The notes beneath the pieces are model-generated. The model did not search any database, was not told the origin of the DNA, and was given only the letters and a program-made list of their open reading frames with translations. A stretch of 64,000 bases of DNA from Alistipes senegalensis (lineage in GTDB: Bacteria > Bacillota > Clostridia > Oscillospirales > Ruminococcaceae), in assembly GCA_023665275.1 (NCBI GenBank), contig JAMPEF010000003.1, forward strand, positions 1 to 64,000. The letters run 5' to 3'. Below are positions 1 through 64,000 of the stretch, piece by piece. Every line of letters starts with the position of its first letter. The stretch's first letter is position 1. The position numbers were made by a program, and so were the translations under genes.

Positions 1-912
1 GAATTTGAGGTTGACGGTGATGCAATAATGGTTGAGGGTTCGTCAATGGGACTGCAAAAGGGTGATATTGTCACGAAATACGCCCTCTGTTGTGGAATGC
101 TTCTCCCGTCCGGAAACGACGCCGCAAACGCCACAGCCGTCAAACTTGCCGGAAGTCTTGAAAATTTTGCCGTCATGATGAACGACAAGGCAAAATCGTT
201 AGGACTTTCACGGACATGGTTTGTTACGCCGTCCGGACTGGAGGGCGTGGGTCATGGTTCTTCGGCATATGATATGGCGATTCTTGCACGGGAAGCACTC
301 AAAAATGAAACTTTCCGTGAAATATGTTCCTCACCGACGATAAAAACGGAGTTCGGCAACCCACCCTATACCCGCTGGCTGAAAAATACAAATAAACTCC
401 TTACTATGTATGACGGAGTTTACGGCGTAAAGACGGGATTTACCGACGAAGCCGGCAGATGTCTTGTTTCAGCGTGTGAGAGGGACGGAATTAATCTGAT
501 ATGTGTTACTCTAAATGACCGCAACGACTGGAATGACCATATGGCTATGTATGATTACGGCTTTGAGAATGCGCATAATATTCAGCTTGATATTCCGGAA
601 AATCTCTCAATGAATATAGCGGGTGCGGAAATGGACAGCCTTTCACTCACGGCGGACGATGTTGAAATAACTGTCTTTAATGCCGATAAAAACGACTTTG
701 AATATAAAGTCATTTCCGCACCGTTTGTTTACGCTCCGGTAAGCAGGGGTGACGAAACGGCACAATTGAGTATAAGCTACAATGGAAGGGAAATCCGTCG
801 TATACCGCTTTATGCGGACAGCGATGCACCCGTTAAGATGATAAAGAAAACTCCTGAAAAAAAAGGTTTTTTCAGGAAACTGACTGAAAAATTTACAAAA
901 AGGAGAATTTAA
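1..912 (+). CDS. dacF: D-alanyl-D-alanine carboxypeptidase (DacF/PBP5 type), 5' truncated by window
   Basis: Exported serine peptidase (family S11) that trims the terminal D-Ala from peptidoglycan stem peptides. The frame is open from base 1, so the signal peptide and the SxxK nucleophile box lie upstream of the window. What remains shows the SGN box (SGNDAAN) and the KTG box (GVKTGFTDEAG), followed by a C-terminal beta-rich domain and a basic Lys/Arg-rich tail that could associate with the membrane. The next gene starts on the base after this stop codon, so the two are co-transcribed. In clostridia dacF-like genes often have a sporulation role, but a vegetative carboxypeptidase is equally possible. 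Confidence 0.9.
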   Translation, partial: EFEVDGDAIMVEGSSMGLQKGDIVTKYALCCGMLLPSGNDAANATAVKLAGSLENFAVMMNDKAKSLGLSRTWFVTPSGLEGVGHGSSAYDMAILAREALKNETFREICSSPTIKTEFGNPPYTRWLKNTNKLLTMYDGVYGVKTGFTDEAGRCLVSACERDGINLICVTLNDRNDWNDHMAMYDYGFENAHNIQLDIPENLSMNIAGAEMDSLSLTADDVEITVFNADKNDFEYKVISAPFVYAPVSRGDETAQLSISYNGREIRRIPLYADSDAPVKMIKKTPEKKGFFRKLTEKFTKRRI

Positions 913-1644
913 TTGGAAAAAATAAGAATACAAAAAATGATTGCAGACAGCGGTTACTGTTCACGCCGTAAGGCTGAAACGCTGATTTCACAGGGACGTG
1001 TAAAACTCAATGGCAGACCCGTCAAACTGGGTGACAAGTGTGGTTTAAAGGATATTATAACGGTTGACGGTGAACGTCTCTATATGCCTAAAAAGAAAAA
1101 TTTCATATATATCATGCTGAATAAACCACGTGGATACGTTACAACAGTTTCCGACGAACTGGACAGGCGTTGTGTTATGGACTTGCTGGACGGTGTGGAG
1201 GAGCGTGTATATCCCGTCGGCAGACTGGACAGAAATTCAGAGGGACTTTTACTTTTCACGAATGACGGGGAATTTGCTAACAGCATTATGCACCCGAGCA
1301 GGCATATTGCCAAGACGTATAGAGTTACGGTGCGTCCGGATATTTCAGACGAACAGTTAGTAAAACTTTCGGAGGGTGTCGAAATAGATGGTAGAAAAAC
1401 ACTTCCGGCAAGCGTTGTTGTTAAGGAAAAACAACAGGGACGTGTTGTTCTGCTGATTACCATTAAAGAGGGCAGAAACAGACAGATAAGAAAAATGTGT
1501 GAAGCTGTCGGCTTGGAAGTGGCACGCCTCCGCCGTATCAGTATAGGACCTCTTAAACTTGGTATGCTTAAGCCGTCGGCGTGGCGTGAACTCACTGCCG
1601 ATGAACTCCGTGCAATCCGTAACGCCATAGGCAAGGAGAGTTAA
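913..1644 (+). CDS. rluB: rRNA pseudouridine synthase, RluB/RsuA family
   Basis: Isomerises a specific uridine of ribosomal RNA to pseudouridine. The 243-residue protein has an N-terminal S4 RNA-binding domain (IQKMIADSGYCSRRKAE, about residues 5-50) and the catalytic domain with the family signature GRLDRNSEGLLLFTNDG, whose Asp is the nucleophile, then the KTYRV and EGRNRQIRKM motifs. The start is a TTG directly after the stop of the upstream gene, with an AAAGGAGA ribosome site inside that gene's last codons. Choosing between RluB and another RsuA-family member is uncertain from sequence alone. Confidence 0.93.
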   Translation: MEKIRIQKMIADSGYCSRRKAETLISQGRVKLNGRPVKLGDKCGLKDIITVDGERLYMPKKKNFIYIMLNKPRGYVTTVSDELDRRCVMDLLDGVEERVYPVGRLDRNSEGLLLFTNDGEFANSIMHPSRHIAKTYRVTVRPDISDEQLVKLSEGVEIDGRKTLPASVVVKEKQQGRVVLLITIKEGRNRQIRKMCEAVGLEVARLRRISIGPLKLGMLKPSAWRELTADELRAIRNAIGKES

Positions 1645-1645
1645 A

Positions 1646-2002
1646 ATGCTTGAAATACGTGAAAATCTTTCGCCGGAAAACTATAACATAAAGGGCGAAA
1701 ACGTCCATATAACAGAGGCTTTTGAAAATAATAAAGTCACGGGTTATATAGCATATTCCTATGAAAACGACAGAACAGTTGTTCACGGCATGGACGACGG
1801 CGGAGACCTTATGCTATGTGATGGTCTTGTGCGGTCTGTTATTTTCAAGAGTACATTAAAGGCTATCGGCACACTTGTCTTTAATACCGACGACTGCACG
1901 GAAAATCTCCGGAAACTGAAATTTCTGACCGGTGAGAGCAGGACTATTGAAAATATCGACAGGTTCATGAATGGTTGTGCCGACTGCAAACACAAGAATT
2001 AA
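1646..2002 (+). CDS. Conserved hypothetical protein (118 aa)
   Basis: I do not recognise this protein. It begins one base after the pseudouridine synthase stop, with AAGGAGAG upstream, so it belongs to the same operon. It is a soluble, acidic alpha/beta-looking protein with no signal peptide or membrane segment. The central stretch (GDLMLCDGLVRSVIFKS) resembles the kind of segment found in small GNAT-like proteins, but no acetyl-CoA loop is evident. The C-terminus carries a CxxC-like pair (GCADCKHKN) that might bind metal. The product is likely real because of tight spacing on both sides and good codon use. Confidence 0.75.
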   Translation: MLEIRENLSPENYNIKGENVHITEAFENNKVTGYIAYSYENDRTVVHGMDDGGDLMLCDGLVRSVIFKSTLKAIGTLVFNTDDCTENLRKLKFLTGESRTIENIDRFMNGCADCKHKN

Positions 2003-2021
2003 AAGAAAGGAGCGATTTTGT

Positions 2022-2969
2022 ATGCCCATACGCATTTCATCGGAGCTTCCGGCATTCAGAACGCTTGGAGAGGAAAATATATTTGTTATGTCGAAAGAAC
2101 GGGCGGAACATCAGGATATACGCCCGTTAAAATTCGTCATAGTAAACATAATGCCTAAAAAAATAGAGACGGAAAGCCAGTTAATGCGACTGTTAAGCAA
2201 TACCCCCATACAGCTTGACATTGACCTTATACAGATGGCATCACACGTATCAAAAAATACCTCACGACATCATCTTGAATCTTTTTATAAAAAATTTGAT
2301 GAAATAAAAAATAATCGCTATGACGGAATGATAATCACGGGTGCGCCCGTTGAACTGCTTGAATTTGAGAACGTCGACTACTGGGGCGAAATAACGCAAA
2401 TCATGGAATGGTCAAAAACCCATGTTTTTTCGTCGCTGTACATATGTTGGGCGGCACAGGCTGGGCTTTATTATCATTTTGGTGTACCGAAACATACACT
2501 TGAAAAAAAGATGTTCGGAATTTTTCCACATCGTGCAGAAGTTGAAAACTGTCGTATTTTATGCGGATTTGATGATATATTTCTTGTTCCGCACTCACGG
2601 AATACGGAAGTAAGGCGTGAAGATATTGAAAAAGTGCCACAATTGCAGATACTTACATCATCAGATATTTCAGGTGTGCATATCGTCGCAAACCGGAACG
2701 GCAGACAGTATTTTATCACTGGTCATTCAGAATATGACCGTGACACTATAGCTAATGAATATTTTCGTGATGTGAAAAAGGGAATTGATATTCAGATTCC
2801 GTATAATTATTTTCCGGACGATAATCCCGAACTCACGCCGGTTTTTTCGTGGCGGTGTACGGCTAACCTGATGTTTTCAAACTGGCTGAATTATTGTGTC
2901 TATCAGAAGACGCCGTATAATCTTGAGGAATTAGCCGTCCGTAACTGGAACTGGCAGACTGACCTTTAA
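2022..2969 (+). CDS. metAA: Homoserine O-acetyltransferase (MetA family)
   Basis: First committed step of methionine synthesis, acylating the homoserine hydroxyl. The start is the ATG at 2022 (MPIRISSELPA, the usual family N-terminus) behind an AAAGGAG box; an upstream in-frame start would add an unrelated 17 residues. The nucleophile Cys142 (YICWAAQAG) and the His235/Glu237 pair (GHSEYDRD) are present. Position 111 is Glu (GAPVELLEF), where the E. coli succinyl-CoA enzyme has Gly; in this family Glu111 goes with acetyl-CoA use, so acetyltransferase is the better name despite the usual 'succinyltransferase' label. Length (315 aa) is normal. Confidence 0.95.
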   Translation: MPIRISSELPAFRTLGEENIFVMSKERAEHQDIRPLKFVIVNIMPKKIETESQLMRLLSNTPIQLDIDLIQMASHVSKNTSRHHLESFYKKFDEIKNNRYDGMIITGAPVELLEFENVDYWGEITQIMEWSKTHVFSSLYICWAAQAGLYYHFGVPKHTLEKKMFGIFPHRAEVENCRILCGFDDIFLVPHSRNTEVRREDIEKVPQLQILTSSDISGVHIVANRNGRQYFITGHSEYDRDTIANEYFRDVKKGIDIQIPYNYFPDDNPELTPVFSWRCTANLMFSNWLNYCVYQKTPYNLEELAVRNWNWQTDL

Positions 2970-2979
2970 GGAGTGAAAA

Positions 2980-3522
2980 ATGAACGAAGATTTTTTTTAT
3001 AAAGATAACTCCGGTGTGCCGGAAAAAAAGCCCGAATATCTGAAAACAGGACTTGCCACGGCATCATTTATAATAAGTATGGTAAATTTCCTGTTTTTTG
3101 CGTGTGCGCTGAGTATTGTGCTTGCACCGGTATCGCTTGTGCTGGGTATAATGTCACTGGTGAAACGTCAGGGAGGCAAAGGCTTTGCAATAACCGGTAT
3201 AATAATATCAACAGTATCATTGTTGATTTTCGTGACATTTTCCGCTATATTCGTGAAGATTTATCCGGATATGGAATATTTTATCCGGAACGATACAGCA
3301 ATTATTTCCGAATTTGAGGAAACGGGTGCAATACCTGAACAGTTTGAAAAATATAAAGCTCCGGAATACGATAAATACTGGGTTACATTCGGTGGAGAAT
3401 TTGAAGATTTCTTTGAATATTTCATTGAGATATACAGACATCAAGGAGTGCGGACAATTCCGAATAATCCGGCAGTCCCTGAAGAAGACGGTGAGGAACT
3501 TGTTGTACTGACATATACTTAA
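2980..3522 (+). CDS. DUF4190-type membrane protein
   Basis: A 180-residue protein with two hydrophobic helices (about residues 27-60 and 68-92) separated by a short loop containing a KRQGGKGFA turn, the arrangement of the DUF4190 family. After the second helix there is an extended acidic and aromatic C-terminal region, probably outside the membrane. It starts 10 bases after metA with a GGAGTG ribosome site and is probably the last gene of the operon. Function unknown; nothing ties it to methionine metabolism except position. Confidence 0.7.
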   Translation: MNEDFFYKDNSGVPEKKPEYLKTGLATASFIISMVNFLFFACALSIVLAPVSLVLGIMSLVKRQGGKGFAITGIIISTVSLLIFVTFSAIFVKIYPDMEYFIRNDTAIISEFEETGAIPEQFEKYKAPEYDKYWVTFGGEFEDFFEYFIEIYRHQGVRTIPNNPAVPEEDGEELVVLTYT

Positions 3523-3541
3523 TAAATCAACATACATATTA

Positions 3542-4417
3542 TTAAATCAGAAGTTTTTGCATAAATTCATCTGTTGAATAAAAACCGCTCCGGTTATAGC
3601 GGTTAAGTTCATAGAGACAGTCGGGGGAGCTGGTTATATAGTTCGGCTTTTCGGTACACGTCAGAGTTATTGTAAATCCCTGCTCCCTTATAATCGGCAT
3701 TGCCTCCGAACTTCTAAACCCGAAAGGATATGCAAAGACTATCGGGTATATTCCGGTATGTTCATGGATTTCCTGTTGTAAACGGCTTAAATCATTACAG
3801 AGAATTTCCCTGTAGATTTCTTCCGTTTCATCAGGATTTTTTGCGCACCCCTTGCGCCCCTCCTTGAATGAATGCATATTATATGTATGGTTTCCGATTT
3901 CAACATGACCGGATTTTATAAGTTCCTGAATATCTTCCCATGTCAGATATGAATAAGCGGGAATATGCGGGTCACGTTCAGCGGTGACATCAGTATATTG
4001 ACCCACCACCGAAACAACAGCGTGCATATCATATTTTTCAAGCAACGGGAGAACTTCCGAAAGATTATTATAACAGCCATCATCAAGAGTAATCATAACG
4101 GGCTTTTCCGGAAGACTTCCCTTGCCGTTGACGTAATCCGTCAGTTCCTGAGCCGTCACGGAAGTATATGAATTTTCCGCCAGCCATGAAAGGTCATTTT
4201 CAAACTGTCGGGGAGTAACAATATATTCTTCCGGTGTATCGCCGTATACGCTATGATACATAATAATCGGCAGGAAGATGGATTTTTCCTTTTCCATTCC
4301 GGCGGAAGAACTGAAAAGACTTCTCCCGATAAAGAAAAACAATGCGCATAGTGAAAAAACAACGGCGTCAAGTATCAAAAGACTAAAAAAACGCTTTGCG
4401 CTTCTGCATTCATACAT
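3542..4417 (-). CDS. Membrane-anchored polysaccharide deacetylase (NodB/CE4 fold)
   Basis: The 291-residue protein begins with a short cytoplasmic segment and one transmembrane helix (about residues 12-35), placing the enzyme outside. The NodB domain shows motif 1 (MITLDDGCYNN), motif 2 (EIGNHTYNMHS, which supplies metal-binding His) and the FAYPFG motif near the end. Family members remove acetyl groups from peptidoglycan or other cell-wall glycans. It is divergent from spoIIP and convergent with the DUF4190 gene. PdaB-like spore-wall enzymes have this single-anchor layout, so a sporulation role is possible. Confidence 0.88.
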   Translation of the reverse strand: MYECRSAKRFFSLLILDAVVFSLCALFFFIGRSLFSSSAGMEKEKSIFLPIIMYHSVYGDTPEEYIVTPRQFENDLSWLAENSYTSVTAQELTDYVNGKGSLPEKPVMITLDDGCYNNLSEVLPLLEKYDMHAVVSVVGQYTDVTAERDPHIPAYSYLTWEDIQELIKSGHVEIGNHTYNMHSFKEGRKGCAKNPDETEEIYREILCNDLSRLQQEIHEHTGIYPIVFAYPFGFRSSEAMPIIREQGFTITLTCTEKPNYITSSPDCLYELNRYNRSGFYSTDEFMQKLLI

Positions 4418-4454
4418 GAAAAATCACCTCTTTAAATAATATGCTTTCCGTCAA

Positions 4455-4484
4455 GAAATATTTCACATTTCATGTGAATATAAT
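4455..4484 (+). promoter_or_regulatory. Possible sporulation-sigma (SigE/SigG-like) promoter of spoIIP
   Basis: GAAATATTT at 4455-4463 and AATATAAT at 4477-4484 with 13 bases between. This resembles the ATATTT / CATACAAT pattern of mother-cell sigma factors more than a vegetative promoter. Match is partial, so the call is tentative. Confidence 0.3.
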
Positions 4485-4517
4485 TTATTTAAACGGAAAT
4501 AATAACGAGGTGAGGAA

Positions 4518-5654
4518 ATGACACGTCATAAGAGAAGAAAAATAGCAGGAATACTCCGGATATGTGCGCTTCTGCTTTTTCCGGTAATAATTACCATTGT
4601 GGTGAAGTCTCTTCCGGCGGTTAAGAACTTTATCGAAAAAACCGGAAGTATCAGAATTGAAAGTCATGATTTGTCTTCCGATTCGTCCACAACGACGGAA
4701 ACTTTTTTAACGGAAAAAACGGACGGGCTTACAACTACAACGGCAAAGACTTCCGGAACTGAACAGACTACAGACGTTCTGACGGATACGGTAAACCCTC
4801 TTGAAATGACCGCTGAAAATTCCGGTGATAAGCCCTATCCGACGTCATGGACAGCCGGTGGTGCAATAGTCCGGACAACTTACGGACAGTATGCCGGAAA
4901 CTCTTTTTTTAACCTTGACAACGGCGGACAGGTCAACAATCAGACTTCAATTCCGAATGAAACTCTTTTATCCGAAAGCAGATGCGCCGCTGATTTCACA
5001 GTTGAAGATACCGGTGAACCACTTGTACTTATATATCATACTCACACGACAGAAAGTTTTGAACCTTATGTCAGGGATTTTTATGACGCAAATTTCAATT
5101 ACCGTACCACTGATGAAACTAAAAATATGATAATGGTCGGTGATGCCATTCAGGCAGAACTTGAGGCACAGGGGATAGGGGTCATTCATGCACGTGATAT
5201 ACACGACTACCCGTCATATAACGGCTCTTACGGTCGGAGCAGGGAGACTATACTTCCGATACTTGAACAGTACCCAAGTATCAAGGTAGTGCTGGATATT
5301 CACAGGGATGCAGTTTCCGGAGAGGGAACGGCTTATCAGCCTTTTATCGAAATAGACGGAAAGGAAGCCGCACAGATTATGATAATATCCGGCTGTGATG
5401 ATGGCACTTTAGGAATGCCGAATTTCATGAAAAATTTTCATTTTGCCTGTCGTCTGCAAGAACAGTTTGAGAATGATTATTCCGGCTTTACAAGACCTGT
5501 ACTTTTTGATTATCGTCATTATAATCAGGATTTAACCACCGGAAGTCTTCTTATTGAGGTAGGTTCTCACGGAAACACACTGGAGCAGGTGCAGTATTCC
5601 GGACAGCTTATCGGCAGTTCGCTTGGACGTCTTCTTAATTCAATGAAAGGGTGA
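4518..5654 (+). CDS. spoIIP: Stage II sporulation protein P (SpoIIP)
   Basis: Peptidoglycan amidase/endopeptidase that acts with SpoIID and SpoIIM in septal thinning and engulfment. The 378-residue protein has an N-terminal transmembrane helix (about residues 15-35), a Ser/Thr-rich linker (about 50-100), then the SpoIIP domain with LIYHTHTTESF, VLDIHRDAVSG and the closing LIEVGSHGNTLEQ motif that carry the metal-binding His and Glu residues. The ATG follows a GAGGTGAGG ribosome site. A SpoIIM-like gene and sigG lie about 28 kb away, so the window holds parts of an engulfment programme. Confidence 0.92.
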   Translation: MTRHKRRKIAGILRICALLLFPVIITIVVKSLPAVKNFIEKTGSIRIESHDLSSDSSTTTETFLTEKTDGLTTTTAKTSGTEQTTDVLTDTVNPLEMTAENSGDKPYPTSWTAGGAIVRTTYGQYAGNSFFNLDNGGQVNNQTSIPNETLLSESRCAADFTVEDTGEPLVLIYHTHTTESFEPYVRDFYDANFNYRTTDETKNMIMVGDAIQAELEAQGIGVIHARDIHDYPSYNGSYGRSRETILPILEQYPSIKVVLDIHRDAVSGEGTAYQPFIEIDGKEAAQIMIISGCDDGTLGMPNFMKNFHFACRLQEQFENDYSGFTRPVLFDYRHYNQDLTTGSLLIEVGSHGNTLEQVQYSGQLIGSSLGRLLNSMKG

Positions 5655-5968
5655 TAATTATAATAAAAAGCATAAAAAAGGCAGTCAGAACGATATTTAT
5701 ATATCTTCTTCTGACCGCCGGAGCGTATATGTTTCTTGTTTCGTGCTGTAATTCATATAACAGAATGTCGGAGGAAAAAATAACTCCTGCAAGTATAGTG
5801 ATAAACGGAAAAAAAGCCTCCGTAAGTGTACTTGAAAATTCATTGAGTTTCAGTACGGAAATTTTTTCACCGGAAAGCAAGGTTTATTTTATGGCGTATC
5901 TTTTTTCACCAGATGACATAAGGCTTTCAGCGCTTATCAGTTCAGATATTGCGGTTCTGTATTCTTGA
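5651..5968 (+). CDS. Small membrane-anchored or lipoprotein of unknown function
   Basis: A GTG start overlaps the spoIIP stop by four bases (GTGA), suggesting translational coupling. The 105-residue product has a basic N-terminus, one hydrophobic helix (about residues 12-30) ending in FLVSCC, which fits a lipobox, and then a soluble beta-type domain. Not a family I recognise. Its last 32 bases overlap the end of the opposite-strand gene. Position suggests it could be a co-expressed partner of SpoIIP. Confidence 0.6.
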   Translation: MIIIIKSIKKAVRTIFIYLLLTAGAYMFLVSCCNSYNRMSEEKITPASIVINGKKASVSVLENSLSFSTEIFSPESKVYFMAYLFSPDDIRLSALISSDIAVLYS

Positions 5969-6497
5969 CATCATAATAGAACTGGTTAAGTTCTCCCGAA
6001 TAGATAAGCTGAGCGTCAGGAAAACTTCGGAAATCATCAGGCTTATAAAGGCAGAAAGGCTTTTCAAGGGGTATTCCTATTTTATCCATAGTATACGCTA
6101 CAAACTGTGAACATACGAAACTATGTTCACGTTGCCAGCGGACATTAAGATATATGGCAACAAGCCCGAGCAGATTATAAGAATAAGCGTTCCGGTTATT
6201 GACGAAATGCCGGATAATCATATTATACATTTCCTTTTGTTCCTTGCTGACTGGTATGCGGTAGATTTCGCACGGTATGTAATCGAACTGACCGAGAGTA
6301 CCTTTCCCGACGATTTCACGGTTGAATGTTGCCGGAAGTGGAAACGGCGTATACGTCCGGCAGAAACTGTACATTTCTGAAAGGTTTATATCTCCTGAAA
6401 GCGATACATGATTATATGGTTTTTTTGTAAAAAATCTAAAAAATTTAGCCGGATAAGTGCCGGTCTGCGCCACTATAAGATAAATATATTCATGCAT
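5937..6497 (-). CDS. YiiX/YebB-like permuted papain-type hydrolase
   Basis: A 186-residue soluble protein with the features of the permuted NlpC/P60 superfamily: an N-terminal His in KPYNHVSLS and a later catalytic Cys in HSFVCSQFVAYTMDKIG, the reversed order seen in YiiX-like proteins. These are thought to hydrolyse amide or ester bonds in cell wall or lipids; the substrate here is unknown. No signal peptide is visible. The 3' end overlaps the small lipoprotein gene by 32 bases in convergent orientation. Confidence 0.7.
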   Translation of the reverse strand: MHEYIYLIVAQTGTYPAKFFRFFTKKPYNHVSLSGDINLSEMYSFCRTYTPFPLPATFNREIVGKGTLGQFDYIPCEIYRIPVSKEQKEMYNMIIRHFVNNRNAYSYNLLGLVAIYLNVRWQREHSFVCSQFVAYTMDKIGIPLEKPFCLYKPDDFRSFPDAQLIYSGELNQFYYDVKNTEPQYLN

Positions 6498-6564
6498 AAA
6501 ATCACTCCTGTTGAATACCGCCGCTCAGGCGGTAATTATTATTTGATAAACTGCAAAAAAATAC

Positions 6565-6593
6565 TTGACAAACTGTGCAGATTATGGTATAAT
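6565..6593 (+). promoter_or_regulatory. Consensus SigA promoter upstream of tRNA-Arg
   Basis: TTGACA at 6565-6570, a 17-base spacer and TATAAT at 6588-6593: a perfect match. The tRNA starts about 113 bases past the expected transcription start, so either a long tRNA leader or a separate small transcript is made. Bases 6605-6713 hold no open reading frame of note. Confidence 0.75.
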
Positions 6594-6713
6594 GTAATTG
6601 CTTTATGAAACATTAAAATATTATGTGCCTGAATTTTATTCCGTTCTTTTATTATACCATAAGTAACGGCATATTACAATAGTCTGCATATAATATTTAG
6701 ATAATCATTTTAT

Positions 6714-6785
6714 GCGCCTGTAGCTCAGGGGATAGAGCAGTGGCCTCCGACGCCATGTGCGCAGGTTCGATTCCTGTCAGGCGTA
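6714..6785 (+). tRNA. tRNA-Arg(CCG)
   Basis: Cloverleaf read directly: acceptor GCGCCTG pairs with CAGGCGT (G-U at the first pair), D stem GCTC/GAGC, anticodon stem GTGGC/GCCAT with loop CTCCGAC giving anticodon CCG, T stem GCAGG/CCTGT with TTCGATT. Discriminator is A; CCA is not encoded. Confidence 0.95.
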
Positions 6786-6799
6786 CTACATTAAAAGTC

Positions 6800-6824
6800 C
6801 GGAACTTATACAGTTCCGTTTTTT
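6800..6824 (+). terminator. Intrinsic terminator after tRNA-Arg
   Basis: CGGAACT and AGTTCCG arms around a five-base loop, followed by six T residues. Confidence 0.8.
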
Positions 6825-6852
6825 AATAATCTGATAAATTTTTCCTAAACAG

Positions 6853-6881
6853 TTGACTTTTATTATCTATTATGCTATAAT
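6853..6881 (+). promoter_or_regulatory. SigA promoter of the small basic gene
   Basis: TTGACT at 6853-6858, 17-base spacer, TATAAT at 6876-6881. It also shows that a nominal TTG start at 6853 is really the -35 box. Confidence 0.75.
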
Positions 6882-6930
6882 AAGGGTATTCCGTGAAGCT
6901 GTTGTAAAATTAAATGAAAGAAGTGATAAA

Positions 6931-7071
6931 ATGGCAAAGCTTGGAGCAGGAAAAAGAAAAGTGGCTAACTTTCGTAAAAAGCAAGCTCAGAAAACCTCTA
7001 AAGAACTGAAAAAATTTTTTAAATTATTCCGTATAAGCAAAAAAAGGAAAAGAAAAAGAAAGAAAAAGTAA
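6931..7071 (+). CDS. Small lysine/arginine-rich protein (46 aa)
   Basis: Starts at ATG 6931 (MAKLGAGKRKVANFRKK) behind a GAAAGAAG ribosome site and about 43 bases after a good promoter. Roughly half the residues are Lys or Arg, and the end is an almost pure KKRKRKRKKK run. Such composition suggests nucleic-acid or ribosome binding, but I do not recognise a family. The sequence lies between tRNA-Arg and an aldo/keto reductase gene. Confidence 0.6.
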   Translation: MAKLGAGKRKVANFRKKQAQKTSKELKKFFKLFRISKKRKRKRKKK

Positions 7072-7132
7072 ATATTTAGTTCTGTTTTCAGATTCTGAAT
7101 AAGGATAATATTTTTTTTAAGGAGGAAATACA

Positions 7133-8266
7133 ATGATTTACAGAGATTTTCAGGATATTAAACTTTCCGGTCTTGGTCTCGGCATGATGAGACTTCCCGT
7201 AATCGACGGCGATGATTCACAGATTGATGAAGAAAAATCCGCTGAAATGATTGACTATGCCATGAAAAACGGCATAAATTATTATGATACTGCATGGGGG
7301 TATCATAGCGGAAACTCTGAATTTACGGCGGGTAAGTTCCTTACAAAATATCCGAGGGAAAGTTATTATCTTGCCTCAAAATTCCCCGGATATGATAACT
7401 CAAATATGCCGAAAGTAAAAGAAATTTTTGAAAAACAGCTTGAAAAATGTCAGACGCCGTATTTTGATTTTTATCTTTTCCATAACGTCTACGAGGGCAA
7501 TATTGATGATTACTTAAACCCTGATTTTCATATCTTTGAATATCTTATGGAACAGAAAAACAACGGCAGAATAAAACATCTGGGCTTTTCTGCACACGGA
7601 GATTTAACCGTTATACAACGTTTTCTTGATGCTTACGGCGAATATATGGAATTTTGTCAGTTACAGGTAAATTATATGGACTGGCATTTTCAGAACGCTA
7701 AAGAAAAAGTGGAACTGATTCAGAAATATAATATTCCGGTATGGGGCATGGAGCCTGTGCGTGGCGGAAAACTTGCCTTCGCTCCCGAAAATATAAAGGC
7801 TGAAATGAAAAAAATGCGTCCTGAAGAAAGTGTTACAGCATGGGCTTTCAGGTTTTTACAGGCAATTCCAGGCGTGACTGTGGTTCTTTCCGGAATGTCA
7901 AACATGGAACAGCTTAAGGAAAATATTTCAATATGGAGCGAGGATAAACCGCTTGGCAGTGACGAATTTAAACGTATTGTCGAACTTTCCGACGAGGAAA
8001 CAAAAAAAGGTGGTCTGCCGTGTACGGCTTGCCATTACTGTACGAGTCACTGTCCGCAAAGTCTACCCATTCCCGAACTTATCGCACTTTACAACGAACA
8101 TAAAATTACTGGTGGCGGATTCCTTGCACCGATGGCGGTCGGAAGTATGCCCGAAAATCAGCGACCCGCAAACTGTATCAGCTGCCGGAGCTGTGAGAAA
8201 GTCTGTCCGCAGCAGATTGAAATTTCAGTAGCTATGAAAGATTTTTCTGAAATGATTAATATGTAA
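7133..8266 (+). CDS. Aldo/keto reductase with C-terminal 4Fe-4S ferredoxin domain
   Basis: The 377-residue protein has an N-terminal aldo/keto reductase barrel (about residues 1-270; LGLGMMRLP, YYDTAWGYHSG with the catalytic Tyr, LASKFPG) fused to a ferredoxin-like tail with two cysteine clusters, CTACHYCTSHCP and CISCRSCEKVCP (about residues 300-360). This class is common in anaerobes; substrates are mostly unknown. GGAGG precedes the ATG by seven bases. It leads an operon with an ECF S component and a DUF1893 gene. Confidence 0.93.
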   Translation: MIYRDFQDIKLSGLGLGMMRLPVIDGDDSQIDEEKSAEMIDYAMKNGINYYDTAWGYHSGNSEFTAGKFLTKYPRESYYLASKFPGYDNSNMPKVKEIFEKQLEKCQTPYFDFYLFHNVYEGNIDDYLNPDFHIFEYLMEQKNNGRIKHLGFSAHGDLTVIQRFLDAYGEYMEFCQLQVNYMDWHFQNAKEKVELIQKYNIPVWGMEPVRGGKLAFAPENIKAEMKKMRPEESVTAWAFRFLQAIPGVTVVLSGMSNMEQLKENISIWSEDKPLGSDEFKRIVELSDEETKKGGLPCTACHYCTSHCPQSLPIPELIALYNEHKITGGGFLAPMAVGSMPENQRPANCISCRSCEKVCPQQIEISVAMKDFSEMINM

Positions 8267-8278
8267 AGGAGTAAAATT

Positions 8279-8839
8279 ATGTCAAATGCAAATATAATTG
8301 AAAAACCACATCTCACGGTAAAAAAACAGACTATAGCAACAGTTTCAGCCATTATCGGAGCGGTTGTACTGCCACAGCTTCTTCACGTAATCGGTGCAGC
8401 TTCCGGAAGCGGAACGTCTCTTGGTGAAACATTTCTTCCCATGCATCTTCCGGTTATTCTTGTCGGACTTCTTGCCGGAACAGTTCCCGGAGCAATAGCA
8501 GGATTTTTAAGCCCTCTTGTAAGCTGTCTTCTTACCGGTATGCCGGGACAGCTTATGCTTCCGTTCATAATGATTGAACTTTGTGCATATGGTGCATTTT
8601 CCGGACTTCTGAAAAATACAAAAATGCCGGATATTGCAAAAATCCTCACTGCACAGATAGCCGGACGTGCCTTGCGTGCGATTGCAATTTTAATTGCCGT
8701 ATATGCTTTAGGCAACGAAAGTATAAAAACAGCTGTAATATGGGATTCTGTCGTGACTGGTATTCCTGGGCTTGTTCTCCAGTGGAGTTTAATTCCTCTT
8801 TTACTCCACGGAATCGGAAATATAAAAAAGCATGAATAA
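8279..8839 (+). CDS. ECF transporter S component-like membrane protein
   Basis: A 186-residue integral membrane protein with about five or six helices and Gly/Pro-rich turns (LLAGTVPGAIAGFLSP, LTGMPGQLMLPF) typical of the substrate-binding S subunits of energy-coupling factor vitamin importers. No ATPase or T component is adjacent, so it would rely on a shared EcfAA'T module encoded elsewhere. The ligand cannot be deduced. It starts 13 bases after the reductase and overlaps the next gene by eight bases. Confidence 0.72.
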   Translation: MSNANIIEKPHLTVKKQTIATVSAIIGAVVLPQLLHVIGAASGSGTSLGETFLPMHLPVILVGLLAGTVPGAIAGFLSPLVSCLLTGMPGQLMLPFIMIELCAYGAFSGLLKNTKMPDIAKILTAQIAGRALRAIAILIAVYALGNESIKTAVIWDSVVTGIPGLVLQWSLIPLLLHGIGNIKKHE

Positions 8840-9251
8840 TCTTGAAAAAGCCACAGAACTACTTAAAGGCGGCAGTTATACGTTTGTTGCAGTCGGTGGC
8901 GGAGAAGTCATAACAAGTACGGAAAGAGGCGTAAAGCCATTGCTTGAAATTATTGACATAGGAAAAAATTTACATAAATTTTCAGTTGCAGATAAAGTAG
9001 TAGGCAAGGCGGCTGCATTTCTTTATGTTCTCCTTGAACCGTCTGAAATCTGTACAGATGTTATTAGCAGACTGGCACTTGAAGTATTGGAAAATAACGG
9101 CATAAACGTTAAATACAAAACACTTACGGAGGCGATACGCAACCGTACACATACGGGGTTTTGTCCTATGGAAACGGCAGTAAAAAACACTTCAGAAGCC
9201 GTAACCGCACTTTCTTTAATTCGTGAAAAACTCAGACAACTTAATAATTAA
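8832..9251 (+). CDS. DUF1893 family protein
   Basis: A 139-residue soluble protein matching the DUF1893 pattern I recall, including ERGVKPLLEI, ADKVVGKAAAFLYVLL and RTGTGFCPMETAV-like (here RTHTGFCPMETAV) segments. The family has a cytidine-deaminase-like fold, with unknown activity. Its ATG lies inside the S-component gene, so translation is probably coupled. The pairing of DUF1893 with an S component and a ferredoxin-type reductase suggests uptake and handling of one small metabolite. Confidence 0.82.
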   Translation: MNNLEKATELLKGGSYTFVAVGGGEVITSTERGVKPLLEIIDIGKNLHKFSVADKVVGKAAAFLYVLLEPSEICTDVISRLALEVLENNGINVKYKTLTEAIRNRTHTGFCPMETAVKNTSEAVTALSLIREKLRQLNN

Positions 9252-9255
9252 GATA

Positions 9256-9286
9256 AAATCCGGAATTTAAATATTCCGGATTTTTT
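9256..9286 (+). terminator. Intrinsic terminator of the reductase operon
   Basis: AAATCCGGAAT and ATTCCGGATTT arms with a short AT loop, then a T run. Confidence 0.85.
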
Positions 9287-9378
9287 ATTATGCATATGAA
9301 AACCCCTGAAAAAATTTATCAAATCCGTTGAAATGCAGTCAAAGTGCGGTACAAAAACGTCAACATGGCGAAATCTTA

Positions 9379-9406
9379 TTGACTTTTTGCGGAAAACGGC
9401 TATAAT
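9379..9406 (+). promoter_or_regulatory. SigA-type promoter of a decayed gene
   Basis: TTGACT at 9379-9384, 16-base spacer, TATAAT at 9401-9406. It sits about 140 bases upstream of a ribosome site and the start of a gene remnant. The remaining sequence between 9287 and 9546 has no credible open frame. Confidence 0.6.
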
Positions 9407-9546
9407 ATAAACTAAAACACAAAAATACTTGGTAAACTTATTGGTGAATAAGAACACAAAACTAAAGATAAAAAAACAGAAACAGATAATATAAACTTCG
9501 TTTTTGATTATAATAAAAGTTTCCAAAGTTAGAAAGGATAATAATT

Positions 9547-9713
9547 ATGAAAAAACGTAGTTTTAAAAGAAATGCCGCTTTCTTACAGGCGTTATCAGTG
9601 GTATAGAAAAGCCGAATTACCCAGTTAACTTTTACTATAGAAAAGGGGAGCGTCTTCAACAGCTGGACAAAGCAGCGGATAATAACGAATTAAAACAAAT
9701 AATTATAAATATA
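9547..9713 (+). pseudogene. Remnant of a secreted-protein gene
   Basis: After AGAAAGGA an ATG opens MKKRSFKRNAAFLQALSVV and stops at 9604-9606. The start of this peptide looks like a Ruminococcus signal peptide. Immediately downstream another frame reads on without stops (KPNYPVNFYYRKGERLQQLD and further) up to the terminator, consistent with an internal deletion or frameshift that fused the front of a gene to another piece. A functional 19-residue peptide is the alternative. The 584-base stretch between 9252 and 9835 otherwise contains only the promoter and terminators listed. Confidence 0.35.
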
Positions 9714-9742
9714 AAAAAGCCCGGTAAAAATCGGGCTTTTTC
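9714..9742 (+). terminator. Intrinsic terminator
   Basis: AAAAAGCCCGG and CGGGCTTTTT arms around TAAAAAT-type loop; placed directly after the gene remnant. Confidence 0.8.
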
Positions 9743-9835
9743 TTATTTCATTATTGACATATTTAAAATAATATGATATAATTCTATATGTAAATTTATA
9801 TGTAAAAATTAAAAATTCAAGGACGGTGTACGGAA

Positions 9836-10948
9836 ATGAAAAAAATAATATCCTTTTTGGTATCGGGTATTACTGCATTTACTGCTATGGCAACAGGTGG
9901 AGTTATAACAGCAGATGAAGCTGTTGCCGAACCCGTGACATATACAATACAAGACCTTAAAAATTTACAGGACTTTCTGCTTAACATACCGATAGAAGAA
10001 AACTTGTCCGAAAAGTCATATGATTTGAACGGTGATGGCAGATGTGATGTATTTGATTTATGTCTGCTAAGGTGTGAGGTGCTGAAACTGATGGAAAATC
10101 AAAATGATACGCTTGTTGTATACTTTTCACGTACAGGAAACACTGAAAAAATCGCTGAATATCTTATTGAGGTGACAAATGCAGACAGTTATGTGATTGA
10201 AGCAGCTATACCTTATACTGATGACGATATTGCATATACAAACTCCTCTTGTCGTGCCAACAAGGAACAGAATGACAAGACAGCACGTCCCGAAATAGCA
10301 GAACCTATTGAATCAATTGAAAGTTATGATGTTATTTATCTTGGCTATCCGATTTGGTGGGGAGAAGAACCACGTATTATAGATACTTTCCTTGAAAGCT
10401 ATGATTTTTCTGATAAAATTGTTATTCCGTTCTGTACGTCGGCAAGTAGCGGAAATACAACAAGTGAAAAGAATATTAAAAATCTCGTACCCATCGGCAA
10501 TCAGCTTGAAGGTAAGCGTTTTTCAATAAATTCATCTTATAATGATGTCACATCATGGGTGGAAAGTCTTTCCATACCTCAGAAAAAGGATAATATGAAA
10601 TTAAATATTGAAGTGAATGGTCATATTCTTACAGCAACTCTTGCAGATAACCCATCGGCAAAGGCACTTGCAGAAATGCTTGAAGTCGAACCTATTACAA
10701 TTACTCTTGATAATTACAGTAATTTTGAAAAGGTAGGAACATTACCGCAAATTCTGCCAAAAAATGATGAAAATATTACAACAGAAGCAGGGGATATTGT
10801 TTTATATCAAGGCAATCAGTTAGTTTTGTTTTACGATTCAAACCGCTGGAGTTATACACGTCTTGGCAAGGTTGATAATACTACACAGGAAGAACTTAAA
10901 AAAATTCTTGGTGATGAAAGTGTGACTGTTACGCTTTCAGTAAAATAA
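9836..10948 (+). CDS. Secreted dockerin-like / flavodoxin / cyclophilin-like protein
   Basis: A 370-residue exported protein. Residues 1-32 are a signal peptide. Residues about 40-88 form a dockerin-like segment: a first half lacking the calcium loop (TIQDLKNLQDFLLN) and a second half with DLNGDGRCDVFDLCLLR. Residues about 93-245 are flavodoxin-like (TLVVYFSRTGNTEKIAEYL phosphate loop, GYPIWWGEEPRII). Residues about 253-370 match the cyclophilin-like fold often attached to such flavodoxins. Redox flavoproteins are normally cytoplasmic, so export and a scaffold-docking module are unusual. It is followed 21 bases later by a decarboxylase-cupin gene. Confidence 0.82.
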   Translation: MKKIISFLVSGITAFTAMATGGVITADEAVAEPVTYTIQDLKNLQDFLLNIPIEENLSEKSYDLNGDGRCDVFDLCLLRCEVLKLMENQNDTLVVYFSRTGNTEKIAEYLIEVTNADSYVIEAAIPYTDDDIAYTNSSCRANKEQNDKTARPEIAEPIESIESYDVIYLGYPIWWGEEPRIIDTFLESYDFSDKIVIPFCTSASSGNTTSEKNIKNLVPIGNQLEGKRFSINSSYNDVTSWVESLSIPQKKDNMKLNIEVNGHILTATLADNPSAKALAEMLEVEPITITLDNYSNFEKVGTLPQILPKNDENITTEAGDIVLYQGNQLVLFYDSNRWSYTRLGKVDNTTQEELKKILGDESVTVTLSVK

Positions 10949-10969
10949 ATTTATAGGAGAACTTGAGTT

Positions 10970-11728
10970 ATGAATAAAAAAATAGTACAGACCGCTGGAA
11001 AAGAACAGCTTGGAGAATTTGCACCGATGTTTGCACATCTCAATGATGATGTGCTGTTTGGAGAAGTATGGAATGAAGAAGCGATAGATATAAAAACAAA
11101 ATGTATCATTACAATAGTATCACTGATGGCTTCAGGAATTACTGATACATCGCTGACATATCATTTAAAGAATGCAAAGATACACGGTGTTACAAAAGAT
11201 GAAATTGCCACTATTATCACCCATGCAACGATGTATGTCGGTTGGCCTAAGGGTTGGGCAGTATTCCGACTTGCCAAAGACGTTTGGAATGATGAAACAC
11301 CCGCAATGACTGAAAAAGATAAGTATCAGAATACTATATTTTTTCCTGTAGGTGAGCCGAATGATGCATTTGCACAGTATTTTGTGGGACAAAGTTATTT
11401 AGCTCCCGTCTCAAAAGAGCAGATACCAGTTTATAATGTGACATTTGAGCCAGCCTGTCGCAACAACTGGCATACACATCACGCAAAAAGCGGAGGCGGT
11501 CAGATGTTGATTTGCGTCGGAGGTCGTGGATATTATCAGGAATGGGAAAAAGAAGCAATTGAGATGAATCCAGGCGACTGTATTAATATTCCTGCCAATG
11601 TCAAACACTGGCACGGAGCTGCTCCGGATTCATGGTTTTCACATCTTGCCGTTGAGATAAACGGTGAGAATACAAGTAATGAATGGCTGGAAGCAGTTTC
11701 AGACGAGGACTATGGCAAATTGAAATAA
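10970..11728 (+). CDS. Carboxymuconolactone decarboxylase-like / cupin fusion protein
   Basis: The 252-residue cytoplasmic protein has an N-terminal AhpD/CMD-type helical domain (about residues 20-105; TKCIITIVSLMASG and HLKNAKIHGVTKDEI) and a C-terminal cupin barrel (about 135-240) with metal-binding histidines in NNWHTHHAKSGGGQ and VKHWHGAAPD. This fusion is widespread in gut anaerobes, usually labelled decarboxylase or peroxiredoxin-like; the active-site CxxC of AhpD is not present. It probably shares a transcript with the flavodoxin gene, suggesting a linked redox task. Confidence 0.85.
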   Translation: MNKKIVQTAGKEQLGEFAPMFAHLNDDVLFGEVWNEEAIDIKTKCIITIVSLMASGITDTSLTYHLKNAKIHGVTKDEIATIITHATMYVGWPKGWAVFRLAKDVWNDETPAMTEKDKYQNTIFFPVGEPNDAFAQYFVGQSYLAPVSKEQIPVYNVTFEPACRNNWHTHHAKSGGGQMLICVGGRGYYQEWEKEAIEMNPGDCINIPANVKHWHGAAPDSWFSHLAVEINGENTSNEWLEAVSDEDYGKLK

Positions 11729-11772
11729 TCTGGAAAACGTCTGGAAAATTCTCGTAATTTCGGGGTGATTTT

Positions 11773-11967
11773 ATGTTGCAGAAATTTGCAAAACTAATTG
11801 ATGTAAAGTCAATTATAACACTGTTTTTAACATTTATTTTCGGCGTTCTGGCACTGAAAGGCAGTGTGTCGGCTGACCAGTTTCTGACCATATTTACGAC
11901 GATAATCGCTTTTTATTTCGGCACACAGTACGAAAAAATCAAATCAGAAAAGGAGAATGAAAGATGA
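11773..11967 (+). CDS. Phage-type holin-like small membrane protein
   Basis: A 64-residue protein with two closely spaced hydrophobic stretches (about residues 12-30 and 35-50) and a charged C-terminus (YEKIKSEKENER), the general plan of small holins. The start follows GGGGTGA. The next gene, a peptidoglycan peptidase without a signal peptide, starts four bases before this stop (ATGA overlap), the classic holin-endolysin arrangement. No other phage genes are nearby, so this may be a domesticated remnant. Confidence 0.55.
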   Translation: MLQKFAKLIDVKSIITLFLTFIFGVLALKGSVSADQFLTIFTTIIAFYFGTQYEKIKSEKENER

Positions 11968-12461
11968 ACTCACCATATATGGGGAAATTTCAGGTCACAC
12001 AGGAATTTAAAGGACAGTCGCACGACGGCTTAGACCTTGTAGGACTTGACAGCAAGGAAATTCATAGCACCGTAAACGGAACAGTCCACTATGCAGGCTG
12101 GGAAAATTCCGACAATCATTCACAGGGATTCGGACAGTTCGTCTGCATAAAGGGTACTGACGCAAGATTTTATTATTTCGGACATCTTTCAGAAATCAGA
12201 GTAAATGTCGGTGATGCGGTGAAAATTACGGACGTTATTGGTATTGAGGGCAACACCGGATATTCAACAGGAAGTCACTGTCATTATTGTGCAAGACCTC
12301 AGTTTTCTTACGGAAATGCCTTGAATATAAGCGAAATATCAGGCATTCCGAATGTTTTAGGCATATATGATGACGGTTACGCAACTATCATCAGAAATTC
12401 TGTAAATGTCACACTTTCTGCCAATGGCACAACTTACACGGGTTCGCTGACAGAAAAATAA
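11964..12461 (+). CDS. M23 family metallopeptidase (endolysin-like)
   Basis: A 165-residue LytM-type zinc endopeptidase. The zinc ligands are visible: HDGLD (HxxxD) near residue 17-21 and HCHY (HxH) near residue 110, with the usual GxxxVxIxDVIGxxGNTG stretch between. It lacks a signal peptide, so it would need the preceding holin-like protein, or lysis, to reach the wall. The family cuts peptide cross-bridges in peptidoglycan. A short C-terminal extension (residues about 135-165) may bind wall. Confidence 0.82.
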   Translation: MNSPYMGKFQVTQEFKGQSHDGLDLVGLDSKEIHSTVNGTVHYAGWENSDNHSQGFGQFVCIKGTDARFYYFGHLSEIRVNVGDAVKITDVIGIEGNTGYSTGSHCHYCARPQFSYGNALNISEISGIPNVLGIYDDGYATIIRNSVNVTLSANGTTYTGSLTEK

Positions 12462-12500
12462 TAAGAATTTTTATTTTATAAAATAACGGAGTATTTTTAA

Positions 12501-13346
12501 ATGAATAATAAATATCAAAATTCTACATATGCTCTCAGAAATAATGAACTCGTTTACATTGAAGACGTCGAAAGCGGATTGTCTTGTAATTATGTTTGCC
12601 CTGCCTGCAAGGGAAAACTTATCGCCCGAAAGGGAAACAAGAACTCACATCATTTTGCACATCAATCCGCTGATTGCGGTAAAGGTTATGAAACAGCTTT
12701 ACATCTTCTTGCAAAAGAAATTTTGTCAGAAGCAAATGAAATAACTACTCCACCTGTTTATATTGAAACTGATTCACATTATCCAAATATAAAATTATTT
12801 CCAGAATTAAAAATAAAAATCGACCATGTTGAACTTGAAAAGAAAATTGATAATATTATTCCAGATATAATTTTAACTTCTGGAAACAGACAGTTAATTA
12901 TAGAAATTAAAGTCACTCACAAGGTTGACGACAAAAAACTTGAAAAAATACGAAATACCGGCATATCGGCAATTGAAATTGATTTAAGCAAATATGACAG
13001 AATAATCTCAAAATCGGAACTCAAAGAGTTTCTTATAAAAAAAAGATATAGATATACAAAAAAATGGCTGTATAATCGTTTGCAGGAAAAATATTATAAT
13101 GCATTATGTGATTTTTCAGAGGAAAAACTGGCTTACGAATTTTGTTGTCAATATCTTGTGGAAGATTGCCCTGTTTATAAAACATATACACGTCGTATTG
13201 AGAAATGTATGGCTTGTATGTATCTGATAAAAATCAACTATAATAAATTTGAAAGACCTAAAGGTATTATATGTTCAGGAAAAAACAGAATTTCTACAAA
13301 AGAAGATTTAATTAAATGTGTAAAAAAGCAGTTTCCTGACAAATAA
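12501..13346 (+). CDS. CoiA-like protein: zinc finger plus PD-(D/E)xK nuclease domain
   Basis: The 281-residue protein has the CoiA arrangement. Residues 29-59 form a zinc-ribbon-like unit (C29, CPAC at 33-36, HHFAH at 50-54, C59). Residues about 60-145 hold the nuclease core with PD at 121-122 and ExK at 135-137 (IIEIKVTH). The C-terminal part is basic and Cys-rich (C217/C218, CMAC). CoiA proteins act on DNA during competence, and relatives occur next to mobile and defence genes. Here it points at a prokaryotic Argonaute gene with only 24 bases between, sharing a terminator. AT-rich coding suggests horizontal origin. Confidence 0.8.
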   Translation: MNNKYQNSTYALRNNELVYIEDVESGLSCNYVCPACKGKLIARKGNKNSHHFAHQSADCGKGYETALHLLAKEILSEANEITTPPVYIETDSHYPNIKLFPELKIKIDHVELEKKIDNIIPDIILTSGNRQLIIEIKVTHKVDDKKLEKIRNTGISAIEIDLSKYDRIISKSELKEFLIKKRYRYTKKWLYNRLQEKYYNALCDFSEEKLAYEFCCQYLVEDCPVYKTYTRRIEKCMACMYLIKINYNKFERPKGIICSGKNRISTKEDLIKCVKKQFPDK

Positions 13347-13361
13347 TCAGGAAACTGCTTT
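13326..13361. terminator. Bidirectional hairpin between coiA-like and pAgo genes
   Basis: A 15-bp perfect stem (AAAGCAGTTTCCTGA / TCAGGAAACTGCTTT) with a 7-base loop. The left arm encodes the last codons of the CoiA-like protein. T-rich sequence follows on the plus strand. Confidence 0.75.
13329..13357 (+). repeat. 29-base palindromic repeat, copy 1
   Basis: Identical over all 29 bases to the reverse complement of 28233-28261, including the non-palindromic 7-base loop. Both copies act as terminator hairpins. Confidence 0.85.
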
Positions 13362-13370
13362 AATTATTTT

Positions 13371-15611
13371 TTACAGGAAATATAATTTATTATATACTTT
13401 TCCTTTTGGAATATATTCACTTGCTTTACAGATTTTATCCGCATAATATGTAGTCATGGGAAGTCGGGTACTTTGAGTTGAACCGACATGAAGTTCTGAA
13501 AGTGTATAAATTTGTATTACAATTTCATTCATGGAAAGAGCGCCGTGTTTATGTACGATATTAAGCGGTTGAGGCGCACCACCATAACTTGCTTGTCTTT
13601 GTGTGGTCACAATAAATGCTTCATTATCTTTTATGATGCACACCGATGAATCGGGATTCATTCCGTTCTGATTATGCATATCAAGAAGTCTTTCGGAAAT
13701 ATTTTTCTTGACTTCCACAATATCGTAAATTATTGATTTCCTTGAAAAATATTCTTCATACCATTCATCAGATTCATTTGAAAAACCGTCTCTGTGAATG
13801 ACAATATGTTTTGGATAGCGTCCGTTTCTGTCTTTGTATTCTATAAGAATATTATCAAAAATATCAGTAAGTATTTTTCCGTCTATTTTTTCACCTGACT
13901 GTGCTTTTTCAGTTGTATAATATCCGAGGAGATTTCCGTTGCCGTCAAAACAGACGGAACAGGCAGGATAATGAATGCCTTTAGACTGCATACCCACATC
14001 AATACCGACAAAACAATCAATATCGCTGAAAGGCTGTGACAGAATCCACGGAATACCGCCAGATTTACTTAGTATTCCGAGTGCTATATTCTGTAAATAA
14101 GATTTAATATCCTTTTCTTTTCCGGTTTTTAATTTATTCAGAAAGTTTGTTGAAATCATTTGTGATGTCATATTGATTTCCGCAAAAACTTTTTTAAAAA
14201 TATCATAACGTGAGGTATCACAGGAATATTCATTATCATCACTTTCCATTGGGACAAAACAAATTATAAAATTAGTTTTCTTACTTTTGGAGATTTTCCT
14301 TGCTGTTTCTTTCAATATAAGTTCATCATAATTCTGCTTATATGAATAGGACTTCTGCATAAATATTGCCGGAATCAATGGTTTTTTCAGATATATATCT
14401 TCAATGCCGTTTATCTTTCCTTTTGTCAGATAATCCATAATAGCAACAGCAGCCTGACGGCATTCAGTAATTTTTTCCTCAAAATACATAAAGCTGATAC
14501 ATAGTTCACTCGGCAGACGATAAAAACCATTTTCCTTTGAAAAAGTTTTATATTTTTCACTATATTTAATTTGGTGGTTATTCCCGACTGAAAGCAATGG
14601 CATATTAATATCAGCATTATGAACAGAATAGCCAAACTCTCTTGCGGTTACCGGTTCAGGAATTATAATTCCGTTTGTCTGTGAATTAAGGTCGCCGATA
14701 AATTCAAGCATAATCTGAAGTCTTTCACACATAGGAAGTTTCATCATTTTATCAGCCTCTCTTGAAAATTTCCTGTCAAAATCAGCAACTTTTTCACGTC
14801 TGAAAACAGGTACAAGAGACTGCGGAATATATTTACTTTCACCGTGTTTGCTGTCATAAACAATGACAGTTTTTGTATTATCGGGGTCAATTCCTTTAAG
14901 TCTATATGGTGCTTGCTTATTCCAGTAATTATAAAGGTTAAAACCGCTTTTGCTTGGTTCATTTATGTTTCTGTCAAGGACTTTTAAAACGCTGTAAGTC
15001 TGATTATACCCCTGCCATGTGCATTTTACTTCCATTCCGATGACATTTCTTCCCTTTTGCATATAATCATATATAGTAGATTTCGTATAATATTCTGTAG
15101 AAATATCAAATCCGACATATGAAGTACCATCAGGCATTACTTTTATCTGAATTTTAAATTTACGGAGAAGTATTATATTTAGATTGTTTTTCGGAGTGGG
15201 TATATCAAGATAAAAATAATGTTCTTCATGACAGTCGTATTTTTTTAGTTTAAAAATATAGTGAGATATATAATACTCAATCCATGCAGAATATAAATTC
15301 GTGTTTTCTGAAACAGGTATTTCAATTTTATCAACAAATTCAACTTCTGCACTTTCCTTTGAAAAATCAGGCATGAATTTTATTTCATCATAAGTATAGA
15401 TATAATTTTCTTTTTTATCGGAATAAGCGAACATTTTTTCATTATATCTGACATAATTTTTAAAATTACTTATTATTTTATAACGTACTGAATTATTTAA
15501 TTTAACAATATCTCTGTTATAATTAGAAATATTTTTCACTCTGTATCTGAAAAAAGACTTACCACTTACCGGATTTTTAAATCTGAAATAACAAAGACGA
15601 ATATCATTCAT
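13371..15611 (-). CDS. ago: Prokaryotic Argonaute, long type with intact catalytic tetrad
   Basis: A 746-residue protein with the full N-PAZ-MID-PIWI layout. PAZ covers about residues 185-272 (YNYWNKQ, SLVPVF). MID is at about 440-525, with Y469/K473 and Q484 as candidate 5'-phosphate pocket residues. PIWI runs from about 530 to the end and carries the DEDD tetrad: D538 (FVGIDVG), E574 (QSGEK), D608 (HRDG) and D725 (YYADKIC). Size and spacing closely resemble mesophilic clostridial Argonautes such as that of C. butyricum, which use DNA guides to cut DNA. The ATG at 15611 follows AAAAGGAG; a TTG three bases earlier is possible. It has its own consensus promoter. A slicer role in DNA defence is inferred. 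Confidence 0.92.
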   Translation of the reverse strand: MNDIRLCYFRFKNPVSGKSFFRYRVKNISNYNRDIVKLNNSVRYKIISNFKNYVRYNEKMFAYSDKKENYIYTYDEIKFMPDFSKESAEVEFVDKIEIPVSENTNLYSAWIEYYISHYIFKLKKYDCHEEHYFYLDIPTPKNNLNIILLRKFKIQIKVMPDGTSYVGFDISTEYYTKSTIYDYMQKGRNVIGMEVKCTWQGYNQTYSVLKVLDRNINEPSKSGFNLYNYWNKQAPYRLKGIDPDNTKTVIVYDSKHGESKYIPQSLVPVFRREKVADFDRKFSREADKMMKLPMCERLQIMLEFIGDLNSQTNGIIIPEPVTAREFGYSVHNADINMPLLSVGNNHQIKYSEKYKTFSKENGFYRLPSELCISFMYFEEKITECRQAAVAIMDYLTKGKINGIEDIYLKKPLIPAIFMQKSYSYKQNYDELILKETARKISKSKKTNFIICFVPMESDDNEYSCDTSRYDIFKKVFAEINMTSQMISTNFLNKLKTGKEKDIKSYLQNIALGILSKSGGIPWILSQPFSDIDCFVGIDVGMQSKGIHYPACSVCFDGNGNLLGYYTTEKAQSGEKIDGKILTDIFDNILIEYKDRNGRYPKHIVIHRDGFSNESDEWYEEYFSRKSIIYDIVEVKKNISERLLDMHNQNGMNPDSSVCIIKDNEAFIVTTQRQASYGGAPQPLNIVHKHGALSMNEIVIQIYTLSELHVGSTQSTRLPMTTYYADKICKASEYIPKGKVYNKLYFL

Positions 15612-15649
15612 CAATAATTAACTCCTTTTAAAATAAACTACACATCTTT

Positions 15650-15678
15650 ATTATATCATGTTACTTATTATATGTCAA
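15650..15678 (-). promoter_or_regulatory. Consensus promoter of the Argonaute gene
   Basis: On the minus strand TTGACA (15678-15673), 17 bases, TATAAT (15655-15650). A perfect match, about 38 bases upstream of the ATG, suggesting steady expression. Confidence 0.85.
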
Positions 15679-15746
15679 TTATTTATTGAATTTTTGGAAT
15701 TTCAGTAAGTCACATTTGATGATGTTATTCTGAATTTCCTGATATA

Positions 15747-15831
15747 TCAACTCCATTGTAAAAAATTGTTTTACAAATATATCAATTGCCTGACAAAAAT
15801 GCAATACAAAACCATTTAAATATGATAGAAT
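15747..15831 (+). promoter_or_regulatory. Xylanase promoter element, copy 1 (GH10 gene)
   Basis: TCAACTCC at 15747, an inverted repeat TTGTAAAAAATTGTTTTACAA, then a 40-base block 15771-15810 ending TGCAATACAAA. A TAGAAT -10 (15826-15831) lies 17 bases past AATACA, a poor -35. The layout matches 20537-20620 upstream of the GH30 gene, pointing to activator-dependent transcription. Confidence 0.65.
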
Positions 15832-15894
15832 TAAAGAAATTCCAAGAACGTTATTTTAAAATGATAAATGATTATACATTCAGGAGGGCTTGAA

Positions 15895-18800
15895 ATGCGT
15901 TTAAAAAAATTTACTTCCATTATGACCGCACTTGTATGCAGTGTGGGAATAGCTTCATATCTTCCCACGATTGCGGAAAAGACTTTTGCTATAGAACAGG
16001 TAAATAACGATTTTGAAGTAAATTATGATGGCTGGTACGGTAACAGTGATGCAGTTCGTCTTACAGCGGAAAGCGGAACGGGCTATAACGGTTCAAGGGG
16101 TATGACTGTTTCCGGACGTACTTCCTCAGATGACGGTGCAAGTTCGTCAAAGGGCTTTTATCTTTCCGGTGCTGTTGATTATAATTACAGTCTTAAGGTT
16201 TACAGCGAAACAGACGAAACTTTTCATTTAAGTCTGCTATGCATTGACGAAACAACAGGTACTGAGACGGTCATAAATCTTGCCGACAAAACGGCGAAAG
16301 CAGGTCAGTGGACTGAACTTTCTGCAAATTATAAAGCTCCGGCAAACAGCTATGAATTTAGACTCACTCTCACAACGGACAGTACAAATGATTTCAGTTT
16401 TGACGATGTGAAAATCACTTCCAGAAGCGGATTTTCAGCAGAAGCAGCAGGTGAAAAAGGTCTTAAGGACGAATTTGCAGACTATTTCAGAGTTGGAAAT
16501 ATTCTCAATGGCGGAACTGTAAAAAATTCTGCAATCACTGCAAACATTATCAAGGATTACAACAGCATTGAATGTGAAAATGAAATGAAACCCGATGCAA
16601 CACTTGTACAGTCACAATGCAGTGGTACGGATATTGCAGTTTCACTTAACAATGCGGCGGCTATCATGGATTTTTGTGTACAGAATAACATTGCTATGCG
16701 TGGTCATACTTTTGTATGGCACAGTCAGACACCAGTATGGTTTTTCAAAGAAAATTTCGACGCTAACGGCAATTGGGTAACGCCTGATGTCATGGATAAG
16801 CGTATGGAAAGTTATATAAAAAATATGTTCTCAGCAATAGAACAGCAGTACCCACAGCTTAATCTTTACGCTTACGACGTCGCCAATGAATGTATAAGTG
16901 ACGACTCTAACAGAACGGCTAATTTCGGCGGTGCAAGAGAACCAGGCGATAATTATGTTGAGGGTGGAAAATCCGGCTGGGTTGCTGTCTATGGTGATAA
17001 TAGCTTTGTGGAAAAAGCCTTTACTTATGCAAGAAAGTACGCTCCGGATGGCTGTGAACTCTACTACAATGACTATAACGAATACTGGGACCACAAGAGA
17101 GATACTATATATAATATGTGTAAGTCGCTTTACGGAAAAGGACTTCTGGACGGTGTCGGAATGCAGTCACATATACCCGCAAATGCTACCGGTTTCGCCG
17201 GAACTGATTCATATATTGAGGCTATGAAAAAATATCTCTCAATCGGTTGTGATGTTCATATTTCGGAACTTGATATATCACTTGAAAGCGGTAAGTATTC
17301 ACTTCAGGATCAGGCAGACAAATATAAGGCTATTTTTAAGTCTGCTATGGACTGGAATAAAAACCCTCAGTCTGACGGACGTGTGACGCTTGTTGCAATA
17401 TGGGGACCTAATGACGCTAATTCATGGCTTATAGAGGGCAGTGACGGACTTCTTTATGATAAAAATAATCAGCCAAAAGCTGCATATACTGCACTTATTT
17501 CAATGATTCCACAATCCGAATGGGGTGACGGAAGCAAGTATCAGGGTGGTAGTGAAATCAAACCCGTTGAACCTAATGAATACGGTTGGTATTTTGCAGA
17601 TGGTTTTGAAGGAAGTACTTGTGACTGGAGCATAAGAGGTTCGGGAGAAGTCCTCACAAGCGGAAGAACTGCATATGTTGGTGACGAGTCACTTCTTGTT
17701 AAGGACAGAACGGACGCTTGGAATGGTGCTTCAAAAACTCTTAACAGGGCGTTTGTTGCCGGAAATGAATATAGTTTCAGTGCAAATGTAATGTATTTCG
17801 ACGGCGATGCAACAGACAAATTTTATCTTAAATTACAGTATACCGACGCAAACGGCGATACACAATACGATACTATATCAGAGGCAACAGCAGTAAAGGG
17901 TGAATGGGTACAGCTTGCAAACAGGAATTATAAAATTCCGGCAGGTGCTTCTGGTATGCAGATTTATGTTGAAACTGCTGAATCAACAAACAATTTCTAT
18001 ATTGACGAGGTTATAGGTGCAGTCGCCGGAACTACTATTATAGGAGCAGGTGAATCACAAAACGTCATTCTTGGTGACATAAATTCCGATGGCGTAATTA
18101 ATTCATTTGACATGGTTCTTGCAAGAAAAGGAATTGTCAACGGTTTCAACGATTCAGCAGAAAAACTCGCCGCTGACGTTGACCAGAATGGTGAATATAA
18201 TATCAATGATGCTGTTTTAATTCAGAAGTTCATTCTCGGACAAATAAAAGATTTTCCGGTTGCTGAAAAAACATCAAATCCGATAAAAGACACTCCGGCT
18301 GTAAATCCGACCGCATACATGAAAGACGCTGAAAAATCACTTTCAGAGTACGCTCTTGATGGCTGTACGGAAGAATATTCATGGGTTGAATATGGTACAC
18401 TTAAAAAATATCAGTATTATTCAACAACACGTGAAAGACTTACAAATGTAAATGTTCTTCTTCCCCCTGGATATTCTGAAAATGAAAAATATCCCGTTTT
18501 ATATGCTATGCATGGTTACTCGGAAGATGAAGATTCACTTGTTGCAATGGGAAAAGTCCGCAATATGCTTGGAAATCTTATCTCAACGGGTGACGCTGAA
18601 AAAATGATTGTAGTTTTCCCGTATATCTACACCAGCAAAACTCAGGAAGCCTGCTCCGGTCTTGACCTTGCAAACTCCCTGAATTACGATAACTTTATAA
18701 ATGACCTCACAACAGACCTTATGCCGTATATCAACAGCAATTTTTCTGTCAAGACGGGTCGCAACAATACTGCTATAACAGGCTTTTCAATGGGTGGACG

Positions 18801-19140
18801 TGAATCGCTTTTCATAGGTCTTACACGTTCTGATTTGTTCGGCTATGTCGGAGCTGCCTGCCCAGCCCCCGGACTTACTCCCGGTGCAGACCCGAGTATG
18901 CACCCCGGTCAGCTTCAGGAAAATCAGCTTAAGCCAGCCTATGATATACCATACCTCCTTATGATTACGGGCGGTGGAAACGATGGTACAGTAGGAAATC
19001 AGCCGTCATTATATCATAACATTCTTAATAATAACGGCATTAATCACATATGGCATTCCGTAACTTCCGGTGAACATGATGCGTCAAGCGTTCAGCCACA
19101 TTTTTATAATTATCTCAGATTTATATTCAAGGTAAATTAA
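15895..19140 (+). CDS. Cellulosomal bifunctional xylanase: CBM22-GH10-CBM22-dockerin-CE1
   Basis: A 1081-residue secreted enzyme. Start chosen at ATG 15895 (MRLKKFTS) behind AGGAGGG. Order: signal peptide (1-30); CBM22 (about 38-175); GH10 xylanase (about 190-545) with acid/base E332 (DVANECI) and nucleophile E458 (HISELDIS); a second CBM22 (about 560-715); dockerin (about 722-790; GDINSDGVINSFDMVLARKG and DVDQNGEYNINDAVLIQKF); and a CE1 esterase with S965 (GFSMGG) and H1061 (GEHDAS), probably feruloyl or acetylxylan esterase. It would cut xylan backbones and remove ester side groups while docked to a scaffoldin. The last CBM22-dockerin block is nearly the same as in the GH30 enzyme. Confidence 0.95.
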   Translation: MRLKKFTSIMTALVCSVGIASYLPTIAEKTFAIEQVNNDFEVNYDGWYGNSDAVRLTAESGTGYNGSRGMTVSGRTSSDDGASSSKGFYLSGAVDYNYSLKVYSETDETFHLSLLCIDETTGTETVINLADKTAKAGQWTELSANYKAPANSYEFRLTLTTDSTNDFSFDDVKITSRSGFSAEAAGEKGLKDEFADYFRVGNILNGGTVKNSAITANIIKDYNSIECENEMKPDATLVQSQCSGTDIAVSLNNAAAIMDFCVQNNIAMRGHTFVWHSQTPVWFFKENFDANGNWVTPDVMDKRMESYIKNMFSAIEQQYPQLNLYAYDVANECISDDSNRTANFGGAREPGDNYVEGGKSGWVAVYGDNSFVEKAFTYARKYAPDGCELYYNDYNEYWDHKRDTIYNMCKSLYGKGLLDGVGMQSHIPANATGFAGTDSYIEAMKKYLSIGCDVHISELDISLESGKYSLQDQADKYKAIFKSAMDWNKNPQSDGRVTLVAIWGPNDANSWLIEGSDGLLYDKNNQPKAAYTALISMIPQSEWGDGSKYQGGSEIKPVEPNEYGWYFADGFEGSTCDWSIRGSGEVLTSGRTAYVGDESLLVKDRTDAWNGASKTLNRAFVAGNEYSFSANVMYFDGDATDKFYLKLQYTDANGDTQYDTISEATAVKGEWVQLANRNYKIPAGASGMQIYVETAESTNNFYIDEVIGAVAGTTIIGAGESQNVILGDINSDGVINSFDMVLARKGIVNGFNDSAEKLAADVDQNGEYNINDAVLIQKFILGQIKDFPVAEKTSNPIKDTPAVNPTAYMKDAEKSLSEYALDGCTEEYSWVEYGTLKKYQYYSTTRERLTNVNVLLPPGYSENEKYPVLYAMHGYSEDEDSLVAMGKVRNMLGNLISTGDAEKMIVVFPYIYTSKTQEACSGLDLANSLNYDNFINDLTTDLMPYINSNFSVKTGRNNTAITGFSMGGRESLFIGLTRSDLFGYVGAACPAPGLTPGADPSMHPGQLQENQLKPAYDIPYLLMITGGGNDGTVGNQPSLYHNILNNNGINHIWHSVTSGEHDASSVQPHFYNYLRFIFKVN
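17572..18260 (+). repeat. CBM22-dockerin module, copy 1
   Basis: About 690 bases nearly identical to 21988-22680, from EPNEYGWYFADGFEGSTCDW through the dockerin. Indicates a recent module duplication or gene conversion. Confidence 0.85.
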
Positions 19141-19224
19141 ATTCACTGATTGACTTATCTGCACAAAAAAGAAAATCAGTTGTTTAATAGGGGGATTGTT
19201 TCCTTTTCGGTGACAGTCATAGAA

Positions 19225-19254
19225 AAACTGTGGTGAAATATCCACGGTTTTTTT
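19225..19254. terminator. Terminator between GH10 and AraC genes
   Basis: AAACTGTGG / CCACGGTTT arms with an 8-base loop and T run on the plus strand; T-rich on the minus strand as well, so it can serve both convergent genes. Confidence 0.75.
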
Positions 19255-20476
19255 ATCTGCCTATGTGATTTTTGTCTCTGTATTCTTTAGGAGTAATTCC
19301 GGTAATTTCCTTGAATACCCTTGTGAAATGGCTTTGTGAGGAAAACCCCAGATAATCGCTTATCGTCACAAGACTTTTATTTGTTTCGTAAAGAAGTTCC
19401 TGTGCCTCCTGAATTTTCTTCAGCTTGATAAAATCCGAAAGATTCATACCAGTTTGTTTTTTAAATTCCGTTGTTATACCGCCACGGCTTTTCCCGAAAT
19501 AATCCGCAATATCGGAAGTTTTAATAGCCTCAGAAATATGACTCCGGATATATTTTGAAATTTCAGTGACCATTTTTGAATTTTGTCCGTTATACTGCCG
19601 GAGTTTTTTTACTCTGTCGGCATAGTCAATTATCATATGATACTGTAAATTTTTTATACGGTCAATATTATCAAGGGATTCACATTTTCTGATATACATT
19701 TCCTCAATTGAAAAAATTTCGTCAACGTCCAGACCGCTTTCAATTGCAGTACGTGCCATAATAGTTTCCAGTTTTATAAAGAAGTTTTTGTTATGCCGGA
19801 GCAGGTGCGGTGCAAGATTTCCGGAACTTACAGACGGAATTTTTGTCGCACCGTCAATCAGACCTTCAACGTCACCATTCATTACTTTTTTAATCATATC
19901 CCGTTCAATTGCATAGGAACGGGCATTATTCATGAAAAAACTTTCACCCGTATAGGAAATTTCATTTTCCTTGATGTCTGAAGAAATATCATTCTGTTCA
20001 GAATTTTTTATCCTTATATCCGATATATTGCACATTGTTCTGTTTACGGAAAAATTATACAGAATAATTGCCTGAATAAGCGTATCAAGATGTATTCCGG
20101 AAAGGCTTTTCATGGACGATGTGAAAAGCGGAATATCATTTTTTTCTATTCCAAGCATAAAACCAAGACGATTAAATTCATGGTCTGATAATCTGATTTC
20201 GCCTACAGGTCCAGTTATAAATTTGTACTCACCACAGTTGACAATACCATAATAAAAAGTACTTTCATGAACATAGTAGCTTATTTGTTCGTGTTTCTGA
20301 ATTATTTCATCAAAGCACAATGAAACAGGGTCGGCAATAAGATTTGCAGTTGAATGAAAGAATATAAGTTCATTTCCGTTGTAAAGCCTTACGGGAAAAC
20401 CGAACATATTAGCAAACTGTCTGCTTATGTAAATCAGTTCTTCCCGTGTGATTTCAGAATTTTTTTCATAATTCAT
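19253..20476 (-). CDS. AraC family transcriptional regulator, likely xylanase regulator
   Basis: A 407-residue regulator. The N-terminal two thirds form a sensor-like region (FANMFGFPVRLYNGNEL at the start) resembling ligand-binding domains found on AraC proteins of Firmicutes. The last hundred residues contain the two AraC helix-turn-helix units (IADYFGKSRGGITTEFKKQ and ISDYLGFSSQSHFTRVFKE, ending ITPKEYR). It lies between the two xylanase genes, divergent from the GH30 gene, and the two xylanase promoters share a long element, so it is the obvious candidate activator. The inducer is not known. Confidence 0.9.
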   Translation of the reverse strand: MNYEKNSEITREELIYISRQFANMFGFPVRLYNGNELIFFHSTANLIADPVSLCFDEIIQKHEQISYYVHESTFYYGIVNCGEYKFITGPVGEIRLSDHEFNRLGFMLGIEKNDIPLFTSSMKSLSGIHLDTLIQAIILYNFSVNRTMCNISDIRIKNSEQNDISSDIKENEISYTGESFFMNNARSYAIERDMIKKVMNGDVEGLIDGATKIPSVSSGNLAPHLLRHNKNFFIKLETIMARTAIESGLDVDEIFSIEEMYIRKCESLDNIDRIKNLQYHMIIDYADRVKKLRQYNGQNSKMVTEISKYIRSHISEAIKTSDIADYFGKSRGGITTEFKKQTGMNLSDFIKLKKIQEAQELLYETNKSLVTISDYLGFSSQSHFTRVFKEITGITPKEYRDKNHIGR

Positions 20477-20536
20477 AGTTTACGCTCCTTCAGAAAATAT
20501 TTTATGTTTATATTATACTACATATCGTGAAAAATT

Positions 20537-20620
20537 TCAACTCCGTACTGAAAATATCATTACAAAAATATCATTTCATTGACAAACGTGCAATACAAAT
20601 ATTTTAATTTATGTTAGAAT
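20537..20620 (+). promoter_or_regulatory. Xylanase promoter element, copy 2 (GH30 gene)
   Basis: TCAACTCC at 20537, then a 40-base block 20560-20599 (TTACAAA ... TGCAATACAAA) sharing about 33 of 40 bases with 15771-15810, and TAGAAT at 20615-20620. Distances from the block to the -10 are identical in both copies. Confidence 0.65.
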
Positions 20621-20661
20621 ATACTAAAACTATGTGAACGATTTTTTAACAGGAGGTAATT

Positions 20662-22698
20662 ATGAAAAACAAAAAATCTGTAAAAAGAATTTTATCTTTA
20701 TTTACATCATCTGCTATGCTATTTGCGTTGACATCTGCACTGCCTAAACAGAAAAACGCTCTTGCGGCAAGCGAAGTTGTAATTGACATTAACAAGGAAT
20801 ATCAGACAATAAGAGGTTTCGGCGGTATAAATCACCCTGAGTGGACCGGTGCAGACCTTTCCGAATCACAGCGACAGACAGCTTTCGGCAACGGTGAAAA
20901 TGAATTAGGTCTTACTATATTACGTGTATTTGTCAATCCCGATAAAACCCAGTGGAATAAAGCACTCCCGACGGCACAATTTGCAACAAAAATGGGGGCT
21001 ACTGTTTTTGCGTCCCCGTGGGAGCCACCGGCAAATCTTGCTGAATCGGGTGGAAGTAACGGCAAACTTCATCTGCCAAAATCAAATTATGGTGCTTATG
21101 CACAACACCTTAATGATTTTGGTACTTACATGAAAGATAACAACGTTGACCTTTATTCAATATCAGTCCAGAATGAACCGGACTATGCTGAAGAATGGAC
21201 TTACTGGTCAACAGACGAAACAACCGATTTTATCGCAAACTATGGCGACAAGATAACAAGTACACGGCTTATGTCCCCGGAGTCTTTCCAGTATGCTCCC
21301 GAAGATGCCAAATGGGTAAGCGACGGCGGAAAGAAATTCTACCGTAAAATATTGAATAACGAAAAGGCTATGGCAAATTGTGACCTTTTCGGCACGCATA
21401 TGTATGGTACGTCAAGAGACTGGATGGATTTTCCCGACCTTGAAAACTCCGGCAAGGAAATATGGATGACGGAAGTATATGTACCGAACAGTGATGCCGA
21501 TTCCGCTAACCGCTATCCTGAGGCTATAGAAGTAGCGGAAAATATCCATAATGCTATGGTTGTCGGCAATATGAGTGCTTATACATGGTGGTATATCCGC
21601 AGAAGTTACGGTCTTATGACGGAGGATGGCAATATAAGCAAGCGTGGCTACTGTATGGCACAGTATTCAAAATACGTCCGTCCTAATGATATACGTGTTG
21701 ACGCTACAGAACAGCCGGAAGATGATGTTTTTGTTTCTGCATATAAGGGTGACGACAATCAAGTAACTATAGTCGCAATAAACAAGGGATACAAGGAATA
21801 TACACAGAATTTCAGAATAGACAATGAAAATATTTCGGACGTTGACCGTTACAGAACTTCCGCAAATGAAAATATTGCTCCCACACTCAACATGGAGTTT
21901 GATGGCGATAATTTCTATGCACAGCTACCTGCTAACAGCGTTTCGACGTTTGTTGTCACACTTTCGGAAGAACCCGAAAAACCTATTGAACCTAATGAAT
22001 ACGGCTGGTATTTTGCAGATGGTTTTGAAGGAAGTACGTGCGACTGGAACGTAAGAGGTTCGGGAGAAGTCCTCACAAGCGGACGTACTGCATATGTCGG
22101 CAGTGAATCGCTTTTAGTCAAGGACAGGGCGAAAAACTGGAATGGTGCTTCTAAAACCCTTAATACGAAAGCCTTTACAGCCGGCAATGAATATAGTTTC
22201 AGTGCCAACGTGATGTACTTTGACGGCGAACCGACAGATAAATTTTATCTTAAATTACAGTATACCGACAAAAACGGTGACGCACGTTACAGTACTATTG
22301 CAGAATCTACCGCAATAAAGGGTGAATGGGTACAGCTTGCAAACAGGAATTATAAAATTCCGGCTGATGCCTCAGATATGCAGATTTACATTGAAACAGA
22401 AAATTCAACAAGCAATTTTTATATAGATGAGGTTATAGGTGCAGTCGCCGGAACTACAATTATCGGAGCAGGTGAATCTAAAAATATAATTCTCGGCGAT
22501 ATAAATTCAGATGGTGTAATAAATGCGTTTGATATGGTTCTTGCAAGAAAGGGAATTGTTGACGGTTTCAGTGATTCAGCAGAAAAACTCTCCGCCGACG
22601 TCGACCAGAGCGGTGACTACAATATTAATGACGCTGTTTTAATTCATAAATTCATTCTCGGAAAGATAAACGAATTTCCAGTTACTGAAAAAAACTGA
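20662..22698 (+). CDS. Cellulosomal glucuronoxylanase: GH30 (subfamily 8 type)-CBM22-dockerin
   Basis: A 678-residue secreted enzyme. Signal peptide 1-34; GH30 barrel plus side beta-domain to about residue 435, with acid/base E172 (SVQNEPDY) and nucleophile E271 (MTEVYV). The WWYIRRSYG motif (R313/R314) is the arginine region that in GH30_8 glucuronoxylanases recognises the methylglucuronic acid branch, so a substrate of glucuronoxylan is likely. CBM22 spans about 443-590 and the dockerin about 605-672 (GDINSDGVINAFDMVLARKG, DVDQSGDYNINDAVLIHKF). It complements the GH10/CE1 enzyme. AGGAGG precedes the ATG. Confidence 0.95.
   Translation: MKNKKSVKRILSLFTSSAMLFALTSALPKQKNALAASEVVIDINKEYQTIRGFGGINHPEWTGADLSESQRQTAFGNGENELGLTILRVFVNPDKTQWNKALPTAQFATKMGATVFASPWEPPANLAESGGSNGKLHLPKSNYGAYAQHLNDFGTYMKDNNVDLYSISVQNEPDYAEEWTYWSTDETTDFIANYGDKITSTRLMSPESFQYAPEDAKWVSDGGKKFYRKILNNEKAMANCDLFGTHMYGTSRDWMDFPDLENSGKEIWMTEVYVPNSDADSANRYPEAIEVAENIHNAMVVGNMSAYTWWYIRRSYGLMTEDGNISKRGYCMAQYSKYVRPNDIRVDATEQPEDDVFVSAYKGDDNQVTIVAINKGYKEYTQNFRIDNENISDVDRYRTSANENIAPTLNMEFDGDNFYAQLPANSVSTFVVTLSEEPEKPIEPNEYGWYFADGFEGSTCDWNVRGSGEVLTSGRTAYVGSESLLVKDRAKNWNGASKTLNTKAFTAGNEYSFSANVMYFDGEPTDKFYLKLQYTDKNGDARYSTIAESTAIKGEWVQLANRNYKIPADASDMQIYIETENSTSNFYIDEVIGAVAGTTIIGAGESKNIILGDINSDGVINAFDMVLARKGIVDGFSDSAEKLSADVDQSGDYNINDAVLIHKFILGKINEFPVTEKN
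21988..22680 (+). repeat. CBM22-dockerin module, copy 2
   Basis: Near-identical partner of 17572-18260; differences are mostly synonymous or conservative. Confidence 0.85.
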
Positions 22699-22835
22699 TA
22701 ATGTAGCCATGGAAAAAATTTTTTCCGGAGTAACTCCGCAGGCAGTTATAAGAATCCGCTTTATATACAGTGATTCGGTGCGGACGATACGGCAAAATGG
22801 GCAAGTCTATTTTTCATGAACTGAATATACAACAC

Positions 22836-22862
22836 AAAAAGTCCGGATATCCGGACTTTTTT
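22836..22862 (+). terminator. Intrinsic terminator
   Basis: AAAAAGTCCGGAT / ATCCGGACTTTTT, an almost loopless palindrome. The stretch 22699-22835 before it has a 36-codon open frame at 22709-22819 without a ribosome site; I see no convincing gene there. Confidence 0.8.
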
Positions 22863-22956
22863 GTTTATCCGAAGAAATCTTATAGTGACAAAATGTACAT
22901 TTTTTTCTGCACAGTGTTGTTAAAATACCACAAATCAGAAAAAATAATAAATTCTA

Positions 22957-22985
22957 TTGACAAAACGGGAAATATGTGTTATCAT
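22957..22985 (+). promoter_or_regulatory. Promoter of the CODH-like operon
   Basis: TTGACA at 22957-22962, 17 bases, TATCAT at 22980-22985, about 45 bases before the first gene. Confidence 0.7.
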
Positions 22986-23031
22986 AATTCCTATAAAACA
23001 AATATGAAAAGTAAATTTTAAGGAGTTCATT

Positions 23032-23397
23032 ATGGCTTGTTTTTTAGTACCCGCTGCTGAGGCAGTTATAACAACAATCACAAAAAAAGTAATTTCAAAG
23101 AAAGAAACAGAAAATCAGGAAATAAATTTTTCTGAAAAACTCGGCTGGCTGAATAAAATGCTATGGGGTGGCTCTGCACTTCTTGCATTTGAACATCTCT
23201 GGCATGGCGAAATCACACCATTTTTTCCGTTCCTGACGAATGCCGCCGATTCTGCTGACAGAGTCGTTATGTTTCAGGAAATGGCAACATCGGGTGTAGG
23301 AATGTCTGTACTTGTCACAGCTGTATGGTTCGGAATGATTTCTGTTATATCATCATGGGAAAAGAAAAAAATTCTGGAAAAGGCGGTACAAAAATGA
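23032..23397 (+). CDS. Small membrane protein of the CODH-like operon (121 aa)
   Basis: First gene of the operon, starting after AAGGAG. The product has an amphipathic N-terminus, then a Lys/Glu-rich loop and two or three hydrophobic helices (about residues 43-60, 88-110) with several Trp and His residues (FEHLWHGEITPFFPF). It starts MACFLVPAAEAVIT. No family recognised. Its stop overlaps the next start by four bases, so the two small membrane proteins are probably made in equal amounts and may form one complex. Confidence 0.65.
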   Translation: MACFLVPAAEAVITTITKKVISKKETENQEINFSEKLGWLNKMLWGGSALLAFEHLWHGEITPFFPFLTNAADSADRVVMFQEMATSGVGMSVLVTAVWFGMISVISSWEKKKILEKAVQK

Positions 23398-23726
23398 CTT
23401 TATTAATTACAATTTTTTCTGCTGTCATAGCTACAGTAATATGGTATATCAGTGAAAACAGAAAAAATCTGAAACTTGGTACACTCAGTCTTATGTACTG
23501 GGGTGCTTCGCTTATGTGGCTTGTCGACGCTGTGACGGAATATCTCGAAACGGGTGCGGAATTTTTCAATCCGTCCGTTACTGATATGCTGAATGACGCT
23601 TTTTTAGGCTTTTCAGTGACTGCATTCGGACTTGTAATATGGATTATCAGTTTACTTATAAGCGACCCGAAAAATATTCTCAAATTAAAAATAAAAAATA
23701 ACCGGAGTGATAAAAATGGCACATGA
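23394..23726 (+). CDS. Small membrane protein of the CODH-like operon (110 aa)
   Basis: Begins at the ATG of an ATGA overlap at 23394. Three hydrophobic helices are visible (about residues 2-18, 27-45 and 70-90) with an acidic patch in between (VDAVTEYLETG) and a basic tail. Its 3' end overlaps the start of the CODH-like gene by 11 bases. No recognised family. The tight overlaps on both sides indicate a dedicated role with the CODH-like protein and not chance adjacency. Confidence 0.65.
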   Translation: MTLLITIFSAVIATVIWYISENRKNLKLGTLSLMYWGASLMWLVDAVTEYLETGAEFFNPSVTDMLNDAFLGFSVTAFGLVIWIISLLISDPKNILKLKIKNNRSDKNGT

Positions 23727-25764
23727 ACACAAACATATACATAATCACCGTGCATTAATCGGATTCGACAAGCACGGAATACCAACAGTTATTGCAGAAT
23801 CCGACCACAACGATTCCGATGACCCGAATGCTTTTATTCGTGACTACATGAATGCAGTTGCAGAGTATAAAAAAACTTTTCCGTCCAAACAGGACGTTAT
23901 TGACCAGACCCCTGACCCTGCTGTCCGTGAAATGCTTCTGAGAATGGAACAGCTGGGTATTGATACGGCTTTTGACCGTTTCGATAGTCAGAAACCACAA
24001 TGTAATTTCGGACTTGCCGGAATATGCTGTAAAATATGTAATATGGGTCCTTGCCGTATCACCTCAAAAAGTCCGAAAGGCGTTTGTGGTGCTGACGCTG
24101 ATTTAGTAGTTGCAAGAAACCTGCTCCGTTCAGCTGCTGCCGGTACGGCACAGCATGGTATGCACGCCCGTGAGGTGATACTTGCGTTGAAATGGGCGGC
24201 TACCGGAAAACTTGATGTTCCGATTATGGGCGAACAGAAAATTATAAGCACCGCTGAATCTTTCGGAATTTCCACGAAAAACAGGACTGTAAAAGAAATT
24301 GCGTCGGATTTGGCGGACGTTTTACTTGAAGATTTATCAAGAACTGTCCCTGATAACTATCAGACCATAAAAGCCTGTGCGCCTCCTGAACGTCAGCAAG
24401 TATGGAAAGAACTTGATATACTGCCAATTAGTGCGTATCATGAAGTATTTGAGGCATACCATAAATCAGGTTGTGCGATTGATGGCGATTGGAAAAGCAT
24501 TATTCAACAGTTTCTGAGATGCGGACTTGCGTTCACATTTTCGGGTGTTGCCGGAGCATCTATTGCGACAGACTGTCTTTTTGGTGTCGGCGACCGTGTA
24601 ACTTCAAAAGTAAATATCGGTGCATTAAAAAAAGGCTATGTAAATATTGCAGTTCACGGACATCTTCCGCTTTTAGTCAGTCAGATTGTGAAAGTAGGAC
24701 AGGAAGAAAAATTCATTGAACTTGCAAAATCGAAAGGTGCAAAGGGTATCCGTTTTTATGGTATATGTTGTTCGGGACTTGCGGCAATGTATCGTTATGG
24801 CGGAGTAATTCCGCTTTCAAATGCAGTTTCAGCGGAACTTGTTCTGGGTACGGGTGCATTGGATTTATGGGTTGCAGATGTTCAGGACGTTTTCCCGTCA
24901 ATTATGGAAGTGGCAAAATGTTTCCAGACTGTTGTTGTCACAACAAGTGAGTCCGCAAGATTACCAGGTGCTGAACGCTATGAATATGACCATCACCACT
25001 CAAATATAGAACAGACAAGGGAACTTGCCGAAAAAATCGTACTCAGGGCGATTGAAAGTTTTGAGGCAAGAAAGGGTATTCCCGTATATATTCCGCCATA
25101 TGAAGTAGAGGCGGAAGTAGGTTTTTCCGTTGAATATGTTCATAAACGTTTCGGCAGTATGCAACCGCTTGCCGACGCTCTGAAAAGCGGAAAAATTCTT
25201 GGTATCGTAAATATGGTAGGCTGTAATAATCCGAAAGTTCTTTATGAAAAGGCAATTGTTGATGTTGCAGACGTATTGTTAAAAAATAATGTACTGATAT
25301 TGTCAAACGGCTGTGCATCATTTCCGCTTATGAAACTTGGATATTGTAATACATCTGCACTTGATAAAACAGGGGAAAGCCTCAGGGAATTTTTATCTCC
25401 CGATTTACCACCAGTATGGCACGTCGGGGAGTGTATTGATAATGCACGTTCTTCCGGAATTTTTGCGGGTATCGCCAATGCACTTGGAAAAAATATCCAT
25501 CAAATGCCGTTTGCTTTTTCTTCACCCGAATGGGGCAACGAAAAAGGAATTGATGCGGCTTTAGGTTTTCGGCTTATGGGAATTGATTCATACCATTGTG
25601 TTGAGGCACAGATTTACGGTTCAAAAAATGTAATTGAGTTTCTGAAAGAGGGCACAAAAGAGATTCTCGGTTCTGCAATGCACGTTGACACCGACCCCGT
25701 GGCACTTGCTGAAAAAATTGTCTCTGACATGAAAGAACAAAGAAAGGAACTCGGCTGGGAGTGA
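23716..25764 (+). CDS. cooS: Divergent Ni-CO dehydrogenase catalytic subunit homologue (CooS-like)
   Basis: A 682-residue CODH-family protein. The N-terminus is His-rich (HEHKHIHNH). Cysteines for the B and D clusters are present (C96, C104, C105, C108, C113, C124). For the C-cluster, H316, C352, C503, C533 and C573 align with the usual ligands, but the VDVQC motif reads ADVQD: Asp391 replaces the cysteine that bridges the unique iron. The usual GHNP motif is GHLP. So the metal site may differ and CO oxidation is not assured. No cooF, cooC or acetyl-CoA synthase gene is adjacent; instead two membrane proteins precede it and an ABC importer follows. Start ATG 23716 is preferred over GTG 23707. 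Confidence 0.88.
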   Translation: MAHEHKHIHNHRALIGFDKHGIPTVIAESDHNDSDDPNAFIRDYMNAVAEYKKTFPSKQDVIDQTPDPAVREMLLRMEQLGIDTAFDRFDSQKPQCNFGLAGICCKICNMGPCRITSKSPKGVCGADADLVVARNLLRSAAAGTAQHGMHAREVILALKWAATGKLDVPIMGEQKIISTAESFGISTKNRTVKEIASDLADVLLEDLSRTVPDNYQTIKACAPPERQQVWKELDILPISAYHEVFEAYHKSGCAIDGDWKSIIQQFLRCGLAFTFSGVAGASIATDCLFGVGDRVTSKVNIGALKKGYVNIAVHGHLPLLVSQIVKVGQEEKFIELAKSKGAKGIRFYGICCSGLAAMYRYGGVIPLSNAVSAELVLGTGALDLWVADVQDVFPSIMEVAKCFQTVVVTTSESARLPGAERYEYDHHHSNIEQTRELAEKIVLRAIESFEARKGIPVYIPPYEVEAEVGFSVEYVHKRFGSMQPLADALKSGKILGIVNMVGCNNPKVLYEKAIVDVADVLLKNNVLILSNGCASFPLMKLGYCNTSALDKTGESLREFLSPDLPPVWHVGECIDNARSSGIFAGIANALGKNIHQMPFAFSSPEWGNEKGIDAALGFRLMGIDSYHCVEAQIYGSKNVIEFLKEGTKEILGSAMHVDTDPVALAEKIVSDMKEQRKELGWE

Positions 25765-25769
25765 TTCTT

Positions 25770-26666
25770 GTGAATAAATTTAAAAAAATTATGGTATTTT
25801 CAACGTTGTTAGTTTTTTCTGCCCTTTCCGGTTGCGGAAATAAAAATAATAATGATAAAATAAAAATTGCATATCTGCCGATTACTCACGCACTTACTGT
25901 GTGCGAACTGGCTGAAGAATCTGATGATATAGAACTTGTCAAATACGGTTCTTGGACAGAATTAATGGACGCACTCAATACGGGCAGAGTTGATGGTGCA
26001 TCTGTCCTGATGGAACTTGCTATGAAATCAAAAGAACAGGGCGTGAATATCAGTGCGGTTGCTCTTGGTCATAGGGACGGAAATGTAATTATCACTTCAA
26101 ATGAAATTGAAAATATCACCGATTTAAAGGGCAAGACATTTGCTATTCCGCACAGACAGTCATCACATAATATTCTGCTGAATGAAGCACTCACCGGAGC
26201 AGGTATGACAATTGATGATATAACTATCACGGAACTTTCACCCACTGAAATGCCGTCAGCACTTGCCGGAGGTCAGATTGATGGTTACTGTGTGGCTGAA
26301 CCATTTGGAGCAAAAGCCGTTTCAATGGGAATAGGAAAAGTTCTTTACTCTTCGGAAGATTTGTGGAAAGATTCCGTCTGCTGTGGACTTGTCCTGACGG
26401 ATAAGTTTATGGAAAAAAATCCCGAAAAAGTGGAAAATCTGATTTACGCATATAAACAGGCAGGCACAAATCTTAATTTGGAAAAATCAAAGGAAACTGC
26501 AAAAAAATATCTTAATCAGGACGATGATGTACTTGATATTTCTTTACAGTGGATTTCTTATAATAATCTTGATATTACAAAAGAATCCTATGACGCTCTT
26601 GCGGAAAAGGCTATTGAATATAACTTGTCCGAAAATCCGCCGGCATATGAAGATTTTGTAAAGTAA
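25770..26666 (+). CDS. ABC transporter substrate-binding lipoprotein (NrtA/SsuA/TauA type)
   Basis: A 298-residue lipoprotein: signal peptide ending in the lipobox LSGC, then an NMT1-like periplasmic-binding fold (IAYLPITHALTVCELAEE, GRVDGASVLMELAM, LKGKTFAIPHRQSSHNILL, GGQIDGYCVAEPFG). The family binds small organic or inorganic anions such as nitrate, bicarbonate, sulfonates or pyrimidine precursors; the ligand here is not predictable. GTG at 25770 was chosen since GGGAG lies eight bases upstream and the basic signal-peptide start follows. It forms a complete importer with the next two genes, all downstream of the CODH-like gene. Confidence 0.9.
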   Translation: MNKFKKIMVFSTLLVFSALSGCGNKNNNDKIKIAYLPITHALTVCELAEESDDIELVKYGSWTELMDALNTGRVDGASVLMELAMKSKEQGVNISAVALGHRDGNVIITSNEIENITDLKGKTFAIPHRQSSHNILLNEALTGAGMTIDDITITELSPTEMPSALAGGQIDGYCVAEPFGAKAVSMGIGKVLYSSEDLWKDSVCCGLVLTDKFMEKNPEKVENLIYAYKQAGTNLNLEKSKETAKKYLNQDDDVLDISLQWISYNNLDITKESYDALAEKAIEYNLSENPPAYEDFVK

Positions 26667-26681
26667 ATTGCAGGTGATTTT

Positions 26682-27440
26682 ATGAAAAAGTTACTTTCTG
26701 TTAAAAATATATTGATTTCTTTTGCTGTACTGATATTGATATGGCAGTTGATTTATACAATCGGCGAATTTAATAAAGCATTGTTTCCGTCGCCGTACCA
26801 TGCAGTTTCAGCACTGAAAGAATTATTTACAGAAAAATCCGTTTTAACTGATATAGGTGCAAGTATGGCAAGATTTGCCGTAGGATATATAAGTTCCGTG
26901 ATATTTGCCGTATTTCTGGGACTTATTCTCGGCAGACTGAAAAATATCTTTCAGTATATAAATCCTGTTATACAGCTTTTGCGTCCGATTTCGCCGATGG
27001 CTTGGCTACCGTTTATTGTGTTGTGGTTTGGAATTGGCGATATTCCGGCTGTAGTAATAATTTTCATTGCGGCATTTTTTCCGGTTCTGCTGTCGACTGT
27101 TTCAGCAGTCGGAAAAATTGACCCTATTTATACGAAAGTTTCAAAAAGTTTCGGAATAAAACAGCCACAGTTAATGTGGAAAATTATTTTACCGGCATCT
27201 TTTCCACAGATTGCAAACAGTATACATCTTGCACTTGGTACAGCGTGGGTATTTCTTGTAGCTGGCGAAATGGTCGGCGCACAGTCGGGGCTTGGCTATC
27301 TGATTATCGATTCAAGAAATAATCTCCGTGCTGATACGCTTATGGCAGTAATTATAATAATAGGTCTGATTGGACTTCTGCTTGATACGGCACTGGGACT
27401 GCTTGAAAAACAAATCCTGAAAACATGGGGTGAAAATTAA
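26682..27440 (+). CDS. ABC transporter permease (SsuC/TauC type)
   Basis: A 252-residue inner-membrane permease with about six helices and the binding-protein-dependent transport signature (SFGIKQPQLMWKIILPASFPQI, the EAA loop that contacts the ATPase). LWFGIGDIPAVVIIF is characteristic of the nitrate/sulfonate/taurine permease family. It starts 15 bases after the binding protein with AGGTGAT as ribosome site. Confidence 0.93.
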   Translation: MKKLLSVKNILISFAVLILIWQLIYTIGEFNKALFPSPYHAVSALKELFTEKSVLTDIGASMARFAVGYISSVIFAVFLGLILGRLKNIFQYINPVIQLLRPISPMAWLPFIVLWFGIGDIPAVVIIFIAAFFPVLLSTVSAVGKIDPIYTKVSKSFGIKQPQLMWKIILPASFPQIANSIHLALGTAWVFLVAGEMVGAQSGLGYLIIDSRNNLRADTLMAVIIIIGLIGLLLDTALGLLEKQILKTWGEN

Positions 27441-27441
27441 T

Positions 27442-28212
27442 ATGTATATTGAAATTCAGAACGCTGGCAAGAAATTTATTCAGAACGGCACGGAATTTAC
27501 TGCATTGGAAAACGTTTCACTTTCCATTGAAAAAGGTGAATTTATCTGTCTGCTTGGTCCGTCCGGCTGTGGAAAAAGTACCTTGCTGAATGCAATTGCA
27601 GGTTTTGAACCCGTCACGGAGGGCAGTATTAAAATTGATGGAAAAGAAGTAAAAGAGCCATCAGTAAAAAATGTCACGATTTTTCAGAATTACGGACTTT
27701 TACCATGGAGAAATGTTCTGAAAAATGTTGAATTAGGTCTTGAGTCAAAAAAAATTCCGAAAGATGAACGTAAAAAAATTGCTGAAAAATACATTGATTT
27801 AGTCGGATTGTCAGATTTCATAAACTCCCACCCCCGACAGCTTTCCGGCGGTATGCAACAACGTGTTGCAATTGCAAGGGCATTAGCCGTTGACCCTGAT
27901 ATTATTTTCATGGACGAACCATTTGGGGCATTGGACGCTATAACAAGAATTAAACTTCAGGACGATATACGGGCGATTTCAAGAGATGAGAAAAAAACAA
28001 TTATTTTTGTCACTCACGACATTGAAGAAGCGGTTTATCTTGCGGACAGAATTGTTGTCATGACACCAAATCCGGGCAAGGTAAAAAGTGTTGTTAGTGT
28101 GCCGATACATGGCTACAGAGACCGTACAAGTGGTGATTTTCTGCACGTCAGAAATAAAATTTTCGAAATATTTAAAATGAAATATGAACCCGATATTGAG
28201 TACATAATATAA
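27442..28212 (+). CDS. ABC transporter ATP-binding protein (SsuB/TauB type)
   Basis: A 256-residue ATPase with Walker A (GPSGCGKST), Q-loop (IFQNYGLLPWRN), signature (LSGGMQQRVAIARAL), Walker B (IIFMDEPFGALD) and the switch His (VTHDIEEA). ATG 27442 is one base past the permease stop and follows GGGGTGA. It powers the importer and ends the CODH-like operon. Confidence 0.94.
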   Translation: MYIEIQNAGKKFIQNGTEFTALENVSLSIEKGEFICLLGPSGCGKSTLLNAIAGFEPVTEGSIKIDGKEVKEPSVKNVTIFQNYGLLPWRNVLKNVELGLESKKIPKDERKKIAEKYIDLVGLSDFINSHPRQLSGGMQQRVAIARALAVDPDIIFMDEPFGALDAITRIKLQDDIRAISRDEKKTIIFVTHDIEEAVYLADRIVVMTPNPGKVKSVVSVPIHGYRDRTSGDFLHVRNKIFEIFKMKYEPDIEYII

Positions 28213-28227
28213 TAATTCAGTCATAAT

Positions 28228-28266
28228 TAAATCAGTTTCCTGATTATTTGTCAGGAAACTGATTTT
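28228..28266 (+). terminator. Terminator of the CODH-like/ABC operon
   Basis: AAATCAGTTTCCTGA / TCAGGAAACTGATTT with a TTATTTG loop and T-rich tail. Confidence 0.85.
28233..28261 (-). repeat. 29-base palindromic repeat, copy 2 (inverted)
   Basis: Reverse complement of 13329-13357, identical at all 29 positions including the loop. Confidence 0.85.
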
Positions 28267-28322
28267 TCTTTATGCTAAATAAAAAAGTTTCATATGCAAT
28301 CATATGAAACTTTCAACTATGG

Positions 28323-28395
28323 CAGGGGCAGAAGGACTTGAACCCTCGGCACGTGGTTTTGGAGACCACTGCTCTACCAACTGAGCTATACCCCT
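28323..28395 (-). tRNA. tRNA-Trp(CCA)
   Basis: Minus-strand cloverleaf: AGGGGTA acceptor arm with TGCCCCT, D arm GCTC/GAGC, anticodon loop CTCCAAA giving CCA, T arm GAGGG-TTCAAGT-CCTTC. Discriminator G; CCA tail not encoded. Confidence 0.95.
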
Positions 28396-28558
28396 ATTTG
28401 ATTTATTTAATTGTCATGTCCCTTACAACGTATATTATTATATCACGCTTTTCCGGATTTGTCAAGGGATTTTATAAAATTTTATCTTTTAATTATATTT
28501 TTGTGATAAACGCTGTATTTTCTGTAAAAAATGCGTCATAATTTGTAAATTAATGCTA

Positions 28559-28587
28559 TTGACAGGCAGTACAAAAACGTGTATAAT
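28559..28587 (+). promoter_or_regulatory. Promoter of the GntR-ABC operon
   Basis: TTGACA at 28559-28564, 17 bases, TATAAT at 28582-28587; a perfect consensus overlapped downstream by the operator. Confidence 0.85.
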
Positions 28588-28607
28588 GTATATATAGTAT
28601 ATATACA
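28587..28607 (+). promoter_or_regulatory. GntR-type operator palindrome
   Basis: TGTATATATA-G-TATATATACA, a perfect 21-base inverted repeat starting in the -10 box. Position fits autorepression by the YtrA-like regulator encoded 15 bases downstream. Confidence 0.7.
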
Positions 28608-28621
28608 ATTTGAGGTGAAAT

Positions 28622-29005
28622 ATGAATATTATTATTTCCAACTCAGCAGGTGAGCCTATTTATGAACAGATTTCCCGACAAATTAAGTCTCAGATTATGG
28701 ACGGAACACTTAAGGAGGGTGAGGCTTTACCGTCCATGCGCTCGCTTGCCCTCGCACTGCATATCAGCGTCATCACTACAAAACGTGCCTATGAAGAACT
28801 CGAAAGAGACGGCTTTATTGAGTCGTACACCGGAAAGGGTAGTTTTGTAAAGGTACAGAATAAGGAGTTTCTGCTTGAGGAGTGCCGACGGCAGACAGAA
28901 GAACTTCTCACACAGGCTTGCGAAAAAGCTAAACGGGGTGGTGTTTCGCTTGAGGAAATGAAAGAAATTCTTGATATAATTTACGGAGGAAATGAATATG
29001 ACTGA
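28622..29005 (+). CDS. GntR family regulator, YtrA subfamily
   Basis: A 127-residue repressor: winged helix N-terminus (EPIYEQISRQIKSQIMDG, LPSMRSLALALHISVITTKRAYEELERDGFI) and the short C-terminal helical tail of the YtrA subfamily, which has no large ligand domain. Family members repress ABC transporter operons that respond to cell-wall antibiotics. The ABC-2 exporter genes follow with overlaps. A perfect palindrome in the promoter is the likely binding site. Confidence 0.92.
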   Translation: MNIIISNSAGEPIYEQISRQIKSQIMDGTLKEGEALPSMRSLALALHISVITTKRAYEELERDGFIESYTGKGSFVKVQNKEFLLEECRRQTEELLTQACEKAKRGGVSLEEMKEILDIIYGGNEYD

Positions 29006-29876
29006 TTACAAAAATGCCATAGAAATAAATAATCTGACCAAAAAATATGACGGCTTCACGCTGGATAACATCAGCTTTAGTGTGCCAAAAGGCTCTATTA
29101 TGGGCTTTATCGGACAGAATGGTGCTGGTAAAACCACTACAATAAAAGCACTCCTGAATATTATAAGTAGGGACAGTGGCAATATTAAAATTTTCGGCAT
29201 GGATAACATCAGAAACGAACTCGAAATTAAGGAAAATTTGGCTGTTGTTTTCGATGAACTACCCATACATGACGCACTTAATATTAAAAATATAAACATA
29301 ATCATGAAAGATATTTTTAAAAAATGGAACGAAACAGTATTTTTTAATTACGTGGAGCGTTTCGGTCTGCCTGTAAAAAAGAAAATCGGTCAGTTTTCAA
29401 AGGGTATGAAAATGAAACTCCAGATAGCTATAGCACTTTCCCATGACGCTAAACTACTTGTAATGGATGAGGCGACAACCGGTCTTGACCCTGTTGTAAG
29501 AAATGAAATTCTTGATATGTTTCTTGAATATCTTCAGGACGAAAACAACAGCATTTTAATGTCTTCGCATATCACGACAGACCTTGAAAAAATCGCCGAC
29601 AGCGTGACTTTTATCGACAAGGGAAAAATACTTCTTACCGGCTATAAGGACGATATTTTAGAAAGTCACGGGCTTATCAAATGTACGGAAAATGAATACA
29701 GAAATATTGATAAATCGGACTTTATCAGTGCAAGAATAAATGATTTTGGTGTTTCTGTAATGGTTGACGACTTTCAAACAGCACAGCAGAAATATTCCGG
29801 ATATATCGCCGAAAAAACCACTCTTGAGGAAATAATGCTTTACTATGTAAACCGTCAGAAAGGGGAGTGGTCATAA
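28998..29876 (+). CDS. ABC transporter ATP-binding protein (ABC-2 type exporter)
   Basis: A 292-residue ATPase: Walker A (GQNGAGKTT), signature FSKGMKMKL (degenerate LSGGQ, common in this family), Walker B (LLVMDEATTGLDP) and switch His (SSHITTDLEK). A C-terminal extension follows from about residue 215. Start ATG 28998 was chosen because GGAGGA sits seven bases upstream; an ATG at 28992 is too close to it. Overlaps the regulator stop by eight bases. Works with the two downstream permeases. Confidence 0.93.
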   Translation: MTDYKNAIEINNLTKKYDGFTLDNISFSVPKGSIMGFIGQNGAGKTTTIKALLNIISRDSGNIKIFGMDNIRNELEIKENLAVVFDELPIHDALNIKNINIIMKDIFKKWNETVFFNYVERFGLPVKKKIGQFSKGMKMKLQIAIALSHDAKLLVMDEATTGLDPVVRNEILDMFLEYLQDENNSILMSSHITTDLEKIADSVTFIDKGKILLTGYKDDILESHGLIKCTENEYRNIDKSDFISARINDFGVSVMVDDFQTAQQKYSGYIAEKTTLEEIMLYYVNRQKGEWS

Positions 29877-30658
29877 TGCGTAAGGGCATAATCTACCGTG
29901 AACTTTATCTAAACCGGAAACGCTATATAATTGGCTTTGCGATGTATATTGCAATGCTTTTTATAGGAATACTAGTAAGGCTGAGTATGAATTTCGGAAA
30001 TCTTGCACACGCTGACGGTGAAGTTTTCACGGGTATGGACGTTGTCACGTATTATATGTTTACTCTTGCAACTCCCATGATACTTATAATATCTTTTGCG
30101 GAAACTCCGGAAATAATCTTTTCAGACTATAAAACAAACTGGACAAGATTTTCCTACACGTTTCCGATAAGTTCGAAAGAAATGGCACTTTACAAAACCG
30201 GTATATCTTTCACGGGATATTTAATATCTGTAATAATAAGTATAGTAAATTTCTGTATATTTTGTCCGCTATGTGACAGAAAATTTGATATATTTAATTT
30301 CAAGATAATGATAATTCTTATGTTTTGTTTTTGTATTGCAACCACAACAGAACAGATTTTAACATATAAATTCAAAAATGTCACACTTACACAGACGGTC
30401 ACAAGCCTTATATTTACAGTTATATTTGTTGCTGTCGGTGGCGGAATGACTGTATATATCAGTAAAGCAATGGATAAATATTCCGCACAGATTCAAAACG
30501 GTGATATGTCGGGAATGGATATTTTTCTTGAGGATTTAACGGATAAACTCCGGAATTTTATGGACGTGTTTATAATATTTGTTCCGTTTCTGATAGTCGG
30601 AATTTTTGTACTTGAATATTTTCTAACTAAAAAAATTCTGAGCAGGAGGGAAAAATAA
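29876..30658 (+). CDS. ABC-2 type exporter membrane subunit
   Basis: A 260-residue protein with about six transmembrane helices and an MRKGIIYRELYLNRK start typical of ABC-2 permeases of bacitracin/YtrC type. The ATG shares its A with the stop of the ATPase gene (TAATG). Long extracellular loop around residues 180-235. Transported compound unknown; antimicrobial peptide or cell-wall drug efflux is plausible. Confidence 0.8.
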   Translation: MRKGIIYRELYLNRKRYIIGFAMYIAMLFIGILVRLSMNFGNLAHADGEVFTGMDVVTYYMFTLATPMILIISFAETPEIIFSDYKTNWTRFSYTFPISSKEMALYKTGISFTGYLISVIISIVNFCIFCPLCDRKFDIFNFKIMIILMFCFCIATTTEQILTYKFKNVTLTQTVTSLIFTVIFVAVGGGMTVYISKAMDKYSAQIQNGDMSGMDIFLEDLTDKLRNFMDVFIIFVPFLIVGIFVLEYFLTKKILSRREK

Positions 30659-31374
30659 TGGGCGGACTTATTTATAAAGATTTCCTAACCAATAAAAAAA
30701 GCATTTTTATTATGCTTGGAGCGATTTTTTATAGCGGAATAATGCTTTTTCTGCCAAATTTAATGAAAAATGAAGATAATATGGAAATGTTCACATCATT
30801 GTATGAACTGCCTATGCTTATGCTTGTTTTCTTTATAAACGGAGCTTTTCAGGGAAATATGCTGAAACACGACGAAAGCAAACGGTGGGCATATTTCATA
30901 ACGTCAACACCCATGCTGAAAAAACACATTGAAGCTAAATATTGGTTTATACTTATTATTTCATTCGGAACATTATTTATAGCGTCAATATTTGACGCTA
31001 TCAACTGTATAGTAATGGGTTCAGATACATTGCAGATGATAATAATTATATTATTCTGTATTCAGGTAATAATGCGTTCCGTAGAGCTACCGTTTCTTGT
31101 GCGGTTTGGCTCTGATATGGGAGGATATTATAAAGCCGGTGTTTTGGTACTTATATGTATTATTGCGTTAATATATTTTCTTTTCGGTGATTTGTCGCAT
31201 TTTGGCTCTATGGACTCTTTTTATGAATGGTTTTTCAAGGCAATTTCCGGCGAAAACATGGCTTTAATGGTTATCATGGCTGTACTGCCGTTTATAGCAT
31301 TCGGAATGTACTATCTTTCATACAGAATTTCATGTAAACTTTATCTGAAAGGAGCTGAAAACTTTGAAAAATAA
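30658..31374 (+). CDS. ABC-2 type exporter membrane subunit (second)
   Basis: A 238-residue protein with about six transmembrane helices, starting MGGLIYKDFLTNKKS, the same N-terminal pattern as its neighbour. The two permeases may form a heterodimer. TAATG overlap with the previous gene; ribosome site GGAGGG. Confidence 0.8.
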   Translation: MGGLIYKDFLTNKKSIFIMLGAIFYSGIMLFLPNLMKNEDNMEMFTSLYELPMLMLVFFINGAFQGNMLKHDESKRWAYFITSTPMLKKHIEAKYWFILIISFGTLFIASIFDAINCIVMGSDTLQMIIIILFCIQVIMRSVELPFLVRFGSDMGGYYKAGVLVLICIIALIYFLFGDLSHFGSMDSFYEWFFKAISGENMALMVIMAVLPFIAFGMYYLSYRISCKLYLKGAENFEK

Positions 31375-32218
31375 AAAAATCATAGATATATTGAGAATTA
31401 TAATATTTACGTTTTCGGCGTATTTTATTTCATGGCTTTTTCTGAAAATAAATCCGGACGCTTTTTTCAGAAACACTTTATTTATCATGTTCACGCCGAC
31501 CATGGCACATATTATCACAAGACTTGTCACCCGTGAAAAAGTCACCATAAAAGAACTCCTGCTCCCTGCCAACCTGAGAGGAAATATAAAATATTACGTC
31601 ATGGCGGTAGTGATTCCATATGTAATATATATAATTTCGGTTATTGTTATGATAATTTTATGGGTCAGGGACTACAATATAAAAGAATGTCGTATATATA
31701 CAAATACAGGAGAATTTATTATATCAAACCTTATTACTATAGGAAGTTCATTTGTTGTATTTTATATATGTTTCGGTGAGGAGTTCGGCTGGAGAGCATA
31801 CCTCACACCTAAACTTGAAAGTCTTATGTCCGAACCGCTTGCCCTTATAGTAAGTGGCGTGATATGGGCAATGTGGCACGGAGTTTTAATAAAAGATTTC
31901 GGACTGAATTTCGGCAAGGACTATAAATTTTTCCCATACGCCGGCTACATAGCCATGTGCATACTGTGTATATTTATGGGAGCGTTCCTAACATGGATAA
32001 CCAAAAAAACGGGGTCAATTTATCCGGCATCTATAGCACATACGGTCATTGACATTATAAGTATTCATGCGTATCTTATTCCGGAAAAGGACTTATCAAG
32101 GCTTGACGGTACAGGACAGGAAAATTTTAACGTAAGCTGTATGATGTTATCCGGAACGGCAATAATCGGTATGGTATTTTTCGTTATGCTTTCCAGAAAA
32201 AACAAAAAGACTGATTGA
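31364..32218 (+). CDS. CPBP family intramembrane metalloprotease
   Basis: A 284-residue membrane protein with about eight helices and the Abi/CPBP motifs: EEFGWRAYL (motif 1, glutamates and arginine), WAMWHG (motif 2 His) and SIAHTVID (motif 3 His). These proteases are linked to bacteriocin self-immunity and peptide maturation. The TTG start at 31364 follows AAAGGAG and overlaps the permease gene by 11 bases, making it the last gene of the GntR-regulated operon, consistent with an immunity or envelope-stress role. Confidence 0.88.
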   Translation: MKNKKIIDILRIIIFTFSAYFISWLFLKINPDAFFRNTLFIMFTPTMAHIITRLVTREKVTIKELLLPANLRGNIKYYVMAVVIPYVIYIISVIVMIILWVRDYNIKECRIYTNTGEFIISNLITIGSSFVVFYICFGEEFGWRAYLTPKLESLMSEPLALIVSGVIWAMWHGVLIKDFGLNFGKDYKFFPYAGYIAMCILCIFMGAFLTWITKKTGSIYPASIAHTVIDIISIHAYLIPEKDLSRLDGTGQENFNVSCMMLSGTAIIGMVFFVMLSRKNKKTD

Positions 32219-32234
32219 TAAAATCAGTCTTTTT
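32204..32234. terminator. Bidirectional terminator
   Basis: AAAAAGACTGATT / AATCAGTCTTTTT around a short loop; serves the CPBP gene and the convergent gene ending at 32239. Confidence 0.85.
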
Positions 32235-32238
32235 GCTT

Positions 32239-32688
32239 TTAATAATAATCATAATTATAATCATTATAGTTGTATTCATCATCTTCATAATCTGTAGTTG
32301 TTTCAGTAGTTTCTTCTTCGTCATCTTCATAATCGCTATAATCATAGTCCATAACAGGAACGTCATGCCCTTTTACTTCTGTTTTAAATCCCTTACCGGT
32401 AGTAATAGTTATCACAAATTCTTTATGTGTAGTGTTGTTTGCTGTGGTCTGTTGGGTAGTTGTTTCAATGGTAGTCTGTGTAGTGGTTGTGCTTTCGCTA
32501 TATGAAACGTTTTGTTTATATATGCCTTGCCGACCCATGCTTGATATTATTCTTTCGGACGGTTTAAGAGGAAATTTCACGAAAAACAACAATGCAAGAA
32601 AAGTCATCACGACGAAACTTCCGCATGATACCATAGTTATAATTGTTGATTTTTTCAGCCTTGAAAAGAAACCCTGTTTTTTTTTCAT
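32239..32688 (-). CDS. Membrane-anchored Thr-rich, Asp/Tyr-rich protein
   Basis: A 149-residue protein: basic N-terminus, one transmembrane helix (about residues 15-38), a Thr-rich stretch (about 68-88), and a tail made almost only of Asp, Tyr, Glu, Thr and Asn (ending NYNDYNYDYY). The composition implies an unfolded extracellular tail. No family recognised. ATG 32688 was preferred over a GTG three codons earlier because GGAG lies ten bases upstream. The DNA for the tail is low-complexity AAT/ATT repeats. Confidence 0.6.
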   Translation of the reverse strand: MKKKQGFFSRLKKSTIITMVSCGSFVVMTFLALLFFVKFPLKPSERIISSMGRQGIYKQNVSYSESTTTTQTTIETTTQQTTANNTTHKEFVITITTGKGFKTEVKGHDVPVMDYDYSDYEDDEEETTETTTDYEDDEYNYNDYNYDYY

Positions 32689-32779
32689 AGACAGCACACT
32701 CCATACTTATAATATATAATTATAATGTTTATTACGGAAAATGTCAAGTATTTTGTCGTAAAATGTCAGCATGAATTTT

Positions 32780-33553
32780 TTATACACTTCCTTTTATGTG
32801 GTTTATAGCGCTTTTTTCAAGGCGTGAAACCTGTGCTTGTGATATTCCTATTTCGCCCGCAACTTCAACTTGTGTTTTGCCTTTCAGAAAACGCAGATAT
32901 AAAATATTCTTTTCACGTTCTCCGAGTTCCTTTATTGCGTCCCTGATAAACAGTTCATCAAGCCAGCTGTCGACGTCGTTGCGGTCGCCTATCTGGTCAA
33001 GGATATATAATGTATCTTCAGAATCGGAGTATACCGGTTCATAGAGTGAAACGGGGTCGCTTATGCTCTCCAGTGCTATGACCACATCGGAACGCTTTTC
33101 GCCTATTTCGTCGGCTATTTCCTGTATATCCGGTTCACGTTGTAGCGACATTGTAAGGTGTTCCTTTGCCTGAATAGCCTTATATGCAAGGTCACGCATG
33201 GAACGGCTTACTTTCACCTGACTGTAATCACGCAGATGCCGACGAAGTTCACCGCTTATCATGGGTACACAGTAAGTGGAAAATCTCACTTCTTTTGACA
33301 AATCAAAATTATTTATAGCTTTTATCAGACCGATAACACCTATCTGAAAAAGGTCATCTATATCCTCACCACGTCCGGTAAATTTCTGTATCACACTTAA
33401 TACAAGACGTAAATTTCCTTTTATAAGTTTATCCCGTGCAGATTTGCTGTTAGTTGCTTTTATTTCCCTGAGAAGTTCCATTTTTTCCTCTTCTTTCAGA
33501 ACGGTCAGTTCTGATGTATTTATACCTGAAATTACCACTTTATTATAAGCCAT
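32780..33553 (-). CDS. sigG: RNA polymerase sporulation sigma factor SigG
   Basis: A 257-residue sigma-70 family factor. N-terminal KVVISGINTSELTVL and region 2 (NLRLVLSVIQKF, DDLFQIGVIGLIKAI, RFSTYCVPMISGELRRHLRD) match forespore sigma-G; region 4 has the helix-turn-helix TQVEVAGEIGISQAQVSRLE. SigG directs late forespore transcription. In Bacillus it follows spoIIGA-sigE; here it stands alone with a Thr-rich membrane protein downstream. GGAGATT precedes the ATG. Confidence 0.93.
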   Translation of the reverse strand: MAYNKVVISGINTSELTVLKEEEKMELLREIKATNSKSARDKLIKGNLRLVLSVIQKFTGRGEDIDDLFQIGVIGLIKAINNFDLSKEVRFSTYCVPMISGELRRHLRDYSQVKVSRSMRDLAYKAIQAKEHLTMSLQREPDIQEIADEIGEKRSDVVIALESISDPVSLYEPVYSDSEDTLYILDQIGDRNDVDSWLDELFIRDAIKELGEREKNILYLRFLKGKTQVEVAGEIGISQAQVSRLEKSAINHIKGSV

Positions 33554-33692
33554 AATAAATAATCTCCTGATTTTTTTTATTATGGCTATATTATTGCCGG
33601 AAAAAGTTTGTTTAATTCATAATCAGGTATGTCATAAAAATAACATGCAGAATACAAAATTAATTTTTAATTCTGCATTCTGCACTACTGAT

Positions 33693-34613
33693 TTATGAAA
33701 TTCTCTTACCTTTGGTCTTACGACGTTTTTCAACGGGTTTTTCCTTACCGCCCATATCCTCGAAAATCTGTTCACTTTCGGGGGCTATATCTTCCATAAG
33801 TTCGGGATTTATTTCGCCTATGCTTGTATAATAGGGATTTATTACAAATTTTTGTATGACCGGATAACTGTTGAAACACGTCATGAACCATAAAAACGAA
33901 ACCGGTATAAACGGTATAAGCATAAGAAATAACGGTCGCATACAGATGTATAAAATAACCATTCCGGTAATTACTACAGCATTTATAATAAATGTTATGA
34001 CATTCTGCTTGAGTGCAACGAATGCAAGCGCAAATGAATTTTTAATTAAATTCATAAATGAAAGATTTGTGGCAATCATCATCAGATAAATATAAAAATT
34101 CATTATTACTATTACAAGCGCAAGGCTGAAAGTTATCACCATAGGAATGTACATTAATTTGCTTCCGGACTGTTCAACAAGTACAGGATAAACTATAAAT
34201 GATGCATACACTGAAAGAATTATCAGACAGTCCACGACTCCCACCGGTATGGCTTTTTTAAAGTTTGTCCTGAATGCTCTGAAAAAATCAGTTACTATAA
34301 ATGAATGTTTTTCAAGTACAAAATTTCGCTGGACTTTCACCATACCAGCTGTTGCCGGTCCTATGCAGACTACAAACAATATAAACGACAATCCGGCGCA
34401 TATCAATGAAAGAACACCGTTTTTTATGAAACTCAATGACGCAAGAACTAAAAATATCGGTATAAAAAAAACAAAATATAACATATTAAGTTCAATCAAT
34501 TTCCAGAATTTCCGGAAAAATATTTCAAAAAAAAGCCGTATTCCCCTTTTTTTCGGGGCGTTTTTGGCTATTCCTGAACCTCTGTTCTCAAAATCGTTTG
34601 AAAATAAAGACAA
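33693..34613 (-). CDS. YesL/DUF624-like membrane protein
   Basis: A 306-residue protein with a basic soluble start, about five or six transmembrane helices and a charged C-terminal tail rich in Glu then Lys/Arg. The helix pattern with GPATAGMVKVQRNF after the second helix is typical of the DUF624 family, whose function is unknown. It lies just downstream of the spoIIM-like gene on the same strand (31-base gap), so the two are probably co-transcribed. Confidence 0.65.
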   Translation of the reverse strand: MSLFSNDFENRGSGIAKNAPKKRGIRLFFEIFFRKFWKLIELNMLYFVFFIPIFLVLASLSFIKNGVLSLICAGLSFILFVVCIGPATAGMVKVQRNFVLEKHSFIVTDFFRAFRTNFKKAIPVGVVDCLIILSVYASFIVYPVLVEQSGSKLMYIPMVITFSLALVIVIMNFYIYLMMIATNLSFMNLIKNSFALAFVALKQNVITFIINAVVITGMVILYICMRPLFLMLIPFIPVSFLWFMTCFNSYPVIQKFVINPYYTSIGEINPELMEDIAPESEQIFEDMGGKEKPVEKRRKTKGKRIS

Positions 34614-34644
34614 TTTTAAAAATCCTCCTTTTTGGACGTTTAAT

Positions 34645-35223
34645 TTATCGCAATCCGGAAAAAATGTAGTTCATTAACGTTACAAGGACTGCAACAAAAA
34701 AAGATACTGCTGTTAATACAAGAAATTCCAGACAGTAAATCCGGAATTCCTTGTCTGTGTGTTTTTTTTCTGAAATTACTGACATGAAAACTCCGTGTGA
34801 AAGTCTTATCTGTTCACGCACGGAAAGAAAAGTTATTCCGGAGACGACAAGACATTCAGGAAGTATCAGTATAAGGACTTCAGGCACGGCATGAAATCCT
34901 TTTGTGATATATACATAAGATACCGCCGTACCAATTCCGAAACCACGATATAAAAGCATAAGCACTCCGACAGGTTGTCCGAGTGCAGAAAGTCCCATGA
35001 CAAAAGCCGTCGCCGTGAAAGCCGAAAGCGATATAAAAGTATTCCGGAAGACTTCATATATAGTATTTCCGGAAAGTTCCGGAATAAAATATTGATGTAC
35101 CCACGGGCTTTCCACGGCATGACCGGCTGTATATATTGCGCCGGTCAGTATTCCGGCAGTAAGTACGGGTAAAAGAAGTAAGAATTTTGATTTTCCAGAA
35201 TCCGCCTGAATCAGTTTTTTCAT
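34645..35223 (-). CDS. spoIIM: Stage II sporulation protein M-like membrane protein
   Basis: A 192-residue membrane protein with about five helices. The first hydrophobic stretch, the following amphipathic loop and the Gly-rich central helices (GLSALGQPVGVLMLLYRGFGIGTA) fit SpoIIM, the membrane scaffold of the DMP engulfment complex with SpoIID and SpoIIP. SpoIIP is encoded at 4518 in this window. Similarity is judged by pattern, so a distant DUF95 relative is possible. Confidence 0.68.
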   Translation of the reverse strand: MKKLIQADSGKSKFLLLLPVLTAGILTGAIYTAGHAVESPWVHQYFIPELSGNTIYEVFRNTFISLSAFTATAFVMGLSALGQPVGVLMLLYRGFGIGTAVSYVYITKGFHAVPEVLILILPECLVVSGITFLSVREQIRLSHGVFMSVISEKKHTDKEFRIYCLEFLVLTAVSFFVAVLVTLMNYIFSGLR

Positions 35224-35287
35224 ATTTTCAAAACCTTTCTGTTATGTATTATATAACAGAATATGCATGGAATCCGGAAATTATAAC

Positions 35288-36088
35288 TTACTGCTGTGAG
35301 AGTTCATAGGCACGTTGTGTACAGCTTTCACAACAGTTTCCTACAATGCCGGTCAGGTTTCCTTCATAGAGACGGTCAAGACCTGCAAGGGTAGTGCCAC
35401 CCGGTGAAGATACCATTTTAATAAGTTCGTCGATAGTATAGCCGGAATCAGTTATCATCTTTGCAGAACCTATAAGGCTTTGTGTAAAAAGTTCGGTGGC
35501 GGAATTTTTATCTATGCCGACTTTTTCAGCGTAATCAATAAAGCCCTTTGCGAAAAGATAGATAAACGCCGGACTGCTTCCGTTGAGTGCGATAATTTCT
35601 TTCATTTTGTCCTTTGAGATGACAGCAGCCTTTCCGCATAGTTTGAAAATATCAAGCACTGTTGAAAATTCTTCGTTCGTGACGTTATCGTTATGTGAAA
35701 GTGCTGAAGCTCCCTCGCCGATAAGCAGCGGAGTATTAGGCATGACCAAAATTACTTTAGCGTCCGGAATAGTCTTTCCGGAAATAAATTCGTCAGTTAT
35801 TCCGGCGGCTATGGAAATAAGAACCTTATCCGATGTAACAGCAGGTGCGGCAGTTTCAAGAACACCACTTATTATCTGTGGCTTTACGGCAAGAAAAATA
35901 TACTTGCACGTGGAAACAAGTTCCGTCTCACTGGAGCATGGTTTTACACCATATTTTGAAAGTGCGTTTACTTTTGAGGTGTCGGGGTCAAATGCGAAAA
36001 GTTCGGCGTCGGCGGAAGAGCCGGAAATACCTTTCATTATAGCAGTACCCATGTTGCCTGCTCCTATAAATCCGATTTTTATTGACAT
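35288..36088 (-). CDS. proC: Pyrroline-5-carboxylate reductase
   Basis: Last step of proline synthesis, NAD(P)H-dependent. The 266-residue protein has the N-terminal dinucleotide fold (IGFIGAGNMGTAI), VKPQ motif (FLAVKPQII), MPNTPLLIGEG and the conserved C-terminal SPGGTTLAGLDRL signature. Normal family length. It stands alone with an AAAGGAG ribosome site. Confidence 0.96.
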   Translation of the reverse strand: MSIKIGFIGAGNMGTAIMKGISGSSADAELFAFDPDTSKVNALSKYGVKPCSSETELVSTCKYIFLAVKPQIISGVLETAAPAVTSDKVLISIAAGITDEFISGKTIPDAKVILVMPNTPLLIGEGASALSHNDNVTNEEFSTVLDIFKLCGKAAVISKDKMKEIIALNGSSPAFIYLFAKGFIDYAEKVGIDKNSATELFTQSLIGSAKMITDSGYTIDELIKMVSSPGGTTLAGLDRLYEGNLTGIVGNCCESCTQRAYELSQQ

Positions 36089-36269
36089 ATATAATCTCCT
36101 TTTAAAAAAATTATAGTTTTATTATACTACACTATGCACAGGAAATCAAGCATATATTTATAAAAATTTCCTGAAAAATCATCGGTGTTGAAATCCAGTG
36201 AAAATCTTAAAACTTTTTTGTAAAATTTCTGTACAGAATAACAATTATTTTTTAATTCCGGTTAATATG

Positions 36270-36298
36270 TTGAAATAGGTTTTTTTTTGTGATATAAT
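36270..36298 (+). promoter_or_regulatory. Promoter of serine hydrolase gene 1
   Basis: TTGAAA at 36270-36275, 17 bases, TATAAT at 36293-36298. An ATG at 36306 would lie at the transcription start and cannot be the translation start. Confidence 0.75.
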
Positions 36299-36335
36299 AA
36301 AAAATATGATTTTTAAAAAGGTTTGGTGGTATTCT

Positions 36336-37388
36336 TTGAAAAAACTGTTTTCTGTATTTCTTTCACTGCTTTTATGTCTGGCAGGAATGATTTATCCGGC
36401 ACAGACTTATGCCATAGATTCATGTACAAAACTGGATAACATTCTTAAAGCGTATCCGGAAGAATGCTCTGTGATTATCTATACGGAAGATGATGGTACG
36501 CTTTATTCATATCACGCAAAAAATAAATTATACAGCGCAAGCATAATAAAGCTGACCTATGCAGTTTATGTATGTCAGCAGATTGAAGAGGGCATACATA
36601 GTCTTGATGATACAATGGTTTATACTTCTGCATGGGGCGGAGAGGGAAGCGGTATAATACAATATCAGCCATACGGGACAAGCTATACCGTCCGTGAACT
36701 GCTTGACTATTCATTGAGATACTCCGATAACGTGGCTTACTTTATGCTGACGTATCTTTTTGACCGGAATGACTTCAATAAAATGATAAAAAAATGGGGT
36801 TATGATTTTTCTATATCATATGATTCTGCTTTCACTGATGTAAATGCTGAATTTATGAAAAAAAGTATGGTTGAAATGTACAATCACAGAAATGACGGTG
36901 AATGCTGGGAAGTCTGCTGGGACGCCCTTATGGGTTCGGAAACATCTGTTGTCCGCAATATGCTTAATAAATATGACATCGCTGTAAAATTCGGCTCTAT
37001 GGACGGTGTCTATCATGAAGTCTGCTATGTTGAATCTGATACGCCTTACATACTTGTTGTGCTTTCTTCTATATCAGATACCGAACAGAACGGAAAATTA
37101 ATCAGGAACGCCGCTTTATATGCTGATGACATTGTTAAGGAACATTATGCGGGCAGAAAAAAGGAAATTGATTCAAGTAAACTGAAAAATGATATAAATG
37201 AATATGCTGTGTTCCTTAATGACGGTATAAGCAAAATGAACAACGAACAAAGAAAAAAAGCAGACGTCAACGGCGACGGAGTCATTAATAACGATGATGT
37301 AACTCTGATATTGAGTTATTATTCATATGCCTCTTCCGGCGGAATACTTTCACAAAAGGAATTTTTTGCTTCATATCAGCTTGCATGA
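36336..37388 (+). CDS. Secreted class A beta-lactamase-like serine hydrolase with partial dockerin (copy 1)
   Basis: TTG start at 36336 (MKKLFSVFL) after GGTGG; the tandem copy has the same GGTG-TATTC-TTG arrangement. Signal peptide about 1-26 (ending TYA). The hydrolase domain shows SASIIKL (SxxK nucleophile) and YSDNVAYF (SDN box), but the third box reads VKFG where beta-lactamases have KTG/KSG. The C-terminus has one calcium loop, DVNGDGVINNDDVTLIL, so half a dockerin. Likely acts on peptidoglycan or peptides and may be cell- or scaffold-attached. About 350 aa. Confidence 0.82.
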   Translation: MKKLFSVFLSLLLCLAGMIYPAQTYAIDSCTKLDNILKAYPEECSVIIYTEDDGTLYSYHAKNKLYSASIIKLTYAVYVCQQIEEGIHSLDDTMVYTSAWGGEGSGIIQYQPYGTSYTVRELLDYSLRYSDNVAYFMLTYLFDRNDFNKMIKKWGYDFSISYDSAFTDVNAEFMKKSMVEMYNHRNDGECWEVCWDALMGSETSVVRNMLNKYDIAVKFGSMDGVYHEVCYVESDTPYILVVLSSISDTEQNGKLIRNAALYADDIVKEHYAGRKKEIDSSKLKNDINEYAVFLNDGISKMNNEQRKKADVNGDGVINNDDVTLILSYYSYASSGGILSQKEFFASYQLA

Positions 37389-37399
37389 AATAACATAGA

Positions 37400-37432
37400 C
37401 TGTATCTTACAAAAAAGATACAGCCTTTTTTT
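37400..37432 (+). terminator. Terminator after serine hydrolase gene 1
   Basis: CTGTATCTT / AAGATACAG arms then CCTTTTTTT. Confidence 0.8.
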
Positions 37433-37448
37433 ACCACTTTAATATTTA

Positions 37449-37478
37449 TTGACAGTCATGCTTTTTGTGTGATATAAT
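37449..37478 (+). promoter_or_regulatory. Promoter of serine hydrolase gene 2
   Basis: TTGACA at 37449-37454, 18 bases, TATAAT at 37473-37478. Confidence 0.75.
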
Positions 37479-37527
37479 TAATATACGCATTTTGTGCGGA
37501 ATTTATAAAGAAAGTATGGTGATATTC

Positions 37528-38589
37528 TTGAAAAGAAAAATAACATCAGTTATATGCATATTATATATTATTATAGTATTCTGTGTGCCGTTCAAGACGT
37601 GCGCCGCTGACCCTATAAGTCAGATGAATAATCTTGTTAATAACTATCCGCATGACTGTGAAGTACTTTTATGTGCGGAAGACGGCAGAACTCTATATAC
37701 ATACCACGCAAAAAATCTTATGTACAGCGCAAGTGTAATAAAACTTTCATATGCTGTATATGCTTGTAAGCAGATCAGTCAGGGAGTACACAGTCTTGAC
37801 GAAACAATGACATATAATTCCGATTTTTACACCGGCGGTACTGGTATAATACAATATCAGCCTTACGGAACTAAATATACAATACGTCAGCTGCTTGACT
37901 ATTCACTTAGATATTCTGATAATATAGCGTATTTTATGCTTGTATCCCTTTTCGGTAAGGAAGGATTTAACGATATGGTAAGCGAATGGGGCTATGATAT
38001 ATCCCTTAAAACCGGCTCTTCATTCACAGATGTAAATGCTGCATTCATGCGCACAAGTATGATGAAAATGCATTCATATAAAGATGACGGTGAATGCTGG
38101 CAGGTCTGCTGGAAAGCTCTTTCAGAATCTGAAACGGCACTTATCCGTGATGCAGTCGGCGGTGACATCGCTGTGAAATACGGAATATATGATGTTGTAT
38201 ATCATGAAGTAAGTTATGTTGAATCCGATACGCCGTATATTTTAGTTATAATGACTAACATTCCAAGTTACACGCCGGATAAGACTTTTGTGAAAAACGT
38301 TGCAGTATGTGCCGATAACATTGCAAAAGAATATTACTCCAATAACGACTATATCGGCGATATTGACAGAAACGGCATTATTGATGCTGTTGATTCAACA
38401 AGCATTCTTTCTGAATATGTCGCCCTCTCCACAAGTGGCGAAAGTATTTTTAATGACGAACAACAGAAAAATGCTGATGTCAACGGCGACGGAATAACAG
38501 ACGCTGTAGACGCTACACTTGTACTCAGTTATTATGCACACGTATCCGCCGGCGGTGAAGTCGGATTCAGGGATTTTATTGATTCATGA
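37528..38589 (+). CDS. Secreted class A beta-lactamase-like serine hydrolase with dockerin (copy 2)
   Basis: Paralogue of the preceding gene. TTG start at 37528 after GGTGAT; an ATG at 37516 is the alternative. Signal peptide ends at TCA-ADP. SASVIKL (SxxK) and YSDNIAYF (SDN) are intact; the third box is VKYG, again not KTG. This copy has two dockerin-type calcium loops (DIDRNGIIDAVDSTSIL and DVNGDGITDAVDATLVL), a full dockerin. It has its own promoter, so the two copies could be regulated separately. About 353 aa. Confidence 0.83.
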   Translation: MKRKITSVICILYIIIVFCVPFKTCAADPISQMNNLVNNYPHDCEVLLCAEDGRTLYTYHAKNLMYSASVIKLSYAVYACKQISQGVHSLDETMTYNSDFYTGGTGIIQYQPYGTKYTIRQLLDYSLRYSDNIAYFMLVSLFGKEGFNDMVSEWGYDISLKTGSSFTDVNAAFMRTSMMKMHSYKDDGECWQVCWKALSESETALIRDAVGGDIAVKYGIYDVVYHEVSYVESDTPYILVIMTNIPSYTPDKTFVKNVAVCADNIAKEYYSNNDYIGDIDRNGIIDAVDSTSILSEYVALSTSGESIFNDEQQKNADVNGDGITDAVDATLVLSYYAHVSAGGEVGFRDFIDS

Positions 38590-38600
38590 AAAATGATTTG

Positions 38601-38629
38601 TTGACATTTTTTTCCGAAAGTGCTATAAT
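38601..38629 (+). promoter_or_regulatory. Promoter of glnN
   Basis: TTGACA at 38601-38606, 17 bases, TATAAT at 38624-38629. Confidence 0.85.
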
Positions 38630-38659
38630 ATATAGGTAATATATTACAGGAGGCTTTTT

Positions 38660-40753
38660 ATGAATATTAATGTACCTGAAATTTTTGCGGAAAACGTTTT
38701 CAGTGATGCGGTGATGAAAGACCGTCTACCAAAAAATGTATATAAAACGCTTATGAAAACCATACAGAACGGCAGACAGCTTGATATGACAACTGCTGAT
38801 TTTGTTGCAAATGCCATGAAAGAATGGGCTGTGGAAAAAGGCGCAACCCATTATACACACTGGTTTCAGCCACTGACCGGCTCTACTGCTGAAAAACATG
38901 ATTCCTTTATTTCACCGGCTACACGTGGTACGGCTATAATGGAATTTTCCGGAAAATCTCTCGTCAAAGGTGAACCAGACGCCTCGTCTTTTCCCTCCGG
39001 TGGTCTCAGACAGACCAGCAGTGCAAGAGGCTATACAGCTTGGGACCCTACTTCTTATTGTTTCGTGAAAGAGGGAAGTCTTTACATACCGACCGTTTTT
39101 CTTTCGTATACGGGTGAAACTCTTGACAAGAAAACACCGCTTTTGCGTTCCATGGACGCTTTAAGCAGTTCAGCTGTGAAGTTTCTGAAACTTTTCGGCA
39201 ATGATAATGTATCAAGAGTTACTTCTACTGTCGGTGCGGAGCAGGAATATTTTTTGATAGATAAAGATATGTATGACAAGCGCACGGATTTGATTCTGAC
39301 CGGACGTACTCTTTTCGGTGCAAAGCCACCAAAAGGTCAGGAACTTGATGACCAGTATTTTGCTAATCTCCGTCCACGAATTGCCGCATATATGGCTGAC
39401 CTTGATGAAGAATTATGGAAATTAGGCATCTACTCAAAGACAAAGCACAACGAAGTTGCACCGGCACAGCACGAAATGGCACCCATATTCACAACATCAA
39501 ATTTAGGTACTGACCAGAATGAACTTGCTATGGAAGTTATGGAAAAAGTCGCTCTGAAACATAATCTTGTGTGCCTGCTTCATGAAAAGCCATTTGAGGG
39601 CGTGAACGGTTCGGGCAAACATAATAACTGGTCAATGTCAACCGACGACGGTCAGAATCTTCTTGACCCCGGTGATACACCTATGGAAAATTTACAGTTC
39701 CTTACTATTTTATGTGCGCTTATCAAGGGCATTGACGAATATTCGGATTTGATGAGAATTTCCGCCGCCTCCGCCGGAAATGACCACAGATTAGGTGCGG
39801 ACGAAGCTCCACCGGCAATAGTTTCAATGTTTTTAGGTGAGGAGCTGGACGCTGTTCTCAAAGCCATTGAGGAAGACAGTGTATACAAAACACAGACACA
39901 GGCTTTTGAAATCGGCGTGAATGCTCTGCCGTCTTTCCCGAAAGATTCCACCGACAGAAACAGAACATCACCATTTGCATTTACCGGCAATAGATTTGAG
40001 TTCCGTATGGTCGGCTCTTCTGATAACATAGCTTGTCCGAATGCACTTCTCAATACTATAGTTGCAGAGGAATTAAGTGAATTTACGGAGATTTTAAAGC
40101 CTTTCAAAAATACTGATAAATTTGAAACTGAAGTAAAGAATTTAATGAAAAACGTTCTCAAGGAGCACCGTCGTATTATTTTCAACGGAGATGGTTATTC
40201 TCTTGAATGGATTCAGGAGGCTGCACGTCGTGGACTGCCTAATTATCCCTCTACTGTCGACGCTATACCACACTATACCGATGATAAAAATATGCGTATA
40301 TTTAAGAAATTCGGCATATATACCGAAAACGAACTAAAGGCAAGAACGGAAGTTCTTCTTGAAATTTACTCAAAGACTTTACGCATTGAGGCAAGAACTA
40401 TGATTCAGATGGCAAGAAAACAGCTTCTGCCTGCTACCCTTGAATATATCCACAGACTATGTGACGCCATAGCCGTTAAAAATCAGACGGGTATTTCAGC
40501 CGTTGTTGAAAACAGAACCGTCAAGAAATTAAATGACCTTGCCGAAGCCTTCTATGAATCAATTGAGAACCTTGAACAGCTTGTAAATATGGCGTGCGAA
40601 ATAAAGGAAATTCTCCCACAGGCAAGATTTTTCCGTGATAAAGTTCTTTCGGAAATGGAACGTATGCGTACTACTTCCGATACGATAGAGCGCATTATGC
40701 CCAGCGATAAATGGCCTGTTCCGGACTATTCCGCTATGATTTATAATGTATAA
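38660..40753 (+). CDS. glnN: Glutamine synthetase type III
   Basis: ATP-dependent synthesis of glutamine from glutamate and ammonia. At 697 residues it is the size of the GSIII class of Bacteroides and Ruminococcus, not the 450-residue GSI. Recognisable blocks are [40 protein letters not shown] and [19 protein letters not shown] follows AGGAGG, downstream of a consensus promoter. Main ammonia assimilation enzyme in ruminal ruminococci. Confidence 0.97.
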
Positions 40754-40763
40754 TTCATAATTT

Positions 40764-41384
40764 TTAATTTAGATATTCTTCTAAAGTTATATTTTTTTCA
40801 TGGATTTCAAGAGCCGTCTCCGTACCAACGTAACGGTAATGCCACGGTTCGTAATCTATGCCGGTTATATATTCCTTGTCCGGCGGATACCGAAGTATAA
40901 AGCCGTATTTATAGGCATTTTCAGCCAGCCAGTCATAAACTTCACCGTCCGTTGAGTTTGACTGGTCGGCGTTTATGTCGAGTGCTAAACCTATTTCATG
41001 TTCGCTTTTTCCTGCGACTGCAACCCATTCACGAGCAAGTTTTTTTGCCTTACGTTTTGAATATCCCTCAGAAATGAAACTTTCCACTTTATCCGACATC
41101 ATTTTTTTCTGTTCATCGTGAGTGCGGTAACCCTCACTTACAACCGGATAAATGCCGGTATTCCGTGCGTCATCAAACATTTTCTGTAAGTCCGGATATA
41201 TTCTTTCATCAATCCGTATTCCGTTTGAGAGTTCCATAAGTTCGGGACTGTAGCCGTAAGGTACTGAATGTTCGTCATTGACAAGAATTAACCGCCAGTC
41301 GTCATATTTTTCAGTCTGAGTAAATTTCAGTACGAACATTCCCACAAAAATAAGCACGACTGCAATTAAAAATTTTCTTTTCAT
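40764..41384 (-). CDS. vanY: D-alanyl-D-alanine carboxypeptidase, VanY/M15B family
   Basis: A 206-residue zinc peptidase with an N-terminal membrane anchor (about residues 5-20). Motifs SEGYRTHDEQ, SEHEIGLALDIN (zinc His and Asp) and PWHYRYVG (zinc His) match VanY-type enzymes that remove the terminal D-Ala of peptidoglycan precursors. No vancomycin-resistance genes are adjacent, so a housekeeping wall-remodelling role is likely. Confidence 0.92.
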   Translation of the reverse strand: MKRKFLIAVVLIFVGMFVLKFTQTEKYDDWRLILVNDEHSVPYGYSPELMELSNGIRIDERIYPDLQKMFDDARNTGIYPVVSEGYRTHDEQKKMMSDKVESFISEGYSKRKAKKLAREWVAVAGKSEHEIGLALDINADQSNSTDGEVYDWLAENAYKYGFILRYPPDKEYITGIDYEPWHYRYVGTETALEIHEKNITLEEYLN

Positions 41385-41474
41385 GGTTTAAAAACTCCTT
41401 TTTGATTTCTGATAATTATATCATGTTTTTTTAAAATTTTTAAAACAAAATTCATAATTTTTTCTTAAATTTTT

Positions 41475-41506
41475 CCTGTCAGAAATGACAGGCTTATTTT
41501 TTTTAT
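41475..41506 (+). terminator. Stand-alone terminator-like hairpin
   Basis: CCTGTCA-GAAA-TGACAGG with a GNRA-type tetraloop, then CTTA and eight T. It lies between divergent genes and would stop plus-strand transcription read antisense through the vanY gene. Confidence 0.6.
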
Positions 41507-41569
41507 TACAAAAAAATATGTAAAATTTTGTATGATATTTACAAAAATGAAAATTTTTTCTTTTTGGTA

Positions 41570-41598
41570 TTGCATATTTTTTCAATGTGTGGTATAAT
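41570..41598 (+). promoter_or_regulatory. Promoter of the HD-domain gene
   Basis: TTGCAT at 41570-41575, 17 bases, TATAAT at 41593-41598. Confidence 0.7.
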
Positions 41599-41633
41599 TA
41601 TAATATAATGTCTTTGAAAAAGGGGTGGTCATA

Positions 41634-42230
41634 TTGACTACAAAAGAAGAATTTATTTCTATTTACACTGAAAACATAAAGCGTAAAGGTGCGGACAAGC
41701 TTCTTGAATATCTTGAAAAAAGCGATTTCTTCACAGCTCCCAGCAGTACACGCTTTCACGGAAGCTATGAAGGCGGTCTTGTTGAACACAGCGTTAATGT
41801 TTATCACTGTCTGAAAGACTATCTTGCACGACCACGTGTAAAGGAACTCTATAATATGAATTATTCAGAGGAAACTATAGCTATAGTCTCACTTCTTCAT
41901 GACCTCTGCAAAGTGGATTTTTACACAATCGAAATGCGAAACCGTAAGAATGAAGAAACGGGCAAGTGGGAAAAATATCCATATTACGCTATAAATGATA
42001 CTCTCCCGTATGGTCATGGTGAAAAGTCCGTGTACATACTTTCGGGCTTTTTCTATGGAGACGCAAGGCTTACACGTGAAGAGGCTTTCGCTATAAGGTA
42101 TCATATGGGATTTTCAGGCGTTGAAGATAAAAACACTATCGGCAGAGCGCTTGAAATGTACCCTCTTGCGTGCGCCCTTAACGTCGCCGACATGGAGGCT
42201 TCATATTTCATGGAGGGCAGTATTAAATAA
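41634..42230 (+). CDS. HD domain phosphohydrolase
   Basis: TTG start at 41634 behind AGGGGTGG (six-base gap). A 198-residue soluble protein with HD-superfamily metal ligands: H in GLVEHSVNVY, HD in VSLLHDLCKVDFY, and a later H/H pair (YGHGEKSV, RYHMGFSG). Such proteins hydrolyse nucleotides or act as 3'-5' exonuclease partners; the substrate is unknown. A GH13 gene follows 51 bases downstream. Confidence 0.85.
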   Translation: MTTKEEFISIYTENIKRKGADKLLEYLEKSDFFTAPSSTRFHGSYEGGLVEHSVNVYHCLKDYLARPRVKELYNMNYSEETIAIVSLLHDLCKVDFYTIEMRNRKNEETGKWEKYPYYAINDTLPYGHGEKSVYILSGFFYGDARLTREEAFAIRYHMGFSGVEDKNTIGRALEMYPLACALNVADMEASYFMEGSIK

Positions 42231-42281
42231 AAAAATACGCATTATGCGTGTTATAAAAATATATAAAAAGGAGTTAATTTT

Positions 42282-43871
42282 ATGAACTGGTATGATAATG
42301 CGATAATTTACCACATTTATCCGCTTGGCTTCTGCGGAGCGCCTAAATTCAATGACGGCGGCGAAGTCGTTTACAGACTTGACAAGGTTCTTGACTGGAT
42401 TCCGCATCTCAAGGAAATGAATGTTGATGCTGTATATTTCGGTCCTGTTTTTGAGTCTGTTGAACACGGTTACGATACAACCGACTACAAAAAAATTGAC
42501 CGTCGCTTAGGCGATAATAATTCTTTCCGCAATATATGCGAAAAACTTCACGCTGAGGGAATTAGAATTATTCTTGACGGCGTTTTCAATCACGTCGGAA
42601 GAAAGTTCCCACAGTTTGTTGACATTCAGGAAAAGGGACAGGGTTCAGGTTACTGTGATTGGTTTCAAAATCTGAATTTCGGCGGACAGTCTCCGTGCGG
42701 TGACCCGTTTTGGTATGAAGGTTGGAACGGTCACTACAATCTTGTTAAACTCAATCTCCGCAACGTCGGAGTATGTGACCATCTTATAGACGCTGTAAAT
42801 TACTGGATTGAGGAGTTTAAGATTGACGGTATCAGATTCGATGCCGCTGACTGTCTTGATTTCGATTTCATAAGAAGAATACACACATTCTGCAAGAGCA
42901 AAAAGCCTGATTTCTGGCTTATGGGTGAAATTATTCATGGCGACTACAACAGGTGGGCTAACCCTGAAATGTTCGATAGTGTAACCAATTACGAATGTTA
43001 CAAGGGTCTTTATTCCTCTCACAACGACAAGAACTACTATGAAATTGATTACTCAATCAACAGACAGTCCGGTGCAAACGGTGGTATCTACAGAAATACT
43101 AATCTTTATACTTTTGTTGACAATCACGATGTAAACCGTCTTGCAAGTACCGTGACAAATCCGGCACATCTTCCGCTGATATATACACTTCTTTACGCTA
43201 TGCCCGGTATACCATCAATTTATTACGGCAGTGAGTACGGCATTCAGGGACGTCATGAAAACAACTCTGATGACGGTCTCCGTCCGTGTCTGTATCTTCC
43301 GGACATGGAAAGGGAAAATACTTCTCTTTACAGACATATTGTAAAGCTCGGCAGAATTTACCGGTCATATCCGGCAATGCGCACAGGCTCTTACGAAAGA
43401 ATGCAGATTACAAATCAACAATTACTTTTCAAGAAAGTTCAGGGCGACCAGACTGTTTATGTTGCACTCAACCTCGCTGACTATGAATATGAAATAAGAT
43501 TCAATACACATCTTCCGGCACTCGTTGATGTTGTTTCCGGAAAGATGATTCAGGTTGATAACGGTAACGCATACATCAAAATGCCACCGTTCTCCTCAAT
43601 GGTTATCGTTTCTGACGATATTGTCAATGTTGAACCTGAAATCACACCTGTTCCGGAAACAGAACAGGACAAGGACACTGAAATAGTAATCGGTGCAAGA
43701 TACCGTCATTTCAAGGGCGGCGAATATGAAGTTATCGCTACAGCACGTCACAGCGAAACTAATGAAGAACTTGTAATCTATAAGAATACCTCAAATAATG
43801 AAGTATGGGCAAGACCACGAACTATGTTCGTCGGAAAAGCCGGAGATGTAAGAAGATTCGTTAAACTTTAA
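42282..43871 (+). CDS. Cytoplasmic GH13 alpha-amylase family enzyme fused to DUF1653
   Basis: A 529-residue protein without signal peptide. The GH13 barrel (about residues 1-380) has DGVFNH (101-104 region), GIRFDAAD with nucleophile D187, MGEIIHG with acid/base E216, and VDNHDVNR with D283. Residues 467-529 (ARYRHFKGGEYEVIATARHS ... EVWARP) are a DUF1653 domain, normally a free-standing protein of about 65 residues, joined by an acidic Pro/Glu linker. GH13 substrate is probably a maltodextrin or glycogen; the role of the tail is unknown. AAGGAG precedes the ATG. Confidence 0.92.
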   Translation: MNWYDNAIIYHIYPLGFCGAPKFNDGGEVVYRLDKVLDWIPHLKEMNVDAVYFGPVFESVEHGYDTTDYKKIDRRLGDNNSFRNICEKLHAEGIRIILDGVFNHVGRKFPQFVDIQEKGQGSGYCDWFQNLNFGGQSPCGDPFWYEGWNGHYNLVKLNLRNVGVCDHLIDAVNYWIEEFKIDGIRFDAADCLDFDFIRRIHTFCKSKKPDFWLMGEIIHGDYNRWANPEMFDSVTNYECYKGLYSSHNDKNYYEIDYSINRQSGANGGIYRNTNLYTFVDNHDVNRLASTVTNPAHLPLIYTLLYAMPGIPSIYYGSEYGIQGRHENNSDDGLRPCLYLPDMERENTSLYRHIVKLGRIYRSYPAMRTGSYERMQITNQQLLFKKVQGDQTVYVALNLADYEYEIRFNTHLPALVDVVSGKMIQVDNGNAYIKMPPFSSMVIVSDDIVNVEPEITPVPETEQDKDTEIVIGARYRHFKGGEYEVIATARHSETNEELVIYKNTSNNEVWARPRTMFVGKAGDVRRFVKL

Positions 43872-43883
43872 TTCAATAAACCG

Positions 43884-43913
43884 ACGCCGGAAAAATTTTT
43901 CCGGCGTTTTTTT
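43884..43913 (+). terminator. Terminator after the GH13 gene
   Basis: ACGCCGGAAAAA / TTTTTCCGGCGT palindrome followed by a T run. Confidence 0.9.
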
Positions 43914-43933
43914 GAAAAATTTTGCAAAAACTC

Positions 43934-43962
43934 TTGACAAGCCATTTCTTTTATGTTATAAT
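43934..43962 (+). promoter_or_regulatory. Promoter of the rplU operon
   Basis: TTGACA at 43934-43939, 17 bases, TATAAT at 43957-43962; perfect consensus. Confidence 0.9.
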
Positions 43963-43966
43963 GTAG

Positions 43967-44047
43967 TTGCCGCTTGTGAACGGGCATTTTTCAAGTGGCG
44001 GTGTCACGCCCGTTGCAGCGAGTTTATTGAAAAGGCAGGTGCGTAAA
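43967..44047 (+). promoter_or_regulatory. Ribosomal protein L21 leader
   Basis: About 80 bases of structured leader between promoter and rplU with pairing arms GCCGCTTG / CAAGTGGC and GAACGGGC / GCCCGTT around them, as in the L21 leader of Firmicutes that mediates autoregulation by L21. Assignment is by position and pairing, not by covariance search. Confidence 0.65.
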
Positions 44048-44359
44048 ATGTACGCAGTTATCGAAACCGGCGGTAAACAGTATCAGGTTAATGAAGGTGA
44101 TGTTATCTTCATTGAAAAACTCACGGCAAACGCTGACGAAACAGTTACTTTTGATAAAGTATCTGTTGTAGGTGCAGAAGATGGTATCAAGATAGGTACT
44201 CCCTATGTTGACGGTGCAACTGTTGAAGCTAAGGTTATCAAGAACGGCAAGGCTAAGAAAATTACTGTTTTTACTTATAAACCTAAAAAGGGCGAAAAGA
44301 AAAAACAGGGTCACAGACAGCCTTACACTCAGGTAAAAATTGAGGCTATCAAGGCATAA
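44048..44359 (+). CDS. rplU: 50S ribosomal protein L21
   Basis: A 103-residue protein, [18 protein letters not shown] at the start and [14 protein letters not shown] at the end, both L21 signatures. ATG 44048 was chosen; the open frame upstream to 43967 is the RNA leader. Binds 23S rRNA. First gene of rplU-prp-rpmA. Confidence 0.98.
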
Positions 44360-44363
44360 TCTT

Positions 44364-44675
44364 ATGATTCGTGCAGAATTTTATCATTCGGACGGGCTTT
44401 TAAGAGGTTTTAAAATAAGCGGTCATGCAGGCTATGCAGAGTCCGGTGAGGACGTTGTATGTGCGGCTGTTTCTTCAGCGGTGCAGTTTGCTGTAAATAT
44501 CCTTGATGAATTTGACTGTGAACCGGAAATGAATGTGGTGGATAATTTAATCAGCTGTTGGATTACGACATCTGAAAATACCGCCTCTGCTATTCTGGAG
44601 GTTTTCAGAAATCATCTTGAATCTATCCTTGAGGAGTTCCCCGAAACAATCAATATCACTATTTCGGAGGTGTAA
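44364..44675 (+). CDS. prp: Ribosomal-processing cysteine protease Prp
   Basis: A 103-residue protease. Catalytic H21 ([12 protein letters not shown]) and C33 (DVVCAAVSS) are in the expected places. Prp removes the N-terminal extension of L27, encoded next. Starts four bases after rplU. ATG 44364 gives the normal MIRAEFY start. Confidence 0.95.
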
Positions 44676-44677
44676 GT

Positions 44678-46699
<2,022 letters not shown>

Positions 46700-46717
46700 A
46701 TCAGGAGTTGATTTTTT

Positions 46718-46951
46718 ATGGAAAAAAATTCAGTCAAACCAGTAAAGAAAACCAAAACCGTAAAAAGTAAGAAAAATACCTGTCCGAAGTGTGCTGAAAA
46801 CTTCAATAAGGGATTTTTTGCCGGCTGTCTTCTTGGATTTGCAGCAGGTGCGGCTATCGTTGCCGTATATGACTATTTTGACGAAAAACACAACGAGATG
46901 AGCAGAATTAAAAGAGGTTCTGACGCCGATTATTACTATACTACAGAATAA
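46718..46951 (+). CDS. Small single-helix membrane protein (77 aa)
   Basis: Lys-rich N-terminus with a CPKC pair, a Gly/Ala-rich transmembrane helix (about residues 33-52; FFAGCLLGFAAGAAIVAVY) and an acidic, Tyr-rich tail (DADYYYTTE). The shape recalls YtxH-type proteins. AGGAG precedes the ATG. No function assigned. Confidence 0.7.
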   Translation: MEKNSVKPVKKTKTVKSKKNTCPKCAENFNKGFFAGCLLGFAAGAAIVAVYDYFDEKHNEMSRIKRGSDADYYYTTE

Positions 46952-46966
46952 AGGAGCAGTTTAAAA

Positions 46967-47701
46967 ATGTCAGGTCATTCAAAATGGAATAATATCAAGC
47001 GCAAAAAAGAGGCTACAGATGCCGTAAAAGGTAAAATTTTTACTAAAATCGGACGTGAAATTACTGTCGTTGTAAAAGAGGGTGGCGCTGACCCTAACAA
47101 CAACAGCAAGCTCCGTGACCTTATCGCTAAGGCTAAGGCTAACAACGTTCCGAATGATAACATAGAACGTGTCATAAAAAAAGCCGCAGGCGGTGAAGAT
47201 AAAAATAATTACGAAAATATGGTATATGAAGGCTATGGTCCTAACGGTGTGGCAGTTATCGTTGAATGTCTCACCGACAACAAAAACCGTACCGCTGGCG
47301 ACGTTCGCCATTATTTCGATAAATTCGGCGGAAATCTTGGTACTACCGGTTGTGTATCATTTATGTTCACTAAAAAGGGAATTATTATCCTTGAAAATAC
47401 CGGTCTTGATGAAGATTCAGTCATGGAAGATGTTTTTGAATGTGGTGGTAATGATTTCGATATGAATGAAGAAACCGTTGAAATCGAATGCGACCCCGAA
47501 AATCTCCACACACTCCGTGAGGGTCTCACTGAAAAGGGTTATAAGGTTCTTTCCGCTGAAGTTGAACAGATTCCGGCTAATTATACAACCCTTACCGATG
47601 AAGAACACATTAAGAAAATGAATTTACTTCTTGAACATCTTGAAGATAATGACGACGTTCAGAATGTTTATCATAACTGGGAAATGCCCTCTGAGGAATG
47701 A
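46967..47701 (+). CDS. yebC: YebC/PmpR family protein
   Basis: A 244-residue protein starting MSGHSKWNNIKRKKEATDA, with the family's three-domain layout. Members were first described as DNA-binding regulators and some as ribosome-associated factors that relieve stalling. AAGGAG upstream. Lies in a translation-related gene group. Confidence 0.97.
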   Translation: MSGHSKWNNIKRKKEATDAVKGKIFTKIGREITVVVKEGGADPNNNSKLRDLIAKAKANNVPNDNIERVIKKAAGGEDKNNYENMVYEGYGPNGVAVIVECLTDNKNRTAGDVRHYFDKFGGNLGTTGCVSFMFTKKGIIILENTGLDEDSVMEDVFECGGNDFDMNEETVEIECDPENLHTLREGLTEKGYKVLSAEVEQIPANYTTLTDEEHIKKMNLLLEHLEDNDDVQNVYHNWEMPSEE

Positions 47702-47707
47702 TTTTAT

Positions 47708-48205
47708 ATGATTTCCATTGAAAAAATAAAAAGCATTTCTGAACTCCGTGAAATTGCCATACTTGCGGAAAAAATCTGGCATGAATGCTTTACCGGTATT
47801 ATTTCGGAAGAACAGATTGACTATATGGTGGAAAAATTTCAGTCTTTTGACGCTATGAAAAATCAGGTTATAAATCAGGACTATTATTATATGTCCGTCC
47901 GGAATGACGGTACTTTATGCGGATATATCGGCGTTAAACCTGAAAACGATGACCGGTTTTTCCTTAGCAAGCTGTATCTTCATGAATCCGTGCGTGGTAA
48001 GGGGATAGCCTCTGAAATGCTTGCAAAAGTCTTTGAGGAGGCACGCAATGCCGGTAAAAAATCCGTATATCTTACCGTAAACAAGCATAACAGTCATGCG
48101 GTTGAGGTCTATAAAAAAACCGGTTTTTCTGTAATTGATTCCGTTGTTACCGATATAGGCGGTGGCTTTGTTATGGACGATTATATCATGGAGTACAAGT
48201 TGTAA
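47708..48205 (+). CDS. GNAT family N-acetyltransferase
   Basis: A 165-residue acetyltransferase with the acetyl-CoA loop VRGKGIASEMLAKVFEEAR and the later YLTVNKHNSHAVEVYKKTGFSV stretch. Substrate unknown. Begins six bases after yebC and ends before a terminator hairpin. Confidence 0.92.
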   Translation: MISIEKIKSISELREIAILAEKIWHECFTGIISEEQIDYMVEKFQSFDAMKNQVINQDYYYMSVRNDGTLCGYIGVKPENDDRFFLSKLYLHESVRGKGIASEMLAKVFEEARNAGKKSVYLTVNKHNSHAVEVYKKTGFSVIDSVVTDIGGGFVMDDYIMEYKL

Positions 48206-48212
48206 TATATTT

Positions 48213-48258
48213 AATCTCTCTGCAATATAATTATAAAAAATATTGCGGAGGGATTTTT
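48213..48258 (+). terminator. Terminator hairpin overlapping the mntP ribosome site
   Basis: ATCTCTCTGCAATAT pairs with ATATTGCGGAGGGAT (15 pairs, two of them G-U), followed by seven T. The right arm contains the mntP Shine-Dalgarno GGAGGG (48247-48252). Confidence 0.75.
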
Positions 48259-48261
48259 TTA

Positions 48262-48810
48262 GTGAATTTAACTGAATTATTTTTACTTGCCGTCGGACTT
48301 GCAGCGGACGCCTTTTCAGCGGCGGTATGTCAGGGAATAAGAATGAAAAAAATAAATCTTGCAGGAGCTTTGCTTACAGCGTTATTTTTCGGAGTTTTTC
48401 AGGCTGGTATGCCACTTATAGGCTGTTTTCTTGGAAATCGTTTCGCCGAAGTGACCGCTCGTTATGACCACTGGATAGCTTTTATACTTCTTGGAATTAC
48501 CGGCGGTAAAATGATATGGGAGGCGTTTTCACCGGAAGAAAGTTCAGATGGGGAATATACTTTTTCCCTGAAAGATATTTTTATGCTGTCACTTGCAACA
48601 AGCATTGACGCCATGGCAATAGGAGTAGTTTTTTCAGCACAAAAAACGGATATTTTTCTTTCGGTTTCTGTGATAGGCATTGTAACTTTTCTGCTTTCGC
48701 TTGCAGGTGTATTTATCGGAAACCGTTTCGGCAGTAAGTACGGCAAAGGCGCTGAAATTACCGGCGGAGCTGTTCTTATTTTCATAGGGCTGAAACTGTT
48801 CTTGAATTAA
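48262..48810 (+). CDS. mntP: Manganese efflux protein MntP
   Basis: A 182-residue six-helix membrane protein with the MntP repeats GLAADAFSAAVCQG and ATSIDAMAIGVVFS, whose Asp residues bind Mn2+. GTG start at 48262, nine bases after GGAGGG. The ribosome site lies in the arm of the upstream hairpin, so translation may be restricted when the hairpin forms. A DtxR/MntR-type regulator is encoded at 63216. Confidence 0.94.
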   Translation: MNLTELFLLAVGLAADAFSAAVCQGIRMKKINLAGALLTALFFGVFQAGMPLIGCFLGNRFAEVTARYDHWIAFILLGITGGKMIWEAFSPEESSDGEYTFSLKDIFMLSLATSIDAMAIGVVFSAQKTDIFLSVSVIGIVTFLLSLAGVFIGNRFGSKYGKGAEITGGAVLIFIGLKLFLN

Positions 48811-48827
48811 CAGGCGAAACACAAAAA

Positions 48828-48857
48828 AACTGTCCGGAAAACTCCGGACAGCTTTTT
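48828..48857. terminator. Bidirectional terminator between mntP and the InlB-repeat gene
   Basis: CTGTCCGGA / TCCGGACAG with AAAC loop; A and T runs on either side. Confidence 0.85.
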
Positions 48858-48860
48858 ATT

Positions 48861-50279
48861 TTATTCTGTATCAAGTGGTAAATCCTTTATGTCTGCTAAG
48901 CCTATGTCAATTTTCTGTATAACAAGGGCATCGGCAGTTGTTACGCCATCACCGTGGTATGCAACGTCGGCATTTATTGCGCCGGTTTCGGTGAGTTTAT
49001 AATCGTCCGGATTTGAGAGAGCCTGCATTATAAGCACGGCATCTGCTATAGAAACTTTGCCGTCATCATTGGCATCGCCCCATATGATTTCAGGGCATAT
49101 AGTCTCTGTAGTTGTTGTTTGAATCGGTTCAGAAGTGACAGTTGTTGTAGTTGTCTGTGTGGTTGTAGTTTCAGAAGATTGTGTAGTTGTTGTAGTAGTT
49201 TCAGGAGGTGTGCCTTCTTCCCATACAGCAGTCAGAGTAATTCCCTTGCCTTCTATAGCACCCATAATCATATATTCAGAGCCGACGGGGTAAACCTCAC
49301 CGGTGTCGTCGTCCTTCCAGCCGGAAAGATATTGTCCGTCCTGAGTGATAGTAGCAGCCGGAGTTATTACCGTTGTATCTGTCAGACCTTTTATTCTGAT
49401 ATTATTCTTTGAATTTTTATCCTGTTTGAAAACAACGGTATATTCCTTAGCTTCCCATACGGCAGTGAAAGTAACATCATGGCTTGGCATTATGTAAGTA
49501 GGAGTACTCGGAGCATATACTTTGTTATCGTCGTCGCACAGCCAGCCGACTATTTTAAAACCGTTTCTTGAAAAGCGTTTGTCGTTCTGTAAACCGGTGT
49601 CTATAGTTTCCGGCTGTATGTATTCCATGAATGTAGCACCGGTTACACGGTCGACGTCGCCGACGGTATAAGTTATTTTATATCTTATTTTCCAGTTCGG
49701 AGTAAGTGTAACATCGTGTTCCGGCATGATAAATTTTTCTTGTCCTTTAAATTCGTATTCGTCGAAAGTCCAGCCGAACTGTGCAGCGTCATCACGCATG
49801 AAATTTTCAAGTGAAACTTCAACAATCTGTCCAGCATGATATGTCTTGTCAGGAAGATTTTCTTCTGTATCAACGACTTCACCGTTTATCTCAACTAAAT
49901 AATTTAAAGTATATTCGTTTTCGTCGTCTTTTACAGTCCATACGGGCTTTAAAGTGACGTCTTTTCCATTAGGTGAACGGAATGTATCACCATATGTATA
50001 GGCATGAACGCCATCATAAGTCCAGCCGGTGAAGTAATATCCGTCACGAGTAGGGAAAGCCTCCGGAATAATTATAGAACTTTTCGGAGCGACTTTCACG
50101 GGCTGTACGAGTTCGGTGTATTCGTCTTTAAGCTGTACGCCGTCGGAAGAGCAGTCAAAAGAAATAGTTATTTCACTGACTTCAATTGTGCCGTCTGCTG
50201 ATACTGGTGAAACTGTTCCGCAAAGTGCGAGTACGCATACGGAAGTAACGGCGGTTAATTTTGTTAATAATTTTTTCAT
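48861..50279 (-). CDS. Secreted InlB B-repeat protein with C-terminal dockerin
   Basis: A 472-residue exported protein. Signal peptide about 1-28. Four to five beta-grasp-like InlB B repeats (Listeria-Bacteroides type), each ending in a motif such as GYYFTGWTYDG, LKPVW, TPNW, TAVW, span residues about 45-355. A Thr-rich linker (about 358-395) leads to a dockerin with GDANDDGKVSIADAVLIMQ and a second loop DGVTTADALVIQ. Probably a structural or adhesive component attached to a scaffoldin, since no catalytic domain is present. Confidence 0.85.
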   Translation of the reverse strand: MKKLLTKLTAVTSVCVLALCGTVSPVSADGTIEVSEITISFDCSSDGVQLKDEYTELVQPVKVAPKSSIIIPEAFPTRDGYYFTGWTYDGVHAYTYGDTFRSPNGKDVTLKPVWTVKDDENEYTLNYLVEINGEVVDTEENLPDKTYHAGQIVEVSLENFMRDDAAQFGWTFDEYEFKGQEKFIMPEHDVTLTPNWKIRYKITYTVGDVDRVTGATFMEYIQPETIDTGLQNDKRFSRNGFKIVGWLCDDDNKVYAPSTPTYIMPSHDVTFTAVWEAKEYTVVFKQDKNSKNNIRIKGLTDTTVITPAATITQDGQYLSGWKDDDTGEVYPVGSEYMIMGAIEGKGITLTAVWEEGTPPETTTTTTQSSETTTTQTTTTTVTSEPIQTTTTETICPEIIWGDANDDGKVSIADAVLIMQALSNPDDYKLTETGAINADVAYHGDGVTTADALVIQKIDIGLADIKDLPLDTE

Positions 50280-50291
50280 AGTTCCTCCTGA

Positions 50292-50468
50292 TTATTTAAA
50301 GCGGTTGTGTTCCGGACTGTATTCATAGCCTATGGCGGAAAGTTTTTTTTCAAGTTCTTTCCGGTCGATGTCAAGGCTTCTGCATAATTCGTCCAGAGAA
50401 TTATAATTATCTCTCAGCATGGTATTAACATAGCTGAGTAAAATTGCGGGGTCGCTGGGAATATTCAT
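50292..50468 (-). CDS. DUF4250 domain protein (58 aa)
   Basis: A short gene read directly: MNIPSDPAILLSYVNTMLRD and onward to SPEHNRFK. It matches the DUF4250 pattern (DPxxLLSYVNTxLRD, then a helical segment and GYEYxPExNxF). AGGAG lies about ten bases upstream of the ATG. The likely helix-turn-helix-like helices suggest DNA binding, but function is unknown. It lies 12 bases upstream of the InlB-repeat gene on the same strand. Confidence 0.8.
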   Translation of the reverse strand: MNIPSDPAILLSYVNTMLRDNYNSLDELCRSLDIDRKELEKKLSAIGYEYSPEHNRFK

Positions 50469-50558
50469 TTAAAAAAATCTCCTGTCCTTGTAATCTATAT
50501 TTAATGATACAATACCTGAAAGAATTTGTCAACGGAATAAGCACATATGCAATAATAA

Positions 50559-50577
50559 TTTGTGTGATATGCACAAA
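50559..50577 (+). promoter_or_regulatory. Inverted repeat upstream of the hydrogenase operon
   Basis: TTTGTG-7 bases-CACAAA. Resembles redox-regulator (Rex-like) half-sites but the spacing is one base short. An extended -10 (TGCTATAAT, 50629-50637) follows. Confidence 0.35.
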
Positions 50578-50690
50578 AATCAACATCATGTTTAGTGTGG
50601 TTTGTCTATAGAATTTTTCCGGAAAATATGCTATAATTAAAATGCATTATAACTTACTTTAATGTAAGTCGTTTAAGGAGGTCAATTTCA

Positions 50691-51185
50691 ATGAATACAG
50701 CTAAATCAACTGTGGCTTTTCAGGGTACTCCCGAACAGGAAGCACAGCTCCTTGAATTTATCAGGGAAAAAAAGGACGATAAAGGTGCTTTGATGCCCAT
50801 TCTCCAGAAAGCACAGGCTATTTATGGCTATCTGCCCATTGAGGTTCAGAAAATCATTTCCGACAATACCGGAATACCGCTTGAAAAAATCTATGGTGTT
50901 GTTACGTTCTATGCACAGTTTTCACTTTATCCGAAGGGTGAGCATACAATTTCCGTCTGTCTTGGTACAGCGTGCTATGTAAAGGGTTCAGGTGAAATCT
51001 TTGACAAACTTCAGGAAATGCTCGGTATTTCCGATGGTGAATGTACAGAAGACGGCAAATTCTCACTTGAGGCGTGTCGTTGTATCGGTGCTTGCGGACT
51101 TGCTCCGGTACTTACTGTCGGTGAAGATGTTTATGGTCGTCTCACTGTTGAGGATATTGACCATATTATAGCTAAATACGCTTGA
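50691..51185 (+). CDS. hydC: [FeFe] hydrogenase subunit, NuoE-like
   Basis: A 164-residue [2Fe-2S] thioredoxin-like subunit with ligand pairs CLGTAC and CRCIGACGLAP. In trimeric electron-bifurcating hydrogenases (HydABC) it works with the NuoF- and NuoG-like subunits to couple H2 formation to NADH and reduced ferredoxin oxidation. Start follows AAGGAGG. First gene of the three-gene operon. Confidence 0.93.
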   Translation: MNTAKSTVAFQGTPEQEAQLLEFIREKKDDKGALMPILQKAQAIYGYLPIEVQKIISDNTGIPLEKIYGVVTFYAQFSLYPKGEHTISVCLGTACYVKGSGEIFDKLQEMLGISDGECTEDGKFSLEACRCIGACGLAPVLTVGEDVYGRLTVEDIDHIIAKYA

Positions 51186-51201
51186 TTTTGGAGGTTGATT
51201 T

Positions 51202-53100
51202 ATGAAAACTCTTAAAGAACTGAGAACCGTCAGAAAGATGATGGAGGGAGAGCTTGCACTCAGACTGCACAAAAATTCCGACTCAAAATATGAAAAGCAC
51301 GTTCTTGTCTGTGGCGGTACAGGCTGTACTTCTTCCGGCTCACCTAAGGTTATTGAAAAACTTGAACAGGAATTTGAAGCTAAGGGGCTTACTGATAAAA
51401 TTCAGATTGTAAAAACCGGTTGTTTCGGACTTTGTGAATTAGGTCCTATTATGATTGTATATCCGGAAGGTACTTTCTACTCACGTGTTGACATAGACGA
51501 AATCCCACGTATTGTTGATGAACATCTTATAGGCGGAAAGCCTGTCAAGGAATTTCTTTACAGTGAAACTGTTGACGGTGATAATATAAAGTCCCTTGAT
51601 GAAACATCATTCTACAGCAAGCAAAAGCGTATTGCTTTAAGAAACTGTGGTGTTATCAATCCGGAAGACATCAACGAATACATAGGCAGAGACGGTTATA
51701 AGGCTCTTGGTGAAGTCCTCACGGAAATGACACCTGAAGAAGTTATACAGACTATTCTTGATAGTGGTCTCCGTGGTCGTGGCGGAGCAGGTTTCCCTAC
51801 AGGTATGAAGTGGAGACTTGCAAGAACTATAGTTCCGGATGCTGATATAAAATACGTCTGCTGTAATGCCGATGAAGGTGACCCCGGTGCATTCATGGAC
51901 AGGTCTGTGCTTGAGGGCGACCCGCACGTTCTTATTGAGGCTATGACTATTGCCGGCTATGCTATCGGTGCAAGTCAGGGCTATGTATACGTCCGTGCAG
52001 AATACCCGATAGCTGTTGAAAGGCTTACTATTGCAATAAATCAGGCTCGTGAGGCTGGTATGCTCGGTAAGGATATTTTCGGCACTGGATTTGATTTTGA
52101 TATAGATTTACGACTGGGTGCAGGTGCATTTGTCTGTGGTGAGGAAACAGCTCTTATGACATCCATTGAGGGCAATCGTGGCGAACCACGTCCACGACCG
52201 CCGTTCCCTGCTGAAAAAGGTCTTTATCAGAAACCTTCCGTACTTAATAACGTTGAGACATATGCAAATATTCCGCAGATTATTCTTAACGGTGCAAAAT
52301 GGTTCGCCTCAATGGGTACTGAAAAGTCCAAAGGTACTAAAGTTTTCGCACTCGGCGGAAAAATTCATAATACCGGACTTGTTGAAGTTCCTATGGGTAC
52401 AACACTCCGTGAAGTAATTGAAGAAATCGGCGGAGGTATTCCAAACGGCAAGAAGTTCAAGGCTGCACAGACCGGTGGTCCTTCCGGTGGCTGTATTCCG
52501 GTTGAACATTTTGACATTCCGATTGATTTTGATAATCTTATAGGCATAGGCTCTATGATGGGTTCAGGCGGACTTATCGTCATGGATGAAGATAACTGTA
52601 TGGTAGATATTGCTAAATTCTTCCTTGAATTTACCGTTGACGAATCATGCGGAAAGTGTACGCCGTGCCGTATCGGTACTAAGAGAATGTATGAAATTCT
52701 TGAAAAAATCACCAAGGGCAACGGCACTTTGGAAGACCTCGACAAACTGGAGGAACTCTGCTATCATATCAAGTCAAATTCTCTTTGTGGTCTCGGTCAG
52801 ACAGCACCTAACCCCGTACTTTCGACGCTCCGTTATTTCAGGGACGAATACATTGCACACGTCGTTGAAAAGAGATGTCCAGCCGGTGTATGTAAAGACC
52901 TGCTCCATTTTGAAGTTATCAAGGATAAGTGCTTTGGTTGCGGACTTTGTGCCCGTCACTGTCCGGCAGATGCTATTACTCAGACGGATTATATCGCCCC
53001 TGGTAAGAAAAAAGCCGCTTACCATATCGATAAGGAAAAGTGCATAAAGTGCGGTGCTTGTATCGGTACTTGCAAATTCAAGGCTATCATTAACAAATAA
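51202..53100 (+). CDS. hydB: [FeFe] hydrogenase subunit, NuoF-like (NAD/FMN)
   Basis: A 632-residue subunit. N-terminal thioredoxin-like [2Fe-2S] domain (CGGTGCTSSG, CFGLCELGP, about 35-110); NAD and FMN-binding core (GLRGRGGAGFPTG, CNADEGDPGAFMDR, GAGAYVCGEET-like); SLBB domain; [4Fe-4S] site CGKCTPCRIGTKRM; and a C-terminal two-cluster ferredoxin domain (CFGCGLCARHCP, CIKCGACIGTCK). It is the NADH-reactive and bifurcating subunit. Sixteen bases after hydC. Confidence 0.95.
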   Translation: MKTLKELRTVRKMMEGELALRLHKNSDSKYEKHVLVCGGTGCTSSGSPKVIEKLEQEFEAKGLTDKIQIVKTGCFGLCELGPIMIVYPEGTFYSRVDIDEIPRIVDEHLIGGKPVKEFLYSETVDGDNIKSLDETSFYSKQKRIALRNCGVINPEDINEYIGRDGYKALGEVLTEMTPEEVIQTILDSGLRGRGGAGFPTGMKWRLARTIVPDADIKYVCCNADEGDPGAFMDRSVLEGDPHVLIEAMTIAGYAIGASQGYVYVRAEYPIAVERLTIAINQAREAGMLGKDIFGTGFDFDIDLRLGAGAFVCGEETALMTSIEGNRGEPRPRPPFPAEKGLYQKPSVLNNVETYANIPQIILNGAKWFASMGTEKSKGTKVFALGGKIHNTGLVEVPMGTTLREVIEEIGGGIPNGKKFKAAQTGGPSGGCIPVEHFDIPIDFDNLIGIGSMMGSGGLIVMDEDNCMVDIAKFFLEFTVDESCGKCTPCRIGTKRMYEILEKITKGNGTLEDLDKLEELCYHIKSNSLCGLGQTAPNPVLSTLRYFRDEYIAHVVEKRCPAGVCKDLLHFEVIKDKCFGCGLCARHCPADAITQTDYIAPGKKKAAYHIDKEKCIKCGACIGTCKFKAIINK

Positions 53101-53115
53101 GCGGAGGAATTATCA

Positions 53116-54858
53116 ATGGAAAATATTACAGTTAAAATCAATGGTGCTGAAATTTCCGTACCTAAGGGAACTACTGTTCTTGAAGCCGCACATATGGCTG
53201 GTATTGAAATTCCGACACTTTGTTATATGAAAGAAATAAATGAAATCGGTGCTTGCCGTATATGCGTTACGGAGGTAAACGAGGGAAGAGGTTTCAGACT
53301 TGTTGCGGCTTGTGTTTATCCGTGTTCCAATAATATGGAAATCCTGACTAATTCTAAAAAAGTCATGGAGTCAAGAAAAAAGACTCTTGAACTTATGCTC
53401 TCAACACATGACAAGAAATGTCTTTCATGCGTGAGAAGCGGTAATTGTGAATTGCAGAAACTCTGTCGTGATTACGGCATTGAAGATACGGAAGTTTATG
53501 CCGGTGCAAGAAATGAATACACTGTTGACAATTCCGCATCACATATGTACCGTGATAATAATAAATGTATCCTCTGTCGTCGTTGTGTGGCAGTCTGTTC
53601 AAACGTTCAGGGAATCGGTGTAATCGGTGCTAATGAAAGAGGTTTCAAGACCTATATCGGTTCAGCATTTGATATGGGTCTTGGTGAGACAAGCTGTGTA
53701 TCGTGTGGACAGTGTATCGCTGTATGTCCTATAGGTGCGATTTCCGAAAAGGATTATACAAAACAGGTTCTTGCTGAAATTGCAGACCCTGAAAAGACTG
53801 TCATCGTCCAGACAGCACCGGCTGTACGTGCGGCACTCGGTGAGTGTTTCGGTCTTCCTGTAGGAACTAATGTTGAAGGAAAAATGATTTCTGCACTCCG
53901 CAAGCTCGGTTTTGATAAGGTATTTGATACCAATTTTTCCGCTGACCTTACTATTATGGAAGAATCACATGAATTTCTTGACCGCCTCCAGAATGGTGGT
54001 GTACTCCCTATGATTACATCATGTTCACCGGGCTGGGTAAAATATTGTGAACACTACTTCCCCGAAATGACCGAAAACCTTTCTACTTGCAAGTCACCAC
54101 AACAGATGTTCGGTGCAGTAGCAAAGACTTACTATGCCGAAAAAATGGGCATTGACCCTAAAAATATGGTTGTCGTTTCAATTATGCCGTGTACTGCAAA
54201 GAAATTTGAGACGGGCAGAGATGACCAAAATGCAAGCGGTTATCCGGACGTTGACTATGCACTTACTACCCGTGAACTCGGCAGAATGATTGAAAGTGCG
54301 GGAATTAATTTCCATGCACTCGCTGATGATAAATTTGACGAACCACTTGGAATTTATACCGGAGCAGGTGTTATTTTCGGTGCGACGGGTGGTGTTATGG
54401 AGGCTGCTTTAAGAACAGCTGTTCATACGCTTACCGGCGAAAATCCGGTTGATTTCCCTGAATTACGTGGTACGGACGGCATAAAAGAAGCTACCTATAA
54501 CATCGGTGGCAAGGAAATTAAAGTCGCCGTTGCAAGCGGACTGATTAACGCTAAAACCGTTCTTGAAAAGGTAAGAAACGGTGAGGCTGATTATCAGTTC
54601 ATTGAAATTATGGGCTGTCCTGGTGGTTGCGTAAACGGTGGCGGTCAGCCACAACAACCGGCAAGCGTAAGAAACTTTACTGACTTGCGTGCTGAACGTG
54701 CTAAAGTTCTTTATGACATTGACGCAAATAAACCTGTGAGACATTCGCATGAAAACCCTGCTATCAAGGCTGTTTATGCTGAATATTTCGGTGAAGCCGG
54801 AAGTCATAAGGCACATGAAATACTTCATACAAAATACGTAAAGAGAACTATAAACTAA
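53116..54858 (+). CDS. hydA: [FeFe] hydrogenase catalytic subunit
   Basis: A 580-residue hydrogenase. N-terminal [2Fe-2S] domain (CYMKEINEIGACRIC), His-Cys cluster region (HDKKCLSCVRSGNCELQKLC), two [4Fe-4S] motifs (CILCRRCVAVC, CVSCGQCIAVCP), then the H-cluster domain with all three signatures: TSCSPGW, MPCTAKKFE and ExMGCPGGCVNGGGQP. A full-length M3-type catalytic subunit of a bifurcating enzyme. Maturases HydEFG are not in the window. Confidence 0.97.
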   Translation: MENITVKINGAEISVPKGTTVLEAAHMAGIEIPTLCYMKEINEIGACRICVTEVNEGRGFRLVAACVYPCSNNMEILTNSKKVMESRKKTLELMLSTHDKKCLSCVRSGNCELQKLCRDYGIEDTEVYAGARNEYTVDNSASHMYRDNNKCILCRRCVAVCSNVQGIGVIGANERGFKTYIGSAFDMGLGETSCVSCGQCIAVCPIGAISEKDYTKQVLAEIADPEKTVIVQTAPAVRAALGECFGLPVGTNVEGKMISALRKLGFDKVFDTNFSADLTIMEESHEFLDRLQNGGVLPMITSCSPGWVKYCEHYFPEMTENLSTCKSPQQMFGAVAKTYYAEKMGIDPKNMVVVSIMPCTAKKFETGRDDQNASGYPDVDYALTTRELGRMIESAGINFHALADDKFDEPLGIYTGAGVIFGATGGVMEAALRTAVHTLTGENPVDFPELRGTDGIKEATYNIGGKEIKVAVASGLINAKTVLEKVRNGEADYQFIEIMGCPGGCVNGGGQPQQPASVRNFTDLRAERAKVLYDIDANKPVRHSHENPAIKAVYAEYFGEAGSHKAHEILHTKYVKRTIN

Positions 54859-54867
54859 TAAATATAT

Positions 54868-54901
54868 AAAAACGGTCATATCAGATATGACCGTTTTTTT
54901 G
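54868..54901 (+). terminator. Terminator of the hydrogenase operon
   Basis: AAAACGGTCATAT / ATATGACCGTTTT with CAG loop and T run; can also serve the convergent gene. Confidence 0.9.
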
Positions 54902-55435
54902 TTATATTTCGTCCATTTTTCCGGAGGACGTTTTATATCTTTCAATAATAGTCTGCTGATAAGGATTATTGTCAATATGTTCATTATGTTCATTCAGAGC
55001 GCTTTTATTTTTCTGTTCTTCAAAAAATTCATTGAAATATGGGAAACCCTCTTGTTGTTCAAGCCATCTGTACTTTTTATGGACAAGTGTAAGCAGAATT
55101 GACGAAACAAGCGATATTCCAAGAAAAAGTGAAAATGTATCATGAAAACCGCTGGCAAGTTCGGCAATAAATGCGATTATTACTGGAAGCCATGTAAATT
55201 TTGGTTCTTTTTTGTAAACGCTGACAAGTCCGGACACAAAAACAGCAAGTGTGAGAAGAAAATTACGGATTAAATCCAGTATATTCCCTAAAATAAGACT
55301 TTCCAGAACAGCATATATGAAAATCGCACAGGCATACGGAATACACGACAAGGCATATGCCCAGAAAATAAAAGAATAAATTCTTTCGCATTTTTTAAGT
55401 GCGAAATGATTTTCAGTAAAATTTTTTCTTTTCAT
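54902..55435 (-). CDS. Membrane protein of unknown function (177 aa)
   Basis: Four predicted transmembrane helices (about residues 20-45, 53-75, 82-100 and 105-120) and a hydrophilic C-terminal tail rich in Asn, Gln and Glu (about 125-177). Not recognised. Convergent to the hydrogenase operon with a shared terminator. GAGGTGAAC precedes the start. Confidence 0.65.
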   Translation of the reverse strand: MKRKNFTENHFALKKCERIYSFIFWAYALSCIPYACAIFIYAVLESLILGNILDLIRNFLLTLAVFVSGLVSVYKKEPKFTWLPVIIAFIAELASGFHDTFSLFLGISLVSSILLTLVHKKYRWLEQQEGFPYFNEFFEEQKNKSALNEHNEHIDNNPYQQTIIERYKTSSGKMDEI

Positions 55436-55496
55436 TGTTCACCTCAGTAAGAATTTTTTTAAAAAAGCAGTCACTTTTTTTATTCGTCTGAATATA

Positions 55497-55991
55497 CTAT
55501 CTGAGAGGGGGAACGTCAGCGATATTCATTACAACGCCGTAAAGTGATATATCGATAGTTCCGAAAGATGCCGGACGCCCGTCACGTGGAGCTGATGCAC
55601 TGCCAGGGTTCATTATGTAAAAATCTTTTTCCTGATGCATAAATCTTGAATGGGTATGACCAAAAAGAACGATATTACAACCTTTTTCCTTAGCGGTTGC
55701 TTTCAGCGGTTCAAGAGAGTTTTTAACGAAATATCTATGACCGTGTGTCGCAAAAATTTTGCAGTAAGCCGCTGGAAGTATGAAATCATCATGGCTGAGA
55801 CTGTTATAATCGCAGTTGCCGGCAACGTGAATAATCTTGCGTTCATAGACCGGATTTTCCATAATAAAGCGGTCGAGTTCCCGCTCACCGTCACCGAGAT
55901 GTATAAACCAGTCAGCATCGGCATTGCGCAGTAAAATATTTTCGAGATTTGAAAAATTCCCGTGAGTATCAGAAATAACTATTATCCGCAT
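55497..55991 (-). CDS. yfcE: YfcE/MJ0936-type metallophosphodiesterase
   Basis: A 164-residue phosphodiesterase with the dinuclear-metal motifs: VISDTHGNF, HLGDGERE, AGNCDY, THGHRY and FGHTHSRF. Start ATG 55991 (MRIIVISDTHG) follows AAGGGGG; an earlier in-frame start is not needed. Physiological substrate unknown. Confidence 0.93.
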   Translation of the reverse strand: MRIIVISDTHGNFSNLENILLRNADADWFIHLGDGERELDRFIMENPVYERKIIHVAGNCDYNSLSHDDFILPAAYCKIFATHGHRYFVKNSLEPLKATAKEKGCNIVLFGHTHSRFMHQEKDFYIMNPGSASAPRDGRPASFGTIDISLYGVVMNIADVPPLR

Positions 55992-56080
55992 AAAAAAATC
56001 CCCCTTAAAGTAGTGTTGTCTTAAGTATAACATAAAAAATCAGGAATTGCAAGCAAAAAAATGAATTTTTGGAGGTAATT

Positions 56081-56329
56081 ATGAATAGTAATAATATTGA
56101 CCCTAAAAAAGTAAACGGGCTTCTTGATGCTGTCAGCAAAAAAATAGGCGTTCCTGCTGAAAAGCTCAGGAAGGAGCTGGAAGCCGGAAAGTTTGACAGC
56201 GCTCTTTCCGCCATGAACAAGAACGATGCCGCAAAATTTCAGCAGGCAATGAATAATCCGAAACTTATTGAGAAGATGATGAGTACTCCGCAGGCACAGG
56301 CTATCTATAAGAAACTTTCAGGGGAATAA
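56081..56329 (+). CDS. Small conserved hypothetical protein (82 aa)
   Basis: Helical, Lys/Asn-rich protein (DPKKVNGLLDAVSKKIGVPAEKLR at start, MMSTPQAQAIYKKLSGE at end). ATG 56081 follows GGAGG by seven bases. It begins a row of four small genes that ends in a bofA-like gene, all on one strand with short gaps. The family is common in Ruminococcus-like genomes as far as I recall; function unknown. Confidence 0.7.
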   Translation: MNSNNIDPKKVNGLLDAVSKKIGVPAEKLRKELEAGKFDSALSAMNKNDAAKFQQAMNNPKLIEKMMSTPQAQAIYKKLSGE

Positions 56330-56341
56330 GGGGCGTTTTTG

Positions 56342-56749
56342 GTGGAAGATACAATGGAAAAAATAAGTAGGATTCTTTCAGATGAAGAGAGCGTCCGGCA
56401 GCTTACGGAACTTGCACAGATACTTATGAATGAAAATAACAGTAATAATAATGATAATAATAACTGTAATTGTAATAACAACAACAATAACAATAATAAT
56501 AATAATAATAATAGCTGTAACAGTAACAGTGAAAATATTAATGTTCCGGATATATCTAAAATAATGCAGATTACGGAGATTATGGGAAATATTTCACAGA
56601 ATGACAGAAATACAGAACTGCTTATGGCACTGAAACCACATCTTAAGGAGGAACGACAGATTAAAGTTGAAAAGGCAGTAAAAATGCTTAAGATGATGAC
56701 AGTCTGGAGTGCTGCAAGGGAAAGCGGTTTGTTAAATGATATTATCTGA
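56342..56749 (+). CDS. Asparagine-rich hypothetical protein (135 aa)
   Basis: Helical N-terminus (MEKISRILSDEESVRQLTELAQIL), a central Asn-rich tract with a few Cys, Ser and Asp (about residues 32-66), and a helical C-terminal region (KPHLKEERQIKVEKAVKMLK). GTG 56342 is preferred, with AAGGGGC seven bases upstream. The tract is encoded by an AAT/AAC microsatellite, so its length probably varies between strains. Member of the small gene row before the bofA-like gene. Confidence 0.7.
   Translation: MEDTMEKISRILSDEESVRQLTELAQILMNENNSNNNDNNNCNCNNNNNNNNNNNNNSCNSNSENINVPDISKIMQITEIMGNISQNDRNTELLMALKPHLKEERQIKVEKAVKMLKMMTVWSAARESGLLNDII
56434..56527 (+). repeat. AAT/AAC trinucleotide microsatellite
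   Basis: In-frame Asn codons repeated about 25 times with a few interruptions inside the preceding gene. Confidence 0.85.
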
Positions 56750-56766
56750 AAGAAGGGGCGCATTGT

Positions 56767-56970
56767 ATGGCAGGATTCAGTTATAAAAGGCATTTCGGGA
56801 AAAATGCAGACATTCCGCCGGCTGAAATCAGCGGCAGTGCGCCCGGTTCTTTGCTTACGGAAATAAGTCAGGAAAGCGATAAACTACTTGTTCTTGCCCT
56901 GATGATTCTTCTTGCAAAGGACGGAGCAGATATGAAACTTCTGCTTGCCTTAGGATACATATTATTGTAA
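56767..56970 (+). CDS. Small hypothetical protein (67 aa)
   Basis: N-terminal polar half (MAGFSYKRHFGKNADIPPAEI) and a hydrophobic C-terminal half (about residues 40-67; LLVLALMILLAKDGAD) that could insert into the membrane. AAGGGG precedes the ATG. No family recognised; third of the small genes. Confidence 0.6.
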   Translation: MAGFSYKRHFGKNADIPPAEISGSAPGSLLTEISQESDKLLVLALMILLAKDGADMKLLLALGYILL

Positions 56971-57009
56971 ATTAATAATTAAGAATTATAAATAAAGTGA
57001 GGAATAAAC

Positions 57010-57252
57010 ATGGATTCAGATACTATTTTTATAATTATATGTTGTTCAGTTATAATGATTATGATACTATATTATATGAAACGTGAACGGAAGATACTTT
57101 CAATGCTTTTCGGGGCATTGACAGGCATGGCGGCTTTATTTATCCTGAATAAATTCAATGCGGACATACCATTGAATATTTTCAATCTGAGTGGCAGCGC
57201 AATACTGGGAGCACCTTTTGTTGCCGGTCTTGTTCTGCTGAAATATATATGA
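57010..57252 (+). CDS. bofA: BofA-like membrane protein (pro-sigma-K processing inhibitor family)
   Basis: An 80-residue protein with two or three hydrophobic helices. The end (DIPLNIFNLSGSAILGAPFVAGLVLLKYI) matches the BofA family pattern of an asparagine-rich turn followed by a Gly/Pro helix. In Bacillus BofA restrains the SpoIVFB protease that activates sigma-K. Ribosome site GTGAGGA. The call is by motif only. Confidence 0.7.
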   Translation: MDSDTIFIIICCSVIMIMILYYMKRERKILSMLFGALTGMAALFILNKFNADIPLNIFNLSGSAILGAPFVAGLVLLKYI

Positions 57253-57280
57253 AAAAATTACAGATTTATTAAAAAAATAC

Positions 57281-57309
57281 TTGAAATTCTGTAAAAGATA
57301 TGTTAAAAT
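57281..57309 (+). promoter_or_regulatory. Promoter of the nucleoside phosphorylase gene
   Basis: TTGAAA at 57281-57286, 17 bases, TAAAAT at 57304-57309. Confidence 0.7.
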
Positions 57310-57328
57310 ATATTCAGGAGGTGAGTTC

Positions 57329-58570
57329 ATGAACATAATTGACATTATAAATAAAACCAAAAATAAAAAAGAACTTTCAGAAAAAGAAATCCGCTGGCTG
57401 ATAGAAAATTATACGTCCGGAATGATACCGGATTATCAGATGACGGCATGGCTTATGGCGGTATGTCTTAATGGTCTGACGGAACGTGAAACCCTTTCGC
57501 TTACTCTTGCCATGCGGGACAGCGGTGAAATTCTTGATTTAAGCGCCATAGACGGCGTGACAGTCGACAAGCACAGTACCGGTGGCGTCGGCGATAAAAC
57601 CACCCTGATTATAGCACCAGCGGCGGCGGCTTGCGGAGTATACGTCCCGAAAATGTCCGGCAGAGGTCTCGGGCATACCGGCGGAACTATCGATAAACTT
57701 GAAAGTATTCAGGGCTATCGGACAGAAATTCCATTTGATGAATTTATCAATATAGTAAACCGGACAGGCTTTTCTATAATATCTCAAAGCGGAAACCTAT
57801 GCCCCGCTGACAAGAAAATTTATTCCCTCAGGAATGCAACCGGAACGGTTGACAGCATTCCGCTGATTTGCGCAAGCATTATGTGCAAAAAACTTGCCAT
57901 CAATGCTGACTGTATTCTTCTTGACGTCAAATACGGTACGGGTGCTTTTATGAAAACAAAGGAAGACGCACGGAAACTTGCTGACCTGATGCAGAATATA
58001 GGCGAAAAAGCCGGTAAAAAATGCCGTGCTGTCGTCACTGATATGAATGCTCCGCTGGGAAATAATATCGGCAACGCTCTTGAAATAAAAGAAGTAATTG
58101 AAATTCTTCAGGGAAAATGCAGAAATAATCTCTATAATCTATGCATGGAACTAACAGCGGAAATGTTGAATCTTGCCGGAAAAGGTACGCACGAGGAATG
58201 CAGGAAAATGGCTGAAAATGCCATATCTTCCGGAAAGGCATTTGAAATCTTCCGGAAAACTGTATCTCTTCACGGTGGAATTTTAAATCTTCCGGAGGCG
58301 GAATATAAATATGAAGTCCGTGCAGTACACGATATGAAAATTATCGGAATAGACTGTCAGGAAATCGGCATGGTATCTCTTCTCCTTGGTGCTGGCAGAA
58401 CTTCAAAAGATGAACCGGTAGATTTTACCGCCGGAATAGTCATGAACTGCACCACAGGCGACTGCATTTCTGTTGATGATGCCATAATGACGCTTTATTC
58501 CTCTAAGATAAGCGATTTTTCGGAGGCTTCATACCGTGCCGTAAGAGCGTTGGAATTTTGCAGAATTTAA
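57329..58570 (+). CDS. pdp: Pyrimidine-nucleoside phosphorylase
   Basis: Splits uridine, thymidine or deoxyuridine into base and (deoxy)ribose-1-phosphate. ATG 57329 follows GGAGGTGA; upstream sequence is promoter. 413 residues with the family signature VDKHSTGGVGDKTT (phosphate site) and the MSGRGLGHTGGTIDKLES motif. Slightly shorter than the usual 430-440 residues. Confidence 0.95.
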   Translation: MNIIDIINKTKNKKELSEKEIRWLIENYTSGMIPDYQMTAWLMAVCLNGLTERETLSLTLAMRDSGEILDLSAIDGVTVDKHSTGGVGDKTTLIIAPAAAACGVYVPKMSGRGLGHTGGTIDKLESIQGYRTEIPFDEFINIVNRTGFSIISQSGNLCPADKKIYSLRNATGTVDSIPLICASIMCKKLAINADCILLDVKYGTGAFMKTKEDARKLADLMQNIGEKAGKKCRAVVTDMNAPLGNNIGNALEIKEVIEILQGKCRNNLYNLCMELTAEMLNLAGKGTHEECRKMAENAISSGKAFEIFRKTVSLHGGILNLPEAEYKYEVRAVHDMKIIGIDCQEIGMVSLLLGAGRTSKDEPVDFTAGIVMNCTTGDCISVDDAIMTLYSSKISDFSEASYRAVRALEFCRI

Positions 58571-58580
58571 TAATTTCCTG

Positions 58581-58609
58581 TTGACTTTTCGGGAAATATA
58601 TGCTAAAAT
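58581..58609 (+). promoter_or_regulatory. Promoter of the zinc-ribbon gene
   Basis: TTGACT at 58581-58586, 17 bases, TAAAAT at 58604-58609. Confidence 0.7.
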
Positions 58610-58640
58610 ATAATTATAACATTTTGGGAGGTATTTTTTT

Positions 58641-59228
58641 ATGGGCTTTCTTGACCAGGTAAAAGATTTAGCCGGCAAGGTCGGCAATACCGTTGAAAAA
58701 GGTGCTAAAAGCATTTCCGACGGTTCTAAGAAAATGGCTGAAAAATCAAAGGTGAAAAGTGAAATTTCACAGGTTGAATCTGAAATGAATGCGGCTTACA
58801 TCAGCATTGGAAAAGTTTATTTTGAAAAAGCTGCTGAAAATTCTGACCCCGATTGCATCAATGCAGTTGAAACTATTATTAAAAATTCCACAAGGCTTGA
58901 ACAGCTCCGAAAACAGCTTGATAATCTGGAAGACAAGATAAGCTGTCAGAAATGCGGTGCAAGTCTCTCTAAAGAACAGAAGTTCTGTGATAAATGCGGC
59001 GCAAAAGTTGAAATTAAAATTGAACCAATTATCATTCCCGCCGAACAGTCAGCACCTAAGGTATGCCCTAAGTGCAATACTCCCGTTGAAGAAGACGGGC
59101 AGAAATTCTGTGAAAAGTGTGGTACAGATTTGTCAGTAACCGTTTCAGAACCTGCTCCGGTGGAAACTGAAAAATCTGCTGAAACTCCGCTTGAATCGGA
59201 AGACCAGTCATGCGGAAATAATTTATAA
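58641..59228 (+). CDS. Double zinc-ribbon protein with helical N-terminus
   Basis: A 195-residue protein: amphipathic N-terminal helix region (about 1-45), a coiled coil (about 45-110), then two CxxC...CxxC zinc ribbons (CQKCGASLSKEQKFCDKCG at about 112-130 and CPKCNTPVEEDGQKFCEKCG at about 151-170). A C-terminal acidic tail closes it. Such proteins are common in Firmicutes; function unknown. Flanked by its own promoter and terminator. Confidence 0.8.
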   Translation: MGFLDQVKDLAGKVGNTVEKGAKSISDGSKKMAEKSKVKSEISQVESEMNAAYISIGKVYFEKAAENSDPDCINAVETIIKNSTRLEQLRKQLDNLEDKISCQKCGASLSKEQKFCDKCGAKVEIKIEPIIIPAEQSAPKVCPKCNTPVEEDGQKFCEKCGTDLSVTVSEPAPVETEKSAETPLESEDQSCGNNL

Positions 59229-59233
59229 AATTG

Positions 59234-59262
59234 ACCGCCGGAATATTTCCGGCGGTTTTTTT
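59234..59262 (+). terminator. Terminator after the zinc-ribbon gene
   Basis: ACCGCCGGAA / TTCCGGCGGT with TAT loop and T run. Confidence 0.9.
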
Positions 59263-59272
59263 ATTTTTTCTA

Positions 59273-59301
59273 TTTACTTTTTTATGATTTTATGGTAAAA
59301 T
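59273..59301 (+). promoter_or_regulatory. Promoter of the acyl-CoA ligase operon
   Basis: TTTACT at 59273-59278, 17 bases, TAAAAT at 59296-59301. Confidence 0.55.
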
Positions 59302-59341
59302 AACTTTATCGCTTTTAATTATTAAAGAAAGGATTTTTAAA

Positions 59342-60976
59342 ATGCCAATTACTGATTTGCTTAGAAAAAACGCCGTTCAGTACGGTGATGACGTCGCACT
59401 TGTTGAGGTCAATCCTACAATAACTGAAATCAGACGTGTGACATGGAAAGAATACGAATTGATAGAACCTAACCCCCGTTGTCACTACAGACGTGAGATA
59501 ACGTGGAAGGTTTTTGACGAAAAAGCTAACCGTTTTGCTAATCTTCTTCTTGAAAGAGGTGTCCGCAAGGGCGATAAAGTCGGTATACTCCTTATGAACT
59601 GTCTTGAATGGTTGCCGGTTTATTTTGGTATTCTTAAAACCGGCGCACTTGCCGTACCACTTAATTTCCGCTATACCGCCGAAGAAATCCGTTACTGCCT
59701 TGACCTTGCAGAAGTTGACGTTCTTGTTTTCGGTTCTGAATTTATCGGACGTGTAGAGGAAATAGCAGAGGAAATAAGCAGAAACCGACTTCTTTTCTAT
59801 ATCGGTGAGGGTTGCCCGTCTTTTGCTGAACATTATGACAGCCTTTCCGCCAACTGCCATAGTTCAGACCCTGCAATTGAAATTACCGATACCGACGATG
59901 CGGCTATTTATTTTTCGTCCGGAACTACTGGTTTTCCGAAAGCTATTCTACATAACCATGATAGCCTTATGCATTCCGCAAAAGTTGAGCAGAATCATCA
60001 TGGACAGTCTAAAGACGATGTATTCTTATGTATTCCACCACTCTATCATACCGGAGCAAAAATGCACTGGTTCGGAAGTCTTATCTCCGGCGGAAAAGCT
60101 GTACTATTAAAGGGGGTCAAGCCGGAAAATATTCTCCGCACGGTATCGGAAGAACACTGCACTATTGTATGGCTTTTAGTTCCGTGGGCTCAGGATATAC
60201 TTGATGCTGTAGACCGTGGCGACATCAAAATTGATGACTATAATCTTTCTCAGTGGCGGCTTATGCATATAGGCGCACAGCCCGTGCCACCATCTCTTAT
60301 TGCCCGTTGGAAGAAACTTTTTCCGAATCATAAATATGATACGAATTACGGTCTCAGCGAATCAATAGGACCTGGTTGCGTACATCTCGGACTTGATAAC
60401 ATTCATAAGGTCGGTGCAATCGGTAAAGCAGGCTATGGCTGGGAAGTCAAGATAGTTGACGAAATCGGAAACACTATCCGCCGTGGTGAAGTCGGTGAAC
60501 TCTGTGTCAAGGGCGCAGGTCTTATGACGTGCTATTATCGTGACGAAAAGGCAACCGCTGAAACTCTCCGTGGTGGCTGGCTCTTTACCGGCGATATGGC
60601 ACAGGAAGACGAAGATGGCTTTATTTATCTTGTCGACCGCAAGAAAGATGTCATTATAAGCGGTGGTGAGAATCTCTATCCGGTGCAGATTGAGGACTTT
60701 TTAAGAAGTCACCCCGCTGTTAAGGACGTTGCTGTTATAGGACTTCCTGACAAGAGGTTAGGCGAAATTGCAGCGGCAATAATTTCTATAAAGGAAGATT
60801 GTCAATGCACTGAGGACGAAATAAACATATTCTGTCAGAAACTCCCACGGTACAAGAGACCACATAAAATTATCTTTGCGGACGTTCCACGTAATCCCAC
60901 CGGAAAAATCGAAAAGCCAAAACTCCGTGAGATTTACTGTAAAGAGGGTCTTGTTGCCTCACAGATAAAAAACTGA
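59342..60976 (+). CDS. Acyl-CoA synthetase / AMP-dependent ligase
   Basis: A 544-residue adenylate-forming enzyme with the P-loop-like FSSGTTGFPKA, the YGLSESIGPG motif, GWLFTGDMAQEDEDGFIYLVDRKKD (ATP-binding Asp and hinge) and a C-terminal Lys in PTGKIEKPKL that forms the adenylate. It activates a carboxylic acid, most likely a fatty or aryl acid. A YbgC-like thioesterase three genes downstream could act on the same kind of CoA ester. Confidence 0.94.
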   Translation: MPITDLLRKNAVQYGDDVALVEVNPTITEIRRVTWKEYELIEPNPRCHYRREITWKVFDEKANRFANLLLERGVRKGDKVGILLMNCLEWLPVYFGILKTGALAVPLNFRYTAEEIRYCLDLAEVDVLVFGSEFIGRVEEIAEEISRNRLLFYIGEGCPSFAEHYDSLSANCHSSDPAIEITDTDDAAIYFSSGTTGFPKAILHNHDSLMHSAKVEQNHHGQSKDDVFLCIPPLYHTGAKMHWFGSLISGGKAVLLKGVKPENILRTVSEEHCTIVWLLVPWAQDILDAVDRGDIKIDDYNLSQWRLMHIGAQPVPPSLIARWKKLFPNHKYDTNYGLSESIGPGCVHLGLDNIHKVGAIGKAGYGWEVKIVDEIGNTIRRGEVGELCVKGAGLMTCYYRDEKATAETLRGGWLFTGDMAQEDEDGFIYLVDRKKDVIISGGENLYPVQIEDFLRSHPAVKDVAVIGLPDKRLGEIAAAIISIKEDCQCTEDEINIFCQKLPRYKRPHKIIFADVPRNPTGKIEKPKLREIYCKEGLVASQIKN

Positions 60977-60978
60977 TT

Positions 60979-61983
60979 ATGTTTGATTTTTCAAGAATAC
61001 TGTCCGCAGAGTACGTTAAAGCCAACGGCATACTTTGGGACGAAGACCTTTTCACTTATGAAAGTTACTGGGAAAATGGTTACAACCATTATGAAAGACT
61101 TTTCGATAAGCCTATGGACGAAGGCGGTAAACCTGTTACGGCACTTATTTATGAACTTTTTTCCGACGGTACACTTTCGGATTACGCTTACTATAAAGAC
61201 GGTTATAAGTACGGTGAAGACGTTAAGTTTTATAAAAGCGGTCGGGTATCAGGTTATACATTATTTATGGACAGCGAATTTTATCTTTACGAATGGTACG
61301 AAAACGGTCAGATTAAAGAATTTTTTGAACGTTACAGAGATGACAACAAATATTTTCGTCGAATGACCTGTTATGACGAAAACGGAAATAAAATCAGTAA
61401 GTCTATAAACTGTGAAGTGAATTTTTCCTACAAATACAATGAACCCGATAACAGATATGATGTTACATTTCATGATAACGGAGAGTTCAGGAAAATAATA
61501 TGGAAAAATCCCGACCGTTCTACATTCTATAAATCTGCGGAATTTGACGAAAAAGGCTATCCGGTAAATTTTGAAATAAATGCTTTTTACAATCCGGAAT
61601 ACCGTTCTCTGAAAGACAATAAAGTGAGTTGGAATACAAAGCCGTTTGGTGATAAGTTCCGTTTTTCAGGTGGTATACTTGAATATGCGTATTCAGAAAA
61701 ATATTTTTCTGCATTTACCGGAAAAGTTTATTTCTGTTATCCTACCGACGAAGTCCATAAAGTAAACGAATACGAAAAAGGCGTTCTGTACGGTGAACAG
61801 CTTGAATACTATAAAAGCGGTCAGATAGCCGAAGAGTATCATCTGACAAAAAACAGCAGACATTATGCAAAGCATTACTGGTGGTACAGAAACGGCGTAT
61901 TAAAAGAAGTTGCCGAATATAAAAATGACGGTACTATATATAAAGTCACGCAGTTTGACGAAGACGGAAATAAATTGAGGTGA
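60979..61983 (+). CDS. MORN/YwqK-like repeat protein
   Basis: A 334-residue soluble protein made of short beta-hairpin repeats with the motif YxNGxxxxxxxYKxG (examples KDGYKYGEDVKFYKSGRVSG, YEKGVLYGEQLEYYKSGQIAEEY). This is the MORN-variant repeat of YwqK-like proteins, sometimes called antitoxins, but no toxin gene is adjacent. It starts two bases after the ligase and overlaps the region before endonuclease V, so the four genes are probably one operon. Confidence 0.8.
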   Translation: MFDFSRILSAEYVKANGILWDEDLFTYESYWENGYNHYERLFDKPMDEGGKPVTALIYELFSDGTLSDYAYYKDGYKYGEDVKFYKSGRVSGYTLFMDSEFYLYEWYENGQIKEFFERYRDDNKYFRRMTCYDENGNKISKSINCEVNFSYKYNEPDNRYDVTFHDNGEFRKIIWKNPDRSTFYKSAEFDEKGYPVNFEINAFYNPEYRSLKDNKVSWNTKPFGDKFRFSGGILEYAYSEKYFSAFTGKVYFCYPTDEVHKVNEYEKGVLYGEQLEYYKSGQIAEEYHLTKNSRHYAKHYWWYRNGVLKEVAEYKNDGTIYKVTQFDEDGNKLR

Positions 61984-61988
61984 ATATT

Positions 61989-62675
61989 ATGAATGAGCAG
62001 GAATTTCTTGATATACAGAACTCTTTAAGGGAAAAAATAAATCTTACTGACAGTTTCAGGACTGAAGAAATTAAAACCGTCGCCGGCATAGACCTTGCAT
62101 ACTGGGAAAAAGACGGTCTGGAATATGCCGTCTGCTGTATAGTTGTTATTGACTATAAAACACATGAAATTCTTGAAAAAAAGCAGTCCCACGGAAAAAT
62201 TGAAGTCCCATACATTGCCGGATTCCTTGCATTCCGTGAGCTGCCACTTATTCTTGAAACGGTTAAAAAACTGGATATTCAGCCGGATTTGTTCATGTTT
62301 GACGGCAACGGAACACTACACCCACGTAATATGGGTATTGCCACCCATGCTTCTTTTTACCTGAAAAAAGCTTGTATCGGTGTGGCAAAAAGCTATTATC
62401 GTGTCCGTAAGGGTCTTGATTATTCTGAACCTGATTCATCTGCCGGAAGTTTCACTGATATAGTATGCGATGGAAAAATTTACGGAAGAGTTCTCCGTAC
62501 ACATACCGGAGTAAAGCCCGTTTTTGTTTCCGCCGGAAATTTCATATCTCTTGATACCGCAACTCGTATAACTATGGAACTTACCGGAAAAGAAAGTCAT
62601 ATTCCCGTACCTACAAGGCTTGCCGACCTTGAAACCCATACGGCACGGCAACTATTAAAAATTAATAATTCATAA
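61989..62675 (+). CDS. nfi: Endonuclease V
   Basis: Repairs deaminated adenine by nicking DNA next to inosine. The 228-residue protein has D35 in AGIDLAYW, the VPYIAGFLAFRELP block, FDGNGTLHPRNMGIATH (metal-binding Asp and His) and GVAKSYYRV. ATG 61989 was chosen, with GAGGTGA six bases upstream. Family size is normal. Confidence 0.94.
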   Translation: MNEQEFLDIQNSLREKINLTDSFRTEEIKTVAGIDLAYWEKDGLEYAVCCIVVIDYKTHEILEKKQSHGKIEVPYIAGFLAFRELPLILETVKKLDIQPDLFMFDGNGTLHPRNMGIATHASFYLKKACIGVAKSYYRVRKGLDYSEPDSSAGSFTDIVCDGKIYGRVLRTHTGVKPVFVSAGNFISLDTATRITMELTGKESHIPVPTRLADLETHTARQLLKINNS

Positions 62676-62705
62676 TTATGATTATATAAGAAAAGAGATT
62701 TTTTT

Positions 62706-63140
62706 ATGAATAAAATTTATCCCTATGAACGTAAAGTATATTATTATGAAACGGACAGAATGGGTATAGTCCATCATTCAAACTATATAAGGATTTTTGA
62801 GGAAGCAAGAATGAATTTCATGGCACAGGCTGGACTTTCCTATGAAGAAGTTGAATCCGCCGGTGTGATGATGCCTATTTTAAAAGTCGAATGTCATTAT
62901 AAAAAGCCTCTTGCCTATAATGAACCGTTTTCCGTCCGGTCTGAAATAACAAAGTGCAATGGCACTACAATCAGCATTGATTATACGATAACAAGCAGGA
63001 AAACCGGCGAAATCTGTATAACCGGAAGTTCGTTCCAGTGCTTTACTGATATGAATATGAAACCCATACGCATACGGCATACACACCCCGAAATATACAA
63101 GTTCTTTACGGAACACGTCGGTTATAGAATCACGGAATAA
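62706..63140 (+). CDS. ybgC: Acyl-CoA thioesterase, YbgC/4HBT family
   Basis: A 144-residue hotdog-fold thioesterase: YYETDRMGIVHHSNYIRIFEEAR holds the catalytic Asp and the His pair of the 4-hydroxybenzoyl-CoA family. Later strands fit the fold. Starts 30 bases after endonuclease V with AAGAGA as a weak ribosome site. Confidence 0.92.
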   Translation: MNKIYPYERKVYYYETDRMGIVHHSNYIRIFEEARMNFMAQAGLSYEEVESAGVMMPILKVECHYKKPLAYNEPFSVRSEITKCNGTTISIDYTITSRKTGEICITGSSFQCFTDMNMKPIRIRHTHPEIYKFFTEHVGYRITE

Positions 63141-63156
63141 TTTTTACAGTTTACGG

Positions 63157-63185
63157 TTGAATTTTCAGGCATAATATGGTATAAT
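63157..63185 (+). promoter_or_regulatory. Promoter of the DtxR/MntR-type regulator gene
   Basis: TTGAAT at 63157-63162, 17 bases, TATAAT at 63180-63185. Confidence 0.75.
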
Positions 63186-63215
63186 ATATATTAAAATCAG
63201 AAAGGAGAAATCAGA

Positions 63216-63599
63216 ATGGCAATAACAGAGGCAGTTGAAAATTATCTTGAAACTATACTTATTCTTTCACAGAAACAACCGAATGTCCACGCAATAGATA
63301 TATGTTCATATCTTGGCTACTCACGTCCGACTATTTCAATAGTTCTTAAGAAAATGAAAGAGAGCGGTCTTGTTTTCGTCGATGATGACAACCGTATAAC
63401 TCTTACCGAAAAGGGCAGGGAGGTTGCAGAAAATATCTATGACAGGCATACTATTCTTTCGGAACTTTTTATGATGTTAGGAGTTTCACACGATACCGCC
63501 GTTGAGGACGCTTGCAAAATTGAACACGACCTCTCAGAAGAAACTTTTAAACTTCTCAAGGCACATTATTTTGAACTTTTAGCAGACAAGAAACACTGA
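63216..63599 (+). CDS. mntR: Metal-dependent transcriptional regulator, DtxR/MntR family
   Basis: A 127-residue regulator: winged helix (VENYLETILILS, AIDICSYLGYSRPTISIVLKKMKESGLV) and the dimerisation/metal-binding domain with E/H residues (YDRHTILSELFMMLGV, ACKIEHDLSEET). It lacks the third SH3-like domain, as in MntR. It senses Mn2+ or Fe2+. mntP in this window is one candidate target. AGAAAGGAG precedes the ATG. Confidence 0.9.
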   Translation: MAITEAVENYLETILILSQKQPNVHAIDICSYLGYSRPTISIVLKKMKESGLVFVDDDNRITLTEKGREVAENIYDRHTILSELFMMLGVSHDTAVEDACKIEHDLSEETFKLLKAHYFELLADKKH

Positions 63600-63618
63600 T
63601 TTCTTTCAGGAGGATATA

Positions 63619-64000
63619 ATGAACAGATACGAAACTTTCAGGGAAAAATATCCCGTATTCATATATAAATCCTTTAAGATAACTGAAAATGCAGACACTG
63701 TTGAAATAAGCTATGAATTTTCAATACCGGAACTGGTGGACTTCAGACCTTCATGGAGTTTTCCTAAACCGCACGTGACTGTATCGGACGATATTATTTT
63801 TAAAAATCTTGCTTTTTCGCTGGGTATGGCAGAGGCAGTAAGCTACTGGAAAGCTGTATGTTCTCCGGAATTTCGCATAGAATGCGGTGCACTCTCACCG
63901 GAGCAGGTGCAGTGGTGGAAAAAATTATACTTCATGGGCTTAGGTGAGTTTTTTTACGTCAATGGCATAAACGCTGATTTCAATAATTTTATTGAAATAA
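63619..64000 (+). CDS. MurL-like protein, N-terminal part (runs off the window)
   Basis: ATG 63619 follows AGGAGG. The visible 127 residues include LGMAEAVSYWKAVCSPE and KKLYFMGLGEFFYVNGI, which I recall as the N-terminal pattern of MurL (UDP-MurNAc-L-Ala-L-Glu epimerase) and related hypothetical proteins. The ATPase-like part with the HSGGKDS-type loop would be beyond the window, so function cannot be confirmed. Confidence 0.55.
   Translation, partial: MNRYETFREKYPVFIYKSFKITENADTVEISYEFSIPELVDFRPSWSFPKPHVTVSDDIIFKNLAFSLGMAEAVSYWKAVCSPEFRIECGALSPEQVQWWKKLYFMGLGEFFYVNGINADFNNFIEI

Follow-up and report, generated by a model that had tools for sequence, protein, structure and literature searches.

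The closest solved proteins to the one reported here are the Argonautes of Clostridium butyricum (CbAgo, PDB 6qzk) and Clostridium perfringens (CpAgo, PDB 9jh7 and 9jh8). CbAgo is described as reducing plasmid content and counteracting phage, and its guides are said to rely on the enzyme's own catalysis together with nucleases of the cell; RecBCD influences guide loading without being required for it (PMC10269773). CpAgo and IbAgo, both from human gut bacteria, have been purified and are reported to perform DNA-guided DNA cleavage at 37 °C (PMC6796838), and PrAgo of Pseudobutyrivibrio ruminis is presented as a characterised mesophilic DNA-guided Argonaute (PMC11458871). KmAgo (PDB 8xhs) is reported to accept both DNA and RNA, as guide and as target (PMC8945025). 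Our literature search returned no paper on the cryo-EM of CpAgo and, within the open-licence literature, a scope outside which subscription papers mostly fall, no characterisation of a ruminococcal Argonaute. The remark in the first-pass annotation that gut ruminococcal Argonautes are uncharacterised therefore stands narrowly, for Ruminococcus in that literature; it does not extend to the gut at large, given CpAgo and IbAgo, or to PrAgo.

The DNA analysed here is a 64-kb stretch (the window), and the Ruminococcus-like host proposed for it was supported. The source genome (2,910,430 bases, 94.89% complete) contains a single PIWI match, the Argonaute (Ago) gene of the window:

13371..15611, minus strand: Argonaute ORF of 746 aa, CbAgo-type long pAgo, with N-PAZ-MID-PIWI organisation and DEDD residues D538/E574/D608/D725

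The ORF is intact, from an ATG at 15611 to a stop codon at 13373-13371 on the minus strand, while the plus-strand reading of 13371-15611 is riddled with stops. A full-length pAgo had been annotated at this interval with no strand given, and this was confirmed by the PADLOC pAgo profile PDLC02389, which matched residues 1-746 over its whole length (1-733 of 733, 7.8e-184). With the Pfam Piwi match (2.5e-25) and the phmmer match to CbAgo (7.2e-125), this value places the ORF far above chance as a real Argonaute gene. The protein is close in length to CbAgo (748 aa) and CpAgo (751 aa), and profile positions 4-745 align it with both in a collinear, full-length arrangement. Pfam by itself detects PIWI alone; the N, PAZ and MID regions claimed earlier were assigned through the alignment with CbAgo and CpAgo and through a structural match that spans residues 20-738 of a low-confidence predicted model (mean pLDDT 56.9, pTM 0.39).

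The four acidic residues named in the first-pass annotation are all present, and D538, E574, D608 and D725 align with CbAgo positions 541, 577, 611 and 727. The solved CbAgo is a mutant with alanine at 541 and 611, E577 and D727 being native. The tetrad is invariant in 7/7 aligned proteins and its spacing (36/34/117) is nearly that of CbAgo (36/34/116), so that the likeness in length and catalytic spacing to mesophilic clostridial Argonautes was borne out. We assign these four acids as the putative active site from the alignment, the structure model being poor (mean pLDDT 56.9). A second set of residues lies upstream in the protein:

14064..14207 (codons 469-516), minus strand: guide 5'-phosphate residues Y469, K473, Q484, N508 and K516, placed by alignment to CbAgo

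These residues align with CbAgo Y472, K476, Q487, N511 and K519. The YKQTNK motif is described as a YK-type guide 5'-phosphate pocket (PMC6299218); the placement of N508 and K516 in it is our own assignment, and the residues matched exclude the T position. A YK-type guide pocket is accordingly predicted for Ago.

An intact tetrad bears on one alternative, in which Ago would bind guides but owe its protective effect chiefly to means other than cutting, either blocking or the recruitment of other nucleases. An anti-phage effect, though a reduced one, is reported to persist in inactive NgAgo, and the paper cites comparable results for CbAgo (PMC9040764). The conservation of all four catalytic acids in every aligned protein argues against this reading for Ago, and we consider it very improbable.

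Pairwise comparison, made independently of any tree, gave 421 and 403 bits for CbAgo/CpAgo, followed by KmAgo at 119. The alignment with CbAgo is collinear, with 274 of 668 aligned residues identical and 153 of 302 from residue 440 on, and CbAgo shares both the DEDD and the Y-K-Q-N-K positions. It differs in a diverged N-terminal part, where the phmmer alignment begins only at Ago residue 61, and it belongs to another genus and genome. KmAgo is likewise a long pAgo but a more distant one (2.5e-33, best stretch 504-730). IbAgo and PrAgo are likened to Ago by description, not by sequence. On these comparisons Ago is very probably a full-length long-A prokaryotic Argonaute of the CbAgo/CpAgo branch. 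Cleavage is known for CpAgo and would apply to the Ruminococcus protein by analogy; Ago is very probably a DNA-guided DNA-cutting enzyme of a type whose clostridial members have been purified and solved before.

Ago had also been credited with its own perfect consensus promoter, and one is found upstream of the gene:

15650..15678, minus strand: consensus promoter TTGACA-17-TATAAT with extended TG

This element is present as claimed (15678-15650) but is not distinctive, as the window holds eight perfect TTGACA-17-TATAAT promoters against 0.03 expected. A consensus promoter lies at -64 to -68 in 4/5 Ruminococcus Ago copies, the window copy counted, and the fifth, in genome G122, has a degenerate promoter at -67 and, further out, a near-consensus promoter at -271. 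With promoters of this type so frequent here, the shared consensus does not prove that promoter and gene travelled together; it may have arisen separately in the different copies. The Ago leader of G091 resembles window 9737-9799, another promoter-bearing spacer (77% over 66 columns).

Two features adjoin the 3' end of the gene:

12501..13346, plus strand: CoiA-like protein of 281 aa, convergent with Ago (Pfam CoiA_N, 3.1e-10), probably no partner
13325..13361, no strand: 15-bp perfect inverted repeat between the CoiA-like and Ago genes, likely a shared terminator

The upstream neighbour is a divergent gene for a GH10 enzyme with a dockerin. Since the CoiA-like gene is convergent and the GH10 gene divergent, Ago has no same-strand partner, in line with the earlier statement that it lacks an operon partner. 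Window ORFs starting in 1-40000 were compared with seven other Ago loci (L003 and L013-L018, three of them shorter than 8 kb), and no neighbour near Ago was common to the window and these loci, or among the seven. Besides Ago, the only proteins in common were two ABC-protein pairs (window 27430-29876). PADLOC gave no match on seven other neighbours of Ago and a weak DruB match (1.6e-4) on the CoiA-like protein; a search for Csn2 returned nothing, and its controls returned nothing either. Ago is most likely partner-free.

The CoiA-like protein was considered as the second component of a two-gene system acting with Ago on incoming single-stranded DNA. The two genes are adjacent, with a common hairpin that is likely their shared terminator, and both are low in GC (29.6% for the CoiA-like gene and 31.5% for Ago, versus 38.8% for the window). 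However, they are convergent and form no operon. CoiA-like matches occur in 8/125 genomes of the genus (two of them weak) and Ago in 6/125, and only the genome of the window has both, the chance of at least one common genome being 0.33. The CoiA-like protein was therefore rejected as a partner, and we regard the two-gene system as highly unlikely. The GC of Ago is below that of the fetched flanks in G102 and G122, but not in G094 and G091.

Other features were observed around the locus. On the plus strand, pointing toward Ago, 11773-13346 contains a holin-like ORF (Pfam match below cut-off), an M23 peptidase gene and the CoiA-like gene in a row, possibly a lysis-type remnant. On the other side, 15868-22698 contains a GH10-CBM-dockerin-esterase gene, a regulator of AraC type and a CBM-dockerin gene that gives GH30-type matches; the two enzyme genes resemble each other over about 700 bp.

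Ago is patchily distributed in Ruminococcus, with matches in 6/125 genomes including that of the window. Four other copies are full or nearly full, at 75% (G094), 73% (G102), 72% (G091, cut by a contig end) and 64% (G122) identity, and the five full or near-full copies are 60-75% identical to one another. The sixth genome, G108, has two Ago fragments only. These lie at 6995-7638 of its contig C41 (L017), near the contig end, are 41-42% identical over query residues 124-328 and are in different frames; nothing follows residue 328 though the contig continues. G108 apparently holds a broken copy of a more distant Argonaute. Matches were found in 4/396 genomes of a family sample (the source genome, G122, G142 at 39% and a weak one in G191, 3.2e-4), in 1/394 of an order sample (the source genome) and in 2/391 of a class sample (the source genome and G1158 at 37%).

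This distribution bears on whether an active DNA-guided nuclease would serve mainly in housekeeping, such as replication completion or break processing, rather than in defence. A part in finishing replication or division is reported for TtAgo, SeAgo and LrAgo; for SeAgo and LrAgo it was seen in E. coli with gyrase inhibited (PMC10269773). A core role is difficult to reconcile with a gene carried by only 6/125 genomes of the genus and 4/396 of the family sample, at unrelated loci, and we judge this explanation improbable.

We compared the Ago loci within the genus at the nucleotide level. In the other Ruminococcus loci, blastn similarity to the window starts near the promoter and ends near the stop codon: 15709-13375 (G094), 15678-13357 (G102), 15683-13389 (G091, contig end) and 15611-13366 (G122). 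In the 400 nt upstream, G094 and G102 gave alignment scores above those of 100 shuffles, and G091 and G122 did not; downstream of Ago this held in 0/3. In G102, Ago adjoins an EcoRI-type adenine methylase gene, and an integrase gene of phage type lies some 3 kb beyond; in G122, it lies after tRNA-Pro and before rve and DDE transposase ORFs. The G122 locus also has, 61 bp after Ago and ahead of the transposase ORFs, a 76-aa ORF (L016 2941-3171) that matches PIN7 weakly, under the cut-off; no such ORF was seen beside the other Ago copies examined.

The identities of Ago and RpoB are out of proportion: between the source genome and G102 they are 0.824 for RpoB versus 0.732 for Ago, and between the source genome and G091 0.973 versus 0.716. 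In trees of the Ruminococcus copies, which exclude CbAgo, FastTree joined G102 and G122 (support 0.879), a fork that a more careful tree left open; the AU test did not reject this joining (p 0.241). The RpoB-like grouping G000+G091+G094+G122 was not rejected by the Ago data (p-AU 0.136). From the identities and the loci, transfer of Ago between species is likely, though not proved, as the species-tree grouping is not rejected at that p-AU.

Blastn similarity to the GH10 flank of the window was also mapped in eight fetched loci, which include a second copy in the same genome. It ends at window 15756-15793 in 7/8 and at 16006 in the eighth; no similarity to the window was listed beyond that end, so that what follows there differs, and some of the loci stop soon after it. 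A clean empty site was not found among the eight.

Two viral-contig scans contained no Ago relative. Ago matched 1/50,697 phage records and 43/72,556 plasmid records, all 43 below 60% identity. The single phage record (MT835890.1, 'Bacteriophage sp.', UNVERIFIED; L013 1-15833) encodes an Argonaute 37% identical to Ago together with UreF, urease beta and gamma subunits and a DNA polymerase IV-type gene. It looks like a mislabelled bacterial chromosome; the match was discounted because of the urease subunits and UreF, and carriage of Ago by phage or plasmid was rejected on the records scanned.

Similarity confined to about the promoter and the gene, unrelated loci and the lack of a common neighbour fit a single-gene mobile module, and Ago has probably spread within Ruminococcus in this form, although descent along the species tree was not rejected. 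More tentatively, we propose that in Ruminococcus the mobile defence module might consist of nothing more than a 2.3-kb unit, the promoter and Ago, which would bring its own consensus extended -10 promoter to each unrelated locus and to other species, and would need only housekeeping nucleases for its guides; in this complete form we find the proposal possible but rather doubtful.

Taken together, the explanation that we favour, and hold to be highly likely, is an active, partner-free CbAgo-type long-A pAgo with its own promoter, which would use DNA guides to cut invading DNA and is probably spreading within Ruminococcus as a single-gene module, its activity being argued by analogy with CbAgo and CpAgo. 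Ago would be transcribed from its own promoter and would bind short 5'-phosphorylated DNA guides in its MID and PAZ domains, and the DEDD site of PIWI would cut complementary single-stranded or locally unwound DNA. Multicopy and broken DNA (plasmids, phages) would be the main source of guides, by way of cell nucleases, possibly AddAB, and of Ago's own cutting, the net effect being the removal of invading DNA. The scheme takes over from CbAgo and CpAgo the type of guide, the cleavage, the source of guides and the role in defence. Its starting points observed here are the protein family, the catalytic and guide-pocket residues, the promoter, the lack of a common neighbour, the patchy distribution and the unrelated loci. 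A full-length AddA-like gene is present in the genome, its match falling under the curated cut-off (691.4 versus 707.65 bits); since CbAgo does not need RecBCD to load guides (PMC10269773), AddAB is only a possible source of guides.

Ago is a sound new example of a known enzyme family, not a new kind of system, and opens no new mechanism. With it, the mesophilic DNA-cutting enzymes of the CbAgo/CpAgo group gain an intact, apparently partner-free member from Ruminococcus. Properties can be compared inside one genus across its five full or near-full copies, and the patchy distribution of the gene allows a role in defence to be tested between carriers and non-carriers.
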